Source: Jatrophihabitans sp. (GTDB taxonomy: Bacteria > Actinomycetota > Actinomycetes > Mycobacteriales > Jatrophihabitantaceae). From it: a DNA stretch of 64,000 bases. This document shows, in pieces, positions 1 to 64,000 of this stretch (position 1 is the stretch's first letter; each line of letters starts with the position of its first letter). The DNA lies in NCBI GenBank assembly GCA_025927835.1, contig JAICKR010000002.1, positions 1-64,000 on the forward strand, in the 5' to 3' direction. Under the pieces are notes generated by a model, which ran no database searches, was not told the origin of the DNA, and was given only the letters and a program-made list of their open reading frames with translations. A program made the position numbers and the translations under genes.

Positions 1-573
1 GACGGGCGTGCGGGCGATGCCGGTGAAGTTCGGCGAGCTGGCCGAGACATAGGCGTTGCGGATGTCGCGCTCGCGCCGCGGGGGATAGGGCGGGGAATCG
101 AGGGTGACGCACACTGCCGTGTAGCCGGCCGCCTCGGCCCGCGCGGCCAGCTCCGCCGTCAACGCCCGGTCGGCATAGAGCGACTGCTGGAACCACTTGA
201 CCCCGTCGGCTGCGCCGGCGACGTCCTCGAGCGTGAGTGCCGAGTTGACGCTGGCGATCATGACGAGCCCGGCCTCGGCCGCGGCGCGGGCGGGCGCGGC
301 CCCGGCGTCGGGGTGCGCGCGGTCGTGGAACCCCGTGGGTGCGAGCACGATCGGGGCCGCCATCGGGTTGCCGAGCACCGTCGTCGTAGTGTCGAGCGTG
401 CTGACGTCCGTCAGGATCCGGCCGCGTACCTGGATCGCATCGAAGATCTCCCGCGCGCGCCGGATCGAGATCTCGTCGCCGGCGCCGCCCGCGATGAAAT
501 CGAACTGCTCGGCCGGCAGCAACCGTGCGGCAGCCGATTCGAATTCGAATAGGTTGAGTGGCGCAGCGTCCAC
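1..573 (-). CDS. alpha-hydroxy-acid oxidizing protein (FMN-dependent L-lactate/glycolate oxidase family), partial, runs off window start
   Basis: Reverse-strand reading from GTG at 573 gives VDAAPLNLFEFESAAARLLPAEQFDFIAGGAGDEISIRRAREIFDAIQVRGRILTDVS..., with the 'FDFIAGGAGDE' and 'PIVLAPTGFH' signatures of the FMN-dependent alpha-hydroxyacid dehydrogenase family. Open to the window edge, so absent from the ORF track. Confidence 0.85.
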   Translation of the reverse strand, partial: MDAAPLNLFEFESAAARLLPAEQFDFIAGGAGDEISIRRAREIFDAIQVRGRILTDVSTLDTTTTVLGNPMAAPIVLAPTGFHDRAHPDAGAAPARAAAEAGLVMIASVNSALTLEDVAGAADGVKWFQQSLYADRALTAELAARAEAAGYTAVCVTLDSPPYPPRRERDIRNAYVSASSPNFTGIARTPV

Positions 574-635
574 CTGACGGCTCCTTCGGGACGGGCCGGC
601 GAACTGCACGATCGCGGGCGGTTGAATCTCAGACG

Positions 636-648
636 GGATCCTGAATAC
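636..648. promoter_or_regulatory. candidate GntR-type operator, site A (GGATCCTGAATAC)
   Basis: Fits GnATnC-n-GnATnC; lies between the divergent oxidase (573-) and ABC permease (708+). Confidence 0.55.
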
Positions 649-707
649 TATTTGCACCCAGCCGGGCGCGGTCGCGTCCGTTCGTCCGAAATTTCGACGG
701 GATCGAA

Positions 708-1586
708 ATGGCTACCGACGTCGTCTCGCGCAAACCAGCCAAACCCGCCCGTGCGCAGCGCAAGGACGGTTTCGAGCGCCCCTTCTGGGAGCGCTGGACG
801 ATCCCCGGGAAGCCGGGCTCGACCTGGTTCTCCCGATTCACCCTGCCGGTGATCTCACTGGCGATCTTCTTCACCGTCTGGCAGCTCGTCGGCGGCCGGG
901 TCGACCCGATCCTGTTCACCACGCCGAGCAAGGTGGTTCGGGCGCTGTGGACGATGATCACCGACGGGACGCTCGGCCCCGCGTTCGGTGTCGCGATGAA
1001 GGATCTCGCGGTCGGCTATGTCCTGGCCGCGGCGGTCGGAATCTCGGTCGGCATCCTCATCGGCCGCAGCCAGGTCGCCGAACGGATGCTCAACCCCTAC
1101 ATCAACTTCTTCCAGGCCACCCCGCTGATCGCGCTCGTCCCGCTGGTCGTCATCTGGTTCGGCGTCGGCTTCCAGGCCCGGGTTGTCGTCGTCTTCATCC
1201 TTGCCGTCTGGTCGATCATCATCAGCACGGCCGCCGGCGTGAAGCAGACACCGTCGTCGCTGATCGACGTGGGCCGGGTCTACAAGTACAACCGGATGCA
1301 GATGGTGCTCGGCATCGAGCTGCCGAACGCGGTGCCCAACATCTTCGCCGGCCTGCGCATCGCGTTGGGCAAGGCGCTCATCGGCATGATCATCGCGCAG
1401 ATGGAGATCAGCCTGACCGGGCTGGGCGGTCTCGTCGTCAACTACGGCAACGCGTTCAAGACCGCCTACCTGCTCGGCTCCGTCTTCACCGCCTCGATGG
1501 TCGGCGTGATCGCGGCAGTGCTGCTCGAGGTGATTCGCAAGTGGCTCTTCCCGTGGACCGAGGGTGCAAATGACCGACGCCGTTGA
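708..1586 (+). CDS. ABC transporter permease (SsuC/TauC-like, BPD_transp_1)
   Basis: 292 aa, multiple TM segments, BPD signature around 'IFAGLRIALGKALIGMIIAQM'; followed by ATPase and SBP. Confidence 0.9.
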   Translation: MATDVVSRKPAKPARAQRKDGFERPFWERWTIPGKPGSTWFSRFTLPVISLAIFFTVWQLVGGRVDPILFTTPSKVVRALWTMITDGTLGPAFGVAMKDLAVGYVLAAAVGISVGILIGRSQVAERMLNPYINFFQATPLIALVPLVVIWFGVGFQARVVVVFILAVWSIIISTAAGVKQTPSSLIDVGRVYKYNRMQMVLGIELPNAVPNIFAGLRIALGKALIGMIIAQMEISLTGLGGLVVNYGNAFKTAYLLGSVFTASMVGVIAAVLLEVIRKWLFPWTEGANDRRR

Positions 1587-2451
1587 GATGACGAGACCGG
1601 ACGAGAAGCGCGCAGTGGCTCATCCGCGGACCGCTGCAGTCATCACCGTCGAGGGTGTCGGCAAGACCTACCCACCGCGGAAGAAGAAGAAGAAGCCCAA
1701 CCTGGTGCTCGAGGGCGTCGACCTCGAGGTACGGCAGGGCGAGTTCGTGAGTCTCGTGGGGACGTCGGGCTGCGGCAAGACGACGTTGCTGCGGATGATG
1801 GGCGGCCTGACGAGCTACTTCCCCGGCGAGATCCACGTGAAGGGCAAGCTCGTCCGCGGCATCCCGCCGCGTATCGGATTCGTCTTCCAGGACTCCGCGC
1901 TGATGCCGTGGCGCTCGGTCTGGCAGAACGTGAAGGTCGGGCTCAACGAGAGCCGCAAGAACTTCACCAAGCAGGAGATCAAGGACAAGGTCGACGCGAC
2001 ACTCGAGCTCGTGGGGCTGATCGACTACCGCGACTACCTGCCGCGTCAGATCTCCGGTGGCATGCAGCAGCGGACGGGCCTTGCCCGCGCGCTCGTCGGC
2101 GAGCCCGACGTGCTGCTCATGGACGAGCCGTTCGGTGCGCTCGACGCGCTGACCCGCTCGCGCCTCCAGGAGGAGCTCGCTTCGATCGTGTTGCGGACCT
2201 CCGCGACGTCGGTGTTCGTGACTCACGATGTCGACGAGGCGGTGTTCCTGTCCGACCGGGTCGCGGTGATGTCGTCGGTGACGAAGACGATCCGGCAGGT
2301 GGTCGACATCGATGTGCCCCGGCCGCGCTCGATGCGCACGGAGATGTTCGCCGACATGCACGTCGCCGACCTGCGCCGCGAGGTGCTCGACCTGGTCATC
2401 GGTGAGCGCGATGCCGCCGCGGCGGGCACGAAGACAAAGACTGCGAACTAA
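1570..2451 (+). CDS. ABC transporter ATP-binding protein (SsuB/TauB-like)
   Basis: Walker A GTSGCGKTT, signature ISGGMQQRTGLARAL, Walker B VLLMDEPFGALD. Confidence 0.92.
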   Translation: MTDAVEMTRPDEKRAVAHPRTAAVITVEGVGKTYPPRKKKKKPNLVLEGVDLEVRQGEFVSLVGTSGCGKTTLLRMMGGLTSYFPGEIHVKGKLVRGIPPRIGFVFQDSALMPWRSVWQNVKVGLNESRKNFTKQEIKDKVDATLELVGLIDYRDYLPRQISGGMQQRTGLARALVGEPDVLLMDEPFGALDALTRSRLQEELASIVLRTSATSVFVTHDVDEAVFLSDRVAVMSSVTKTIRQVVDIDVPRPRSMRTEMFADMHVADLRREVLDLVIGERDAAAAGTKTKTAN

Positions 2452-2505
2452 CAGAAACGTTACGAACGTGTGTACTTCCCCCACACAATCTTGTCTGCAA
2501 TAGTT

Positions 2506-2518
2506 GCATCCAGTATCC
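2506..2518. promoter_or_regulatory. candidate GntR-type operator, site B (GCATCCAGTATCC)
   Basis: Fits the dyad consensus; in the gap between ATPase and SBP genes. Confidence 0.5.
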
Positions 2519-2539
2519 ACTTTGAAGCTTGGAGACGGC

Positions 2540-3580
2540 ATGGGCATCGCAACACCTATGAGGCGGAGCCGCTTGTTGGCCACCGTGACCGCAGCGGCGC
2601 TTGCGACCTCGATGTTGGCGGCCTGTAGCGGTAGCGGCGGCGGGACGTCCGGGTCGAAGGGCAACGGGATCAAGGGTCAGCGGTTCAAGATCCTCGTGGC
2701 CAGCAGCCCGACTCCGAACAAGGTCGTCGAGCAGCACGTCGTCGACATCCTGAAGAAGGAGGGCGTCGACGCGTCGCTGGACTTCACCGAGGCGCAGTCC
2801 AGCGTGCAGCTCGCCGAGGTCAAGCAGGGCAAGGTGGACGGCTTCGCCGAGGCCACGGCCGGTGCCATCTCGGCGATCAGCCAGGGCATCCCGCTCGTCG
2901 ACTTCGGGTTGCTGCAGCCACGCCAGGACTACGTGTTCCTCGCCCGGCCCGGCATCAACTCGCTGGCCGACCTCAAGGGCAAGAAGATCGGGGTCATCGA
3001 CACCGTGGGCGTCAACTGGGCGCAGGCACTCATCGTGCTCAAGGCGGCCGGGCTGAGCGTCGGTGACGTGCACATGGTCACCGCGGGCGGTCAGTCGTCG
3101 CGGCTCTCGGCGATGGTGTCCGGCCGCATCGACGCCACCATGCTCAGCCACTCCGGCCAGATCGAGCTCGAGCCCAAGGGCTACAAGGTGCTCTACGACT
3201 ACACGAAGCAGTCGCCGGAGCTCTACGACGACAACCTGTTCGCGATGAAGAGCTGGCTGGACACCCACCACGCGCTGGCCCTCGAGGTGAACAAGGCGAT
3301 CCTCGAGTCGTTCAAGTGGTTCGACGACCCGGCCAACGCCGACGCGGTGCTCAAGCGCGCACTGGAGATCGCACCGGGCAGTGACGAGGCCGCAACCAAG
3401 CAGCTGCTGGACACGCTGCGCAGCACCGACGCGTACCCGCCGGGGACCATCCTCGACACCTCGGTGATCAGCAAGGAAGAGGACCTGTTCCTCAATGCCA
3501 AGGCGATCGACAAGTCGGTGCCGCCTGCGCAGTGGGTCGACACCAGCTTCGGCGAGAAGGCCAAGACCGAGGTCGGCTAG
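2540..3580 (+). CDS. ABC transporter substrate-binding lipoprotein (NMT1/TauA-like)
   Basis: Lipobox signal MRRSRLLATVTAAALATSMLAACSGSG; periplasmic-binding fold sequence (LADLKGKKIGVIDTVGVNWAQALIVLKAAGL). Confidence 0.88.
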   Translation: MGIATPMRRSRLLATVTAAALATSMLAACSGSGGGTSGSKGNGIKGQRFKILVASSPTPNKVVEQHVVDILKKEGVDASLDFTEAQSSVQLAEVKQGKVDGFAEATAGAISAISQGIPLVDFGLLQPRQDYVFLARPGINSLADLKGKKIGVIDTVGVNWAQALIVLKAAGLSVGDVHMVTAGGQSSRLSAMVSGRIDATMLSHSGQIELEPKGYKVLYDYTKQSPELYDDNLFAMKSWLDTHHALALEVNKAILESFKWFDDPANADAVLKRALEIAPGSDEAATKQLLDTLRSTDAYPPGTILDTSVISKEEDLFLNAKAIDKSVPPAQWVDTSFGEKAKTEVG

Positions 3581-3608
3581 ACGAGGACGGAGGTAGGGCC
3601 GGTTCCAG

Positions 3609-4865
3609 GTGGCTGACGGCGTGCCGGACACGCATGGCAAGGCGCTGTCGAAGGAAGCATTCCTCTCCTCCTATCTGCCGGCCCTCACCCTCGCCCTCGG
3701 CACGGGCATCGCGGTCCCCGCGATCCCGACACTCGCCAAGTCGTTCGGCGTCAGCTTCGGCGTGGCGAGCGGGGTGGTCACCGCGTTCCTGCTGGGCAGC
3801 CTGGCCGGCACCCTGCCGTCCGGCTGGCTGATCGACCGGCTGGGCACCCGTCGGGTGCTCATCGCCGGCCCCGTCATCACCTCGGCAGTCGCATTCGTCA
3901 TCGCGTTTGCCACGTCGTTCCCCGAGCTGATCGCGCTGCGCTTCGTCAACGGCATCTCGGCACAGATGTGGTTGATGGCCCGGCTCGCCGCGATCTCGCA
4001 GACGTCAGCGCCCGAAGAACGTGGCCGGCACGTCAGCTGGATGTTCGGCATGGACAACTCCGGCAAGCTCTCCGGGCCGCTCGTCGGCGCCCTGCTGGTC
4101 TCGCTGTGGGGTTTGCGCGCACCGTTCGTCGCCTACGGCGTGCTCGCGCTGGTCGCGCTCGTGCCCGCGCTCGTGTTCTCCGAGGACGTGCGGCGGCCCG
4201 AGCGCAGTGCGCTGCCGTTGCCACCGCGGCGCACCGCGACGCTGCGCGAGATCCTGGTCTCGCGCTGGCCGTATTTCGGCATCGCCCTGTTCGCCGGCCT
4301 CACCCGCGGGCCGGTGTCGGCCGATCTGCTGCACCTGTACGCGGCGTTCCGCTACCACTTGCATGCCGCGCAGATCGGCTACCTCGCGACCGGCGCGGCC
4401 GCCGTGTCGGTGCCGCTGAACTTCCTGAGCGGCTCGCTGCTCGACCGCTTCGGACGGCGCAACAGCATGATCCCGGCGTTCACCGGCGTGGCCGTCACGA
4501 TGGTGGCGCTGTCGATCACCGCGTTCGCGAAGTTGTCGCTCACCTGGTACGTCGCCCTGTTCATCGCGTGCGTTGCCGCGCAGGCGCTGACGGCCGGCTC
4601 CATCCAGACGGTCGGCGCCGACGTGGCGCCGGCCGAGGGGCGCGGCACATTCCTCGGCATGTGGCGCTTCACCGGGCTCAGCGGCTCGACGCTGAGCCCG
4701 ACCATCTTCGCGTTGCTGGCGGCGCAGGTCAGCTACGGCGCGTCGTTCCTGTTCAACGCGGCCACCGCCGTGGTGGTGGCGTTGCTGCTGATCCGGTATC
4801 TGCCGCGCCGCTACCCGGCTGCGGAGATGCCGCCCGCGGAGGCGGTCGGGTCGAAGGTCGCCTGA
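3609..4865 (+). CDS. MFS transporter
   Basis: 418 aa, 12-TM pattern, motif A-like GWLIDRLGTRRVL. Confidence 0.9.
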   Translation: MADGVPDTHGKALSKEAFLSSYLPALTLALGTGIAVPAIPTLAKSFGVSFGVASGVVTAFLLGSLAGTLPSGWLIDRLGTRRVLIAGPVITSAVAFVIAFATSFPELIALRFVNGISAQMWLMARLAAISQTSAPEERGRHVSWMFGMDNSGKLSGPLVGALLVSLWGLRAPFVAYGVLALVALVPALVFSEDVRRPERSALPLPPRRTATLREILVSRWPYFGIALFAGLTRGPVSADLLHLYAAFRYHLHAAQIGYLATGAAAVSVPLNFLSGSLLDRFGRRNSMIPAFTGVAVTMVALSITAFAKLSLTWYVALFIACVAAQALTAGSIQTVGADVAPAEGRGTFLGMWRFTGLSGSTLSPTIFALLAAQVSYGASFLFNAATAVVVALLLIRYLPRRYPAAEMPPAEAVGSKVA

Positions 4866-6157
4866 GCGGAGTCGTCGATCGGCGGCTCGGGCGCACGCCA
4901 CCGCAGGAAGTCCGGGAACAGCACGGCAAGGACGAGGGCGACGCCGCAGCACGCGATGCCGCCGCTGGTCACCGACACGGCCGGGCTGAACAGCGACGAG
5001 ACGCCACCGGCCTCCAGGTCGCCGAGGCGCGGGCCGCCGTTGGAGAATGTCGAGTACAGCCCGGACATGCGGCCCTGCATCTCGTTCGGCGCGATGAGCT
5101 GCAGCGTCGTCGCGCGGAAGACCACGTTCACCGCGTCCGCGGCGCCGCCGGCGGCGAGCAGCAGCAGCGCGACCCACAAGGTGTGGGTGAGGCCCAGCGC
5201 GATCGTGGTGAGCCCCCAGCCGGTGATCGCCACGACGATGCCCAGGCCGAGGCTGCGCACCGTGTTCAGCCAGCCGCCGGTGAGGACGACGAGCAGGGCG
5301 CCGACCGCCGGCGCCGCGTACAGCAGCGTCGTGGCATGCACGCCGCCGTGGAAGGTGCCGACCGCGAGCACCGGGTACAGCGCCCGGCGGGCTGCGAAGG
5401 TGGTGGCGAAGAAGTCGGCCAGCATCGCCGTCAGCAGGATGGGCTGCGAGCGCAGGAAGCGCATGCCGTCGACCGTTGCGGCTACCCCGGACCGACCCCG
5501 CCCGCGCGGCGTGGCTCCGGCGGCCGGTGTTGCCGGCGTGGTCGGCAGCGGCGGCAAGCGGTAGGCGGAGAGGAAGACGCCGGCGTAGCAGACTGCGCTG
5601 ACGAGATAGGACGTCGCGAAACCCGACGTGGTCACCAGCGCGCCGCCGAGCAGCGGGCCGCCGATCGTCCCGACGTTGTTGACGCCGAAGAGCAGCGCGT
5701 TCGCGGCGACGTAGTGGTGGCGCGGAATGAGCCGCGGCATCGCCGCCCGCCGGGTCGGGGTGTCGGTCGCGACGACGAGGGACTGCGCCGCGGACGCGAT
5801 GAACAAGCCGATGATCTGCCGGTCGTCGACGGCCGCCTGCGCCATCAGGCTCAGCGAGATCACCGCGCACAACGCGGAGGTGATGAGCAGGAGCTTTCGC
5901 CGGTCGTAGAGGTCGGCCGCGACCCCGCCCAACAGCGTGGAGGCGAGTAGCGGGATGAAGCCCACGAAGCCGACGAGCCCGACGAGGAACGCCGACCCGG
6001 TCGCCTCGTAGATCTGGATCGGCGTCGTCACCTGCAGGATCGCCGAGGCCGTCATCGCCAGCGACTGGCCGGTGATCAGCCGGCGAAACGGTGCCGACTC
6101 GCGCAGCGGGGCGATGTCGAGGACGACCGCCCGCCGCTGCCCCCGCTTCGCCGTCAC
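4811..6157 (-). CDS. MFS transporter (MFS_3/EntS-like)
   Basis: 448 aa, LLGGVAADLYDRRKLLLI motif A; 3' end overlaps the converging MFS gene. Confidence 0.88.
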   Translation of the reverse strand: MTAKRGQRRAVVLDIAPLRESAPFRRLITGQSLAMTASAILQVTTPIQIYEATGSAFLVGLVGFVGFIPLLASTLLGGVAADLYDRRKLLLITSALCAVISLSLMAQAAVDDRQIIGLFIASAAQSLVVATDTPTRRAAMPRLIPRHHYVAANALLFGVNNVGTIGGPLLGGALVTTSGFATSYLVSAVCYAGVFLSAYRLPPLPTTPATPAAGATPRGRGRSGVAATVDGMRFLRSQPILLTAMLADFFATTFAARRALYPVLAVGTFHGGVHATTLLYAAPAVGALLVVLTGGWLNTVRSLGLGIVVAITGWGLTTIALGLTHTLWVALLLLAAGGAADAVNVVFRATTLQLIAPNEMQGRMSGLYSTFSNGGPRLGDLEAGGVSSLFSPAVSVTSGGIACCGVALVLAVLFPDFLRWRAPEPPIDDSAQATFDPTASAGGISAAG

Positions 6158-6173
6158 CGGATCGCCGCGACCG

Positions 6174-7466
6174 TCAGGAGGTCCCGGGCGCGGTCGTGCG
6201 CGCGGGTTGCTGGGACGACGGTTCCGGACGGTTCGTGCCGCCGAGATCTCCCTGCTGCAGCGCGCTGTAGGTGACCCGCGAGAGGCGGATCGCGACCAGC
6301 GGGAAGCACATGAACACGATGAGCACGACGCCGGGGGAGAGGAACGAGCCGAGTCCGCCCGCCGTGAGCGAGAACAGCGGTCGCAGGCCGAGCATCGCGA
6401 TGTTGAAGAAGGACATGACCCGGCCGCGGAACTCGTCCGGGCTCAGCCGCAGCAGGCCGCCGCTCAGGATCGGGATGTTGAACGCGATGCCGAGACCGAC
6501 CGGGACCGCGCAGACCACGCTCACCCAGGTCGTGCGAGACAACCCGCTGCCGAGCAGCCCGGCCGCCTGCATGACGAAGGCGCCGACGAGCAGCGCGTAG
6601 CCGGGTATCCGCCGGGAGAGCAGCCCGAAGGTCGCCACGCCCGCCGTCGCACCGACGCTGTACGCGGCGATGATCACACCCGTCGTCGAGTTCGGCGCGT
6701 GCAACACCCGCTCGCTGAAGGCCGGGGTCATCGTCCGCAGGCATTCGACTGCGGCGTTGCTGAGGATCACCGCGCCGAGGATCGGCAGGATGACCGGCGA
6801 GCGGAGCACGAACCGCATGCCCTCGCGGCCGCCGCCGCGCATCGCGGTCTTGCGCCGACTCTCGGCAGCCGGACGCACCATCATCATGGCGACGATCGGC
6901 CCGACGAAGCTGAGCGTATTGACACCGAACGCCCAGCTGTACGACGCGACCGCGAGCAGCAGCGCGGACAGCGATGAACCGGCGATCTGACCCATGTTGA
7001 ACTGCAGCGTGTTGATCGCCGTCGCGTGCGCGATGTCGCTCTCCGGCACGATCGCGGGCAGCATCGCGGTCATCGCCGGCTTGCTGATCGAGTAGGCGGA
7101 GCCGAAGCAGAACGCCATCGCGATCAACGTCCAGGCGGTGAGCGCGCCGGTCACCGAGCAGATCGTCACGACCAGGCCGAAGCCGATCGACGCGAGCGAC
7201 ATGAGCGTCACGATCACGCGCCGGTCGTAGCGGTCGGCGAGCACCCCGCCCGGTACGGAGAACAGGAACACCGGGATGAACGTGGCGAGGTTCAGTACGC
7301 CGACCAGCAGTGTCGAATGCGTCTGGTCCAGGACGTAGACCGAACCGCTGACGTTCTGCAGCCAGGTACCGGCGTTCGAGACGAGACCGCCGGCCCAGTA
7401 CCAGCGGAAGTCTCGCGACCGGAACGGGCTGCGCTTCGATGGGCTGGGCTCCACCGGTTCGTCCAC
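6174..7466 (-). CDS. MFS transporter (MFS_3/EntS-like)
   Basis: 430 aa, SVPGGVLADRYDRRVIV motif A; same orientation and family as the gene at 4811. Confidence 0.88.
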   Translation of the reverse strand: MDEPVEPSPSKRSPFRSRDFRWYWAGGLVSNAGTWLQNVSGSVYVLDQTHSTLLVGVLNLATFIPVFLFSVPGGVLADRYDRRVIVTLMSLASIGFGLVVTICSVTGALTAWTLIAMAFCFGSAYSISKPAMTAMLPAIVPESDIAHATAINTLQFNMGQIAGSSLSALLLAVASYSWAFGVNTLSFVGPIVAMMMVRPAAESRRKTAMRGGGREGMRFVLRSPVILPILGAVILSNAAVECLRTMTPAFSERVLHAPNSTTGVIIAAYSVGATAGVATFGLLSRRIPGYALLVGAFVMQAAGLLGSGLSRTTWVSVVCAVPVGLGIAFNIPILSGGLLRLSPDEFRGRVMSFFNIAMLGLRPLFSLTAGGLGSFLSPGVVLIVFMCFPLVAIRLSRVTYSALQQGDLGGTNRPEPSSQQPARTTAPGTS

Positions 7467-7509
7467 GCCCCGCCTCGATTCACCGATCGCGCACCTTGAC
7501 TTTGTAATT

Positions 7510-7522
7510 GGATACCATATCC
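7510..7522. promoter_or_regulatory. candidate GntR-type operator, site C (GGATACCATATCC)
   Basis: Near-perfect inverted repeat in the divergent gap 7467-7657; one mismatch to the strict consensus. Confidence 0.6.
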
Positions 7523-7657
7523 TTCTTACGGGGTTGACGCCGAAGCAAGATCGGCATGGCCCGAGCGGCCGCTTCGCGATGATCCGGTACCGAGGTTCAC
7601 GCTCGATCCGCTCTGTCTCCGGATCGGCGGGTCGACGTCAGGAGGAGTACTCGCACC

Positions 7658-8638
7658 ATGACGAAATACGGGTTGCTGCTGCCGCACTTCGGTGAGGAGG
7701 CCGACCGCGACAAGCTGCTCAAGGGCTCGCAGCGTGCCGAGGAACTCGGCTTCGACTCGGTCTGGGTCCGCGACCACCTCGTGTTCGAACCGCACGGCGA
7801 GATGGAGAAGCCGAACCGGACGTTCTATGACGCGCTGACCACGTTGACGGCCATCGGCGCGGTCACCGAGCGCATCGAGCTCGGCACCGGTTCGCTGATC
7901 CCGTTCCGCCACCCGCTGGTCACCGCGCTGATGGTCGGGACCATGACGCAACTGATCGGCCCGCGCGTCATCCTCGGCTACGGCGCAGGCACCTTCGACC
8001 ACGAGTTCGACGCCGTGGGCCTCGGCGAGGCCGACCGGGTCGAGCTGGTCCGCTCCACGGCGGCGATCCTGCGCAAGGTGATGACGGAGAACGACGTCAC
8101 CTACACCGACGACTACTTCAACTTCAAGGACGTCACCATCGAGCCCAAGCCGATCGGCGGGCCGGTGCCGTTCTGGTACTGCGGCGCGACGCCGCGCTCG
8201 GCGCGCCTCGCCGTCGAGTTCTGTGACGGCTGGATGCCGGGCCGCATCTCGATGGGCACCCTCGCCAAACGCATCGACACGATCACAGAACTGTCCGAGG
8301 CAGCCGGCCGCACCCGCCCGACGATCGCGGTGATCCCACCGACCTCGATCGAGCGCACCCGCGAGGAGGCGCTCGAGCACGTGAACATCCCGGGACTGCT
8401 CGCCTGGGCCAACAAGGCGAAGTTCGCGGTGAAACCGCCGTCGGGCACGTTCGAAACGGTCGACGACCTCGAGGGCCAGCTGATCGCCGGCAACCCCGAC
8501 GAGGCGGTCGCCGAGTGCAAGAAGTTCGAGGCGCTCGGCGTCGAGCACCTCGTGTTCGACTTCCGCTTCAAGTTCGACAAGTGGTACGACCAGATCGAAC
8601 TGCTCGGTTCCGAGGTACTGCCCCAGTTGAGGTCATGA
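7658..8638 (+). CDS. LLM class flavin-dependent (F420/FMN) oxidoreductase
   Basis: Luciferase-like: MTKYGLLLPHFG...AEELGFDSVWVRDHL... Confidence 0.88.
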   Translation: MTKYGLLLPHFGEEADRDKLLKGSQRAEELGFDSVWVRDHLVFEPHGEMEKPNRTFYDALTTLTAIGAVTERIELGTGSLIPFRHPLVTALMVGTMTQLIGPRVILGYGAGTFDHEFDAVGLGEADRVELVRSTAAILRKVMTENDVTYTDDYFNFKDVTIEPKPIGGPVPFWYCGATPRSARLAVEFCDGWMPGRISMGTLAKRIDTITELSEAAGRTRPTIAVIPPTSIERTREEALEHVNIPGLLAWANKAKFAVKPPSGTFETVDDLEGQLIAGNPDEAVAECKKFEALGVEHLVFDFRFKFDKWYDQIELLGSEVLPQLRS

Positions 8639-8672
8639 CGCGACCGACGAAAGCCCGCCCTGCAGGAGTGAC

Positions 8673-9131
8673 ATGCCCGCGATGAGCTTCGAGCGCGAGT
8701 TGCTCGTCACCGCCGGACCTGACGACAGTTGGAAGGTGCTCACCGACGTCCCGCGACTCGTGTCGTGGGTGACCATCGTCGACCAGGCCAAGGAACTCGA
8801 GTATCTCGAGAGCTACACGGCCGTGCTCATGGACAAGCTCGGCCCGTTCAAGCTGCGCGCCGATCTCGCCATCACGGTGAGCGAGGTGGAGGTCGGCCGA
8901 CGGATCCGGGTGCGCGCGAACGGCGAGGACCGGCAGGTGTCCTCGCGCATCGGCGTGGACGCAGTACTCACCCTCGAACCGGCCGAGGACGGCCGCACCC
9001 GGGTGCGCGTCTCCGGAACCTACGAGGTCGTCGGCCGGGTCGCGACCCTCGGCTCGGGCATGATCAAGCAGAAGGCAACCAAGATCATCGACGAATTCTT
9101 CACGCACACGGCTGCCGAACTCGGAGGCTGA
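8673..9131 (+). CDS. CoxG/SRPBCC-family protein
   Basis: 152 aa SRPBCC-like (MSFERELLVTAGPDDSWKVLTDVPRLVSWV) directly upstream of M/S/L hydroxylase subunits. Confidence 0.8.
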   Translation: MPAMSFERELLVTAGPDDSWKVLTDVPRLVSWVTIVDQAKELEYLESYTAVLMDKLGPFKLRADLAITVSEVEVGRRIRVRANGEDRQVSSRIGVDAVLTLEPAEDGRTRVRVSGTYEVVGRVATLGSGMIKQKATKIIDEFFTHTAAELGG

Positions 9132-9135
9132 CCCA

Positions 9136-9930
9136 GTGCTGCCCGAGTTCACCCTCAGCCGGCCGGCGGACATCGACGAGGTCTTGCGCGAGCTCAACGC
9201 CGACGTCGTGCCCTATGCCGGGGGCACCGAACTGCTGCTCGCCATGAAGATGGGGCTGCTCGTCCCGTCCGGACTGGTCGATCTCAAGCGGATCCCGGCG
9301 CTGCGCGAGATCTCCGCCTCCGAGTCCGCGATCGTGATCGGCGCCGGCGCGACCCACGACGAGGTCGCGCGGCACGAGCTCATTCAGGCCCATGCGCCGC
9401 TGCTCGTCCAGGTGGAGCAGAACGTCGGCAACGCGCGGGTCCGCAGCCAGGGCACGATCGGCGGCAACCTATGCTTCGCCGAACCGCGCTCCGATCTGCT
9501 GGCGCTGCTCGCCGCGTTCGACGCGACCGTGCTGCTGCGGTCGGTGCGCGGGGACCGGACCCTGGCGATGGCCGAGTTCGTGCTCGGCCCGTACTGGACC
9601 GACCGCGCGGAGGACGAACTGCTCGTCTCGGTCGCGATCCCGCGGCCGTGCCCGACCGGCGCGTACGTGAAGCTGCAGGTCACCGAGCGGCCGACTGTCG
9701 GGGTGGCCGCCGTCCGAACCGCAGCGGGGCGGTGCCGCGTCGTCGTCGGCTCGGTGACCGAGGTCCCGCTCGTCGTCGCCGGTGCGTCCTGGGACGACAT
9801 CGATGCGGACGGAATCGTCGCGCAGGTCGAGCCGGTCTCCGACATCGCAGGCTCGGCCGAGTACAAGAAGCACATCACCGGCGTCTACGTGCGGCGTGCC
9901 GTCGCCCTGGCCCGCGACGGTGCCGTATGA
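9136..9930 (+). CDS. FAD-binding (medium) subunit of xanthine dehydrogenase/CoxM family
   Basis: AGGTELL and TIGGNLCFAEPRSDLLALLAAFDA FAD_binding_5 motifs. Confidence 0.9.
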   Translation: MLPEFTLSRPADIDEVLRELNADVVPYAGGTELLLAMKMGLLVPSGLVDLKRIPALREISASESAIVIGAGATHDEVARHELIQAHAPLLVQVEQNVGNARVRSQGTIGGNLCFAEPRSDLLALLAAFDATVLLRSVRGDRTLAMAEFVLGPYWTDRAEDELLVSVAIPRPCPTGAYVKLQVTERPTVGVAAVRTAAGRCRVVVGSVTEVPLVVAGASWDDIDADGIVAQVEPVSDIAGSAEYKKHITGVYVRRAVALARDGAV

Positions 9931-10439
9931 GCAGCGCCACCGGCTCGGCAGCGGGGTCGACCAGCGAGATCGCGACCACCGTCAACGGCGCCGCGTACCG
10001 CGGCTCGGTGGCCAACCGCACCACCCTCGCGGCCTACCTGCGTGACGAGTTGGGCCTCAAGGGAACCAAGGTGAGCTGCGAGCTGCAGGTGTGCGGCGTG
10101 TGTTCGGTGCTGGTCGACGGCCGGCCGGTGAGCTCGTGCACCTATCTCGCGGCCGACATCGACGGCCGGACGGTCGAGACCGTCGAGGGGCTTGCGACCG
10201 GCGAGCGCATGCACGAGTTGCAACGCGCGTTCGTGCGTAACTTCGCGCTGCAGTGCGGCTTCTGCACGCCCGGCTTCCTGATGATGTCCAAGGCGCTGCT
10301 CGAGCGGAACCCGGACCCGACCGAGGACGAGATCCGCGAGTACCTGGACGGCAACATCTGCCGGTGCACCGGCTACCAGCCGATCATCGCCGCCGTGCTC
10401 GAAGCGGCCGCCGAACTGCGCGGAGTCGGCGTTGACTGA
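9927..10439 (+). CDS. (2Fe-2S) small subunit of xanthine dehydrogenase/CoxS family
   Basis: CELQVCGVCSVLVDGRPVSSC and CGFCTPG...GNICRCTGY double 2Fe-2S motifs; ATGA overlap with upstream gene. Confidence 0.93.
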   Translation: MSSATGSAAGSTSEIATTVNGAAYRGSVANRTTLAAYLRDELGLKGTKVSCELQVCGVCSVLVDGRPVSSCTYLAADIDGRTVETVEGLATGERMHELQRAFVRNFALQCGFCTPGFLMMSKALLERNPDPTEDEIREYLDGNICRCTGYQPIIAAVLEAAAELRGVGVD

Positions 10440-12732
10440 GCGCGAGCACGGCGTCGTCGGCCGCTCCGTCCAGCGCCGTGACCTGTTGGAGAAGGTCACC
10501 GGAGCCGCGGTGTATGCCGTCGACGTCGAGCCGTCCGGGACGCTGCACGCGAAGGTCGTGCGCTCCAGCTATGCGCACGCCCAGCTCGTCCGCATCGACG
10601 CCGAGGCGGCGCTCGCGATGCCGGGTGTGGTCGCGGTCGTGACGGCCGAGGACATCAAGGACCTGTTCCCCCGCTTCGGCCACATCGTCGCCGATCACTA
10701 CATCCTGGCCACCGGCAAGGTGCGCTACTACGGCGAGCCGGTCGCCCTCGTCGTCGCGGAGACCCTCGCCGCCGCGTCCGACGCGGCCGCGCAGGTCGAG
10801 GTGCACTACTCCGAACTGCCGGCGGTGATGTCGGCCGCCGATGCGCTGGCGCCGTCCGCCCCGCTCGTGCACGACGAGGCGTTCGTGGTGAGCCCGGACG
10901 AGTCGTTCACCGCGATGGCGGCGACGCCGACTGCGGACGAGGTGCTCGAGCGCGACAACGTCGCCCACGAGGTGACCCTCGGTTGGGGCGATGTCGACGC
11001 CGCGCTCGCCTCCGCGCATCTGGTGGTCAGCAACGAGGGCATGAAGTTCCCGATGCTCTACGCGTACGCCATGGAGCCGTACAACGCGGTCGCGACCTAC
11101 ACCGATCACCAGCTGGACGTGATCAGCACCGCGCAGCACCCGTTCATGGTGCGCACCGACCTTGCGCGGATCTTCGATCTGCCGCTGTCCCGGGTGCGCG
11201 TCCAGGTGCCCTATCTCGGCGGCGGCTACGGCTCGAAGTCCTACACGAAGGTCGAGCCGCTGGCCGCGGTGGGCTCGTGGGCCACCGGGCGCCCGGTCAA
11301 GCTCGTGCTCGACGTCGAAGAGGCGATCTACACGACGCGCGCCGACTCGGCCGAGGTGAACGTGCGCACCGCGTTCGACGCCGACGGCACGATCCTCGCC
11401 CGCGACATCGAGATGATCCTCGACTCGGGCGCGTACGCCGACAACAGCCCGCTCGTCGTGGCGAAGGCGGCGAACCGCAGCTTCGGCCCGTACCGCGTAC
11501 CCAACCTGCGCGTGCGCGGCCGCTCGGTCTACACCAACACCTCGCCGGCCTCGTCATACCGCGGCTTCGGCGCGCCGCAGGGTTCGTTCGCCGGCGAGAT
11601 CAACCTGGACAAGGCCGCCGACCTGCTGGGCATCGACAGTGCCGAGTTGCGCCGGCGCAACCTCGTCGGCCCGGGGGAGGAGATCCTGCCGGGAAAGCGC
11701 GGCCTCGACGCCGACCTGCGGGCCGACCTCGAGTTGCTCGTCGGTTCGCTGCGCCGCGACGCCAGCAACGCGCAGTCGTCCGGCATCGGCTACGCGCTCA
11801 CCGCCTCGGACGCCGGCGCGTTCCCGGTCTCGACCGCGCACGTCCGGCTGCAGACCGACGGCTCGGTGGTCGTCCTGAGCGGATCGACCGAGATGGGCCA
11901 GGGCAGCCGCTCCGCGTTGGCCCAGATCGCCGCGGAGGAACTCGGGGTCGAGCTCATCGCCGTCAGCGTGTCGCAGTCGGACACCGCGACCGTGGCCTAC
12001 GAACGGACCACCGGCGCAAGCCGGACGACGACGCTCACCGGGCTCGCGCTGCAACGCGCGTGTGCCGACGCCCGTGCCAAGGCGGCCGACATGGCGGCCG
12101 AGGTGTTCGGCTGGCCGGTCGAGACGATCCAACCGGCACCCGGGGGGGTCCTCGGGCCGGAGGAGAAGTTCGTCGGCTTCGGCGAGGTGATCATGCGCTG
12201 GTTCGGCGCTGCCGCCGGCGAGATCACCGGCGTCGGCCTCGTCCGGCGCGACGGCGCCACGCAGAAGATGCCGCCGTTCTGGGAGTGCGGGATCGTCGGC
12301 GTCGAGGTCTCCGTCGAGCCGGACACCGGTCAGGTCGACGTGCGTCAACTCGTGACGGTCGCCGACGTCGGCTTCGCCATCAACCCGCACGCGGTCGAGG
12401 GTCAGGATCTCGGCGCGGCGACGCAGGGGCTGGGCGCGGCGCTGTTCGAGGAGCTGGTCTACGAAGGACCGCAGCTCGTCAACCCGAACGTGGTCGACTA
12501 CCGGGTGCCGCGGATGCGTGATGTGCCGGCGAAGATCGACACGATCATCGTGGAGCGCCGCGACGGCATCGGGCCCTACGGTGCGAAGGGCGCCGGCGAG
12601 GGTGCGTTGAACCCGATGACGGCCGCGGTTGCCATCGCGGTCGGGCGCGCCACGGGCAAGTGGCCGACGCGGGTACCGCTCACTCCGGAGCGTGTCTGGC
12701 GGCTGCTCAACGACCTGCCCGACGATTCGTAA
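10432..12732 (+). CDS. molybdopterin-binding large subunit, xanthine dehydrogenase family
   Basis: SSYRGFGAPQ, YLGGGYGSKSY, GAKGAGEGALNPM motifs; overlaps the 2Fe-2S subunit gene. Confidence 0.92.
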   Translation: MTEREHGVVGRSVQRRDLLEKVTGAAVYAVDVEPSGTLHAKVVRSSYAHAQLVRIDAEAALAMPGVVAVVTAEDIKDLFPRFGHIVADHYILATGKVRYYGEPVALVVAETLAAASDAAAQVEVHYSELPAVMSAADALAPSAPLVHDEAFVVSPDESFTAMAATPTADEVLERDNVAHEVTLGWGDVDAALASAHLVVSNEGMKFPMLYAYAMEPYNAVATYTDHQLDVISTAQHPFMVRTDLARIFDLPLSRVRVQVPYLGGGYGSKSYTKVEPLAAVGSWATGRPVKLVLDVEEAIYTTRADSAEVNVRTAFDADGTILARDIEMILDSGAYADNSPLVVAKAANRSFGPYRVPNLRVRGRSVYTNTSPASSYRGFGAPQGSFAGEINLDKAADLLGIDSAELRRRNLVGPGEEILPGKRGLDADLRADLELLVGSLRRDASNAQSSGIGYALTASDAGAFPVSTAHVRLQTDGSVVVLSGSTEMGQGSRSALAQIAAEELGVELIAVSVSQSDTATVAYERTTGASRTTTLTGLALQRACADARAKAADMAAEVFGWPVETIQPAPGGVLGPEEKFVGFGEVIMRWFGAAAGEITGVGLVRRDGATQKMPPFWECGIVGVEVSVEPDTGQVDVRQLVTVADVGFAINPHAVEGQDLGAATQGLGAALFEELVYEGPQLVNPNVVDYRVPRMRDVPAKIDTIIVERRDGIGPYGAKGAGEGALNPMTAAVAIAVGRATGKWPTRVPLTPERVWRLLNDLPDDS

Positions 12733-12779
12733 CCTGGCAATGCGCGGCATCCCGGTGTCTTGCTGCGTGCAATGAATTT

Positions 12780-12792
12780 GGATACGGTATTC
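12780..12792. promoter_or_regulatory. candidate GntR-type operator, site D (GGATACGGTATTC)
   Basis: Fits the dyad consensus within TTTGGATACGGTATTCA; upstream of the 12814 operon. Confidence 0.6.
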
Positions 12793-12813
12793 ACTCAGAG
12801 CCGAGGGAGCGAT

Positions 12814-13836
12814 ATGAGCAAGATCGAGTTCGGCATTCGGGTGCCCAACTCCGGCCCCCTGTCCAGTGTCGACAACCTGGTCAGGACGGCGAAGAGTGCC
12901 GAAGCGCTCGGGTACGACACGGTGTGGGTGCACGACCACATCGTCTGGAGCTCGGAGATGCATCGGCACCACATCTCCTCCGGTTCCAAGGAGGCCATCA
13001 CCGACGATCAGACGGCCGACTTCTACGAATCGCTGTCGGTGCTCGCGTTCCTCGCCGCGCACACGGAGCGGGTCAAGCTCGGCGTGGCCTGCATCGTGAT
13101 GCCTACGCATAACCCGATCTATCTGGCCAAGCAGACCGCGACGATCGACCAGCTCACGAAGGGCCGGCTGCAGGTCGGCGTCGGGCTCGGTTCGCGCGCG
13201 ACCGAGGGCTCGAACGAGTTCGACGTCTTCCAGGTGCCCTTCAAGCGGCGCGCTTCGCTGACCGACGAGTACATCGACGTCATGAAGAAGATCTGGACCG
13301 AGCCGTTGGCCACCCACGAGGGCCGTACCATCCAGTTCAACGAGGCCGAGGTCTTCCCGAAGCCGGTGCAGCGCCCGCACCCGCCGATCTGGGTGGGCGG
13401 CTGGACGGACAAGGCCGCGGAGCGCACCGGCCGGATCGGAGACGGCTGGATCCCCGGCTGGCTCTCGCCCGAGGAGATGGTGCACGGCGTCGAGGTGCTG
13501 CGGCGTACGGCCGAAGAACACGACCGCGACCCGGACAAGATCCAGATCGGCGTCGAGAAGCTGACGGCCATCGCGAAGACCCAGGACGAGGCGTACCGGC
13601 GCGCGCTGCCCACCGTGGAGACGAGCAGCAAGACCTACGAGCGGGACGTGGACGACCTGGAGTTCGCCAAGCAGCGGCACATCTTCGGCTCGGTCGACGA
13701 TGTGCGCGAGCGGGTGCAGGCGTTCGTGAACTCCGGCGTCACGCACTTCGAGCTCAAACTGATGTACGGCTCCATCGACGAGATGGACGAGCAGATGCAG
13801 CTCTGGGCCGAGACGATCATGCCGGAATTCCGCTGA
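12814..13836 (+). CDS. LLM class flavin-dependent oxidoreductase
   Basis: MSKIEFGIRVPNSGPL...AEALGYDTVWVHDHIVW; TIM-barrel luciferase-like family. Confidence 0.88.
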   Translation: MSKIEFGIRVPNSGPLSSVDNLVRTAKSAEALGYDTVWVHDHIVWSSEMHRHHISSGSKEAITDDQTADFYESLSVLAFLAAHTERVKLGVACIVMPTHNPIYLAKQTATIDQLTKGRLQVGVGLGSRATEGSNEFDVFQVPFKRRASLTDEYIDVMKKIWTEPLATHEGRTIQFNEAEVFPKPVQRPHPPIWVGGWTDKAAERTGRIGDGWIPGWLSPEEMVHGVEVLRRTAEEHDRDPDKIQIGVEKLTAIAKTQDEAYRRALPTVETSSKTYERDVDDLEFAKQRHIFGSVDDVRERVQAFVNSGVTHFELKLMYGSIDEMDEQMQLWAETIMPEFR

Positions 13837-13865
13837 GTCCGCGACGACACGAAGGATCCGCTGCC

Positions 13866-15476
13866 TTGGCGCACGACCACCACGACCATCATCATCATCA
13901 CCACGATGACGACGATGACGACTTCGTGTACATCACCGACGACGGTGTCGAGGAAACCTTCGAGCCCGACCCCGACGAGCCACCGGTCGACCAGGTTCGG
14001 CTGACCACGGTCGGCATCGATATCGGCTCGGCCACCGCGCATTTCCTGCTGTCCCGCATCACGCTGCGCCGGCTCGGCCAGGCGATGATGAGCCGGTTCG
14101 AGGTCGTGAAGAAGGAAGAGCTCTACCGGTCGGGCATCGCGTTCACGCCCTACCGTTCGGCGACCGAGATCGACGCCGACGCCCTCTCCGCATTCTTCGA
14201 CGACCACTTCGCCAAATCCGGCGTGACCCACGAAGAGCTGGACACCGGCATCGTCATGCTCACCGGCGAGGCCGCGCGCAAGACGAATGCCCGGTCGATC
14301 GCCGCGTTGTTCGCCGGCTCGATGGGCAAGTTCGTCTGCACCTCGGCCGGGCACCTGCTCGAAGCGCGCATGGCGGCCAACGGCTCCGGCGCCGTTGCGC
14401 AGTCGCGCGAGCAGGGCAGCACCATCGTCAACGTCGACATGGGCGGCGGCACCACCAAGTTCACGCTGATCCGCGACGGCGAGCTCGTGGCATCGGCCGC
14501 GCTGAACGTTGGCGGCCGGCTCGTCGCGATCGAGGACGGTGTCGTCGCGCGGATCGACGACGCGGCCCGGCTCGCCGCCGCCCATGTCGGCATCGCCCTC
14601 ACGCTCGGCGAACCGCTCGCCGACGCGGACCGGCGCCTGCTGTGCGCCACGCTGGCCGACAGCGTCGTCGAGTACCTGACGAAGTCGGCCGCCGACTTCT
14701 CCGAGTTGACCAACCGGCTGCTGCTCACCGAGCCGATCGACGGGCTCATCGACGTCGCCGACGTCATCATGTCCGGTGGCGTCGCCGAGTACCTGGACAA
14801 TCCGGGGGAGGACGCGGCCGATCTCGGCCCGACGCTGGCCCAGGAGCTGTCCAGCCGGCTCGCGCACGCCGGTCGCCAGCTACAGGCTGCGTCCGAGCGC
14901 ATGCGGGCCACGGTCGTCGGGCTCTCGCAGTTCACCACGCAGCTGTCGGGGGACACCGTCTACATCTCCTCCGCACAGGCCACCCCGCAACGCAACCTGC
15001 CCGTCGTCCCGGTCAGTCTCAGCCATCTCGGCGAGGACCCGACGCCCGAACGGGTCACCGACGCGGTCCGCGACGGACTAGCCGCGTCCGGGCGCGAGGA
15101 CCTGCTCGACCCGGTTGCCGTGTCACTGGAGTGGGATGGGCGGCCCTACTACCGCACCTTGGTCGCGATTGCGCAGGGGATCGTGACCGCGGCGAAGACG
15201 GTGCTACCCGAGGGCCCGATCGTCGTCACCCTGACCCAGGACTGCGCACGGTCACTCGGCACCGCGCTGGCCGAGGTGGTCGGCGGCGAACGCGAGGTCG
15301 TCTGCGTGGACGGCCTGCACCTGTCGGAGAACGACTTCATCGACGTCGGCGACGCGATCCAGAACGGCCGCGTGGTGCCGGTGGTGGTCAAGACCCTGGT
15401 CTTCCCCGAGACGAGGGCGGAAACGGTGGCCGGGCAGACCGGCCGGTTCGTCGAAGTAGGCGGCCAGTTGCTGTGA
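13866..15476 (+). CDS. EutA-family protein (ethanolamine ammonia-lyase reactivating factor-like, actin-like ATPase fold)
   Basis: VGIDIGSATAHFLLSRITLRRL...GIAFTPY; VDMGGGTTKFTLI; natural His/Asp-rich N terminus HDHHDHHHHHHDDDDDD. Confidence 0.82.
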   Translation: MAHDHHDHHHHHHDDDDDDFVYITDDGVEETFEPDPDEPPVDQVRLTTVGIDIGSATAHFLLSRITLRRLGQAMMSRFEVVKKEELYRSGIAFTPYRSATEIDADALSAFFDDHFAKSGVTHEELDTGIVMLTGEAARKTNARSIAALFAGSMGKFVCTSAGHLLEARMAANGSGAVAQSREQGSTIVNVDMGGGTTKFTLIRDGELVASAALNVGGRLVAIEDGVVARIDDAARLAAAHVGIALTLGEPLADADRRLLCATLADSVVEYLTKSAADFSELTNRLLLTEPIDGLIDVADVIMSGGVAEYLDNPGEDAADLGPTLAQELSSRLAHAGRQLQAASERMRATVVGLSQFTTQLSGDTVYISSAQATPQRNLPVVPVSLSHLGEDPTPERVTDAVRDGLAASGREDLLDPVAVSLEWDGRPYYRTLVAIAQGIVTAAKTVLPEGPIVVTLTQDCARSLGTALAEVVGGEREVVCVDGLHLSENDFIDVGDAIQNGRVVPVVVKTLVFPETRAETVAGQTGRFVEVGGQLL

Positions 15477-15504
15477 CATTCGAACTCTGGAGGAATGAAG
15501 CCCG

Positions 15505-16611
15505 ATGACCCAACCGGAACGCAAGACCGAGATCGAGTTCAAGACGCACTCGTACGTGCTCTACATGCAGGACAAGTACGACGCGTACCGCAAGTGGCTC
15601 GAGCAGGAAAACCTGCCGGCCTACGACGGGAAGTTCATCCCGAACGTCCGCACGCTCGAACTGGGCGATTGGCCGCGCCGCAAGGCCCGTGGTGCGTTCC
15701 TCGAGTTCCGCGACCAGAACGTGTCCGAGTGCTATGTCACCGAGATCGCGGCAGGCGAGAGCCTTCCCCCGCAGCGGCAGATGTACGAGGAGATCGTCGT
15801 CGTCGCCGACGGCCAGGGCGCGACCACGCTCTGGTGGGACGAGAACAGCCCGCGGCACACCATCGAATGGCATCGCGGCAGCCTGTTCGCGATCCCGCTC
15901 AACTGCAACTACGAGCACATCAACACGAGCGGAAGCCAGCCGGCCCGGCTGCTGTCGCTCACCGACGCGCCGGTCACCTGGGACCTGTACCGCGACCCGG
16001 GATTCATCTTCAACAGCAACTACCAGTTCCGGGACCGCTTCGACCCGGACATCTCCGACTTCTACAAGCGGCCCGGTAAGTACCTCACCGAGTACTACGG
16101 CGGCATCCTCGACACCGCGTTCGTGTCCGACCTGCGCGAGGTGAAGCTCGTGCCGCGGTCCAAGCGCGGGGCCGGCACGATGAACATGTACATCCACCTC
16201 GCGGGCAGCACGATGTTCGCGCACATCTCCGAGTTCCCGGTCGGCACGTACAAGAAGGCGCACCGGCACGGTGTCGGCGCACATGTCTACACGCTCGACT
16301 CGACCGGCTACACGATGATGTGGAAGGACGGCGAGGAGCCGCAGCGCTACGACTGGCAGGAAGGCACCGTCGTCTCGCCGCCGGCCGGCTACTGGCACCA
16401 GCACTACAACACCGGCCCGATCCCGGCCAAGTTCGTCGCGCTGCACGCTTCGGTCGCGCTCGGCGGCGACGCGGCCAAGGACGGCAAGGGTCTCGAGCAG
16501 ATCGACTACGCCTACGAGGACTCGGCGATGCGCGAGATGTACATCGAGGAGTGCCGCAAGAACGGCGTCGAGGTGCGGATGAAGGAAGTCAGCAGCACCG
16601 ATCACTCGTAG
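15505..16611 (+). CDS. two-domain cupin protein
   Basis: Two cupin-like halves; second contains HRHGVGAHVYTLDSTG and PAGYWHQHYNTG metal-site candidates. Confidence 0.75.
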   Translation: MTQPERKTEIEFKTHSYVLYMQDKYDAYRKWLEQENLPAYDGKFIPNVRTLELGDWPRRKARGAFLEFRDQNVSECYVTEIAAGESLPPQRQMYEEIVVVADGQGATTLWWDENSPRHTIEWHRGSLFAIPLNCNYEHINTSGSQPARLLSLTDAPVTWDLYRDPGFIFNSNYQFRDRFDPDISDFYKRPGKYLTEYYGGILDTAFVSDLREVKLVPRSKRGAGTMNMYIHLAGSTMFAHISEFPVGTYKKAHRHGVGAHVYTLDSTGYTMMWKDGEEPQRYDWQEGTVVSPPAGYWHQHYNTGPIPAKFVALHASVALGGDAAKDGKGLEQIDYAYEDSAMREMYIEECRKNGVEVRMKEVSSTDHS

Positions 16612-16655
16612 GCACCGCCTGGTGTGTCTACGCCGGGCACGAAAGGGGGCGCGCG

Positions 16656-17021
16656 TTGACCGACGTATTCGTCGCGCGCGCCGAGGAGTTCGACGGCGAC
16701 GCCCGGCTCGCCGTCGAACACGGCCCGATCCAGATTCTGGTGTTCCGGCACGCGGGCCGCTTCTACGCGTTCGAGAACCGGTGCGCCCACAGCGGCGGAC
16801 CGGTCGCCGAGGGCACGGTGCTCGGTCGGGTGGAGGCGGTCCTCGGGCCGGACATGACCTGCCTCGGCGAGCGGTTCTCGACCGACGAACTGCATCTCGT
16901 GTGCCCCTGGCACGGCTGGGAGTACGACCTCGAGACCGGGGAGTACGCCGGGGACCGATCGGTCCGGATCAACCGGTTCGATGTCGTCGAGCGGGACGGA
17001 GCGGTCTATGTCCGCGCATGA
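16656..17021 (+). CDS. Rieske (2Fe-2S) ferredoxin-like protein
   Basis: CAHSGGP ... CPWHGWEYDLETG; TTG start inferred. Confidence 0.85.
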   Translation: MTDVFVARAEEFDGDARLAVEHGPIQILVFRHAGRFYAFENRCAHSGGPVAEGTVLGRVEAVLGPDMTCLGERFSTDELHLVCPWHGWEYDLETGEYAGDRSVRINRFDVVERDGAVYVRA

Positions 17022-17322
17022 GCTGAGATCCGCCGAGGCGGTCGAGTTGGCGGACGCCATGTCCGCGCTCACCGGATGCGTCGATGCCGCACTCGTCGCA
17101 GGCGGCGTCGCCGCGATACCCGCGCCGGTGGTGCAGCAGATGTTCGCCCTCGCGGTGAAGCTCTACGCGGCCCAGCGGGCGGGCGGCCTCGATTTCCCGC
17201 CCGTGCCCGAGGGGGAGAGCGTCAACGCGACCGAGGTGTCCGTGGCGACGACCGCCCTGCTGGCCGCGGCGAACCTGGACCTCTTCGAACTCAGCCTGTG
17301 GCGGCACTGGGGCCGGCCGTGA
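17008..17322 (+). CDS. small hypothetical protein
   Basis: About 104 aa ORF overlapping both neighbours in operon style; no recognised family. Confidence 0.6.
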   Translation: MSAHELRSAEAVELADAMSALTGCVDAALVAGGVAAIPAPVVQQMFALAVKLYAAQRAGGLDFPPVPEGESVNATEVSVATTALLAAANLDLFELSLWRHWGRP

Positions 17323-18515
17323 CGCAGTCCGACCTGGTCCGCGAGGCCATCAGCGGCACCCGGCCCGGCTTCGACAGCCGGCAGCACCTCGCCAACGCCC
17401 GCAAGCAGGCGGTCGAGCGCAACTACGCCGACATCCTCATCGTCGACGCCGACGCGCACCACTACGAGAACGACTCGCTCGGCGAGATCGCGAAGTACAT
17501 CGAGGATCCGGTCATCCGGCACCGCGCACAGGGCACCGACAAGTACGGCAAGGCGCAGTCGCTGTCGATGGAGTACAACCAGAACCAGTCGGTGGCCGGC
17601 CGGATCGTGCGCTACCCGAAGCGCCGCCAGGAGGTCGGTGACCCCGGCGTACCGCGGGACGTCTCGATCGTGCGTCGCCAGATGGAGAGCATCGGGATCG
17701 ACTACCAGGTGCAGTTCCCGACACCGATGCTGCATCTCGGGATGCACCCCGACCCGCAGATCGAGACGGCGCTGAGCTGGGCGTACACCCGGTGGCTCAC
17801 CGAGGAGATCCTGCCGCACGACGACCGCATCATGACGCTGGTCTACCTGCCGTTCACCGACCCGGACGCCAGCCTGCGGGCGGTCGAGACGTTCGGGTCA
17901 CGGCCCGGCGTCGTCGGCTTCATGGTGACCGGCGCGCGTTACAAGGCCGTGCACGACAACGCCTACATGAAGGTCTACCGCGCCATCGAGGAGCGCGACC
18001 TGCCGATCGCGTTCCACGCGAGTTCCTACCCGCACGAGCGGATGTTCGAGGGGATGAACAAGTTCCTCTCGGCGCACGCACTCGGCTTCACGTTCTACAA
18101 CATGGTGCATCTGACGAACTGCGTGATCAACGGCCTGCCGGAGCGCTTCCCCAGCCTGAAGTGGATCTGGATGGAGAGCGGGCTCGCCTGGATCCCGTTC
18201 ATGATGCAGCGGCTCGACAACGAGTACTCGATGCGCACGTCCGAGGCGCCGCTGCTGAAGATGAAGCCGAGCGAGTACATGCGCCGCAACTTCTACTACA
18301 CGACGCAGCCCATCGAGGACGGCAACCTCGAGGCGCTCGAGCTGACGATGCGGATGGTCAACGCCGAGTCGCAGCTGCTGTTCGCGTCCGACTATCCGCA
18401 CTGGGACTTCAACCTGCCGAGCACGATCTACGACCTGCCGTTCCTGTCGATGGACGCGAAGCGCAATATCCTCGGTGAGAACGCACGCCGGATCTTCCAT
18501 CTGGAGACCACGTGA
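17319..18515 (+). CDS. amidohydrolase family protein (amidohydrolase_2)
   Basis: IVDADAHHYEND...; AFHASSY; LFASDYPHWDF; GTGA overlap with upstream ORF. Confidence 0.87.
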   Translation: MTQSDLVREAISGTRPGFDSRQHLANARKQAVERNYADILIVDADAHHYENDSLGEIAKYIEDPVIRHRAQGTDKYGKAQSLSMEYNQNQSVAGRIVRYPKRRQEVGDPGVPRDVSIVRRQMESIGIDYQVQFPTPMLHLGMHPDPQIETALSWAYTRWLTEEILPHDDRIMTLVYLPFTDPDASLRAVETFGSRPGVVGFMVTGARYKAVHDNAYMKVYRAIEERDLPIAFHASSYPHERMFEGMNKFLSAHALGFTFYNMVHLTNCVINGLPERFPSLKWIWMESGLAWIPFMMQRLDNEYSMRTSEAPLLKMKPSEYMRRNFYYTTQPIEDGNLEALELTMRMVNAESQLLFASDYPHWDFNLPSTIYDLPFLSMDAKRNILGENARRIFHLETT

Positions 18516-20257
18516 CGGTGGAACGGCCGCAGGGACTCACGGGCGCAGCCGGTGCACCCGAGTACGGGTCGGACGTCGTCGTCGAGACCCTGCGCGAGCT
18601 CGGCTACCGCTACCTCCCGCTCAACCCTGGCTCGAGCTTCCGCGGGCTGCACGACTCGGTCGTCAACTTCGGCGGCAACGAGCAGCCGCAGCTGCTGCTC
18701 TGCCTGCACGAGGAGATCGCCGTCTCGATGGCGCACGCCTACGCGAAGGCAAGCAGGCGCCCGGCGGCTGCCGCCGTGCACGACCTCGTCGGGCTGATGC
18801 ACGCCTCGATGGCCGTCTACAACGCGGCGTGCGACCAGGTGCCGCTGCTACTGCTCGGCGGCAGCGGACCGGCCGACCCGCGGAAACGGCGCTCGATCGA
18901 CTGGATCCACACCGCGAGCACGCAGGCCGAACTCGTCCGCGACTACGTGAAGTGGGACGCCGAAGCCCTCGTCCCCGAGGACTTCCGCGCGGCCGTCGCC
19001 CGCGCGCACGCGCTCGCGCACACCGGGCCGCCCGGGCCGGCCTACGTCTCACTGGACGCGGACGCGCAGGAGCAGCGTCTCGCCGCTGCGGTCCCGCCCC
19101 TCGCCACCGCCGCGACCACGGTGCCGGCGCTGGCACCCGACCCGGTCGCGCTCGCGGCCGCGGTCGACGCGCTGCTCAACGCCGACCGGGTCACCGTCGT
19201 TGCCGGGCGGCTCGCCCGCGACCCGCGCGTCACCCAACCGCTCGTCGAACTCGTCGAACTGCTCGGTGCCGCGTACGTCGACGAGCGCAACGCGGTGTGC
19301 TTCCCCACCGCACATCCGCAGAACCTGAACGGCGCGCGGACGGCGCTCGCCGACGCGGACGCCGTCCTCGCGATCGGCGTAGGTGACCTGCCCGGCACCC
19401 TGCCGCCGATCGCGGTCGGGGGAACCCGCACGGTGATCGAGATGTCCTACGGCGATCTGGGACTGCGGTCGTGGTCGCAGGAACGCGGTCACCAACTCGT
19501 CTCGGACGTGCTGCTCGTCGCCGATCCGCTGCCGGGGCTGCTCGCGCTGCTCGACGCGCTGCGGGCCAAGGGCGCGGCACCGGGTGCGTTCGCCGAGCGC
19601 CGCGCCGGCGTCGCGCAGCGCTGCGCGGACCGGCGCACGAAGCTGGCCGCCGCGCGCGCCGCCGAGGCGGACGCCATGCCCATCGCCCCCTCGCGCATGG
19701 TGACCGAGCTGTGGCAGACCGTGCGCGAGACGGACTGGATGCTGCTGCTGCGCAACACCCGCAGCTGGCCGGAGAACGTGTGGCAGTTCAACGGTGCCGG
19801 CGACTTCCTCGGGCACTCGGTCGGCGCCGGCGTCGGCTACGGGCCCGGCGCACTCGTCGGTGGCGCACTCGCCGCGCGCGACATGGGCCGGCTAGGCGTC
19901 GGCATCATCGGCGACGGTGATTTCCTGATGGCCGCCGGCGCACTGTGGACCGCGGTGCACTACAAGATCCCGATGCTCGTCGTCATCAACGACAACTCGT
20001 CCTTCTACAACGACGAGGAGCACCAGGCCGAGGTCGCGCGGCACCGCGGCCGGCCGGTCGAGAACTCGTGGATCGGGATGCGGATGGCTGACCCGAACGT
20101 CGACCTCGCCTTGCTGGCGCGCTCCTACGGCTGCTGGGCCACCGGCCCGATCGCCGACCCGAACGTGCTCGGCGGCGTGCTCGGCGTCGCCCGCGACCGC
20201 GCATTGGCCGGCGAGGTCGCCGTGGTCCAGGTACGCACCGACCCGACCCGCAAGTAG
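18512..20257 (+). CDS. thiamine pyrophosphate-dependent enzyme (acetolactate synthase/benzoylformate decarboxylase-like)
   Basis: LNPGSSFRGLHDS, CLHEEIAVSMAHAYAKAS; C-terminal TPP motif GDGDFLMAAGALWTAVHYKIPMLVVINDN. Confidence 0.88.
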   Translation: MTVERPQGLTGAAGAPEYGSDVVVETLRELGYRYLPLNPGSSFRGLHDSVVNFGGNEQPQLLLCLHEEIAVSMAHAYAKASRRPAAAAVHDLVGLMHASMAVYNAACDQVPLLLLGGSGPADPRKRRSIDWIHTASTQAELVRDYVKWDAEALVPEDFRAAVARAHALAHTGPPGPAYVSLDADAQEQRLAAAVPPLATAATTVPALAPDPVALAAAVDALLNADRVTVVAGRLARDPRVTQPLVELVELLGAAYVDERNAVCFPTAHPQNLNGARTALADADAVLAIGVGDLPGTLPPIAVGGTRTVIEMSYGDLGLRSWSQERGHQLVSDVLLVADPLPGLLALLDALRAKGAAPGAFAERRAGVAQRCADRRTKLAAARAAEADAMPIAPSRMVTELWQTVRETDWMLLLRNTRSWPENVWQFNGAGDFLGHSVGAGVGYGPGALVGGALAARDMGRLGVGIIGDGDFLMAAGALWTAVHYKIPMLVVINDNSSFYNDEEHQAEVARHRGRPVENSWIGMRMADPNVDLALLARSYGCWATGPIADPNVLGGVLGVARDRALAGEVAVVQVRTDPTRK

Positions 20258-20271
20258 CGAAGGAGATCGCC

Positions 20272-21729
20272 GTGACCGCGTCCTCCGAGGCGCTGCGGAC
20301 GCGTCCACTCTTCATCGGCGGCCAGTTCCGGCCCAGCACCGGCGAGCGCAGCTACGACACGCTCGACCCGACGACCGAGGACGTGCTGGCGACGCTGCCG
20401 GAGGCGAGCGCGGACGACCTGGCGGCCGCGGTCGAGGCCGGCCGCGCGGCCCAACCGGCGTGGGCCGGTGCGCCGTGGCAGCAGCGCGCGAAGGCACTGC
20501 GCCGCTTCGCCGACGCGCTGGCCGAGCGCAGCGACGAGTTCGCTGCCCTCGACGTCGCCGACTCGGGCAACCCGATCGGCGCCATGCGCGACGACGCGGC
20601 CGGCGGTATCCAGGAACTGCGCTTCTACACCGGGCTCGCGTCCGAGGTGAAGGGACACACGCAGCCCGCCGTCGAGAGCGCGCTGTCGTTCACCGAGCGC
20701 GCCGCGTACGGGGTCGTGGGCCGGCTGATCCCGTACAACCATCCGTTCAAGGCGGCGGTCGGCAAGATCGCGGCGCCGCTCGTCGCCGGGAACGCGGTCA
20801 TCCTGAAACCGTCCGAGCACTGCTCGCTGTCCGCGCTCGAGATGGCGGCGGTGGCCGCCGAGACGCTGCCCGCGGGCGTGCTCTCGGTGCTCACCGGCAG
20901 CGGCGCGGACATCGGGGCGGCGCTCGTCGGGCACCCGGACGTCCCGCGCATCGCGTTCACCGGCTCGGTGCCGACCGGGCGCGCGGTGCTGCGCGGTGCG
21001 GCCGAGCACATCAAGCACGTCACCGTCGAGTTGGGCGGCAAGAACCCGTTCCTCGTCTTCCCCGACGTCGACGTCGCGAAGGCCGCGCGCGCCGCGGTCC
21101 GCGGCATGAACCTCGCGCGCTCCAGCGGGCAGTCGTGCCAGTCGACCTCGCGGATCTTCGTGCACCGTGACGTGCACGACGCGTTCGTCGACGAACTGCT
21201 CGCCGTCGTCGCGGCGCTGCGCGTCGGTGATCCGCGCGACGAGTCCGTCGACCTCGGCCCGATGTCGTTCCGCGCGCACTACGACCGGGTGCTCGCAGCC
21301 ATCGAGGCCGGCCGGCGCGACGGGGCGAGGCTGTTGTGCGGCGGCGGCCGGCCGGACACGCTCGAGCGGGGCTTCTTCGTCGCGCCCACCGTGTTCGACG
21401 ACGTGCAGGACGAGATGACGATCGCGACCGACGAGATCTCCGGGCCGGTCATGTCGATCCTGACCTGGGACGACCCGGACGACCTGTTCCGCCGGGTGAA
21501 CAACACGCAGTACGGGTTGACGGCCAACGTGTGGGCCAACGACATTTCGCAGGCGCTGCGGGCCGCGCGGCGGGTCGAGGCCGGCTACGTGTTCGTGAAC
21601 AGCCAGGGCAAGCGGCCCCTCGGTGCGCCGTTCGGCGGCTGGAAGGCCAGCGGGCTCGGCAAGGGTTCCTCGTACGAGGAGCTGCTGTCCTACACGCGCG
21701 AGAAGGCCGTCACCGTCGAACTCGGTTGA
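20272..21729 (+). CDS. aldehyde dehydrogenase family protein
   Basis: VTVELGGKNPFLVFPD, SGQSCQSTSRIFVH, NDISQALRAARRVEAGYVFVN. Confidence 0.93.
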   Translation: MTASSEALRTRPLFIGGQFRPSTGERSYDTLDPTTEDVLATLPEASADDLAAAVEAGRAAQPAWAGAPWQQRAKALRRFADALAERSDEFAALDVADSGNPIGAMRDDAAGGIQELRFYTGLASEVKGHTQPAVESALSFTERAAYGVVGRLIPYNHPFKAAVGKIAAPLVAGNAVILKPSEHCSLSALEMAAVAAETLPAGVLSVLTGSGADIGAALVGHPDVPRIAFTGSVPTGRAVLRGAAEHIKHVTVELGGKNPFLVFPDVDVAKAARAAVRGMNLARSSGQSCQSTSRIFVHRDVHDAFVDELLAVVAALRVGDPRDESVDLGPMSFRAHYDRVLAAIEAGRRDGARLLCGGGRPDTLERGFFVAPTVFDDVQDEMTIATDEISGPVMSILTWDDPDDLFRRVNNTQYGLTANVWANDISQALRAARRVEAGYVFVNSQGKRPLGAPFGGWKASGLGKGSSYEELLSYTREKAVTVELG

Positions 21730-23131
21730 GCGGGCCCAGGCTGAGCCGGCCGAGCAGGCTGCGCGACGGCCGGGTGGCCATCACCTCGGTGATGTCCGCT
21801 GCCGTGACGGTCACGGAGGTGCCCTCGGCGCCACGGTAGCGGGCGTGCGCGCAGGCGTCGTCGAGCAGGTCGAGCGCGGTGTCGGGCAGCTGGCCGGGCG
21901 TCCGCCGGCCCTGCGCCACCGCGGCCTGCAACGCCGCGTCGTCGATCGTCACGTCGTGGAACTCGCCGTAGTGCTCGCGCACCCCGCGCAGGATGGCCAG
22001 CGTCTCGGCAGGCGTCGGCTCGCCCACCTCGATGACCTGCACCCGGCGGGTGAGCGGGCCGGCGTAGCGCAGGTGCCGGCGGTAGTCGGCCGGAGTGGTC
22101 GCACCGATCACCGCGATGTGCCCACGCGCCATCGGCGCGAGCAGGATCGAGCCGATGTCGAGCCCGCCCTCGGCGGCGCCGGTGCGCACCACGAGGTGGA
22201 ACTCGTCGATGAACAGCACGGTGGGGCTGGCCGAGTGCACGGCCTCGTCGAGCAGCTCCTGCACCCGCTCCTCGAACTCGCCGCGATAGCGGGTGCCGGC
22301 CAGCATGCCACCGAGGTCGACCGAGATCAGCCGGGCCGCGCCGAGCGCGCCGTCGGCCATCCGGGCGGCGACGCCCTCGACGATGGCGGTCTTGCCGACC
22401 CCTGGCTCGCCGACGAGCAGCGGGTTGCGCTTGGCCCTGCGCCGCAGCACCCGAAGCACGGCGTCGACCTCTGCGGTACGCCCGATCAGCGGGTCGAGCC
22501 GCCCCAGCGCGGCGAGCTGGGTGAGGTCGCGGCCGAAGCGCGCGAGCGCGACCTCGTCGCCGATTTCGAGCGGCGGCGGCGCGTTCACCACCGGCAGCGA
22601 CGTCGCCGCGGCGGCGGCCGCCTGTGCGGTCAGGTCATCCTCGTCGGGCACCGGCACCGGCGCCGCGAGGTGCGGCCGCTGACGCTGGGCGTTCTGGAGC
22701 AGCGGCGATCCCGGCAGCGGCCGGTCGAGCCGGGTCAGGATCGCGTTCGCCAGCTCGGGCCCGCTCGCCCGCCCGTCCGCGGTGTCGGACAGCGCGGCGC
22801 ACTCGCGGAAGAAGTCGGCCACCTCGCGGGTGACCACGACCTCGCGCGGCGTGTCGGTGTGGAACTGGAACGACCTGCCGTAGCGGCTGGACTCGGGCAG
22901 CCCGGGCGGGGCGAGCTCACGCCGCACCTTCTCCAGGTCGATGCCGAGCGAACGCCAGTTGCGCACGATCGAGTCGTCGGCGTCGAGCAACACCAGGGCG
23001 ACGTGTTCCATCGTGATCTGCACGTGGTTGCGCCGGCGCGCCAGCTTCTGTGCCTGGTGCAGCACGTCGCGCTGCCATACCGAACCGGTGTCCGGGTCCG
23101 GCAGCGGCTCCGGGGACGCGGGCAGCGTCAT
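21710..23131 (-). CDS. single-ring (D1-only) Clp-type AAA+ ATPase
   Basis: ClpN-like start; Walker A GEPGVGKTAIVEGVA, Walker B VLFIDEFH, sensor-1 IGATTPADYRRH, PLTRRVQVIEV; ends at the D1-D2 linker. ATGA overlap with upstream gene. Confidence 0.83.
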   Translation of the reverse strand: MTLPASPEPLPDPDTGSVWQRDVLHQAQKLARRRNHVQITMEHVALVLLDADDSIVRNWRSLGIDLEKVRRELAPPGLPESSRYGRSFQFHTDTPREVVVTREVADFFRECAALSDTADGRASGPELANAILTRLDRPLPGSPLLQNAQRQRPHLAAPVPVPDEDDLTAQAAAAAATSLPVVNAPPPLEIGDEVALARFGRDLTQLAALGRLDPLIGRTAEVDAVLRVLRRRAKRNPLLVGEPGVGKTAIVEGVAARMADGALGAARLISVDLGGMLAGTRYRGEFEERVQELLDEAVHSASPTVLFIDEFHLVVRTGAAEGGLDIGSILLAPMARGHIAVIGATTPADYRRHLRYAGPLTRRVQVIEVGEPTPAETLAILRGVREHYGEFHDVTIDDAALQAAVAQGRRTPGQLPDTALDLLDDACAHARYRGAEGTSVTVTAADITEVMATRPSRSLLGRLSLGPLNRVRR

Positions 23132-24525
23132 TCCCACGCGCGCGCGTCGGCGGGGTGTTTGTCGAGCCAGCTCGCCGGGTCCTGCGCGTAGTCGGCTTCG
23201 TAGTCACCGGGCACGGTCGCGCCGGGCACCGGCGGGATCCACGCCTTGCGCAGCAGCTCGTCGGGGTCACCCAGCTGTTCGGCGAGATCGCGCACTGCCT
23301 GGTCCTCGAGTGCCTTGAGGTTGCCGTTCTCGACGACGGTGATCTCCTCACCCTCGGTCGTGGTGAGCACATAGGTGGGCAGCTGCAAGTGTATGTGCAG
23401 GTGGCCCCACGGCAGGCCCTGCTCCTCGGCCCAGTGCTCGGACGGGTTGCCGTTCGCGGTGCCGAAGCCCATGTGGATGTAGCCGGAGCTGAGCCGCTCG
23501 AACATGGCCGCGTGCCCGGCGAGGGAGAACGCGTACGGCGGCCGGACCATCTTCGGGTGGGTGCCGATGGCGACCTCCCACAGCCAGAACAGGCCGGGCC
23601 CGGGGTTCTCCGGGTACTGGATGTCCTTGGTGAGCTCGATGCACTCGGCCCACTTCGCGCCGTACTCGCCGCCGCCCTCGACCCGGGTGATGCGGCCGTC
23701 CTCGACGTGCAGCCTGCAGTGCGGGAAGGGCTTGCCGTAGTGGTTGAGCGTGCCGGCGACGACACCGTTGACTGTCGGCATCGGGTCGTACGGGGGAGTG
23801 GGATAGCCGTACAGGTGACCCAGGTAGTACTTCTCCTGGAAGCGCCAGCGCGAGTTCGTCCGCGCGTAGTGCTCGCCCTCCCAGTGCTCCGGCCGCAGCG
23901 TGAACGTCAGGTCGGTGCCCTCCGGGTCGGTGAGGTGCACCGTGGCGTTCTTGCCCTTCGTCCAGATGGGCTTCCAGGCGGTCGCGTTGATCAGGTCCCA
24001 GAGCGGCCACGGGAAGCCGGCGGCCGGGAACGTCGCGCGGTGGTACCACGGGATGCCCTCGTAACGTGGCCCGTCGAGCACCGGCAGCGGGCCGCCCTCG
24101 CCCTGCAGCAGCAGCGAGTAGCCCTGCTTGACGGCGACGTCCTCGAGCCAGCGCAGCCGGCCCTGCCAGGCGTCGAACGCGACGTCACGTTCGACGCCGA
24201 CGTTGTGCATCAGGCCACGGAACTCGTCCAAGGGCTCGAGCGGCCGGTCGGGGACGTCGACATGGAAGACGTCGACCAGTGCGCCGATCTCGTTCATGGC
24301 CTGCACCAGCGCAGCGGTCACCGCCGGGTCGTCGGTCGCCTTCTCGACGAGCAGGATGCGCTCGCCGGACTTCACGTCGTAGCCGGCGGTCTTGGTGCGG
24401 TTCAGCGACGGCCCGCGGACGATCGTGCGCGCAGCGTCCAGCAGGGTCGGCGCCACGACGAGCTGGTCGGTGCGGACGTCGGTGCCGACCGTCTCGGCGG
24501 CCGGTTGCTTTGCTGCCTCGCTCAC
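23128..24525 (-). CDS. aminopeptidase M29 / NicX (2,5-dihydroxypyridine 5,6-dioxygenase)-like metalloprotein
   Basis: GERILLVEKATDDPAVTAALVQAMNEIGALVDVF; VHLTDPEGTDLTFTL; IHMGFGTANGNPSEHWAEEQGLPWGHLHIHL; GTG start inferred. Confidence 0.6.
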   Translation of the reverse strand: MSEAAKQPAAETVGTDVRTDQLVVAPTLLDAARTIVRGPSLNRTKTAGYDVKSGERILLVEKATDDPAVTAALVQAMNEIGALVDVFHVDVPDRPLEPLDEFRGLMHNVGVERDVAFDAWQGRLRWLEDVAVKQGYSLLLQGEGGPLPVLDGPRYEGIPWYHRATFPAAGFPWPLWDLINATAWKPIWTKGKNATVHLTDPEGTDLTFTLRPEHWEGEHYARTNSRWRFQEKYYLGHLYGYPTPPYDPMPTVNGVVAGTLNHYGKPFPHCRLHVEDGRITRVEGGGEYGAKWAECIELTKDIQYPENPGPGLFWLWEVAIGTHPKMVRPPYAFSLAGHAAMFERLSSGYIHMGFGTANGNPSEHWAEEQGLPWGHLHIHLQLPTYVLTTTEGEEITVVENGNLKALEDQAVRDLAEQLGDPDELLRKAWIPPVPGATVPGDYEADYAQDPASWLDKHPADARAWE

Positions 24526-24612
24526 GCTTGCTCTCCTCGCACGGGAAGTGGACGGGGCGACTCGGCGCGTGGCGCAGAGCCGGTGCCGGGGCGTTACCGC
24601 TGCGTGGTAAAT

Positions 24613-24625
24613 GTATGCAGAATCC
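24613..24625. promoter_or_regulatory. candidate GntR-type operator, site E1 (GTATGCAGAATCC)
   Basis: Fits the dyad consensus; divergent gap 24526-24702. Confidence 0.5.
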
Positions 24626-24674
24626 GATCTGCTCCACAAGCTTGTGAAAGCAGAACCGCTTCTCTAGGCTGCCT

Positions 24675-24687
24675 GAATATTGGATCC
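24675..24687. promoter_or_regulatory. candidate GntR-type operator, site E2 (GAATATTGGATCC)
   Basis: One mismatch to consensus; contains TTGGATCC, reminiscent of the VanR-type GntR/FCD operator ATTGGATCCAAT. Confidence 0.5.
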
Positions 24688-24702
24688 GATTGTGGGACGG
24701 CG

Positions 24703-25653
24703 ATGAAGACCGAGGAAGTCCACTTCTTCAGCGAGGGCGCGCGGCTCAGCGGGCTGTGGCGCACGCCGGACGACGGCACCGGCCCGTACCGGGCGATCGT
24801 CCAGGGCCCCGGGTGGCTCGGGCTGAAGGACGCGAAACTCTATGTCCGCTACCACGAGGCGCTCACCGCGGCGGGTTTCGGCGTATTGGTGTTCGACTAC
24901 CGCGGCTTCGGCGACTCGGAAGGCCCGCAGGACGTCATCTCGCCGCCGGGCCAATTACGCGACCTGATCAACGCTGTCACCTATCTCACGACGCGGGACG
25001 ACGTCGTCGCCGACGCGATCGGCGTGTTCGGGACGGGCGGCACCGGCGGCGGCAATGCGGTGCTGCTCGCCGGCGCCGACCCCCGTGTCCGGGCGGCGGT
25101 CAGCCAGGTGCCGGTCGCGGACGGACGTGACTGGCTGCACCGGATGCGCCAGGAGCATGAGTGGCTCGCCTACCTCGCCGATCTCGACGCGGACCGGCGC
25201 GAGCGCGCCAAGACGGGCAAGGGCCGCCTCGTGCACCCCCGCGAGGAGATCATGATCCCGACGCCGGAGCGCAAGACCACCACGGTGAAGGCGGACGTGG
25301 ACGACCGCATCCCATCCGCGGTCTCGCTGCGTTCAGCGGACGAGATCATGGAGTACCAGCCGATCGTCGCGGCCACCGGGCTGACCACGCCGCTGCTCGT
25401 CATCGCGGTCGAGGACGACGCGACGACCCCCACTGACCACGCGGAGCACCTCTACGAGGCGGCAGCCGGTCCCAAGCAATTCATCCTGCAGCGGCACACG
25501 ACGCACTACGCCGCCTACGACCGTTACTGGACGCAGGTCACGCCGCGCATCGTCGACTGGCTCGACACCTATGTGCAGCCGGCCAGCGTGGTCGTGCGCT
25601 CCGCCTCCAGCCGCCTGACCGAGGAGATCATCATCATGGACGTGGCCCAATGA
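24703..25653 (+). CDS. alpha/beta-hydrolase fold protein (CocE/dienelactone-like), probably lacking the nucleophilic serine
   Basis: VLVFDYRGFGDSEG, then GVFGTGGTGGGNAV at the nucleophile-elbow position; Asp/His-containing C-terminal part retained. Confidence 0.75.
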   Translation: MKTEEVHFFSEGARLSGLWRTPDDGTGPYRAIVQGPGWLGLKDAKLYVRYHEALTAAGFGVLVFDYRGFGDSEGPQDVISPPGQLRDLINAVTYLTTRDDVVADAIGVFGTGGTGGGNAVLLAGADPRVRAAVSQVPVADGRDWLHRMRQEHEWLAYLADLDADRRERAKTGKGRLVHPREEIMIPTPERKTTTVKADVDDRIPSAVSLRSADEIMEYQPIVAATGLTTPLLVIAVEDDATTPTDHAEHLYEAAAGPKQFILQRHTTHYAAYDRYWTQVTPRIVDWLDTYVQPASVVVRSASSRLTEEIIIMDVAQ

Positions 25654-25675
25654 GCGAGCGCAGCGAGCGAATTCA
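25651..25675. repeat. GAGCGAGCGCAGCGAGCG intergenic repeat-like element overlapping a stop codon
   Basis: tgagcgagcgcagcgagcgaattca starts at the TGA stop of the hydrolase; internally repetitive GAGCGAGCG/CAGCGAGCG. Confidence 0.5.
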
Positions 25676-25726
25676 GACGACACAGCAGCATGCGCAGCCC
25701 CACGCCGACCGCAGCGAGGCCACGCG

Positions 25727-27097
25727 ATGAGCATCGACCTTCGCCTGCGTGGCGGCACCGTAACGACGCCCGGCGGTGCGGTCGAGGCCGACGTGCTCGT
25801 CGACGACGGCCGCATCGTCGGCCTGGTCAGCGCGAGCGTGCCGGCCGAGGCCGCGCAGACCGTCGACGTGTCCGGCAAGCAGGTGTTGCCCGGCATGATC
25901 GACGTCCACGTGCACACCCGCGAACCCGGCTACGAACACAAGGAAGACATCTTCACGACCTCGCAGCAGGCGGCGGTCGGCGGCGTCACAACCATCTTCG
26001 GGATGCCGAACCTCAGGCCACCGACGACTACCGCCGCGACGCTGGACGACGTGCTCGCCCGCTACGCCGCCACCTCGCTCGTCGACTACAACCACAACCC
26101 GGCCGCCACGCAGAGCGGCGAGATCAAGGCGATGGCCGAGCGCGGCGTGCGCGCTTACAAGGTCTACATGGTCGTCGACACCGGCCGCGACTACCCGCAC
26201 CCGGCGGGCACCGGCATGCACGACCACGGTGACCTGCTGCGCATGATGGACGAGATCGCGGCCACCGGGCTGCGCTTCATCATCCATCCGCACGACCAGG
26301 CGCTGATGGACTACATCGAGAAGCAGTACTGGGACCGTGGCGAGAACACCCCGCAGGGTTACGCGCAGGCCTACGCCGAGCGCAACGGCGTCATCTGGGA
26401 CACCGCGATCGACGTCATCCTCCGGCTCGCCGAGGCCTCCGGCTGCCCGATCCACATCGCGCACATGCAGACCAAGCGCTCCATCGACGCGGTGCGCCGG
26501 GCCAAGGCCCGCGGGCTGGACGTGACGTGCGAGGTCAACCACTGGGCGCCGTTCCTGTCCACCTGGAACGACGTCGAGACGCTCGGCCCCTACGCGCTGT
26601 CGTACTGGGTGCCGGACGAGGGTCGCGCGGCGATCTGGGAAGGCATGCGCGACGGCACGATCGACATGGTGTCCTCCGATCACGCGCCGCACACGCGCGA
26701 GGAGAAGGAGGTCGGCTGGACGAAGATGTGGAGCGCGCACACCGGCACGCCGGGCATCCAGTACTACTACCCGCTGCTGCTCGACGCTGTCGTGCGCGGC
26801 GAGCTCACCCTGCAGCGGGTGAGCGAGCTGGTGGCGCTCAGCCCGGCCGACAAGTTCGGTCTCGCCGCGAAGAAGGGCGCGATCGCCGTCGGCCTGGACG
26901 CCGACCTCGTCGTCGCTGACCTCGACACGACGTGGACGATCACGAACGACGGGGTGCTGTCGCGCTGCGGCTGGACGCCGTACGACGGGCGCACGATCGG
27001 CGCGAACATCGAGCGCACCTACGTGCGCGGGGTGCCGGTGTTCGAGAACGACAAGGTCGTCGGCCAGCCCGGGCACGCGAAGCTGGCGGTCGCCTGA
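25727..27097 (+). CDS. dihydroorotase/hydantoinase/allantoinase-like cyclic amidohydrolase
   Basis: VLPGMIDVHVHTREPGYEHKED; AYKVYMVVDTGR; SSDHAPHTREEKEVGW. Confidence 0.9.
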   Translation: MSIDLRLRGGTVTTPGGAVEADVLVDDGRIVGLVSASVPAEAAQTVDVSGKQVLPGMIDVHVHTREPGYEHKEDIFTTSQQAAVGGVTTIFGMPNLRPPTTTAATLDDVLARYAATSLVDYNHNPAATQSGEIKAMAERGVRAYKVYMVVDTGRDYPHPAGTGMHDHGDLLRMMDEIAATGLRFIIHPHDQALMDYIEKQYWDRGENTPQGYAQAYAERNGVIWDTAIDVILRLAEASGCPIHIAHMQTKRSIDAVRRAKARGLDVTCEVNHWAPFLSTWNDVETLGPYALSYWVPDEGRAAIWEGMRDGTIDMVSSDHAPHTREEKEVGWTKMWSAHTGTPGIQYYYPLLLDAVVRGELTLQRVSELVALSPADKFGLAAKKGAIAVGLDADLVVADLDTTWTITNDGVLSRCGWTPYDGRTIGANIERTYVRGVPVFENDKVVGQPGHAKLAVA

Positions 27098-28113
27098 TGC
27101 CGGCTGCGCGCCCGATCCGGTTCGGCTACAAGGCGTCCGCCGAGCAGTTCGGCCCACGGGAGTTGCTCGACTACTCCGTGCTCGCCGAGCAGAGCGGCTT
27201 CGACTCCGTCTTCGTCAGCGACCACCTGCAGCCGTGGCGGCACGACGGCGGGCACGCGCCGGCCGCGCTGCCCTGGCTCGGCGCGCTCGCGGCCAGCACC
27301 GAGCGCGTGACGATCGGCACCAGCGTGCTCACCCCGACGTTCCGCTACCACCCGGCGCTGGTCGCGCAGGCCTTCGCGACGCTGGGCTGCCTGTACCCGG
27401 GCCGGATCGTGCTCGGCATCGGCTCCGGGGAGTCGATGAACGAGGCGCCGCTGGGCATCCAGTGGCCGGAGCCCAAGGAGCGCTTCGCCCGGCTCCGCGA
27501 GGCGATCGACCTCATCGAGCTGCTCTGGGCCAAGGAGCGCGTCGACTTCGAGGGCACCTACTACCGCACCGACTGCGCGACGATCTACGACCGCCCGGAG
27601 GTCCCGGTGCCGATCTATATCGCGGGCTCCGGCCCGGCCGCGACCCGGCTGGCCGGGCGGCGCGGCGCGGGATTCATCACGACCAGCGGCAAGGCCCCGA
27701 CGCTCTACACCGACGTGCTGCTGCCCGCCGTGCGCGAGGGGCTCGCCAAGAGCGGGCGCGCCGAGAGCGAGCTCGACCTGCTCATCGAGGTCAAGGTGTC
27801 CTTCGACCCGGACCACGCGCGCGCGATGGACGACACCCGTTTCTGGGGCGCGCTCGCGCTGTCGCCGGAGGAGAAGACCGGCGTCGAGGACCCGGTGGAG
27901 ATGCAACGCCTGGCCGACGCGCTCCCGGTCGAGCGCACCGCCAGCCGGTTTATCGTCTCGACCGACGTCGAGGAGCACGTCGCCGCGATCCGGCGCTACC
28001 TGGATCTCGGGTTCACCCATCTCGTCTTCCACGCACCCGGCCCGGACCAGGCCGCCTTCCTTCGCCGTTACGGCGAGGAAGTGCTGCCCCGACTGCGGGC
28101 GGCCGGAGCCTGA
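27097..28113 (+). CDS. LLM class flavin-dependent oxidoreductase (F420-dependent G6PD-like)
   Basis: SGFDSVFVSDHLQPWRHDGGHAP...GTSVLTPTFRYHPALVAQAFATLG; starts on TGATG overlap. Confidence 0.88.
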   Translation: MPAARPIRFGYKASAEQFGPRELLDYSVLAEQSGFDSVFVSDHLQPWRHDGGHAPAALPWLGALAASTERVTIGTSVLTPTFRYHPALVAQAFATLGCLYPGRIVLGIGSGESMNEAPLGIQWPEPKERFARLREAIDLIELLWAKERVDFEGTYYRTDCATIYDRPEVPVPIYIAGSGPAATRLAGRRGAGFITTSGKAPTLYTDVLLPAVREGLAKSGRAESELDLLIEVKVSFDPDHARAMDDTRFWGALALSPEEKTGVEDPVEMQRLADALPVERTASRFIVSTDVEEHVAAIRRYLDLGFTHLVFHAPGPDQAAFLRRYGEEVLPRLRAAGA

Positions 28114-28139
28114 CCCCCTTCGTCGGTAGGAGCACGTTC

Positions 28140-29090
28140 GTGAAGGATCGCACCGCGCTGGTCGCCGTCTCCGCAGCGATGTGGGGGCTGGACGGGCTGT
28201 TGCGCAAGCCGCTGGCCACCGCGCTCGCACCGGCGACGGTCGTGCTCTGGGAACACCTCATCGTCGTGCTGCTGATCGCCCCCACCCTGCCCGTCGCGTT
28301 CCGGGCGTACTGGCGGTGCGGCTGGCGCGACCGTCTCGCGATCGCGGCCGTCGGCATCGGCTCCTCGGCGGTGGCGACGGCGCTGTTCACGAAGGCGTTC
28401 CAGGTCGCGGCGAGAACGGGCGACTTCGTCGGCCCGCTGGTCATGCAGAAGACGCAGCCGCTGTTCGCGGTGTGCTTCGCCGCGGTCGTGCTGCGTGAGC
28501 GGGTCCGGCCCGGCTTCGCCTGGTTCGCGCTCCCGGCGCTGGCCGGTTCGTGGCTGCTCGCGTTCCCGCATCCGTTCGAGGTGCGCATGGCGGCGTTCAC
28601 CGTTGCCGCGCTCTCGCTCGGTGCGGCCGCGCTGTGGGGCGCCGGGACCGTGCTGGGCCGGCTGGTCAGCCCGGCCATCGGCCCGCGCGAGCTCACCGGC
28701 ATGCGCTACGCCTGGGGCCTCGTCGCGGCCGCGTTGATCGTCAGCGTGCAGCACGACAGCTGGGCCCCCGGCGGCGGCAACCTGCTGGGCCTGTTGCTGC
28801 TCGCGCTGGTGCCTGGGCTGATCTCGCTGAACCTGTACTACCGGGCGCTGCGCAGCACGCCGGCGACGCGGGCGACCTTCGCCGAGCTCGCCTTCCCGGC
28901 GACCGCCGCGATCGTCGGCGTGCTGTTCCTCGGCAGCTCACTGTCGAACACGCAGTGGCTCGGCTTCGCGATCGTCGTCGTCGCGATCACCGCGCTGAGC
29001 CTGCGCGAGCACGCCGCGGACCCGGTGGTCCTCGCCGACGAGCCGCCACTACCGGAGGCGGCTTCGCACACCGTGCCGGCCCGGCCGTGA
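28140..29090 (+). CDS. EamA/DMT-family transporter
   Basis: MKDRTALVAVSAAMWGLDGLLRKPL start and 10-TM EamA pattern. Confidence 0.85.
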   Translation: MKDRTALVAVSAAMWGLDGLLRKPLATALAPATVVLWEHLIVVLLIAPTLPVAFRAYWRCGWRDRLAIAAVGIGSSAVATALFTKAFQVAARTGDFVGPLVMQKTQPLFAVCFAAVVLRERVRPGFAWFALPALAGSWLLAFPHPFEVRMAAFTVAALSLGAAALWGAGTVLGRLVSPAIGPRELTGMRYAWGLVAAALIVSVQHDSWAPGGGNLLGLLLLALVPGLISLNLYYRALRSTPATRATFAELAFPATAAIVGVLFLGSSLSNTQWLGFAIVVVAITALSLREHAADPVVLADEPPLPEAASHTVPARP

Positions 29091-29097
29091 CGCGGCG

Positions 29098-30126
29098 CTA
29101 GCCCTCGCGGGCGGGCGCCGTCTCGTCCGGCCACCCGGTCGCCAGCTCGATCGTGGCGCCGAGATCGAGTTCGGCGGCGCGCTGCGCGATGCCCTGCGAG
29201 ACCGACAGGTACTCACCGGACGTGCCGCCGGACAGGAAGATCGTGACCTCGTCCGCGCTCTCGCGCCCCGCGCAGCGGCCGGTGAGGACCTCCCCGATCG
29301 AGCCGAGAACGGACAGCTGCGTGCCCGGCTCGAGCGACTGCGGGATCAGCAGCTCACCGTCCTCGGTGGTGGCTCGCTCGACGAGGTCGGCATAGAGTCG
29401 CGCGCCGGTCATGGTCCGGGTGTCGAGCTCGCGCCGGTCCGCATAGTGCTGGCCGATGGCATTGATGTGCGTGCCCGGCCGCACGGCGGCGCCGTCGAAC
29501 ACCGGCGCGCGCGAGTTCGTCGCGGTGCACAACACGTCGGCGCGTTCGACGACGGCCTCGGCACTGGGCAGGGGAGTCATCGTGATGCCGTACTGCGCCT
29601 GCATGTCCGCGGCGAACGACGTCCGGCGCGCCTCGTCCCTGCCGTAGCAGAACCCCTCGGTGTACGAGCCGGCCGCGGCGTGTGCGGCAACCTGCGCGCG
29701 GGCCTGCCGGCCGGTGCCGATGATGCCCAGGGTGCGGGCGTTCTGACGCGCCAGGGCGCGCGTCGCGACGGCACCGCTGGCACCGGTGCGCGCCCAGCTC
29801 AACCAGCCGGATTCGATCACCGCCTCGAGACCGCCGTCCTCGAGCCGGAAGAGCATCATCACCTTCTGTGGCACGTCCTGCCCGCGGTTGCCGCCGGTGT
29901 AGATGTAGGCGCCGACGCTCGAGCCGCCCGTCCAGATACCCGGGCACACGTGCAGCAACGTCTTCGTGCCAGGCGCGTCGACATGCATGCGCGGCTTCTC
30001 GACGAGGGACCCGTCCGCCGCGGCGCGGTAACCGTCGGCCACCATCTCGACGACGTCGCCGACCGTGAAGTTCTCGGCCAGGCACGCGCTGGTGAGTACC
30101 CGGACCGAACTCGAACCGACGGGCAT
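29098..30126 (-). CDS. ornithine cyclodeaminase / mu-crystallin family protein
   Basis: LGIIGTGRQARAQVAAHAA; VLCTATNSRAPVFDGAAVRPGTHINAIG. ORF-track start at 31902 is an antisense extension. Confidence 0.88.
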   Translation of the reverse strand: MPVGSSSVRVLTSACLAENFTVGDVVEMVADGYRAAADGSLVEKPRMHVDAPGTKTLLHVCPGIWTGGSSVGAYIYTGGNRGQDVPQKVMMLFRLEDGGLEAVIESGWLSWARTGASGAVATRALARQNARTLGIIGTGRQARAQVAAHAAAGSYTEGFCYGRDEARRTSFAADMQAQYGITMTPLPSAEAVVERADVLCTATNSRAPVFDGAAVRPGTHINAIGQHYADRRELDTRTMTGARLYADLVERATTEDGELLIPQSLEPGTQLSVLGSIGEVLTGRCAGRESADEVTIFLSGGTSGEYLSVSQGIAQRAAELDLGATIELATGWPDETAPAREG

Positions 30127-30186
30127 GGGTCCTCCGGAGGGGCGTTGACAGCGCGCCGACGGCTCTGCGACAGTCAGCCTTAATTT

Positions 30187-30199
30187 GAATCCAGAATAC
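30187..30199. promoter_or_regulatory. candidate GntR-type operator, site F (GAATCCAGAATAC)
   Basis: Fits the dyad consensus; divergent gap 30127-30216. Confidence 0.55.
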
Positions 30200-30216
30200 C
30201 AATACCGGGTGGCCTC

Positions 30217-31956
30217 ATGCATGCCGAACGCAAGCCTGCCTACGGGTCGGACCTGATGGCGGATGCGATCGCCGAGCTCGGTGTCGAGTACATCAGCCTG
30301 AACCCGGGCGCCACCTTCCGCGGCCTGCACGACTCGCTGGTCAACTATCTCGACCAGGGCGTCCAGCTCATCGAGTGCCCGCACGAGAAGATCGCGGTAG
30401 GCCTCGCGCACGGTTACGCGAAGGCCAGCGGCAAGCCGATGGCGGTGCTGCTGCACGACCTCGTCGGGCTGCTGCACGGCGCGATGGGCGTCTACTACGC
30501 GTTCTCCGACCGGGCGCCGGTGTTCGTCTTCGGCGGCTCGGGACCGGCCGCGCACGAGCGGCGCCGCGCGTACATCGACTGGGTGCACTCGGCCAACACG
30601 CAAGGCGGTGCAGTGCGCGGGTACACGAAGTGGGACTACGAGCCCACCTCGCTGGCCTCCGTACCCGGCGTGATCGCCCGCGCCGCGCGCATCGCGCTCA
30701 CCGAACCGCAGGGTCCGGTCTACGTCGCGCTGGATGCGGCGCTGCAAGAGGACCCGGTGCCCGACGCGTCCCTGCGGCCGGTCCCGCACCAGCTGCCGAC
30801 ACGCATCGCACCCGACCCGGCGGCGCTGGCCGATGCCGCCGACCGGCTCGTCGCAGCGCAGCGCCCGATGATCGTCGTCGGGTTCGCCGGCCGCGACCCG
30901 GCCGCGTTCGGCCAGCTCACCGAACTCGCCGAACTGCTCGGTGCGGGCGTGGTGGACACCTTCGCCCGGCTCAACTTCCCCTCCGCGCACCCGCTCGCCG
31001 CGCACGGCACCGACTGCCTCGACGAGGCCGACTGCGTCCTGCTCGTCGACCTGAAGGACTCCGAGAAGGCGCTGAGCACGGTCGAACCCACCACCCGGGA
31101 GACCCGCTCCCGGCTGGCCGGCGACTGCACGGTCATCGACCTGGGCTTCGGCGACCTCGAGATCTCCGCGTGGAGCGACGACCGCGGCGCGCCGCGCCAG
31201 GCCGACGTGCTGCTCACCGCGGACACGGTGCTGGCGCTGCCGCAACTCGTCGCGGCCTGTCGCCGCCGGCTCGGTGAATCGGGCCCCGACGCGCACAACG
31301 CCGCCTGGCGCGAGCAGGTGAGCACCGCGCGTGCGGCGGTGCGGCGTCGCTGGGCGGCCAAGGCGGACGAGCTGCGCGACGCCGTGCCGATCTCGCCGGC
31401 GCGGCTGGCCGCCGACGTGTGGTCGGTGATCCGCGAACACGATTGGGTGCTGACGGCCAACACCGCCGAGGAGTGGGCGCTGCGGCTCTGGGACTTCGAC
31501 CGGCCCTACTGCTACCCCGGGCGCCAGCTCGGCACCGCTACCCAGATCGGCATGTCGCTCGGCGTCGCGCTCGCGCACAAGGGGACCGGGCGGCTCGTCG
31601 TCGACCTGCAACCGGACGGCGACCTGATGTTCGACGCCGGCGCGCTGTGGGTGGCGTCCTACTACGAACTGCCGCTGCTGGTCGTGATGGTGAACAACCG
31701 CGCGTACTACAACGACTGGCACCACCAGGAGCTGATTGCGCGGGACCGCGGCACCGATGTCGAGAAGGCCTACCTCGGCATGGAGATCGACAATCCGGCC
31801 CCCGACTTCGCCGCCCTCGCGGCTTCCTTCTCGTGGTACGCGGAGGGACCGATCATCGATCCCGACGCAATCGAACCTGCCGTGCGCCGCGCGGCTCAGC
31901 ACGTTCTGTCCACCGGTGGTCCGGCGCTCGTCGATGTCGTGACGGCACGCCGGTGA
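30217..31956 (+). CDS. thiamine pyrophosphate-dependent enzyme, paralogue of the gene at 18512
   Basis: YGSDLMADAIAELGVEYISLNPGATFRGLHDS; PHEKIAVGLAHGYAKAS; QPDGDLMFDAGALWVASYYELPLLVVMVNN. Confidence 0.88.
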   Translation: MHAERKPAYGSDLMADAIAELGVEYISLNPGATFRGLHDSLVNYLDQGVQLIECPHEKIAVGLAHGYAKASGKPMAVLLHDLVGLLHGAMGVYYAFSDRAPVFVFGGSGPAAHERRRAYIDWVHSANTQGGAVRGYTKWDYEPTSLASVPGVIARAARIALTEPQGPVYVALDAALQEDPVPDASLRPVPHQLPTRIAPDPAALADAADRLVAAQRPMIVVGFAGRDPAAFGQLTELAELLGAGVVDTFARLNFPSAHPLAAHGTDCLDEADCVLLVDLKDSEKALSTVEPTTRETRSRLAGDCTVIDLGFGDLEISAWSDDRGAPRQADVLLTADTVLALPQLVAACRRRLGESGPDAHNAAWREQVSTARAAVRRRWAAKADELRDAVPISPARLAADVWSVIREHDWVLTANTAEEWALRLWDFDRPYCYPGRQLGTATQIGMSLGVALAHKGTGRLVVDLQPDGDLMFDAGALWVASYYELPLLVVMVNNRAYYNDWHHQELIARDRGTDVEKAYLGMEIDNPAPDFAALAASFSWYAEGPIIDPDAIEPAVRRAAQHVLSTGGPALVDVVTARR

Positions 31957-31970
31957 CCGGTTGAGGAGGT

Positions 31971-32873
31971 ATGCGGATGAAGGACGGCCGAATAGCGGTG
32001 GTGGGTCTGGGCAAGATGGGCCTGCCCATCGCCGGACATCTCACCGCGTCGGGACAGCCGACCGCCGGGTACGACCCGTCGCCGCAGGCGCAGGCCGCGG
32101 CGCGCGAGCGTGGCGTCGAGGTCCTTGCCGACCTCGCCGAACTCGTGCGCAGCAGCGCGGCCACGCTGATCGTCGTCGGCAACGACGAGCAGGTCGTCGA
32201 CGTGTGCCTGTCCGCGGGCGGGGTGATCGACGCGGCCGCGCCCGGGCACGCGGTGTTCATCTGCAGCACGGTCTCGCCCGAGACGTCGGTCCGGATCGGT
32301 GAGCGCGGCTCGGCCGCCGGGGTGCACGTCCTCGACGCGACGCTCTCGCGCGGTGAGTTCGGCGCGATCGACGGCACGCTGCTGATGATGGGTGCCGGGC
32401 CCGAGGAGGTGCTCGACGAATGGGCGGACACCTTCCGCTGCTTCGCGCCGGACATCGTGCACCTGGGCAGCCTCGGCGCCGGCCAGGTCGGCAAGCTGAC
32501 GAACAACCTGCTCGTCTGGGTGAACCTGGTGGGCAACTACGAGGCACTCCGGCTGGGCATGCGCTTCGGCGTCGACCAGGAGAAGCTGCGGCAGGCGCTG
32601 CTGCTCTCCGGCGGAGACAACCCGATGATGCGCACCTGGCGCCGCCCGCGTCCGATGCCCTGGGCCGAGGACGACATGGCGATCGTGCTGGAGCGTGCCG
32701 ACGCGCTGCGCATCCCGCTGCCGATGGCCGGCCTCGTCCGCGAGCTCGTCAAGGACATCAAGATCCGCAAGCGCGGCTGGGGTACCGATCCGGAGTCCTA
32801 CGAGAGCATGTTCGACTTCGTCGAATGGGTGGAGTCGGCCGCCGCCGCGCCGCGCACGGAGGTGTCGGCATGA
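31971..32873 (+). CDS. NAD(P)-dependent oxidoreductase, 3-hydroxyisobutyrate dehydrogenase family
   Basis: IAVVGLGKMGLPIAGHLTASG; DATLSRGEFGAIDGTLLMMGAG; GQVGKLTNNLL. Confidence 0.9.
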   Translation: MRMKDGRIAVVGLGKMGLPIAGHLTASGQPTAGYDPSPQAQAAARERGVEVLADLAELVRSSAATLIVVGNDEQVVDVCLSAGGVIDAAAPGHAVFICSTVSPETSVRIGERGSAAGVHVLDATLSRGEFGAIDGTLLMMGAGPEEVLDEWADTFRCFAPDIVHLGSLGAGQVGKLTNNLLVWVNLVGNYEALRLGMRFGVDQEKLRQALLLSGGDNPMMRTWRRPRPMPWAEDDMAIVLERADALRIPLPMAGLVRELVKDIKIRKRGWGTDPESYESMFDFVEWVESAAAAPRTEVSA

Positions 32874-34516
32874 CCGCGCGGCTCTACGCGGATCTCGTCC
32901 TGACCGGATGTGGACCCGGCTCCCAGTTGCCGGCGCACGACTCCGGCTCGGCCCTGCGGGCCGTGGCCGTCCGCGACGGCCGGATCGCGCACATCGGCAA
33001 CTACGACGATGCCCGCGAGCTCGTCGGTCCGGACACCCGGGTCTACGACGTCGGCGGCCGCGCGGTTGCGCCGGCGATCACCGACAGCCACACGCACTTC
33101 CATCGCGCCTCGGTGATGGAGGAGATGTATCTCAACTTCGAGCGGCTGCAGCCCCGCTCGATCGAGGACGTGCTGCGCCTGGTGCGCGAGCGCGCCGAGA
33201 CCGTGGCGCCGAACGCGTGGATCCAGGGCGACAGCCTCGAGGCACGCCGGCTCGAGGAACGGCGGCTGCCGACCCGCGAGGAGCTGGACGCTGCGGTGCC
33301 CGGGCGGGCGGTCGTCCTGCGCACCGTCGGGCGGCACGCGCTGTCCGCGAGCAGTGCCGCGCTGGCCGCGGCAGGCATCGACGCCGACACCGTCTCCCCG
33401 CCGGGTGGCCGCATCGAGCGCGACGCGACCGGCGCGCCGAACGGCATCCTGCACGAGCACGGCAAGCTTCGCCTGGACATGACGCGCGGCGACACGGTCA
33501 TCCCACGGCCGGAGCCGAAGGACCGGCAGGCGGCGCTCGAGGTCGGCATGCGCCGTCTGGCCGCGGTCGGCATCGCGACGATCCACGACATCGTCCGTGA
33601 GCCGCGCGAGATCGCGGACTACATCGACCTCGACACGAGCGGCCGGTTGAAGATCCGGATCCGCCTCTATGTCCGCGGCCGCGAGTCGCAGACCCCGCTC
33701 GAATACCTCGCCGGGCTCGGCATGCGGCACGGCTTCGGCAGCGAGCGGCTGCGGCTGGCCGGGGTGAAGCTGAGCATCGACGGCGACACCGCGAACAAGA
33801 ACTCCTCGGTGTACGACGCCTACCCCGGCGAGCCGGACAACTTCGGCCTGCTGCGCCTGACGCAGAGCGAGCTGACCGAGGCCGTCGAGAGCTGCCACCG
33901 CGCGATGCTCCCCGTGGCCATCCACGCGATCGGGCCGCGGGCCGTCGACATGGCACTCGACGCCATCCAGCATGCGCGCGAGGCGGTCCCGCACGCCAAC
34001 CTCGCGCACCGCATCGAGCACGCATTCTTCGCCCAGCGCGGCGAGCGGCTCAAGCGCTTCGCCGAGCTTGCGGTCGTGTGGTCGACTCAGGTCTCGATGC
34101 TCAACTCCTCGGCCGACGGCTGGCGCGCCGCCACCGGCGACGAGTTCCTCGACGGGGTGCTGCCGTTGCGCACTGCGCTCGACCAGGGGGTGGCCGTCCA
34201 GCTCAACAGCGACTACCCGTGCTCACCGCTCGACCCGAGCGTCGGGCTGCGGGCCGCGGCCCAGCGCCGCACGCGCGAGGGCATGGTGTTCGCCCCGGAG
34301 GAGGCGATCACACCGCTCGAGGCGTTCCGGCTGATGACCCAGGCGCCGGCGGTGACGGTGGGGGAGAGCCATCTGGGCGGCACGCTGGCCGTCGGCAAGT
34401 GGGCCGACGTCATCGTCCTGCCCGAGGCGCCCGACGAGCGGCCCGACGTCCCGTTCCAGGTCGACGCCACGTTCACGGGCGGCGAACTCGTCTTCGAGCG
34501 CGGCGGCGAGGCGTGA
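32870..34516 (+). CDS. YtcJ-like amidohydrolase
   Basis: AVAPAITDSHTHFHRASVMEEMYLNFE; ATGA overlap with upstream gene. Confidence 0.85.
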   Translation: MTARLYADLVLTGCGPGSQLPAHDSGSALRAVAVRDGRIAHIGNYDDARELVGPDTRVYDVGGRAVAPAITDSHTHFHRASVMEEMYLNFERLQPRSIEDVLRLVRERAETVAPNAWIQGDSLEARRLEERRLPTREELDAAVPGRAVVLRTVGRHALSASSAALAAAGIDADTVSPPGGRIERDATGAPNGILHEHGKLRLDMTRGDTVIPRPEPKDRQAALEVGMRRLAAVGIATIHDIVREPREIADYIDLDTSGRLKIRIRLYVRGRESQTPLEYLAGLGMRHGFGSERLRLAGVKLSIDGDTANKNSSVYDAYPGEPDNFGLLRLTQSELTEAVESCHRAMLPVAIHAIGPRAVDMALDAIQHAREAVPHANLAHRIEHAFFAQRGERLKRFAELAVVWSTQVSMLNSSADGWRAATGDEFLDGVLPLRTALDQGVAVQLNSDYPCSPLDPSVGLRAAAQRRTREGMVFAPEEAITPLEAFRLMTQAPAVTVGESHLGGTLAVGKWADVIVLPEAPDERPDVPFQVDATFTGGELVFERGGEA

Positions 34517-35280
34517 GCGCGCCGGGCGAAGCCTGGCAGCCGGCGCGCGCGGTGGTGATCGGCGCCGGATCGGGCATCGGTCGGTCCGTCGCGCACGCCT
34601 TCGCCGGCCAGGGTGTGCCGGTGCTCGCCCTGTGCCGCCGCCCGGACGGTTTCGACGCCGGTACCACCGGGCTGATCGAGGTACGTCGCTGTGACGTGAC
34701 CGTCGCCGACGAACTGCACGCCGGACTGGCGGAGATCGGCGGCGACACGGTGGTCGTGCACACGGCGGCGGCCGGTGCACCGGTGGCGCCGATCTGGGAG
34801 TGCGACGAGGACGCTGCGCTCGCCAGCCTGACGACCATGGTGACCAGCGTCTGGCAGTCGACGCACGACTGCCTCGCGGCCATGGTGGCGGCCGGCTCCG
34901 GATTGGTGCTGCTCGCCTCCAGCGGCGCGGCGAACAAGATCGCGACCGCACGCGCAACCTACTCGATGTGCAAGGCGGCCGTCGACCAGTTCGTCAAGGT
35001 CGTCGGTGCCGAGCTGCGCACCGCCGACAGCGCAGTCGGCATCGCCGCGTTCTACCCGGGAATGGTCGACACCGCTATGCAGCGCACGTCCCGTGCCGAG
35101 GCCGAGCGGCTCGTGGGTACGGCGTTCGGTCGCGACCTCGAGGGGTTCCGGGTCGACGAGGCCACGCTGCTCGACCCCGACCTCGTCGCGGACGACATCG
35201 TCACGCTGGCCGGGCGTTCGCCGCGCGAGCTCAACGGCGGCATCTGGCGGCTGCGGGACCGGCAGTGGTCGGCGGCATGA
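34513..35280 (+). CDS. SDR family oxidoreductase
   Basis: VVIGAGSGIGRSVAHAFAGQGVPVLALCRR; YSMCKAAVDQFVKVVGAEL; GTGA overlap. Confidence 0.88.
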   Translation: MSAPGEAWQPARAVVIGAGSGIGRSVAHAFAGQGVPVLALCRRPDGFDAGTTGLIEVRRCDVTVADELHAGLAEIGGDTVVVHTAAAGAPVAPIWECDEDAALASLTTMVTSVWQSTHDCLAAMVAAGSGLVLLASSGAANKIATARATYSMCKAAVDQFVKVVGAELRTADSAVGIAAFYPGMVDTAMQRTSRAEAERLVGTAFGRDLEGFRVDEATLLDPDLVADDIVTLAGRSPRELNGGIWRLRDRQWSAA

Positions 35281-36065
35281 GCCGGCACCACCTGGACGGC
35301 CCGCTCTACTACGACGCGCTCGGGCCGGCCGGCGCCCCGCCGATGCTGTTCATCCATCCCAACCCGATGGACGGCTCGAGCTGGATCTATCAGATGGCGC
35401 ACTTCTCCACCTGGTTCCGCTGCCTAGCGGTCGACCTGCCCGGTTACGGCCGCTCGCCACGCTCGGTGCCGGGGCTCACGATGGAGGATCTCGCGGACGC
35501 GTGTTGGGACGTCCTGGACCGCGAGTCGACCGAGCCCGCGGTGCTCGTGGGCTGCTCGATCGGCAGCCATATCGCGCAGTTCATGTACCACCGGCGCCCG
35601 GACGGCACCCGGGCGATCGTCCTGTGCGGTGCCGGCTGGCGCCCGACCAAAACGTTCCCCGCGCGCCGCATTGCCGAGTACCGCGCGTACGGGCTGGGCT
35701 ACCGCTACGACTACACCCTGCAGGACTTCGCGCCGGCCTTCCGGGACGAGCCCATCGCACGCTGGTTCGCGCAGCTGTTCGTCGAGCGCAACGCCACCAG
35801 CGACCTCGACTCGATCATCCGCACCTTCGAGGCAGTCGAGCCGCCCGACCCGGACTGGTTGCAGCACGACCTGCGCGCCCCGGTGCTCATCCTCAGCGGC
35901 AGCGAGGACCCGACCGGCGCCGCTGCCCCCGCGCTGCAGGCGCGGCTGCCGGACGCGCGACTGGTCGTGCTCGAGGGTGCCGGGCACGCCTGCTACATCG
36001 AGCAGCCGGGGCGCTTCGACGCGGAAATGTCCGAATTCCTGCGCGCCCGCGGGGCTGTCGGCTAG
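35277..36065 (+). CDS. alpha/beta hydrolase
   Basis: VDLPGYGRSPRS; VGCSIGSHIAQFM nucleophile elbow; GAGHACYIEQPGRF. Confidence 0.88.
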   Translation: MSRHHLDGPLYYDALGPAGAPPMLFIHPNPMDGSSWIYQMAHFSTWFRCLAVDLPGYGRSPRSVPGLTMEDLADACWDVLDRESTEPAVLVGCSIGSHIAQFMYHRRPDGTRAIVLCGAGWRPTKTFPARRIAEYRAYGLGYRYDYTLQDFAPAFRDEPIARWFAQLFVERNATSDLDSIIRTFEAVEPPDPDWLQHDLRAPVLILSGSEDPTGAAAPALQARLPDARLVVLEGAGHACYIEQPGRFDAEMSEFLRARGAVG

Positions 36066-36105
36066 CCCGCAGCTCCGTGCCGCGGACCGAAACCGAGAAG
36101 TTACG

Positions 36106-36118
36106 GGATTCTGGATAC
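36106..36118. promoter_or_regulatory. candidate GntR-type operator, site G (GGATTCTGGATAC)
   Basis: Fits the dyad consensus; upstream of the second ABC operon. Confidence 0.55.
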
Positions 36119-36209
36119 GAAATCATTGACGCATGAACAAGCAGATGACAAGCTCAGGGCGGCCGAAGCAGTGTCGCCAACATCACGGGATCGGCGGTGC
36201 AGGTAGTAG

Positions 36210-37340
36210 ATGGTTGCAGCGATCGAAGTGCGCAGCCTGCATCACCGATATGCCGGTGCGGGCGACCATCCTGCAGCGATCAACGACGTTTCATTTGTCG
36301 TCGAAGAGAACCAATTCTTCACCCTGCTCGGCCCCAGCGGCTGCGGCAAGACCACGACGCTGCGCTGCATTGCCGGCCTGGAGCGGCCGACGTCGGGTGA
36401 GATCCGGCTCGGCGACGTCGTCGTCGTGTCCGGTCGCCACTTCGTGCCGACGCACAAGCGCGACATCGGCATGGTGTTCCAGGACTACGCCGTCTGGCCG
36501 CACATGACCGTCTTCGAGAACGTCGCATTCCCGCTGCGGATGACATCACGGCGCCGGATGCGCGCGAGCGAGTTGCGCGGCAAGGTGATGTCGACGCTCG
36601 AACTGATGGGCATGGAGCGCTTCGAGAAGCGGCGCGCCACGCAACTGTCGGGCGGCCAGCAGCAGCGCCTTTCCCTCGCCCGCGCCCTCGTGCGCGAGCC
36701 GCAGGTGCTCCTGCTCGACGAACCGCTGTCCAGCCTCGACGCCCGGCTGCGTTCGCGGATGCGCGCCGAGTTGCGCCGCATCCAACGGCAACTCGGCGTG
36801 ACGACCGTCTTCGTCACGCACGACCAGGTCGAGGCACTGTCCCTGTCGAACATGATCGCCGTGATGAACGACGGCGACATCGTGCAACTGGGCCGTCCCC
36901 GCGATCTCTACTTCCGGCCCCAGACGCAGTTCGTGGGCAACCTCGTCGGTGCGGCGAACCTGGTGCACGGGCGGGTCATCTCCGTCGACGAGGCCGACGA
37001 CGAGGACGGCACGCCGGTCGTGCGCGCCGCAACTCTCGAGACCACATTCGGCACGCTGCGGGTGACCGATCCGTCAGCCGAACAGATGCGGGTCGGCGCC
37101 GAGTGCTCGGTACTGGTGCGGCCGGAGTCGGTGATCCTGCACAGCGAAAGTCCGGAGCGCGAGAACGTCTTCATCGGCCGGGTGGAGCTCGCGCTGTTCG
37201 TCGGTGAAGCCGTCGACCACGAGGTCTCGATCGGCGAGCTGATGCTGAACGCAAGGGCGGCGAGCGTCACTCGCTTCCGCCGCGAGGAAAAGGTGTTCGT
37301 CGAACTTCCGGCGAGCAGTTGCGTCGTGTTCGCCGAATAG
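36210..37340 (+). CDS. ABC transporter ATP-binding protein (Fe3+/polyamine/phosphonate type, TOBE domain)
   Basis: Walker A GPSGCGKTT, LSGGQQQRLSLARAL, VLLLDEPLSSLD; C-terminal TOBE-like region. Confidence 0.92.
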   Translation: MVAAIEVRSLHHRYAGAGDHPAAINDVSFVVEENQFFTLLGPSGCGKTTTLRCIAGLERPTSGEIRLGDVVVVSGRHFVPTHKRDIGMVFQDYAVWPHMTVFENVAFPLRMTSRRRMRASELRGKVMSTLELMGMERFEKRRATQLSGGQQQRLSLARALVREPQVLLLDEPLSSLDARLRSRMRAELRRIQRQLGVTTVFVTHDQVEALSLSNMIAVMNDGDIVQLGRPRDLYFRPQTQFVGNLVGAANLVHGRVISVDEADDEDGTPVVRAATLETTFGTLRVTDPSAEQMRVGAECSVLVRPESVILHSESPERENVFIGRVELALFVGEAVDHEVSIGELMLNARAASVTRFRREEKVFVELPASSCVVFAE

Positions 37341-37365
37341 CGGAAACCAACATGAGGGAGCGTAA

Positions 37366-38457
37366 ATGATCACACGAGCACGCGCGACGTACGCGACGCT
37401 GGTGTCCGTGGGCGCGCTCAGCCTTGCGCTCACGGCGTGCAGCAGCAGCGGCGGCGGTTCAGCCGGCCAGGCGACGAACTCCGCAGCAACGAACGCGCCG
37501 ACGTCGCAGGCTGCCAACGGCGCGCTGTCGGCGATCTGTCAGAAGGGCCAGTCCGAAGGCCAGGTGGACTACTTCACCGAGCAGGACCCGTCGATCTTCG
37601 CCAAGGAAGCCAAGCCGTTCGAGACGCAGTACCCGGGAATCAAGGTCAAGATCACCCAACTCGAGCCGCAGGACCAGGTCTCCCGCGTGCTCACCGAGAT
37701 CCAGGCGGGTCACAAGCTCGACGCCGACGTGCTCGCCGGCGACCCTGAGTCGGACCTGCCGCTGTTCAAGGCGAATGACATCCAGGCGGTCGACCTGACG
37801 CAGTACGGCGTGGCGTCCGACCTCGGCGTGAAGATCCTCGGCACCACGGTCTTCGTTACCCAGCGGGTGTTCCACGGCATCGGCTACAACACCCAGAAGT
37901 ACAAGGCGTCCGACATCCCGGACACCTGGCAGGCGCTCGCCGATCCCAAACTCGCCGGCAAGATCTCGGTCGACCCGCGCGGCAAATGGATCGCACCTCT
38001 CGTGACCGACCCCAACTGGGGACCGACGAAGACGTACTCCTGGTACCAGGGCCTGCTCAAGACCGACAAGCCGCAGGTCGTCAAGGGCGTGACGGACAGC
38101 CTCACCAAGGTCGTGTCCGGCGAGGTACCGATCACCACCTCGGCCCGCAGCGCAGAGGTCGAGCAGCTGGCCGCGGGCGGCGCGCCGGTGGCGATCAAGT
38201 ACCTCGACGTGGTCCCGGTCGACGAGGTCGTCGTCCCGCTGCTGAAGGGCGCCCCGCACCCGAACGCGGCCACCTGCTTCATGGCCTGGCTCACCGGCCC
38301 GGTGTCGCAGGCTCAGCAGTTCAAGTACGAGTTCAAGACGAACGGGCCGACGCCGAAGGGCATGCCGTCGGGCGCGTCGCTCACGAACGACCTGACCGAG
38401 CAGAACATCACCGAGATCGCTGACATCGAAACCAAGATGTCGGCCATCACCAAGTAG
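37366..38457 (+). CDS. ABC transporter substrate-binding lipoprotein (Fe3+/phosphonate type)
   Basis: Lipobox LSLALTACSSSGGG; VDYFTEQDPSIFAKEAKPFETQYPGIKV. Confidence 0.88.
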   Translation: MITRARATYATLVSVGALSLALTACSSSGGGSAGQATNSAATNAPTSQAANGALSAICQKGQSEGQVDYFTEQDPSIFAKEAKPFETQYPGIKVKITQLEPQDQVSRVLTEIQAGHKLDADVLAGDPESDLPLFKANDIQAVDLTQYGVASDLGVKILGTTVFVTQRVFHGIGYNTQKYKASDIPDTWQALADPKLAGKISVDPRGKWIAPLVTDPNWGPTKTYSWYQGLLKTDKPQVVKGVTDSLTKVVSGEVPITTSARSAEVEQLAAGGAPVAIKYLDVVPVDEVVVPLLKGAPHPNAATCFMAWLTGPVSQAQQFKYEFKTNGPTPKGMPSGASLTNDLTEQNITEIADIETKMSAITK

Positions 38458-38465
38458 TGCCACCT

Positions 38466-38509
38466 GCGGCCAGGGTGTTGCCGGGTTTGACCGCGCGCAC
38501 CCTGGCCGC
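38466..38509 (+). other. 12-bp perfect inverted repeat (RNA hairpin) between SBP and permease genes
   Basis: GCGGCCAGGGTG (38466-38477), 20-nt loop, CACCCTGGCCGC (38498-38509); no U-tract follows. Confidence 0.8.
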
Positions 38510-38532
38510 ATCGATGATGGGATGACGAGCAC

Positions 38533-40320
38533 ATGACGGCCGTCGAGGCACCGCCTGCCGAGCGGGTACCGGAACCGGCGCCACCCCCACGCCCGCCGTG
38601 GTACCTCCGTGGGCTGGATACGCTGATGGCGCGCCGGCTACAAGGCCGGACCGTTCTCGCGATCGTCGCCGTCGTCATCCTGCTCTACCTGGTGCTGGCG
38701 CCGCTGTTCCTGCTCGGCAGCACCTCGTTCCAGACGAACAACGACAACCTGCCCTTCGCGAAGGGCACGAAGTGGAACTTCGCGAACTACCGCGCGGTGT
38801 TCACGCACGGCTCGACGTACACGATCCTGGGCAACACCCTCGTGTTCGCGCTCGGTTCGCTCGCGGTCGCCGGCGTCATCGCCCTGGCCTTCGCCTGGCT
38901 GCTCGAACGGTCGAACATCCCCTGCCGCAGCGTGCTCTTCGTGCTCGTCATTGCGCCGTCCGGGATGCCGCTGCTCATCAGTTCGATCGCGTGGAGCCTG
39001 CTGCTCAACCCGACGAACGGCGTCGTCAACCAAGTGCTGGACACGGTGCTCGGCGTCAAGTTCAACGCCTACTCGCTGCCCGGCATGATCTTTGTCATGG
39101 GCATCGGCATGGTGCCCCTGACGTTCTTGCTGATAGTGGGCTCGCTGCGGGCGATGAACGGCTCGCTCGAGGACGCTGCGACGACCTCCGGTGCCAGCGG
39201 GGTGACGACCCTGCGCAAGGTCACGCTGCCGCTGCTGACGCCGGCGCTGCTGGCCGCCTTCGTGTACCAGTTCGTAACCGCGGTGAAGGACTTCGACGTA
39301 CCGCTGATCCTCGGCTTGCCCGGACACGTCAACACGCTCAGCCTCGAGATCTACAACAACACCAACCCGCCGGTCGGCGTGCCCTCCTACGGACGGGCCA
39401 GCACCTACGGCTTCTTCCTGTTCCTGCTGGCGCTCGTGCCGCTGGTCGTCTACAACCGGGCGATCGGCTCGCGTGGCCGGTACGCGACGCTGTCCGGCCG
39501 GGCCCGCCGGCCGGTTCGGGTCAACCTCGGACGTTGGCGCTGGGCGATCTTCGCGGGCTGCATCGGCTACGTGTGCATCGCGCTGCTGCTGCCGCTGTTC
39601 ATCCTGGTGTGGACGAGCCTGCAGCCGTTCTACAGCGGCATCAACGTGGCTGCCTGGAACCGGCTCAACACGGCGGGCTGGAACAACACGTTCAACGACC
39701 CCAACGTCATCCATGCCATGAAGAACACGCTCATCGTCGGCGCCGTCACGGCGGCCGTCACGATGGTGCTCTCGGCATTCATTTCCTGGGTGATCGTGCG
39801 AGCCCGTTCGCGGTCGGTGTGGCTGCTCGACATGCTGGCATTCATCCCGCACGCGATCCCGAGCATCGTGCTCGGCCTGTCGCTGCTCCTGGTCTACCTC
39901 GTGCTGCCCGTCCCGATCTACGGCACCATCTGGATCATCGTCATCGGTCAGGCGACGCTGTTCACCAGCCTGGGCACTCGGCTGATGAGCGCGGCCTTCG
40001 CGCAAATGCAGGTCGGGCTGGAAGAGGCGGCCGCGACGAGCGGCGCGCCCCTGCGCAGGACCTGGTTCCGCGTGATCGCCCCGCTGATCCGTGCGCCGTT
40101 CGCCAATGGCTACCTGCTCGTCTTCATGGCAAGCATGCAGAACCTGACGATCCCGCTACTGCTGGCCTCGCCGACGAATACCGTGATGTCGGCGATGATC
40201 TACCAGAAGTGGAACTACGGCCTGACTACCGAAGCGACCGTGATGTGCGTGACGCTCACCGCGATCACGATCACGCTCGCCGTGCTGGTGCGCGGGGTCG
40301 GCGGCAAGGCCGATGTCTGA
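38533..40320 (+). CDS. two-domain ABC transporter permease (FbpB-like)
   Basis: 595 aa with two BPD permease halves (e.g. SLEDAATTSGASGVTTLRKVTLPLL and GLEEAAATSGAPLRRTWFRVIAPLI). Confidence 0.92.
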   Translation: MTAVEAPPAERVPEPAPPPRPPWYLRGLDTLMARRLQGRTVLAIVAVVILLYLVLAPLFLLGSTSFQTNNDNLPFAKGTKWNFANYRAVFTHGSTYTILGNTLVFALGSLAVAGVIALAFAWLLERSNIPCRSVLFVLVIAPSGMPLLISSIAWSLLLNPTNGVVNQVLDTVLGVKFNAYSLPGMIFVMGIGMVPLTFLLIVGSLRAMNGSLEDAATTSGASGVTTLRKVTLPLLTPALLAAFVYQFVTAVKDFDVPLILGLPGHVNTLSLEIYNNTNPPVGVPSYGRASTYGFFLFLLALVPLVVYNRAIGSRGRYATLSGRARRPVRVNLGRWRWAIFAGCIGYVCIALLLPLFILVWTSLQPFYSGINVAAWNRLNTAGWNNTFNDPNVIHAMKNTLIVGAVTAAVTMVLSAFISWVIVRARSRSVWLLDMLAFIPHAIPSIVLGLSLLLVYLVLPVPIYGTIWIIVIGQATLFTSLGTRLMSAAFAQMQVGLEEAAATSGAPLRRTWFRVIAPLIRAPFANGYLLVFMASMQNLTIPLLLASPTNTVMSAMIYQKWNYGLTTEATVMCVTLTAITITLAVLVRGVGGKADV

Positions 40321-41146
40321 GGCGGCAACGGCCGCAACCGTGCCACTCGCCTACCGACGGTCAGGCTCGGGACCGCCCCTGCTGCTGGTCGCGGGCACCG
40401 CATACGCAGGTTGCACCTGGTCGCCGGACTACGTGAACGGCCTGGCTGACGAGTACACCGTCGTCACCTTCGACCACCGCGGCACCGGCGACAGCCCGGC
40501 GGGGGACGAGGATCCTTACACGACCCGGCTCTTCGCCGCCGACGCGCTGCGCCTGGTGCGCGAGCTCGACACGGGCCCGGTGCACGTGCTCGGTCACTCG
40601 ATGGGCGGGCGGGTCGCCCAGTGGATGGCGCTCGACGGTGCCGACGACGTCGCCTCGCTGCTGCTCGTGTCCACGGGCGCCGGACAGGACGACGGGCACG
40701 TGTGGCGCGACTGCGTGCCGGCCAACGTCGCTCTCGGTCTCGGCGAATTCGGCTACGAGCAGTTCATCCGCAACGTGCAGCGCACCTCGTTCTTCACCGA
40801 CGCCTTCGCCGCGAGCGATCCCGACACGGTGCGCTGGCTCGGTGACGCGTTCTGGGCGGGCCGCGCCACGCTTGCCAACTACCTCCGGCACGTCATCGCC
40901 CGGCAGGGCCACTACACCCGCCACCTGCTCAGCCGCATCGCGCTGCCGACGCTGGTGACGGTCGGATCGGCCGACACGCACCGCGGCGGTACCGGCTCGC
41001 ACGTCGAGCAGAGCGAGTATCTCGCCGCCCACATCCCGGGCGCGAGGTTCGAACCGATCGAGAGGGCCAAGCACGGCCTGTTCTGGGAGAACACCACGGC
41101 GATCCTCGGCCTCACCCGGGGATGGCTGGCCGAGCAAGCGAGCTGA
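40313..41146 (+). CDS. alpha/beta hydrolase
   Basis: FDHRGTGDSPAG; VHVLGHSMGGRVAQWM; overlaps permease stop by 8 bp. Confidence 0.88.
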   Translation: MSEAATAATVPLAYRRSGSGPPLLLVAGTAYAGCTWSPDYVNGLADEYTVVTFDHRGTGDSPAGDEDPYTTRLFAADALRLVRELDTGPVHVLGHSMGGRVAQWMALDGADDVASLLLVSTGAGQDDGHVWRDCVPANVALGLGEFGYEQFIRNVQRTSFFTDAFAASDPDTVRWLGDAFWAGRATLANYLRHVIARQGHYTRHLLSRIALPTLVTVGSADTHRGGTGSHVEQSEYLAAHIPGARFEPIERAKHGLFWENTTAILGLTRGWLAEQAS

Positions 41147-41149
41147 TCG

Positions 41150-41974
41150 CTACCGGATGGCGCGCACCGGAGCGCGATCGCTGCGCTTCGCGCCGGCGCC
41201 GTTGCTGCTCGCAGCCTTCGCCGTGCCGCTCCGCCTGCCGTTCGGGCGCGCTCCCTCGGCGGCCGCCGCCTCCTCGGCCTTCTGCTCATCCACGGCGGCA
41301 AGCTCCTTGATGCCGGTGCGGATGCGGTCGAAGTGGTTGGTGAGCCACGCCTTCGCGCCGGCGATGTCGCCCTCGGCGATCCGCTCGATCAGGTCCGTGT
41401 GGTGGCGGTGCCGGTCGGGGAACTTGATGGCGAGGTAGTAGCGGCCTACGTGGCTGCGCAGATCGTCGATCATCTCGACGAGCAACGGGTTGCGTTCGGC
41501 GTCGTAGAGCTCGCGGTAGAACCGGATGCGCAGATCGAGGAACTCGTCGCCCTGCTTGTGCCGGTCGAGCTTCTTGGCCAGCGTCTGAAGCCGCTCGAGC
41601 CGGTCGGGTTCGACCTCGGTGCATGCGCATTCGACGGCGTAGCACTCCAGCAGGATCCGCAGCCGATAGATCTCGTCGATCTGCTCGGGGGTCAACGTCC
41701 GGACGCGGGCGCCACGATGCGGATGGAACGTGATGATGCCCTCTGACTCGAGCTGCAGCAGCGCGGTACGCACCGGGATGCGCGACACGCCGATCGCCTC
41801 GGCGAGCGACTCCTGCCGCAGCCACTCGCCGGGTGCGAAAGCGCCACTCATGATGGCCTCGCGCAGGACGGCGTACACCATCTGCCCGATGGTCTTGTAG
41901 CCGCCGGAGAGCTGCTCGACGAGCGCGACGAACTGTCGGTCTCCGGCGAGATCACGATCCTTGCGAGGCGCCAT
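41150..41974 (-). CDS. GntR family transcriptional regulator, FadR/FCD subfamily
   Basis: wHTH: AVLREAIMSGAFAPGEWLRQESLAEAIGVSRIPVRTALLQLESEGIITFHPHRGARV; FCD-type C-terminal domain. Confidence 0.93.
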   Translation of the reverse strand: MAPRKDRDLAGDRQFVALVEQLSGGYKTIGQMVYAVLREAIMSGAFAPGEWLRQESLAEAIGVSRIPVRTALLQLESEGIITFHPHRGARVRTLTPEQIDEIYRLRILLECYAVECACTEVEPDRLERLQTLAKKLDRHKQGDEFLDLRIRFYRELYDAERNPLLVEMIDDLRSHVGRYYLAIKFPDRHRHHTDLIERIAEGDIAGAKAWLTNHFDRIRTGIKELAAVDEQKAEEAAAAEGARPNGRRSGTAKAASSNGAGAKRSDRAPVRAIR

Positions 41975-41987
41975 GGATGCAATATAC
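41975..41987. promoter_or_regulatory. candidate GntR-type operator, site H (GGATGCAATATAC)
   Basis: Abuts the GntR start codon (41972-41974); one mismatch to consensus. Confidence 0.5.
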
Positions 41988-42013
41988 AGCGACGACGCCG
42001 AATTGCGGTGTCT

Positions 42014-42490
42014 TCAGCTGACAGTGGGCGGGTCGGCCGCGCCCTCCCGGGCGCTGTCGGTGAAGAACGAGATGCGGCCGTTGGTCTCCAGGACGGCCAG
42101 CCGGATCTCGTCGAAGCGTTCGATGCCCTGGTTGCGCGCGGCAGCCATCAGGTCGTCGAGCGAGATGAGCTGTTTGCGCATCACCGAGAAGACCGGTTCG
42201 CCGGCGTGCACGAGCACGATCGGCACACCGTGCGTGACCGGGCGCAGCCGGCGGGAGCGGGCGTTGACCCAGGAGATCGCGATCGTCAACAACGAGAACG
42301 TGCCGACGGCCAGCACCGCCGAGGTCACCGAGTAGTCCTGCTGCGTCACGCCCTGCTGGACGAGATCGCCCATCGTCACGTACAGCAGGAGCTGGAAGGT
42401 GCTCAGCTCGCCGAGCGTCGCCCGACCGCTGACCCGGGTGATGAACCAGAGGAACGCGAAGACGAACAGTGCGCGGTAGACGATTTCCAT
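42014..42490 (-). CDS. DUF421/YetF-like membrane protein
   Basis: MEIVYRALFVFAFLWFITRVSGRATLGELSTFQLLLYVTMGDLVQQG. Confidence 0.85.
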   Translation of the reverse strand: MEIVYRALFVFAFLWFITRVSGRATLGELSTFQLLLYVTMGDLVQQGVTQQDYSVTSAVLAVGTFSLLTIAISWVNARSRRLRPVTHGVPIVLVHAGEPVFSVMRKQLISLDDLMAAARNQGIERFDEIRLAVLETNGRISFFTDSAREGAADPPTVS

Positions 42491-43038
42491 CAGGGCAGCA
42501 GCCAGGTGTGGAGCGAGGCGGTGGCGACCTGCCGGCCGCCGATGATCAGCTTCACCTCGGCGGACTTGCCGAGTTGGCTGCCCGGCTGGATGTAGGTGTC
42601 GTAGTCGACCACGAAGTCGTCGGTGCCGGATCGGGTGTCGAAGACGAAATAGATGAACGTCCCGTCGCTGCTGGCGCTGTCCGCATCGGGGTACCAGCCC
42701 TGCGTCTCGAACATGTGGAAGTAGCTGCGCGTCACGGCCAGGGTGATCTGCCTCGGGAACCCGCCGGGGTGATGGACCCGCACCCGCCAGGGGACGTCCA
42801 AACCTGCCCGGGCCGACTGCGGGTACGTGACCGACATGGTGTAGCCGTCCGATGCGACGGTCGTCGTGCGCGACCGGACGCCGAAGAAGCCGGTCGCGCC
42901 GAGCACGACGACGACGAGCAGCACCGCGATGCCCACGCCGCGACCCCACTGCGCCGCGGACCCTGTCTCCACCGGCCGAACATCGTCGAGCGTGGAGAGC
43001 GATTCGGCCACAACCGACGTAGTACACGCCGGACTCAC
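42490..43038 (-). CDS. single-TM hypothetical protein with extracytoplasmic domain
   Basis: GVGIAVLLVVVVLGATGFFGVRS TM segment then beta-rich region; start/stop overlap with DUF421 gene. Confidence 0.65.
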   Translation of the reverse strand: MSPACTTSVVAESLSTLDDVRPVETGSAAQWGRGVGIAVLLVVVVLGATGFFGVRSRTTTVASDGYTMSVTYPQSARAGLDVPWRVRVHHPGGFPRQITLAVTRSYFHMFETQGWYPDADSASSDGTFIYFVFDTRSGTDDFVVDYDTYIQPGSQLGKSAEVKLIIGGRQVATASLHTWLLP

Positions 43039-43089
43039 CCGCGCGGCGGCGACACGCGGGCGCTGACTCCGGTTGGCGCTCGGGTGGCG

Positions 43090-43512
43090 CTACGCGAGGA
43101 CCGGCCGCGTATCGACGTCGATGCGGGTCTCCAGGTTCACCAGGTACGAGTACAGGCCGTCCCACGCGCCCTTCTTGGCCGGGGACAGGCCGGACTTGTT
43201 CGCCTCGGTCTGGCAGACCTTCTCGTACGCGCGCATCAGTTGCGTGCACTTGTCGATCTGCGCTGTCACGCGCTTCTTGCCGTCGGCGTCCAGCCCGGGG
43301 TAGGCCTTGAGGAACTTCTTGGCGGCCTCGAGGAGATCGCGCAGCTTGTCGAGCTCCGCGCCGAGTTCGCCCTTGACCTTCTTGAACGCGGCGTCCGGAT
43401 TGACGTGCTTGGCCGCGTCCTTCTTCTTGGTGACCCAGCTGACCCGATAGGCGCTGTGCTTGCCGATCGTTCCGATGACCACCGTTGCGAAGCTCAACTT
43501 CGGTTTCGTCAT
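43090..43512 (-). CDS. lysine-rich hypothetical protein
   Basis: 140 aa ORF, Lys-rich helical composition; no recognised family. Confidence 0.6.
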   Translation of the reverse strand: MTKPKLSFATVVIGTIGKHSAYRVSWVTKKKDAAKHVNPDAAFKKVKGELGAELDKLRDLLEAAKKFLKAYPGLDADGKKRVTAQIDKCTQLMRAYEKVCQTEANKSGLSPAKKGAWDGLYSYLVNLETRIDVDTRPVLA

Positions 43513-43529
43513 GTCTCTGCCCCCACTGT

Positions 43530-43550
43530 CACCCCGCGCGTTTTGGGGTG
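43530..43550. other. short inverted repeat CACCCC-N9-GGGGTG
   Basis: Intergenic 6-bp stem between helicase and Lys-rich ORF. Confidence 0.4.
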
Positions 43551-43600
43551 GTGATCATGGATGTCCGGTCGGCCCAGTATCGAACCGAGTCCGGGGCTCG

Positions 43601-45238
43601 TCAACGCGGCCGAGCCGGTCGCTTGCCCATGCGCTCGTCCGGCCGGAGCTGGATCAACTGATCAGCGATGCGGGTCTTCGCCAGTGCGGCCAGCACCTTC
43701 TTCGGCAGGTGTTCGGGCAGCTCGACGATGCTGTGGTTGGCGTGGATGTCGATCTTGCCGAAGGCCGAACCGTCGACGCCGCCCTCGTTGGCGATCGCCC
43801 CGACGATCTGCCCCGGCGTCACCCGGTGGCGGTAACCGACGTCGATGCGGTACTTCGCCAGCTTGCGGTCCTTGCCGCCCGCGCGCTCGGGCCGGGCCGG
43901 CCCGGCACGCTCCAGGTCGGACAGCAGGAAGTCGCCACCGTCCTGGCTCATCACGGCCAACGCCGCCGCCACATCGGCCATCGGCACGTTGTGCTCGCGC
44001 GCGTAGTCGAGCACGAGGCCTTTGAACATCGATTGGTTGGACGCGGCGAGGGCGGTGGTGATCGCGTCGTGGAACTTCGCGACCCGCTGCGCGTTGACGT
44101 CGTCGGCGCTGGGCAGATCCATCTCGGTGAGCGGCTGCCGGGTGGCCTTCTCGATGGCGTTGAGCAGCCCCTTCTCCCGTGGCGTGACGAACAGCAGCGC
44201 CTCGCCGCTGCGTCCGGCGCGACCGGTGCGCCCGATGCGGTGAACGTAGGACTCGGTGTCCGTCGGGATGTCGTAGTTGATGACGTGCGTGATGCGGTCG
44301 ACGTCCAGGCCACGCGCAGCGACGTCGGTTGCCACTAGCAGGTCGAGCGCGCCGGTGCGGAGTTGGCCGATGACGCGCTCGCGCTGAGCCTGGTTGAGGT
44401 CGCCGTTGATCGCCTGCGCCGCGAAGCCGCGGCTACGCAGCCGCTCGGCGACGTCCTCGGTCGCCGACTTCGTGCGCACGAAGATCAGCACGGCTTGGTA
44501 CGGCTCGACCTCGAGGATGCGGGTGAGCGCGTCCATCTTCTGCTGCCCGGCCACGAAGAGGAACCGCTGCCTGGTCCTGGCCGCGGTGACCGTGCGCGCC
44601 TTGACGGTGATCTCGACCGGGTCGTGCAGATACCGCTTCGAGATCCGCTTGATCGGTGGCGGCATCGTCGCCGAGAACAGCGCAACCTGCTTGCGATCGG
44701 GCGTGCGGGCCAGGATGCGTTCGACGTCCTCCTGGAACCCCATGCGCAGCATCTCGTCCGCCTCGTCGAGGACAAGGGTGCGCAGCGAGCCGAGCTGCAG
44801 CGTGCCTTTCTCCAGGTGATCGATCACGCGCCCCGGCGTGCCCACGACGACGTGTGCACCGCGGCGCAGGCCGGCCAGTTGCGGTGCGTAGGCCTGCCCG
44901 CCGTACACGGGCAGGACATGCAGGTCCTTGACGTGGTGCGCGTACCGGCCGAACGCCTCGGCCACCTGCAGCACGAGCTCGCGCGTCGGCGCCAGCACGA
45001 GCGCTTGCGTAGCCGAGGACTTGGCGTCGATGTTCGACAGGACCGGCAACGCGAACGCCGCGGTCTTGCCGGTGCCGGTCTGCGCCAGCCCGACGAGGTC
45101 GCGTCCGGCCAACAGGGTCGGAATCGTCGCAGCCTGGATGGGTGACGGGACCTCGTAGCCGAGGTCCTTCACCGCGCGCAGGAGGCGACGGTCGAGCCCG
45201 AGGCCGTCGAAGGTCGTCTCGGCGTCCGCTGCGGTCAC
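43601..45238 (-). CDS. DEAD/DEAH-box RNA helicase
   Basis: AQTGTGKTAAFALP, VLDEADEMLRMGF, SATMPPPI, HRIGRTGRAGRSG; GTG start inferred. Confidence 0.95.
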   Translation of the reverse strand: MTAADAETTFDGLGLDRRLLRAVKDLGYEVPSPIQAATIPTLLAGRDLVGLAQTGTGKTAAFALPVLSNIDAKSSATQALVLAPTRELVLQVAEAFGRYAHHVKDLHVLPVYGGQAYAPQLAGLRRGAHVVVGTPGRVIDHLEKGTLQLGSLRTLVLDEADEMLRMGFQEDVERILARTPDRKQVALFSATMPPPIKRISKRYLHDPVEITVKARTVTAARTRQRFLFVAGQQKMDALTRILEVEPYQAVLIFVRTKSATEDVAERLRSRGFAAQAINGDLNQAQRERVIGQLRTGALDLLVATDVAARGLDVDRITHVINYDIPTDTESYVHRIGRTGRAGRSGEALLFVTPREKGLLNAIEKATRQPLTEMDLPSADDVNAQRVAKFHDAITTALAASNQSMFKGLVLDYAREHNVPMADVAAALAVMSQDGGDFLLSDLERAGPARPERAGGKDRKLAKYRIDVGYRHRVTPGQIVGAIANEGGVDGSAFGKIDIHANHSIVELPEHLPKKVLAALAKTRIADQLIQLRPDERMGKRPARPR

Positions 45239-45274
45239 GCCCAAGGGTATCGAGCGGGCTGGTACCAAGGGATC

Positions 45275-46315
45275 ATGCGCGCAATTCGCTATGGCGGGTT
45301 CCAGGCGACGCCCGAGGTGGTGGCTGTGCCCGACCCCGTGTGCACCGACGACGGCGTGGTCGTCGAGGTCGAGGCGAGTGGCCTGTGCCGCAGCGACTGG
45401 CACGGCTGGATGGGTCACGACCCGGACATCGCGTTGCCACACGTACCGGGGCACGAGTTCGCCGGCCGCATCCGGGAGGTCGGCAGTTCGGTCGGCGTCT
45501 GGCATGTCGGCGATCGAGTAACCGCGTCGTTCGTCGGTGCGTGCGGGCGCTGCGAGGCGTGCCGGCGCGGCCAGCACCAGGTGTGTGACGACCAACAGCA
45601 GGTCGGCTTCCACTGCTGGGGCTCGTTCGCCGAACTCGTGGCGGTGCCACGGGGTGAACAGAACCTCGTACGGATTCCGGACGAGATCCCCATGGACGTG
45701 GCCGCGCTGCTCGGTTGCCGATTCGGTACCGCTTACCGCGCGGTCGTGCATCGCGGTCGCACGCGTACGGGCGAGTGGGTGGTGGTGCACGGCTGTGGCG
45801 GAGTCGGCTTGTCGTCCGTGCTGATCGCTGCGGCTCGCGGTGCTCGTGTCGTCGCGGTCGATGTGTCCACCGCCGCACTGGAACGAGCACGACGGTTCGG
45901 CGCGGTAGCGGTGCTCAACGCGTCCCAGGACGACGTGCCGTCAGCGGTCCATGACCTGACGGGTGGCGGCGCCCAGCTGTCGATCGACGCCTACGGCAGC
46001 GCGGCGACAGCCCGGACCTCGATCAGCTGCCTCGGCAAACGCGGCCGGCACGTCCAGGTCGGCCTGCTCGCCGAGGACGGCGGCACCGTGCGCGTGCCGA
46101 TGGCCGCCGTGCTCAGCGCCGAACTGGACATCCTCGGCAGTCACGGCATGCCCGCGCACGACTACCCGGAGATGATCGCCGAGATCAGCTCCGGCGGCCT
46201 GGATCCGAGGCCGCTGATCGAGCGGCGAGTGGGGCTCGACGACGGTGCGCGCCTGCTCGCCGATGCCGGTGGCGCAGGCCGACCCGGCGTGACGATCATC
46301 GACCCGCGAAGCTGA
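45275..46315 (+). CDS. zinc-dependent alcohol dehydrogenase family protein
   Basis: GLCRSDWHGWMGHDPDIALPHVPGHEFAG; CGRCEACRRGQHQVC; GCGGVGLS. Confidence 0.92.
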   Translation: MRAIRYGGFQATPEVVAVPDPVCTDDGVVVEVEASGLCRSDWHGWMGHDPDIALPHVPGHEFAGRIREVGSSVGVWHVGDRVTASFVGACGRCEACRRGQHQVCDDQQQVGFHCWGSFAELVAVPRGEQNLVRIPDEIPMDVAALLGCRFGTAYRAVVHRGRTRTGEWVVVHGCGGVGLSSVLIAAARGARVVAVDVSTAALERARRFGAVAVLNASQDDVPSAVHDLTGGGAQLSIDAYGSAATARTSISCLGKRGRHVQVGLLAEDGGTVRVPMAAVLSAELDILGSHGMPAHDYPEMIAEISSGGLDPRPLIERRVGLDDGARLLADAGGAGRPGVTIIDPRS

Positions 46316-46318
46316 CGA

Positions 46319-47947
<1,629 letters not shown>

Positions 47948-48054
47948 CGCGGCGTCCTCTCAGAACATGCTGCTCGGTGCACAGGACGCTACGGCCGCGG
48001 CGGCTGCAGATGCTTCGGCTCGGGAGCGGAAAGTCCGGCCGCCATTTCCTACGA

Positions 48055-48064
48055 TTGTCGAAAC
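48055..48064. promoter_or_regulatory. candidate regulator site TTGTCGAAAC (copy 1)
   Basis: In the pruA/pucR divergent gap; exact 10-mer recurs at 49116. Confidence 0.5.
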
Positions 48065-48085
48065 ACGGAAGAGGAGCGGCGGTCG

Positions 48086-49102
48086 GTGGCTGACATTCAG
48101 CAGCAGGTTGAGGCGCTGGCGGGCGTGCTCGGCTGCGCCGTGCTCGTCGAGGACCAGCGGCACCGCCCGTTGTGGTGGAGCGCGCAGGGCCAGGTCGACG
48201 ACGTGCGGATGCGCTCGATCCTGCAGCGCGAGCCGCCGCCTGGCGCGGCGGCACTCGTCACGCGGCTCGGCCTGCCGACTGCAGAGGGCCCGGTGCGCAC
48301 CCCGTCGCTGCCCGACGTCGACATGGCCGAGCGGTGGTGCGTCCCGCTCCGGCACGGCCGGAATCTGCTCGGCTACCTCTGGGTGCTCGACGCCGACAAC
48401 CGCGTTTCGGAGGACGACCTCGAACCCGTCGTTGCGTGCGCCAAGATGGCCGCGGACGTCATCGCGCGCGCAGCACCGTCGGAGGAGGACCGGCGACACC
48501 GACGCGAGCACCTCGTGCTGCGTCTGCTCGCCGGCCATGACGTCGACGCCGCCGGCGAACTCATCGAGCTGGAATCGCTGAGAGCCGACGTAGGTGTTGC
48601 GGTCGCCTTCCCGACGGATCCGCACGGGTGGGCCCTGCCGGGCGGGTTGTCGGCGCACCTCGATCCGGAGCCCGGTGCGGTGTTCGCCGGCGGCTCGCCG
48701 GTGCCGCTCGCCGACCTGGCGGTTGCTGCCGAGCGGGCGCGCACGACGGCGCGCGCACTGCGCGCGGGGGCCCGGCTCACCTCGCCGTCGTGGGACACCC
48801 TCGGCGAATGGCATTTCATCGTCGCCGCGCCACCGGAACTCACCCCGGGACTGGTGCATCACGGCGCGGAGGTGCTCGCCGCGCAGAAGCGACCGGAGCT
48901 CATCGAGACGGCACGGTGCGTGCTGGACAACGGCGGTGACGTCACCGTGAGCGCCGAACAGCTGCACATCCACCGCACCACGCTCTATTACCGGCTCGAA
49001 CGTATCGAGGCGCTCACCGGAGTCAACCTGCGGTTGGCCGCAGGGCGGGACGCACTCCAGATGGCGCTGCATCTGGCCGCATATCGTGCGGCAGCCGACT
49101 GA
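48086..49102 (+). CDS. PucR-family transcriptional regulator (PruC/PruR-like position next to pruA)
   Basis: C-terminal HTH: DVTVSAEQLHIHRTTLYYRLERIEALTGVNLRLAAGRDALQMALHL; GTG start inferred. Confidence 0.88.
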   Translation: MADIQQQVEALAGVLGCAVLVEDQRHRPLWWSAQGQVDDVRMRSILQREPPPGAAALVTRLGLPTAEGPVRTPSLPDVDMAERWCVPLRHGRNLLGYLWVLDADNRVSEDDLEPVVACAKMAADVIARAAPSEEDRRHRREHLVLRLLAGHDVDAAGELIELESLRADVGVAVAFPTDPHGWALPGGLSAHLDPEPGAVFAGGSPVPLADLAVAAERARTTARALRAGARLTSPSWDTLGEWHFIVAAPPELTPGLVHHGAEVLAAQKRPELIETARCVLDNGGDVTVSAEQLHIHRTTLYYRLERIEALTGVNLRLAAGRDALQMALHLAAYRAAAD

Positions 49103-49115
49103 CCGATTCCGACAT

Positions 49116-49125
49116 TTGTCGAAAC
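49116..49125. promoter_or_regulatory. candidate regulator site TTGTCGAAAC (copy 2), within palindrome CGACATTTGTCG
   Basis: Between pucR stop and DAO start. Confidence 0.5.
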
Positions 49126-49191
49126 GAACGGCGCCGACTTCCGCGTTCGCGCCGAAGCCAAGACCCGTGCCGAGCTTCTAGCGTCTGCCAC

Positions 49192-50343
49192 ATGGAGCTC
49201 CAAGCGGCCGACGTAGTCGTGATCGGGGCGGGCGCGATCGGCGCCAGCGCGGCCCATCACCTCGCGGCAGCGGGGCAGCGAGTCGTTGTCCTCGAGGCCC
49301 TCGACGGTCCTGCTGCCGGCAGTACCGGGCGCTCCTTCGCCTCGATCCGCGGGCAGTGGGCCGACGAGCTGAACATCGAGATGTCCTGGCGCAGCATCAG
49401 GGCATTCCGCGAGTTCCCGCAGCGGTACGGCGTTGACGTCGGATACCGGCCGTCCGGGTACCTGCTGCTCGTCTCGCACCAACTGTGGGACGCACAGTTG
49501 CGCGCGGTCGAACTGCAGCGCGAGCACGGTCTGCCGGTCGAGGTCCTCTCGTTCGAGGCGGCGCAGGCCATCACCCCCTTCTCCGCCGACGGCCTCGGCG
49601 GTACGACCTGGGGCCCGGCCGACGGTGTCGTCGACCCGCACCTCGCGACCAGCGCCTACCTCGACCTGGCCCGCAACGGCGGCGCGACCGTGCGGTTCCG
49701 CCACCGGGTCGACTCGATCGCCGCGCACGGGGACGGCAGCTGGACGGTCACGGCGGGCACGACCGAGCTGCGCTGCCAGCACGTCGTGAACGCCGCGGGA
49801 GGCTGGGCCGGGGAGGTCGCCACACTGGCCGGACTGGACGTACCGGTCGTCCACTCGCGCCGCAACGTGTACGCCTCGGCCGCCGGCGCGCTCGCCGGTT
49901 CGCTGCCGATGACCGTCGACTTCACCTCCGGCTTCTACCTGCGCAGCGAAGGCCCGCGTCTGCTCTTCGGTGGCGCACGCCCGGACGAGGTGGACGGCTA
50001 CCGGACCGACGTCGACTGGGCGTGGATGGAGGAATTGCTCGCCCTCGGCGCACGCAGATTCCCCTGGATCGTCGATGTTCCGTTGGACCGCGCCGGATGT
50101 TGGGCCGGAACCTACGAGAACACTCCCGATCACCACGGCATCCTCGGTTCCGTGCCGGACGCACCGACGTGGGTCAACGCCTGCGGCTTCTCCGGCCACG
50201 GCATGATGCAGGCCCCGGAGATCGGCCGCCTCACTGCCGAGCAGGTGACGACCGGCGGCATCGCCGGCCTCGACGTCACGGCGTTGCGCATCGAACGGTT
50301 CGCCGCAACTGCTGCCAACCGCCCCGTCGAGCTGGTGTTCTGA
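49192..50343 (+). CDS. FAD-dependent oxidoreductase, DAO/glycine oxidase family
   Basis: VVVIGAGAIGASAAHHLAAAGQRVVVLEA; C-terminal NACGFSGHGMMQAPEIGRLTAE. Confidence 0.92.
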   Translation: MELQAADVVVIGAGAIGASAAHHLAAAGQRVVVLEALDGPAAGSTGRSFASIRGQWADELNIEMSWRSIRAFREFPQRYGVDVGYRPSGYLLLVSHQLWDAQLRAVELQREHGLPVEVLSFEAAQAITPFSADGLGGTTWGPADGVVDPHLATSAYLDLARNGGATVRFRHRVDSIAAHGDGSWTVTAGTTELRCQHVVNAAGGWAGEVATLAGLDVPVVHSRRNVYASAAGALAGSLPMTVDFTSGFYLRSEGPRLLFGGARPDEVDGYRTDVDWAWMEELLALGARRFPWIVDVPLDRAGCWAGTYENTPDHHGILGSVPDAPTWVNACGFSGHGMMQAPEIGRLTAEQVTTGGIAGLDVTALRIERFAATAANRPVELVF

Positions 50344-50367
50344 CGTGCCTCGGACAAGGGAGTCCTG

Positions 50368-51516
50368 ATGTACCCGACGCTGTACGCGGACCCGGCCAAA
50401 ACCGCGTGGATCGACGCGACCACCAAGGACCTCGGCACGTTCGGCGAGCAGCACCGCACGGAACTCGACGTCGCCAACCGGGCCAACAAGTTCCCTCGCG
50501 AGCTGTACCGCGAGCTCGGCCGGCTCGGCTATCTCGGCCCGCTCGTCCCGGCCGAGTACGGCGGGCTGGGTGGCGGTGTCGCCGAGTACGCGGTCATCGC
50601 GGAGGAGGTCGGCCGGCACGGGCTCGTCTCGGGCCAGATCGCCGCGCAGGGCCAGCGCTGGCTCCTCGACTGGGGCACCGACGAGCAGAAGGACCAATGG
50701 CTGCGCGGCATCGCCACTGGAGAGATCGTGTTCTCCGAGTGCATCAGCGAGAAGAACGCCGGGTCATCGTTCAAGGCGATGAAGTCGATCGCGGTTCGCG
50801 ACGGCGGCGACTGGTTGCTCACCGGGAGCAAGACGCACATCAACCTCGGCGCCGACTGCGACGTGACCCTGTTCTACGCCATGGCCGATGAGGGGCTCAC
50901 CTGCTTCCTCGTCGACATGACGCTGCCCGGCATCCGCACCCACGTGACCCGCGCGATCGGGCTGCGGCTCATCCGTACCGCCGACGTGGAGTTCGAGCAG
51001 GTGCGCGTGCCTGACGCCGCCCGGCTCGGGCCCGCGGGCGAGGGGCTGCAAACCTTCCTGTCCACGTTCAACATCAGTCGCCTCGGCAACGCCTCCGAGC
51101 TCATCGGGCTCGGCCGTCGGTCTCTCGCGCTGGCACTCGACTACGCAACGCAACGACAGGTCGGCAACCAGATGGTCACCGACTTTCAGGGCATCCAATG
51201 GACCGTCGCGGACGCCTGGACCGCGCTCCAGGCCGCATCACTCGCGCGCGACGACGCGGCTGTCGCGCACGCGCGCGGCGAGGACATCGCGCTGCGCACC
51301 ACGACAGCGAAGAAGCTCGCGATCGACGCCGCCGAGCAGGCATCGGACGCCGCGTACAGCTTGGTCGGCGGGCACGGCCTCTACGTCGACACCCCGTACA
51401 CCGACATCGTCAACGACATCAAGGTCCTCAAGGTCGCGGGCGGCTCGAACGAGATCATGCGCAACTACATCGCCCGCCGCGTCCTGAACGAACCCGGCCG
51501 CGCGGGCTTGGCGTGA
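50368..51516 (+). CDS. acyl-CoA dehydrogenase family protein
   Basis: VFSECISEKNAGSSFKAMKSIAVRDG; C-terminal GGHGLYVDTPYTDIVNDIKVLKVAGGSNEIMRNYIARRVL. Confidence 0.92.
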   Translation: MYPTLYADPAKTAWIDATTKDLGTFGEQHRTELDVANRANKFPRELYRELGRLGYLGPLVPAEYGGLGGGVAEYAVIAEEVGRHGLVSGQIAAQGQRWLLDWGTDEQKDQWLRGIATGEIVFSECISEKNAGSSFKAMKSIAVRDGGDWLLTGSKTHINLGADCDVTLFYAMADEGLTCFLVDMTLPGIRTHVTRAIGLRLIRTADVEFEQVRVPDAARLGPAGEGLQTFLSTFNISRLGNASELIGLGRRSLALALDYATQRQVGNQMVTDFQGIQWTVADAWTALQAASLARDDAAVAHARGEDIALRTTTAKKLAIDAAEQASDAAYSLVGGHGLYVDTPYTDIVNDIKVLKVAGGSNEIMRNYIARRVLNEPGRAGLA

Positions 51517-52928
51517 GCGCCAACCTGGCGACCGCGATCGTCGATCAGGCCGAGGCGCGTCCGGAGCTACGCCTCGGTACGACCGATGACCAACTGCTCC
51601 TGCCTGACGCCCTGGCGCTGGCAGCCGGTCGAGCGCGGGAGCTGCTCGCGTCCGGCCTGCAGCCGGGGGAGCGTGTCGCGCTGGTCGCGCCGACCTCGAC
51701 CGACTACGTGTTGACCTGGGTCGGCTGCCTGCTTGCCGGGCTGCCCGCCGCCCTGGTGAACCCCACCTATCCCGCCGAGCTCATCGCCGAGATGCTGGCG
51801 CCGGCCGCCCCCGCCCGCGTGCTCGGGATGGCCGAGATCGCCGCGGCGCGGAAAGCCGGTCGGGCTGAACTCACCGGGCTGCCGGGTCTGGGCGCCGACC
51901 GGTTCGATGTCGTCTCGTTCATGCACACCTCCGGGACGACCGGGTTGCCGAAGTTCTGCGCGCAGAGCCATGACTACTTCGTGCGCATGGCCGCAGCGAT
52001 GGCCGCCGCGCTCGACCTCAGCGCCGATGACCGGGTGCTCGCCCCGCTGCCGCTGTTCCACATCAACCCGATGGGCTACGGCATCATCACCGCACTGCTC
52101 ACCGGCGCCGACGCGCTCACCGTGGGCAAGTTCTCGGCGAGCGCGTTCTGGCCGACCGCAGTCGCGGAGCAGGTCACGGTGTTGGTGTTGCATGCCCCGC
52201 CGGTCGAGATCATCAAGCGTGCGAGCACCGCTGCGGATGCGGCTGGGCATCGCGTCCGGACGATGTTCTACGCCGACCGCGAGTTCCTTCGCCGGTTCGA
52301 CATCCCGTCCGCGGTCTCCGGCTACGGCTCGACCGAGGCCGGCGGCGTCTCGCACCTGCACCGCTGGTCGGCTGCCGACGACATCCCCGACGACGCCAGC
52401 AGGCACGGCGGCGCTGCGCGCTCGGACTTCGACTGGCGCCTGGACGACCGCGGCATCATCCACGTCCGCGAGCGCGAGCGTGCGGCCCTGTTCGACGGCT
52501 ACGTCACCGCGGACGGCCTCGACCCGCGCCGCGACGCCGACGGCTGGTTCGACACCGGGGACCTCGGGCGGGCCGAGGCGCCGGACCACTTGGTGTTCCT
52601 CGAGCGCGCCGCAGAGTCCATCCGCGTCAAGGGCGAGTTCGTGCCCATCCCGTTCGTCGAGAACCACCTCGCCACGCTGCCCGGCGTCACGGACCATGCG
52701 ATCTGGAAGCGCAAGGGCGCGCTCGTCGACGAGGAAGTGGTGCTCTACGCGGTAGCCGACCCGCTGCCGCTGGACGAGCTGCGGGCGCGCGTGGCCGAAC
52801 TGCCCGCGTTCATGCGGCCGTCCGCCGTCGCGCTCGTCGCCGATCTGCCTCGGGACGCGGCGGCCGGCAAGGTGCAACGCCGCCTGCTCGGCGAACACCC
52901 CGTCCGCGAATGGGTCGAGCTCGCATGA
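51513..52928 (+). CDS. AMP-binding (acyl-CoA ligase-like) protein
   Basis: SFMHTSGTTGLPKFCAQSHD; SGYGSTEAGG; DGWFDTGDLGR; AAGKVQRRLL; GTGA overlap. Confidence 0.9.
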   Translation: MSANLATAIVDQAEARPELRLGTTDDQLLLPDALALAAGRARELLASGLQPGERVALVAPTSTDYVLTWVGCLLAGLPAALVNPTYPAELIAEMLAPAAPARVLGMAEIAAARKAGRAELTGLPGLGADRFDVVSFMHTSGTTGLPKFCAQSHDYFVRMAAAMAAALDLSADDRVLAPLPLFHINPMGYGIITALLTGADALTVGKFSASAFWPTAVAEQVTVLVLHAPPVEIIKRASTAADAAGHRVRTMFYADREFLRRFDIPSAVSGYGSTEAGGVSHLHRWSAADDIPDDASRHGGAARSDFDWRLDDRGIIHVRERERAALFDGYVTADGLDPRRDADGWFDTGDLGRAEAPDHLVFLERAAESIRVKGEFVPIPFVENHLATLPGVTDHAIWKRKGALVDEEVVLYAVADPLPLDELRARVAELPAFMRPSAVALVADLPRDAAAGKVQRRLLGEHPVREWVELA

Positions 52929-53785
52929 ATGCCTCAGGCGACGACACAGATGTCGACCTGCCCGGCTGGGCGGTCGACATGGTCGACCTGCACGTGCACG
53001 CGGCGCCGAGTCTCCTGCCGCGACACGGCGACGATGCCCAGACGGTCTCGGCGGAGCGAGCCGTCGGGTTCGGCACCGTCGTGCTCAAGTCCCATGAGGG
53101 CAGCACCGTCGAGCGCGCCGCGATCGCAGGCCAGGGCGTGCACGGCGGTGTCGTCCTCAACAGCCCGGTCGGCGGCGCGAACCCCGACGCCGTTCAGGTC
53201 GCCGCTCGCCTCGGCGGCCGGGTCGTCTGGATGCCGACGGTATCCGCGCTGAACCACAAGGCGGGTGCGAACTCGCCCGAGCTGTCGGTGCACCGCGGCT
53301 TCGAGCTCGGCGCGGTCGCGGTGACCGACGGCGACGGACGGCTGTTGCCCGCCTGGAACGACGTCCTGGACGTCGTCGTCGAACACGACCTGCTGCTCGC
53401 GAGCGGTCATCTCGCCGCGCGCGAGACAGTCGCCCTGTTCACCGAGGCACGCGCCCGAGGCGCGCAGCGGCTGATGATGAACCACCCGATGATGGCGTTC
53501 CTGCACTGGACCGACGAGGACGCGGCCGCGCTGTCCGCACTGGACGTGCATCTGGAGCTCGGCATCCTGCCCGATCTGCTCGGCGACGCCGAGCACGCCA
53601 GCCTCAACCTCACCCGCACCTACCCGCAGTCGCTGCTGGTGTTCGGCGGCGACCTCGGCCACGCCCATCACGCCGGACCCGGCACCGCCGTTGCGCCGTG
53701 GCTGCGCGCCCTCGAGACCGAGGTCGGGGCCGAGCGTGCCACCGCGATCATGACCACCCAGACCCGGAGCCTGCTGCTGCCATGA
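52925..53785 (+). CDS. DUF6282-like / amidohydrolase-related protein
   Basis: VDMVDLHVHAAPSLLPRHGDD HxH motif; VLKSHEGSTVERA; ATGA overlap. Confidence 0.7.
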   Translation: MNASGDDTDVDLPGWAVDMVDLHVHAAPSLLPRHGDDAQTVSAERAVGFGTVVLKSHEGSTVERAAIAGQGVHGGVVLNSPVGGANPDAVQVAARLGGRVVWMPTVSALNHKAGANSPELSVHRGFELGAVAVTDGDGRLLPAWNDVLDVVVEHDLLLASGHLAARETVALFTEARARGAQRLMMNHPMMAFLHWTDEDAAALSALDVHLELGILPDLLGDAEHASLNLTRTYPQSLLVFGGDLGHAHHAGPGTAVAPWLRALETEVGAERATAIMTTQTRSLLLP

Positions 53786-54843
53786 CGACCATCGCGTTGC
53801 TTCCCGGAGACGGCATCGGCGCCGAGATCCTCGACGGCCCGATCTCCTATCTGCGTCAGCTCGCTCGCGAGGGCGCACCGATCGAACTCACCGGCCCCTG
53901 GCCCTACGGCACGACAGGCTGGCTGCAGACCGGCTCGACCTTGCCTGCCGAGACGATCGCCGCGTGCCGCGACGCAGACGTCATCCTCTCGGGCGCGGTC
54001 GGCACCCATCCTGGCGTGACCGCCGACGAGTGCCCCAACCCCGAAGCGGCGCTCATCGAACTGCGGCACCTGTTCGACCTGCGCATCAGTGTCCGCACCG
54101 TGCGCGTGCCAGGCGGCGAGGACGTCGTGATCGTCCGCAACATCACCGGCGGCGCCTATGCCGGCCCGGACCGGCGCGTCGAGAGCGACGGACTCAACGA
54201 GGCCGAAGACCGCATCGTCCTCAACCCGGCCCGCATCCAGGAGGTGTTCGACATCGCCGTCGAGCATGCCCGCACGCACCCCGGCCGGCGGGTGATGAGC
54301 GTCGACAAGGCGAGCGTCTATGCCACGTCGCGACTGTGGCGCCGCATCTCGCGCGCGACCGCAGCGGCCACCGGCTTGGCCATCGACGATGTGAACGTCG
54401 ATCGCGCCGCCTACGAACTCGTCAAGTCCGACGAATTGCCTGCGGTGATCGTCACCGAAGGGCTGTTCGGCGACATCCTCTCCGACATCGTGTGTGCCCG
54501 CGCCGGCTCGCCGGCGCTGTGCGGCTCGGCGACGGTCAATCCAGACCGCGACTTCGGCGGAGGAGCGACGGCTCTGTTCGAGCCCGCGCACGGCTCGTCG
54601 CCGCACCGCACCGGCAGCCGGCGCTCGAACCCGACCGGGGCGTGGCTCGCCCTCGCCGATCTGCTGGAGTGGTGCCCGGACCTCGTGACGCTCGGGCTGC
54701 ACCGGGCGGTGCGCGGCGCGCTCGACCGCGTGCTCGACGCCGGCGCACCGACCTACGACCTCGGCCGTGCGGGCGAGACGACTCTCGACCTCGACGAGTT
54801 CAACGAGCGCGTGCTCGAGGCACTGGCGACGGTGACCGCGTGA
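53782..54843 (+). CDS. isocitrate/isopropylmalate dehydrogenase family protein
   Basis: IALLPGDGIGAEI; RNITGGAYAGPDRR; MSVDKASVYATSRLWRR; FEPAHGSSP; ATGA overlap. Confidence 0.9.
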   Translation: MTTIALLPGDGIGAEILDGPISYLRQLAREGAPIELTGPWPYGTTGWLQTGSTLPAETIAACRDADVILSGAVGTHPGVTADECPNPEAALIELRHLFDLRISVRTVRVPGGEDVVIVRNITGGAYAGPDRRVESDGLNEAEDRIVLNPARIQEVFDIAVEHARTHPGRRVMSVDKASVYATSRLWRRISRATAAATGLAIDDVNVDRAAYELVKSDELPAVIVTEGLFGDILSDIVCARAGSPALCGSATVNPDRDFGGGATALFEPAHGSSPHRTGSRRSNPTGAWLALADLLEWCPDLVTLGLHRAVRGALDRVLDAGAPTYDLGRAGETTLDLDEFNERVLEALATVTA

Positions 54844-55277
54844 GCACGCCGTTCCGGCAGCTCCACCACATCTGCATCGTCGTGCACGACCTGGACAGGA
54901 CCGCCGCCTACTACGAGTCGATCGGCATCGGACCGTGGCAGGACTACCCACCGCTCTCCGAGTACACCGATCTGCAGGTGCCGAACCTCGAGGCGTTCCT
55001 GGGGCTCCGCTACAAGTTCGTCAACCTCGACAACGTCCAACTCCAGCTGTGCCAACCGCCTGAGCTCGACTGCCCGCAACGCCGATTCCTCGACGAGCGC
55101 GGCGAAGGCGTCTACCACCTCGGTTTCGAGTCGGACGTGGACAAAGCCGCCGAGCAGGGCGCAGCGCTCGGACTCACGGTCACCGCGCGCGGCCAACGAG
55201 ACAACGGTTCCGGTTTCGTCTACTTCGACACCCGTCCCGACGCCGCCGTCGTGCTGATGGCGCGGAAGACGGTATAG
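54840..55277 (+). CDS. VOC family (glyoxalase-like) protein
   Basis: FRQLHHICIVVHDLDRTAAYYESIGIGPW; GTGA overlap. Confidence 0.88.
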   Translation: MSTPFRQLHHICIVVHDLDRTAAYYESIGIGPWQDYPPLSEYTDLQVPNLEAFLGLRYKFVNLDNVQLQLCQPPELDCPQRRFLDERGEGVYHLGFESDVDKAAEQGAALGLTVTARGQRDNGSGFVYFDTRPDAAVVLMARKTV

Positions 55278-55294
55278 CCGGTGCGGCTCGAGGC

Positions 55295-56090
55295 TCAGGG
55301 ATTGATGGTGATGGTGAAGGTTCGGCTCGCGGTGTTGGTGGGTGTGCCGTTGTCGGACACGTGGACGGTGAAGGTGTAGCTGCCGGCGGTGCTCGGGGTG
55401 CCGGAGATGGCGCCGGCCCCGAGGGCGAGTTTCAGTCCCGGTGGCAGCGCGCCGCTGCTGACGGTCCATGCGTAGGCGCCCTTGCCGCCGTTGACCTTGA
55501 GGGTCTGGTAGTAGTACTTCTTCACCTTGCCGTCGGGCAGGCTCGCCGTCGTGATCGTCATCGGTGCGATGACGATCGTGAAGGTCTTGGTGGCAGTGTT
55601 CTTCGGCGTGCTGCTGTCGGCGACCCGGACCGTGAAGGTGAAGCTCCCGGACACCGTCGGGACGCCGCCGATCGTGCCGCCGGGGGCAAGCTTCAGGCCG
55701 GTGGGCAGGCTGCCCGAGGCGATCGACCAGGTGAGTGTCGCCCGGCCACCAGTGGCCTTCAGGGTCTGTGTCGAGTAGTTCTTCTGCACCAGACCGGCTA
55801 CCAGGCTGTCGTTGATGATCTCCATCGGCACGACGCCGAGCGTGAGTGTCCGGGTAGCGGTGATCTTCGGCGAGCTCGAGTCGGTGACCCTGACCGTGAA
55901 CGTCGAGGTGCCGACGACCGTGGGCGTGCCGCTGATCTTGCCCGCGGCCGAGAGCGTGAGCCCGGTCGGCAGCGAACCACCGGCCAGCGACCACGCGTAG
56001 GGCGTCTTGCCGCCCGCCGCCGTGAGCGTCGCGGCGTAGCCCTTCGCGATCGGCGCGCTCGCGAGCGTCGTCGTCGTGACACCGAGGGCG
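55295..56090 (-). repeat. three tandem putative-Ig (He_PIG-like) repeats at the C terminus of the giant nuclease
   Basis: Recurring LPTGLTLSAAGKISGTPTVVGTSTFTVRVTDSSSPKITATRT / LPTGLKLAPGGTIGGVPTVSGSFTFTVRVADSSTPKNTATKT / LPPGLKLALGAGAISGTPSTAGSYTFTVHVSDNGTPTNTASRT. Confidence 0.88.
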
Positions 56091-59000
56091 ACGACGTTCA
56101 GCGTGCCGGTGTAGTGATCGATCGCGTAGTTGGCGTCGGACAACACGCCGCCCGAGCAACTGGCCGGGTCGAACGGATACGACCCGACCGGCAGAGAGGC
56201 GCTGATCGCCGTGCCGCCGGAGACCGTCGTGCAGGTGGCCCCGGTCACGGACAGCCCGGGCACCGGAGTGCTCGCCGAGTACTCCAGGTGTCCGGCGTTG
56301 TGGATGATCGTGCCGGTCACCGTCACCACGACCGGCGCGGTCGTGATCGTCAACTGCCCGTCGACGTAGGTCAGGCTGTAGTTCGGGCCGGCGTCCGCGC
56401 CCGAGCAGCTGATCGGGTAATGACCCACCGGCGACCCGGCCGTAGCCGTCGACACGCACGTCGGCGCCGTCACCAGATGATCGGAGCCGACCAGCCCGGA
56501 CACCGTCGCGGTGAACTCCGGCAGCGTGTCGCCGTAGGCGATCGACTGGTCGTCGGCCGTGACGTCCAGTTCCTTCGTCCAGACGAACGCCATCGTCGCC
56601 GACGACGGGGAGCCGGTGGTGCCGGCGTCGCCGAGATAGGTCGCGACGATCGAGTGCGTTCCCGCATCCAGCACGAGACCGCTCAGCACCGCCGAACCGT
56701 CCTCCTGCACCGGGGCCGTGCCCAGTGCCGTGGCGGGGCTCGTCGACGTATCGGCGAAGGACACATCACCCGTCGGCGCCGCGCCGGCCGACACCACATG
56801 TGCCGTCACCGAGATCGGCGAGCCGTAGACGGACGCATCGACCGGATCCACCTGCGTCGTCGTGTCGGCCTTGCTGACCGTGAACGTGAACGTGGTCGTC
56901 GAGCCGAGCAGGGCGTCGCTGCCGTTGTACGTCGCCGTGATCGTGTGCGCCCCGGCGCTGAGGGTGACCGTGGGCAGGGCCAGCGTGGCCGTGCCGTCCG
57001 AACCGACGTCCGCCTGGCCCAGCGTGGTGTCGCCCTCGGAGAAGGTGACAGAGCCGTCGACCGCGACACTCGCCGTCACGGTGGCCGTCAGCGAGCCCGC
57101 CGTGCCGTAGAGGGCCGACTGGTCGTCGGCCGCCACGGCGGAGGCGACCTTCACGCCCGGAAGCTTGATGTAGGCCTCGGGCGTACCGCTGCCGGTCTGG
57201 TTGCCGAAGACGGTGAGCACCTGGTCGCCGGCGATTCCGGCGGGCAGCGTCACGGTGACGCTGGCGTTGCCGCGGTCGTCGTAGGGCTGGGTGCTGTTGG
57301 ACGGAGACACCGGGATCGAGGACGACAGCACGGTGGCGCCGTCCTTGATCGTCAGCGACGTGTCCTGGACATCGTGCGGACCGGTCATCAACAGCGAGCT
57401 GAGCGAGAACGTGACCGGGTCGCCGGCGCTGTAGGTCGACGGGGCGTTCGCCGGGAAGGTGACCCGGACCGCGTGCTGGCTGTAGTCGACCGGCAGCGGC
57501 GTGGACAGGTACTGCTTCATGTAGTCCACCTGCGCCTGCAGGTCGGTCTGCTCGGTGTCCTCCTGGTGGGTGCCGTTGGCGAGCTCCCAGAAGTTGTCAC
57601 CGCCGCTGGCGAGGAACGAGTTGACCGTGACGCTGTAGCTCGTCGTCAGGCCGATCGGTGTCCCGTTCAGCCACATCTGGTCCACGACGCCGAGGGTGGC
57701 GCCGCTGTGCACGGGATCGGGCACCTCGTGGTAGCTGTAGCTGAAGCCCTTGCTGAGGCCCAGCTTCAGGAACGGGCGTGCCGGGATGTTCGCGTGCGTG
57801 TTGTCGATGTTGTCGCGCGACCACTGCTCCTCGAGTACCTTCTTGAGCTGCGCACCGGTGAGCGTCATGTTGGTGAGTTCATTGGCGAACGGCTGAACGT
57901 TGGCGGCGGTGCGGTAGGTGAGGTCACCGGAGCCGTCGGCGTTCTGGCCTTCGAGGTCTGCCCGCAGACCGCCGGGGTTCATGAGCGCGATCTGGGCGGA
58001 GCCGTTGACCGAGGACACGTGGCCGGCGGGGTCGTCGGACGACGTCGCCCAGCGCTGGATCTCGGCGACCTGGTTGCCCAGGGTCGACTCACCGCCGCGG
58101 TTCTCGGTGCCGTCGGACAGGCGCGCTCGATCGAACGGCCCGCCGAGCTTGCCGAGGGTCTGCGCGCCGATGACGGCCGAGGCCGACACGGCGTCGGAGA
58201 CGATCGCGGCGACCGTCGGGTCGTCGGGTGCGCTGAGCAGCGTGCTCACCGGGCCCTTGACCCCGACCAGGTTCGACGTCACGTCGACCGGGTTGCCGTC
58301 GGTGTCGAAGGAGTACACGAGCTGGTCGAGCGCGACCGCGTACGAGCCGGCCTGCAGGACCGGGCGCGAGGTGATCTGCCGGCCCGACCATCCCGGGACC
58401 GGGAACGAGCAGCTGTACTCGAGGTGGGTGTGACCGGAGAGGACCGCGTCGACGTTGTCGTTGATGCCGTTCAGTTCCTGGGCGAAGGACGAGCCACTGG
58501 TAAGCATCGTCGAGCATTCAGTTGAAGCGGCGCCCTCGTGCGTGAGCAGGACGACGAGCTTGTCACCGTTCGCCTTGAGCTGGTCGGCGTAGTGGTTGAT
58601 CGCGGTGATCGTGCCGGCCTCGTCCTCGACGTGCACACCGGCGAGGTTCGCCGGGCTCTCCAGCGAGTTCAGGTCAGGCGTGACCGTGCCGACGAAACCG
58701 ATCTTCACGGTCTGGCCGGAGTTGAGAACGACCGAGATCTCCTTGGTCGGCGGCGCGACCGTGTCGCCGACCTGGAGCGGACCGGAGCCGTCCGGGTCGC
58801 TCGAGTAGGTGACGTTCGCCGCCAGGTAGGGGAGGCCGTCGGGGTCGGCGGCCGTGGCCGCCGGGCCGAACGGGTTGCTGTCGGCGTCGTACTTCTTCAT
58901 CAGCCTGTTGACGATGTCCTTCCAGCCGACGTTGTCGGCGCCGAGTGACGCCTGGCCGTCGAACTCGTGGTTGCCCACTGTCGACACGTCGAGCCCCATC

Positions 59001-62000
59001 GCACTCAGCGCATCCAGCGACGGCTTGTCGTGCGCGGTGAACGACTCGAATGTCGAGGCGCCCACGTTGTCGCCGCCCGAAGCGAAGATCGTCTTGTCGG
59101 CGCCGTACTGGTCGCGCAGCTCGTTCACGGCACCGCCGAGCGCGGCCGCGCCGCCGTCGGCGGAGTCCGCGACCAGGCGGCCGTGGAAGTCGTTGACCCC
59201 CACGATCTGCACGTCGGTCACCCTCGCCGCGTTCGCGTCGTCGAGCGCCGGCAGGGCGATGCCGATGACCATCGGGTTGTGGTCGGAGCTGCGGAACGGA
59301 GTGGCGCCGGCGAGGTCGGTCGCGTACGAGACGTCCGTCGGAATCCCGCTGCCCTGGCTGGTGCCGTAGTAGAAGTTCGTCGCGTTGTCGTTGTAGCGGC
59401 CGTAGTCGTAGGCGTCGGTCTCGTTGGCGTTGATCTCCCACACGTCGGCACCGGTGAAGTCCGACTGGAAGCCGGCGGACATGAACTCGTGGTCGATCGA
59501 GCCGACGGTGCCGTACCCGACCTGGTCGGTACCGGCGGCCGCTGCGGTGTTCGGTGTCGCAACCTTCACCGCGCCCGCGGCGTCGGTGCCCACGTTGACG
59601 TTGGAGGTGAAGTTGTAGGTGATGTCGTTCGCGTCGGTGGACTCCAGCAACGAGAAGTCCAGTGGGTCACGGCCCGTGCCGGGATCGGCCTGGGAGGCGG
59701 TGAGGATCGCCTTGATCGGGTCCTCTTCGGTGTAGGAGTTGAAGTCGCCGAGGATCAGCACCTTGTCGGTGTGCCACTTCGCGGCGAACTCGTTGGCGAA
59801 GCGGACGAGCTCCTGGCCCTGCTTGATGCGCGCCTGGTTGTAGGCGCCCACCAACGGGTCGGACTTGTTGTCACCGGTGATGGTGATGTTGGGGTCGTCG
59901 GACGTGCTCGTGCCGCCCTTGGACTTGAAGTGGTTCACGATGACGGCGAAGCCGTCGGAGTTCGGGTAGCCGACCGGCTTGAAGTACTGCGCCAGCGGTT
60001 CGCGGGCGTTGTCGAACGGCGAGGCGCCGTTGTAGGTCGGCTGCGCGTTGTTGCCCGGGCTGTCGGGGCTCAGCGGGTTGGCCGGGAAGTCCAGGTCGGA
60101 CGGGCCTACCGGCACGACCGTGGCCTTCTTGTAGATGAAGGCCGACCGGATGACGTCCTGTCCCGAGGCGTAGGAGCAGCTCGCGTTCGCCCGTGACGCC
60201 GCGTTGCCGTCGATCGGAGTGACCCCGTCACCGCGCAGGATGGAGCACATGTGCACGAGCGAGGTGGCGTCGGTCGCTTCCTCGGGTGACTTGACGTAGC
60301 TCCAGACGTCCGAGCCGGCCGCCGCGTTGAGCTTGTCGACCAGGTACTTCAGTGCGTCGTCGCGGTTCGCGATCGGCGTGCCCTGACCCTGGTCCTTGAG
60401 GTTGCTCAGGTCGGGGGAGAGCGGGCTGTTCGTGATGCCCTGCTTGAGCTTGTTCGGGTTCTCGATCTCCTCCAGGGAGATGATGTCGGCGCCCGAGCCG
60501 CGGTTCACGGCGTTGAGGTCGATGCCGCCCAGCCCGTTGATCGCGGTCACGATCTTGGCGGTCTGACGGTTGAGGTCCTCCTGGCGTGCGGCACCGCGGG
60601 GGGCGTTCGCGAGGCCGGCCTTGTAGGCGGTCGGCGCACCGGAGACCGGGTCCCAGGCGGAGGCCTGCCCGAACGGCGAGACGCACTGGAACGTCAGGGT
60701 CCGGTTGGCGTCGCGGTCGTAGTCGTACTGGCAGCCCTTCGTCGTCGACGAGGTCACGCCGGCGGCGGAGTTGCCGATCGCGGGGTTGTCGGCGGCGAAG
60801 GCCTCGCCCGTCTCGGTGAAGAAGTTCTCGACGTTGAACGTGGCGACCCGGATGTTCGACGTGCCAGTCGCGTTGATGTTCGCCGGGCTCGGCGCGACGT
60901 TGGCGGGGCGGGTGTCCTCGAACGAGACCACGTCACGGCCGAGGTCGGGCGTGCCCTGGTCGGTGCTCGAGACCGGCGTGCCGAGGATCGCGCGGTCGGG
61001 CTGCAGATACCACTTACCGGCGCGGGTCGCGGCCGTCGACGAAAGGTCCGGCCAGAAGCCGAGGACGAGGGCGTGCCCGCTGGCCGCCGTGACGTGGGCG
61101 CGGACGCGCACCGAGTGCGTCGCGTCCATGTACGGAAGCGGGATCGCGCTGTTGCCGCTCTTGCTCGGGTTGTAGTGCGTGCTCGCCGCGGTGAAGAACG
61201 TGTTGGTGCCGTCACCGAGGAAGTAACCACGGTTGACGATGTCCTGCTCGGCGTTCTGGATGCAGGTCGTGCTGGCCGGCGTGCCGTCGGCCGCGCAGAT
61301 CTCGGTCGGCTGGACGAGCGGCTTGTTGCCGCTGGCGACGCCGAGCTCACCGTCGGTCTCGTACTGGTACGTGTCGGTGATGACCGTGTCGGTGGGGGCG
61401 TAGGCCTCCCACTCGTGCGCCTCGCGGTCCGCGTACGTCGCCGGGAGCGCGGTCTGCACGGTGACCGTGCCGAGGCTGGCAGGGAGCTTGTGGGTGTTGG
61501 CGACGGTCGCGGTGATCTCGGTGGCGCTCTCGCTCGAGACCGCGCTTGCCGCCTTGTACTCGCTGACGGTGCCGCTGACCCGGACCGAGTCGCCGACTGC
61601 GATCGTGGCGCCGCCCGCGTCCTTGCCGGTGAAGCTGGTGCCGGTGTAGAAGACGAAGATCGCCTCGGAGGCGGGGGAGCTCGCGACGTCCGCATCGGGG
61701 GTCTGGATCACGTAGCCCGACAGTCCCGAGTTGGCCGCGCCGAGCGCGGCCGTGTTACCGGTGCCGGCGTAGCCCTTGTTCCACACGGCGGTGACGACGC
61801 CCTGCGTGCTCACCGTCTGGCCGGCGCCGGTGCCGGAGCTGGGCGCATACGTCGAGCGCGGCGCGGTGCCCTGGATCGAGGCGATCGACATCACGCTGTT
61901 GGTGACGGTGATGGTGAACGTCACGTCGATGGTGGTGGAGTCGTCCTGGTTGGTGACCGTGATCGTCACTGCGGTGGCCGGCTGGGTCGCCGTCGGGGTA

Positions 62001-63916
62001 CCGGCGATGTCGCCGGTCGAGGCGTTGAGCGAGAGGCCGGCCGGGAGGGTGCCGGTTTTTAGCGCGAAGCCGTACCCGTTGTTGTTCGCCGGCGAGGCGG
62101 CGAGCTGGATGTCCGCCGGGCTGCCGACGGCCAGGGTCTGGTCGCCGGGGTTGGTGACCAGGAAGCTGCCGACGGTCAGCTTGAAGGTGATGGTCGCCTT
62201 GGCGTTCAGCGCGTCCTTCGCGGTCGCGGTGATCGTGGAGACCCCGGACGCCGTCGGCGTACCCGAGATGACGCCGGTGGCGGGGTCGACGCTGATCCCG
62301 CTCGGCTGCCCGCTGATCGAGTAGGTGATCGCGCCGACGCCACCGGTGGCCTGCAGGGTGGCGACCGTCGTCGGTTGGTTGACCAGAGCCGTCTGGTCGG
62401 TGACGCCCGCCAGTGCCAGCGCCGGCTGGCTGTCGCCGTTCGAGTTGATCGCGTACGGCGCGATGGCGGTGAAGTCGGTGTGGTTGTTGTTGGTGTCGGT
62501 GCCGATCGGGGTGCGCTGCGCTGCGATGTTCACGCCGGTGATGAACCCGCTGAGGGCGCCCTCGTAGGCGAACGGCGTGAAGCTCGTGCTCACGCCGTAG
62601 CCGAGCGCGTCGATGACGTGCGCGGCACCGGTGAGGTCACCGGTGGGCATCGTGAACGGGTCCTGGGTGTCGACCAGCGCGATGGTGCCGTCCGCGAAGT
62701 TCCAGTTGATCGTCGAGTTGTCGTCGGGCGCCGGCAGGTCCACGCCGTTGGCGCCACCGTTCGAGGACGTTCCGGCAATCAGGTAGAAGCCGTGCGCCGG
62801 GATGGTGCCCGTCAGGTTCGTCTGCTGGGTCGAGCCCGGGCTCCCGGTGTTGCCGATGTTGTTGGACGCCAGGTAGGCGATCGAGTCGCCACTCAGGTCG
62901 ACGTTGTTGTCCGTCGGGTTGTAGAGCTCGATGAAGCTGTTCTTGTAGGACGCGCTGCCGAACCCGCCGTCGCCCCAGACCTGGGCGATCACGACGTGGT
63001 TCGCGGTGTCGCCGTCGGTGACCGTGAAGGTGAAGGTCTTCGACGCCGACGCGGGCGTGATGGCGCTGTCGGTGACCGTCGCGGTCAAGTGGTAGGTGCC
63101 GGTTGCGCTGGGCAGACCGGTGATGACGCCGCTCGAGCTGACGTTGAGGCCGTTGCCGTCCTCGCCGGTGAGGCTGTAGCTGTACGGCGTCTTGCCGCCG
63201 GTCGCGGCCAGCGTGAGGGGCTTGATGGGCGTGTTGCGATACCCCGTCTGGTCGGCGACGGCGCCGAGCGCGAGCGGCGCCGGTGGCCCGTTGGAGGCGG
63301 TGTTCTCCGGGTTCGGTGCGCCGGCGGTGAAGTCGGCTGCGTTGTTGTTGGTGTCGGCGTGCGCCGCGTTGCGCGAGACCGACGCCGTGTTCGACGGGGC
63401 CGGCGTCGGGCCGGTGCCCTCGAAGGTCGCCGCGGTGGTGCCGAAGCCGACGAAATCGACGACGTTGCCTGCGGTCGGCGCCGGGATGGTCGTGTTCGTC
63501 GCCGCGCCGGTGTAGAGCACGACCCGGCCGGCCGTGCCGGACATGTTGAGGGTCAGGCTTACGTCCGGTGTCGGGAGGGCCACTCCGTTGGCACCGATGG
63601 TGCCGCCGATGAGGTAGGTGTCGTTGGCGGGGACGCTGCCGCCGAGGTGAAGCTGGGCACCGCTGCCGCCGGTCGCGGACCAGTAGCCGATGTTGTAGTT
63701 GCCGAGCGGGACGCTCGCGGCGGTCGGGTTGTACAGCTCGATGAAGTCGGCGTTGTACGGCGCGCCGGAGTTGCCGCCCCCGCCGTACACCTCGTTGATG
63801 ACCAGGTCGGAGCCGGCCGGGTTGGCTTGCGCCTGCGGGACGAGGGCCTGGAGACCGACGACCGCGATCGCCGTGGAGACGAGGGCTGCGAGCACACGCC
63901 GAGAAGTCATCTTCAT
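55295..63916 (-). CDS. giant secreted ExeM/NucH-family endonuclease fused to 5'-nucleotidase with LTD and Ig-like repeats
   Basis: 2873 aa; signal peptide MKMTSRRVLAALVSTAIAVVGLQALVPQAQA; LTD-like DLVINEVYGGGGNSG...FIELYNPT; EEP-type NIRVATFNVENFF...ILGDFNSYTEEDPI...SSDHNPMVIG; UshA-type VQIVGVNDFHGR...GGDNVGAS...TVGNHEFDGQ. Confidence 0.92.
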   Translation of the reverse strand: MKMTSRRVLAALVSTAIAVVGLQALVPQAQANPAGSDLVINEVYGGGGNSGAPYNADFIELYNPTAASVPLGNYNIGYWSATGGSGAQLHLGGSVPANDTYLIGGTIGANGVALPTPDVSLTLNMSGTAGRVVLYTGAATNTTIPAPTAGNVVDFVGFGTTAATFEGTGPTPAPSNTASVSRNAAHADTNNNAADFTAGAPNPENTASNGPPAPLALGAVADQTGYRNTPIKPLTLAATGGKTPYSYSLTGEDGNGLNVSSSGVITGLPSATGTYHLTATVTDSAITPASASKTFTFTVTDGDTANHVVIAQVWGDGGFGSASYKNSFIELYNPTDNNVDLSGDSIAYLASNNIGNTGSPGSTQQTNLTGTIPAHGFYLIAGTSSNGGANGVDLPAPDDNSTINWNFADGTIALVDTQDPFTMPTGDLTGAAHVIDALGYGVSTSFTPFAYEGALSGFITGVNIAAQRTPIGTDTNNNHTDFTAIAPYAINSNGDSQPALALAGVTDQTALVNQPTTVATLQATGGVGAITYSISGQPSGISVDPATGVISGTPTASGVSTITATAKDALNAKATITFKLTVGSFLVTNPGDQTLAVGSPADIQLAASPANNNGYGFALKTGTLPAGLSLNASTGDIAGTPTATQPATAVTITVTNQDDSTTIDVTFTITVTNSVMSIASIQGTAPRSTYAPSSGTGAGQTVSTQGVVTAVWNKGYAGTGNTAALGAANSGLSGYVIQTPDADVASSPASEAIFVFYTGTSFTGKDAGGATIAVGDSVRVSGTVSEYKAASAVSSESATEITATVANTHKLPASLGTVTVQTALPATYADREAHEWEAYAPTDTVITDTYQYETDGELGVASGNKPLVQPTEICAADGTPASTTCIQNAEQDIVNRGYFLGDGTNTFFTAASTHYNPSKSGNSAIPLPYMDATHSVRVRAHVTAASGHALVLGFWPDLSSTAATRAGKWYLQPDRAILGTPVSSTDQGTPDLGRDVVSFEDTRPANVAPSPANINATGTSNIRVATFNVENFFTETGEAFAADNPAIGNSAAGVTSSTTKGCQYDYDRDANRTLTFQCVSPFGQASAWDPVSGAPTAYKAGLANAPRGAARQEDLNRQTAKIVTAINGLGGIDLNAVNRGSGADIISLEEIENPNKLKQGITNSPLSPDLSNLKDQGQGTPIANRDDALKYLVDKLNAAAGSDVWSYVKSPEEATDATSLVHMCSILRGDGVTPIDGNAASRANASCSYASGQDVIRSAFIYKKATVVPVGPSDLDFPANPLSPDSPGNNAQPTYNGASPFDNAREPLAQYFKPVGYPNSDGFAVIVNHFKSKGGTSTSDDPNITITGDNKSDPLVGAYNQARIKQGQELVRFANEFAAKWHTDKVLILGDFNSYTEEDPIKAILTASQADPGTGRDPLDFSLLESTDANDITYNFTSNVNVGTDAAGAVKVATPNTAAAAGTDQVGYGTVGSIDHEFMSAGFQSDFTGADVWEINANETDAYDYGRYNDNATNFYYGTSQGSGIPTDVSYATDLAGATPFRSSDHNPMVIGIALPALDDANAARVTDVQIVGVNDFHGRLVADSADGGAAALGGAVNELRDQYGADKTIFASGGDNVGASTFESFTAHDKPSLDALSAMGLDVSTVGNHEFDGQASLGADNVGWKDIVNRLMKKYDADSNPFGPAATAADPDGLPYLAANVTYSSDPDGSGPLQVGDTVAPPTKEISVVLNSGQTVKIGFVGTVTPDLNSLESPANLAGVHVEDEAGTITAINHYADQLKANGDKLVVLLTHEGAASTECSTMLTSGSSFAQELNGINDNVDAVLSGHTHLEYSCSFPVPGWSGRQITSRPVLQAGSYAVALDQLVYSFDTDGNPVDVTSNLVGVKGPVSTLLSAPDDPTVAAIVSDAVSASAVIGAQTLGKLGGPFDRARLSDGTENRGGESTLGNQVAEIQRWATSSDDPAGHVSSVNGSAQIALMNPGGLRADLEGQNADGSGDLTYRTAANVQPFANELTNMTLTGAQLKKVLEEQWSRDNIDNTHANIPARPFLKLGLSKGFSYSYHEVPDPVHSGATLGVVDQMWLNGTPIGLTTSYSVTVNSFLASGGDNFWELANGTHQEDTEQTDLQAQVDYMKQYLSTPLPVDYSQHAVRVTFPANAPSTYSAGDPVTFSLSSLLMTGPHDVQDTSLTIKDGATVLSSSIPVSPSNSTQPYDDRGNASVTVTLPAGIAGDQVLTVFGNQTGSGTPEAYIKLPGVKVASAVAADDQSALYGTAGSLTATVTASVAVDGSVTFSEGDTTLGQADVGSDGTATLALPTVTLSAGAHTITATYNGSDALLGSTTTFTFTVSKADTTTQVDPVDASVYGSPISVTAHVVSAGAAPTGDVSFADTSTSPATALGTAPVQEDGSAVLSGLVLDAGTHSIVATYLGDAGTTGSPSSATMAFVWTKELDVTADDQSIAYGDTLPEFTATVSGLVGSDHLVTAPTCVSTATAGSPVGHYPISCSGADAGPNYSLTYVDGQLTITTAPVVVTVTGTIIHNAGHLEYSASTPVPGLSVTGATCTTVSGGTAISASLPVGSYPFDPASCSGGVLSDANYAIDHYTGTLNVVALGVTTTTLASAPIAKGYAATLTAAGGKTPYAWSLAGGSLPTGLTLSAAGKISGTPTVVGTSTFTVRVTDSSSPKITATRTLTLGVVPMEIINDSLVAGLVQKNYSTQTLKATGGRATLTWSIASGSLPTGLKLAPGGTIGGVPTVSGSFTFTVRVADSSTPKNTATKTFTIVIAPMTITTASLPDGKVKKYYYQTLKVNGGKGAYAWTVSSGALPPGLKLALGAGAISGTPSTAGSYTFTVHVSDNGTPTNTASRTFTITINP

Positions 63917-64000
63917 CCGTTTTCTTGGTGCATCCGAGGGAACCGGGCGAACTATTCGCGCACGGAACGACCACTTGCCAGTCCAAAGATGAACGCAGGC

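Follow-up and report, generated by a model that had tools for sequence, protein, structure and literature searches.

A EutA-family ATPase gene paired with a gentisate-dioxygenase-like bicupin gene in bacterial catabolic clusters

Canonical EutA removes the damaged cofactor from its enzyme in a process that requires ATP (PMC5821096). The window analysed here, a stretch of 64,000 nucleotides from a contig of Jatrophihabitans sp., carries a gene of this family amid genes of aerobic catabolism, which raises the question of what such a protein would act on in this setting. An initial sequence-only reading of the locus had proposed that the protein is a EutA without EutB/EutC that may have been repurposed for a different enzyme.

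The EutA-like protein and its family

The gene is an open frame for 536 aa with a TTG start and the sequence GAAGGA upstream. Its features are as follows.

13866-15476, plus strand: EutA-like ATPase of the ASKHA fold, 536 aa, belonging to the cupin-linked clade (assigned from the Pfam match, the tree and the AlphaFold model).
13866-14006, plus strand: His/Asp-rich N-terminal extension of 47 aa with 9 His, AHDHHDHHHHHHDDDDDD, predicted to be disordered (pLDDT below 50 for residues 1-34).
14010-14036, plus strand: phosphate-1 region, V49-T57, with the clade-specific Ser55.
14436-14459, plus strand: phosphate-2 loop, D191-x-GGGT-T-K198, with the clade-specific Lys198.
14772-14789, plus strand: SGGVAE adenosine-binding motif, with G304 and G305 invariant in the alignment.

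The match to the Pfam EutA profile PF06277 spans positions 3-474 of its 475 and scores 365 bits (E 8e-109; gathering score, 27 bits), so that the protein is a full-length, intact member of the family to which it had been assigned from the sequence. The four NCBIfam equivalog models for EutA give 312, 211, 206, and 158 bits, each below its cut-off (598, 769, 952, and 799 bits, respectively). No other true PF06277 match is present in the genome; the weak matches of about 20-39 bits found in this genome and in the surveys are short fragments of the phosphate-2 region, probably from ASKHA proteins of the MreB/PilM type, and were left out of the counts.

The AlphaFold model (pLDDT 83) is confident except for the tails, and has the ASKHA fold: the nearest Foldseek neighbors are PPX/GppA, component A of 2-hydroxyglutaryl-CoA dehydratase, and PilM, with actin and EutJ also found. 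The alignments used for folding exclude the sequences from plasmid records. A PDB sequence search with this protein alone returned mostly tag and low-complexity noise, and a search for related loci with it as the single query recovered one locus only. DdrA and GdrA, the reactivases of diol and glycerol dehydratase, are two-subunit ASKHA proteins that act on damaged B12-dependent clients; they are absent from the best 50 fold matches of the model. Component A and the other activators of 2-hydroxyacyl-CoA dehydratases, like the ATPase subunits of benzoyl-CoA reductase, share the ASKHA fold and the ATP-driven activation of a partner enzyme. Activators of the component A type use a [4Fe-4S] cluster, whereas the best conserved cysteine column of the EutA-like clade reaches only 17/31, and a reductive activator of this kind was ruled out.

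The nucleotide motifs are intact, with their glycines and aspartates invariant; D191 and G193-195 are found in all 41 EutA proteins compared (31 cupin-linked and 10 canonical). With full-length PF06277 matches, intact ASKHA motifs, and 29-35% identity to the EutA of ethanolamine ammonia-lyase, the protein likely shares its mode of work. What sets the clade apart are two residues by the phosphate loops that divide the groups completely (position 55, Ser in 31/31 cupin-linked versus Thr in 10/10 canonical proteins; position 198, Lys in 31/31 versus Asn in 10/10), the His-rich tail, a bicupin neighbor instead of EutBC, and a genome that usually has no EutB. In the tree, a branch supported at 100/100 separates the 31 cupin-linked from the 10 eutBC-linked proteins; the tree is unrooted, and either side could be ancestral. 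The placement of the protein outside the EutA of eut operons is thereby fully supported.

The N-terminal extension is a candidate metal-binding tail. An extension with at least three His is present in 23/31 cupin-linked proteins versus 0/10 canonical ones, and is weak or absent in the other eight. One subclade (L024, L025, L119, L120, and L123b) has EutA-like proteins that lack it; here six cupins (those of L024, L025, L120, L123b, and L126, and the related L127) carry an N-terminal segment with the motif HWHEP, while the corresponding segment of the remaining cupins has at most one His. This apparent shift of the His segment to the cupin would amount to one or two evolutionary events and is suggestive only. 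In the gene pairs found in G418 and G376, neither partner has the tail.

It is very unlikely that the protein is an ordinary EutA serving ethanolamine ammonia-lyase or another B12-dependent enzyme encoded elsewhere. The absence claimed by the sequence-only reading extends from the window to the available genome, where no match to eutB (PF06751) or to the large subunit of diol dehydratase (PF02286) was found; because this assembly is 76% complete, eutBC could be missing from it, and the result is in itself suggestive only. Among genomes with EutA-like genes, eutB is absent from 16 of the 18 tested, many with a completeness of 90% or more, and present elsewhere in the genome in two; PF02286 is absent from 19/22 and found only in G018, G020, and G222. 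Conversely, the five genomes of the phylum sample with canonical EutA all have eutB, and none has the cupin. Together with the separate clade and a partner that is a cupin rather than eutB, these results led to the rejection of an ordinary eut-operon EutA; a diol dehydratase client was likewise ruled out from the distribution of PF02286. The proposal of a repurposed EutA thus survives both the eutBC search and the tree, but it had overlooked the probable partner, which is the product of the next gene.

Conserved pairing with a bicupin

The gene lies in the surroundings first described for it, between a gene for an LLM oxidoreductase and, 28 bp downstream, the start of a bicupin gene, in a co-directional run that also encodes molybdenum hydroxylase subunits, a Rieske ferredoxin, an amidohydrolase, a TPP-dependent enzyme, and an ALDH. 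The features of the bicupin are as follows.

15505-16611, plus strand: gentisate-dioxygenase-like bicupin (Cupin_2), 368 aa, proposed client, adjacent to the EutA-like gene in 31 intact loci.
16261-16284, plus strand: motif 1 of the C-terminal cupin, H253-R-H255-GVGA-H260 (H253 and H255 in 34/34; His at position 260 in 25/34).
16396-16404, plus strand: motif 2 of the C-terminal cupin, H298-Q-H300 (both His in 34/34).

The bicupin is probably an oxygenase with a mononuclear metal, of the same type as gentisate dioxygenase. It shares the bicupin architecture and HxH...HxH motifs of gentisate and 5-aminosalicylate 1,2-dioxygenases, and its best profile match in the PDB is the gentisate 1,2-dioxygenase 3bu7 (E 3e-8). 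It differs from them in that the His site is retained only in the C-terminal cupin domain, the N-terminal domain having lost it, and in that the NCBIfam model for 5-aminosalicylate dioxygenase gives 32 bits where its cut-off demands 650, with the gentisate model unmatched. The structural neighbors of its AlphaFold model, which is confident (pLDDT 86), are other bicupins, the best of which are oxalate decarboxylases and vicilins.

The EutA-like and bicupin genes form a conserved cassette, defined by adjacency and by near-exclusive co-occurrence. Loci were drawn from relatives of the window, from rhizobial plasmids, and from three genome samples, taken from the order of the window, from its phylum, and from one order of Alphaproteobacteria. 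The EutA-like gene directly adjoins a bicupin homolog in 31 intact loci, with the cupin first in 22, EutA first in 6, and the two divergent in 3. In the 30 tabulated pairs (21 cupin-first, 6 EutA-first, and 3 divergent), the gaps range from -4 to 279 bp, five pairs overlapping by 4 bp; the 31st is a further Sinorhizobium copy, cupin-first. In locus L092, both genes have decayed together. Genomes with EutA-like genes and genomes with the cupin coincide 12/12 among 250 genomes of the order, 6/6 among 297 of the phylum, and 5/5 among 199 of the alphaproteobacterial order, with Fisher p-values of 1e-19, 1e-12, and 4e-10, which overstate independence given that the samples share ancestry and those of order and phylum overlap in part. 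The order sample contains one further cupin, in G021, where the contig breaks off within the same operon and cuts the gene. Of 72,556 plasmids, only the 4 that encode EutA-like proteins have the cupin; the 21 with canonical EutA all lack it.

The two proteins are also co-inherited. The cupin tree has the same subclades as that of the EutA-like proteins, and the patristic distances of 29 pairs correlate with r = 0.79, whereas none of 5000 permutations exceeds 0.43. Within genomes that hold two or three cassettes (G044, G319, G706, and G717), each EutA-like protein and its neighboring cupin fall into corresponding subclades of the two trees, and species history alone is insufficient to explain this. 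Likewise, in a Devosia MAG (G534) the two kinds of gene lie on different contigs, yet there are three of each, in matching subfamilies, one of the EutA-like genes being truncated by the end of its contig.

An incidental linkage, in which both genes merely travel on mobile catabolic islands, would agree with the patchy distribution in catabolic clusters and with the plasmid copies, yet it has very little probability, given that the flanking genes vary between loci while the pair persists in only distantly related bacteria, with three gene arrangements, and even unlinked. Gene linkage alone also fits two steps of one pathway or a two-subunit enzyme. In the latter, which is unlikely on the whole, an ASKHA subunit would activate the substrate in the manner of hydantoinase or acetone carboxylase and the cupin would complete the reaction; the near-perfect 1:1 genome counts, the overlapping genes, and the co-inheritance are all compatible with it, and hydantoinase-type ASKHA enzymes are present in such clusters (L013 1069-3270). 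Nonetheless, the genes are unlinked in G534, the sole known role of the family is reactivation, and two genomes have one EutA-like gene for two cupins, an arrangement that suits a service factor.

Several genes recur around the cassettes. The window encodes two paralogous TPP-dependent enzymes (18512-20257 and 30217-31956), and relatives of one or both lie near other cassettes (L015, L022, L117, L122, and L143). A LigXa-like Rieske oxygenase, a ketopantoate-hydroxymethyltransferase-like protein, an alpha/beta hydrolase, and tripartite tricarboxylate transporters are further repeated neighbors (L025 3752-5038, L048 4656-5477, and relatives).

Related cupins and other ATPases

Genomes G019 and G009 share much of the catabolic island, at about 50-87% identity and mostly above 65%, and in them a Cdc48-like AAA+ ATPase takes the place beside the cupin, here a mono-cupin akin to the bicupin's C-terminal half. 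A second type of bicupin is paired with the same kind of ATPase in L015, L050, L142, and L143, and in L015, L050, and G222 the EutA-like and AAA+ cassettes lie near each other. A Cdc48-like ATPase with a single AAA+ domain is the immediate neighbor of a cupin, bi- or mono-, at the following six loci.

L015 4474-6424
L050 6695-8593
L142 5039-7017
L143 6022-8028
L135 2991-4417
L140 5751-7234

For the mono-cupins of G182 and G043, no AAA+ gene lies alongside in the stretches read. The presence of a dedicated ATPase of either fold beside gentisate-dioxygenase-like cupins favors a role in remodelling or reactivation over one in substrate chemistry, which would be unexpected of an AAA+ protein and counts further against the two-subunit enzyme. 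The second bicupin type also has, as neighbors, small proteins made of one cupin with an N-terminus very rich in His (HGHSHG... and HAHGHGHGHG; L135 18578-19255 and L139 3631-4260).

The window was further said to hold two ATP-dependent remodelers and no known client. The second of these is indeed there, as a ClpA/ClpB-D1-like AAA+ protein with Clp_N and one AAA domain (21710-23131, minus strand), but a candidate client for the EutA-like protein lies in the very next gene. The AAA+ gene overlaps by 4 bp the gene at 23128-24525 (minus strand), which encodes a protein of 465 aa with no Pfam or NCBIfam match; its conserved His, Glu, and Asp residues would fit a metal enzyme of the M29/NicX type. 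G018 and G020 each retain homologs of the two genes together; in G021 these lie on separate contigs. In L137 (G043:C98, 4834-9153), a homolog of the 465-aa protein (32%) directly precedes a CbbQ-type MoxR AAA+ gene and a gene for a VWA-domain protein with an internal His-rich stretch; the same presumed client thus has a different ATPase beside it.

Proposed role of the pair

The bicupin is the most likely client of the EutA-like protein, and the reading preferred here, to which we give a probability of about 0.6, is that the latter is a dedicated ATP-dependent factor for reactivation or metal-site maintenance of the cupin. The ASKHA ATPase would bind the cupin in a nucleotide-dependent manner, as EutA does with ethanolamine ammonia-lyase, and an ATP-driven conformational change would open it; a dead active site, with its metal oxidised or lost or with an inhibitor bound, could then be released, and the His/Asp-rich tail, which is on the ATPase in most loci and on the cupin in one subclade, may hold or hand over the replacement metal. 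The physical interaction, the ATP hydrolysis, the metal, the reactivation, and the cupin reaction are what we infer from the pairing and the sequences. Against this reading count the other explanations that gene linkage would fit, the pairs with a weak or missing tail, the low dioxygenase scores and the structural neighbors of the cupin, and the mono-cupins of G182 and G043.

Reactivation could also consist solely of removing a tight-binding inhibitor or a misfolded state, in the style of Rubisco activase, with a His tail unrelated to metal delivery. The lack of a universal tail would be in line with this, as would the remodeler families to which the AAA+ partners of related cupins belong and the CbbQ and VWA pair beside a P0002 homolog. 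Nonetheless, most pairs have a His-rich segment, and in the one subclade whose ATPase is without it the cupin carries one, which makes this version improbable, more so than the two-subunit enzyme. CbbQ/CbbO and NorQ/NorD are ATPases dedicated to a client that re-open or load a metalloenzyme, as proposed here for the EutA-like protein (PMC8718961, PMC9976466), NorQ/NorD being described as an AAA+/VWA pair essential for the insertion of non-haem iron (PMC9976466). They differ in that these MoxR AAA+ proteins, acting with a VWA protein, have a fold unrelated to ASKHA, and other clients.

That this EutA has been repurposed is well supported; an ASKHA reactivase is of a kind already known, and the cupin would be a new partner for it. 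In the open-access literature searched, no report of a EutA/cupin pairing was found, and nothing relevant was returned for EutA with cupin or for reactivase with dioxygenase and cupin; where two papers on osmolytes speak of EutA, the name probably denotes something else. More broadly, the odds are about even that an O2-dependent mononuclear-metal cupin is served by a lineage of reactivases that either descends from those of B12 enzymes or is their sister, and that the gentisate-dioxygenase-like cupins of aerobic catabolic clusters each have a dedicated ATPase that restores the metal center, its fold being either of two unrelated ones (EutA-type ASKHA or Cdc48-type AAA+).

At least one member of the clade, in a Phyllobacterium plasmid record, is labelled 'ethanolamine ammonia-lyase reactivating factor EutA' and the adjacent cupin 'hypothetical protein'; such an annotation implies a pathway that most hosts probably lack. 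Cupin oxygenases probably become inactive in the course of turnover as their metal is oxidised or lost. If the proposed role is true, the ATP-driven repair of B12 enzymes and of Rubisco would have a counterpart in cupin oxygenases, and the cassette would be a system ready for tests and perhaps a practical route to stabilise these enzymes.
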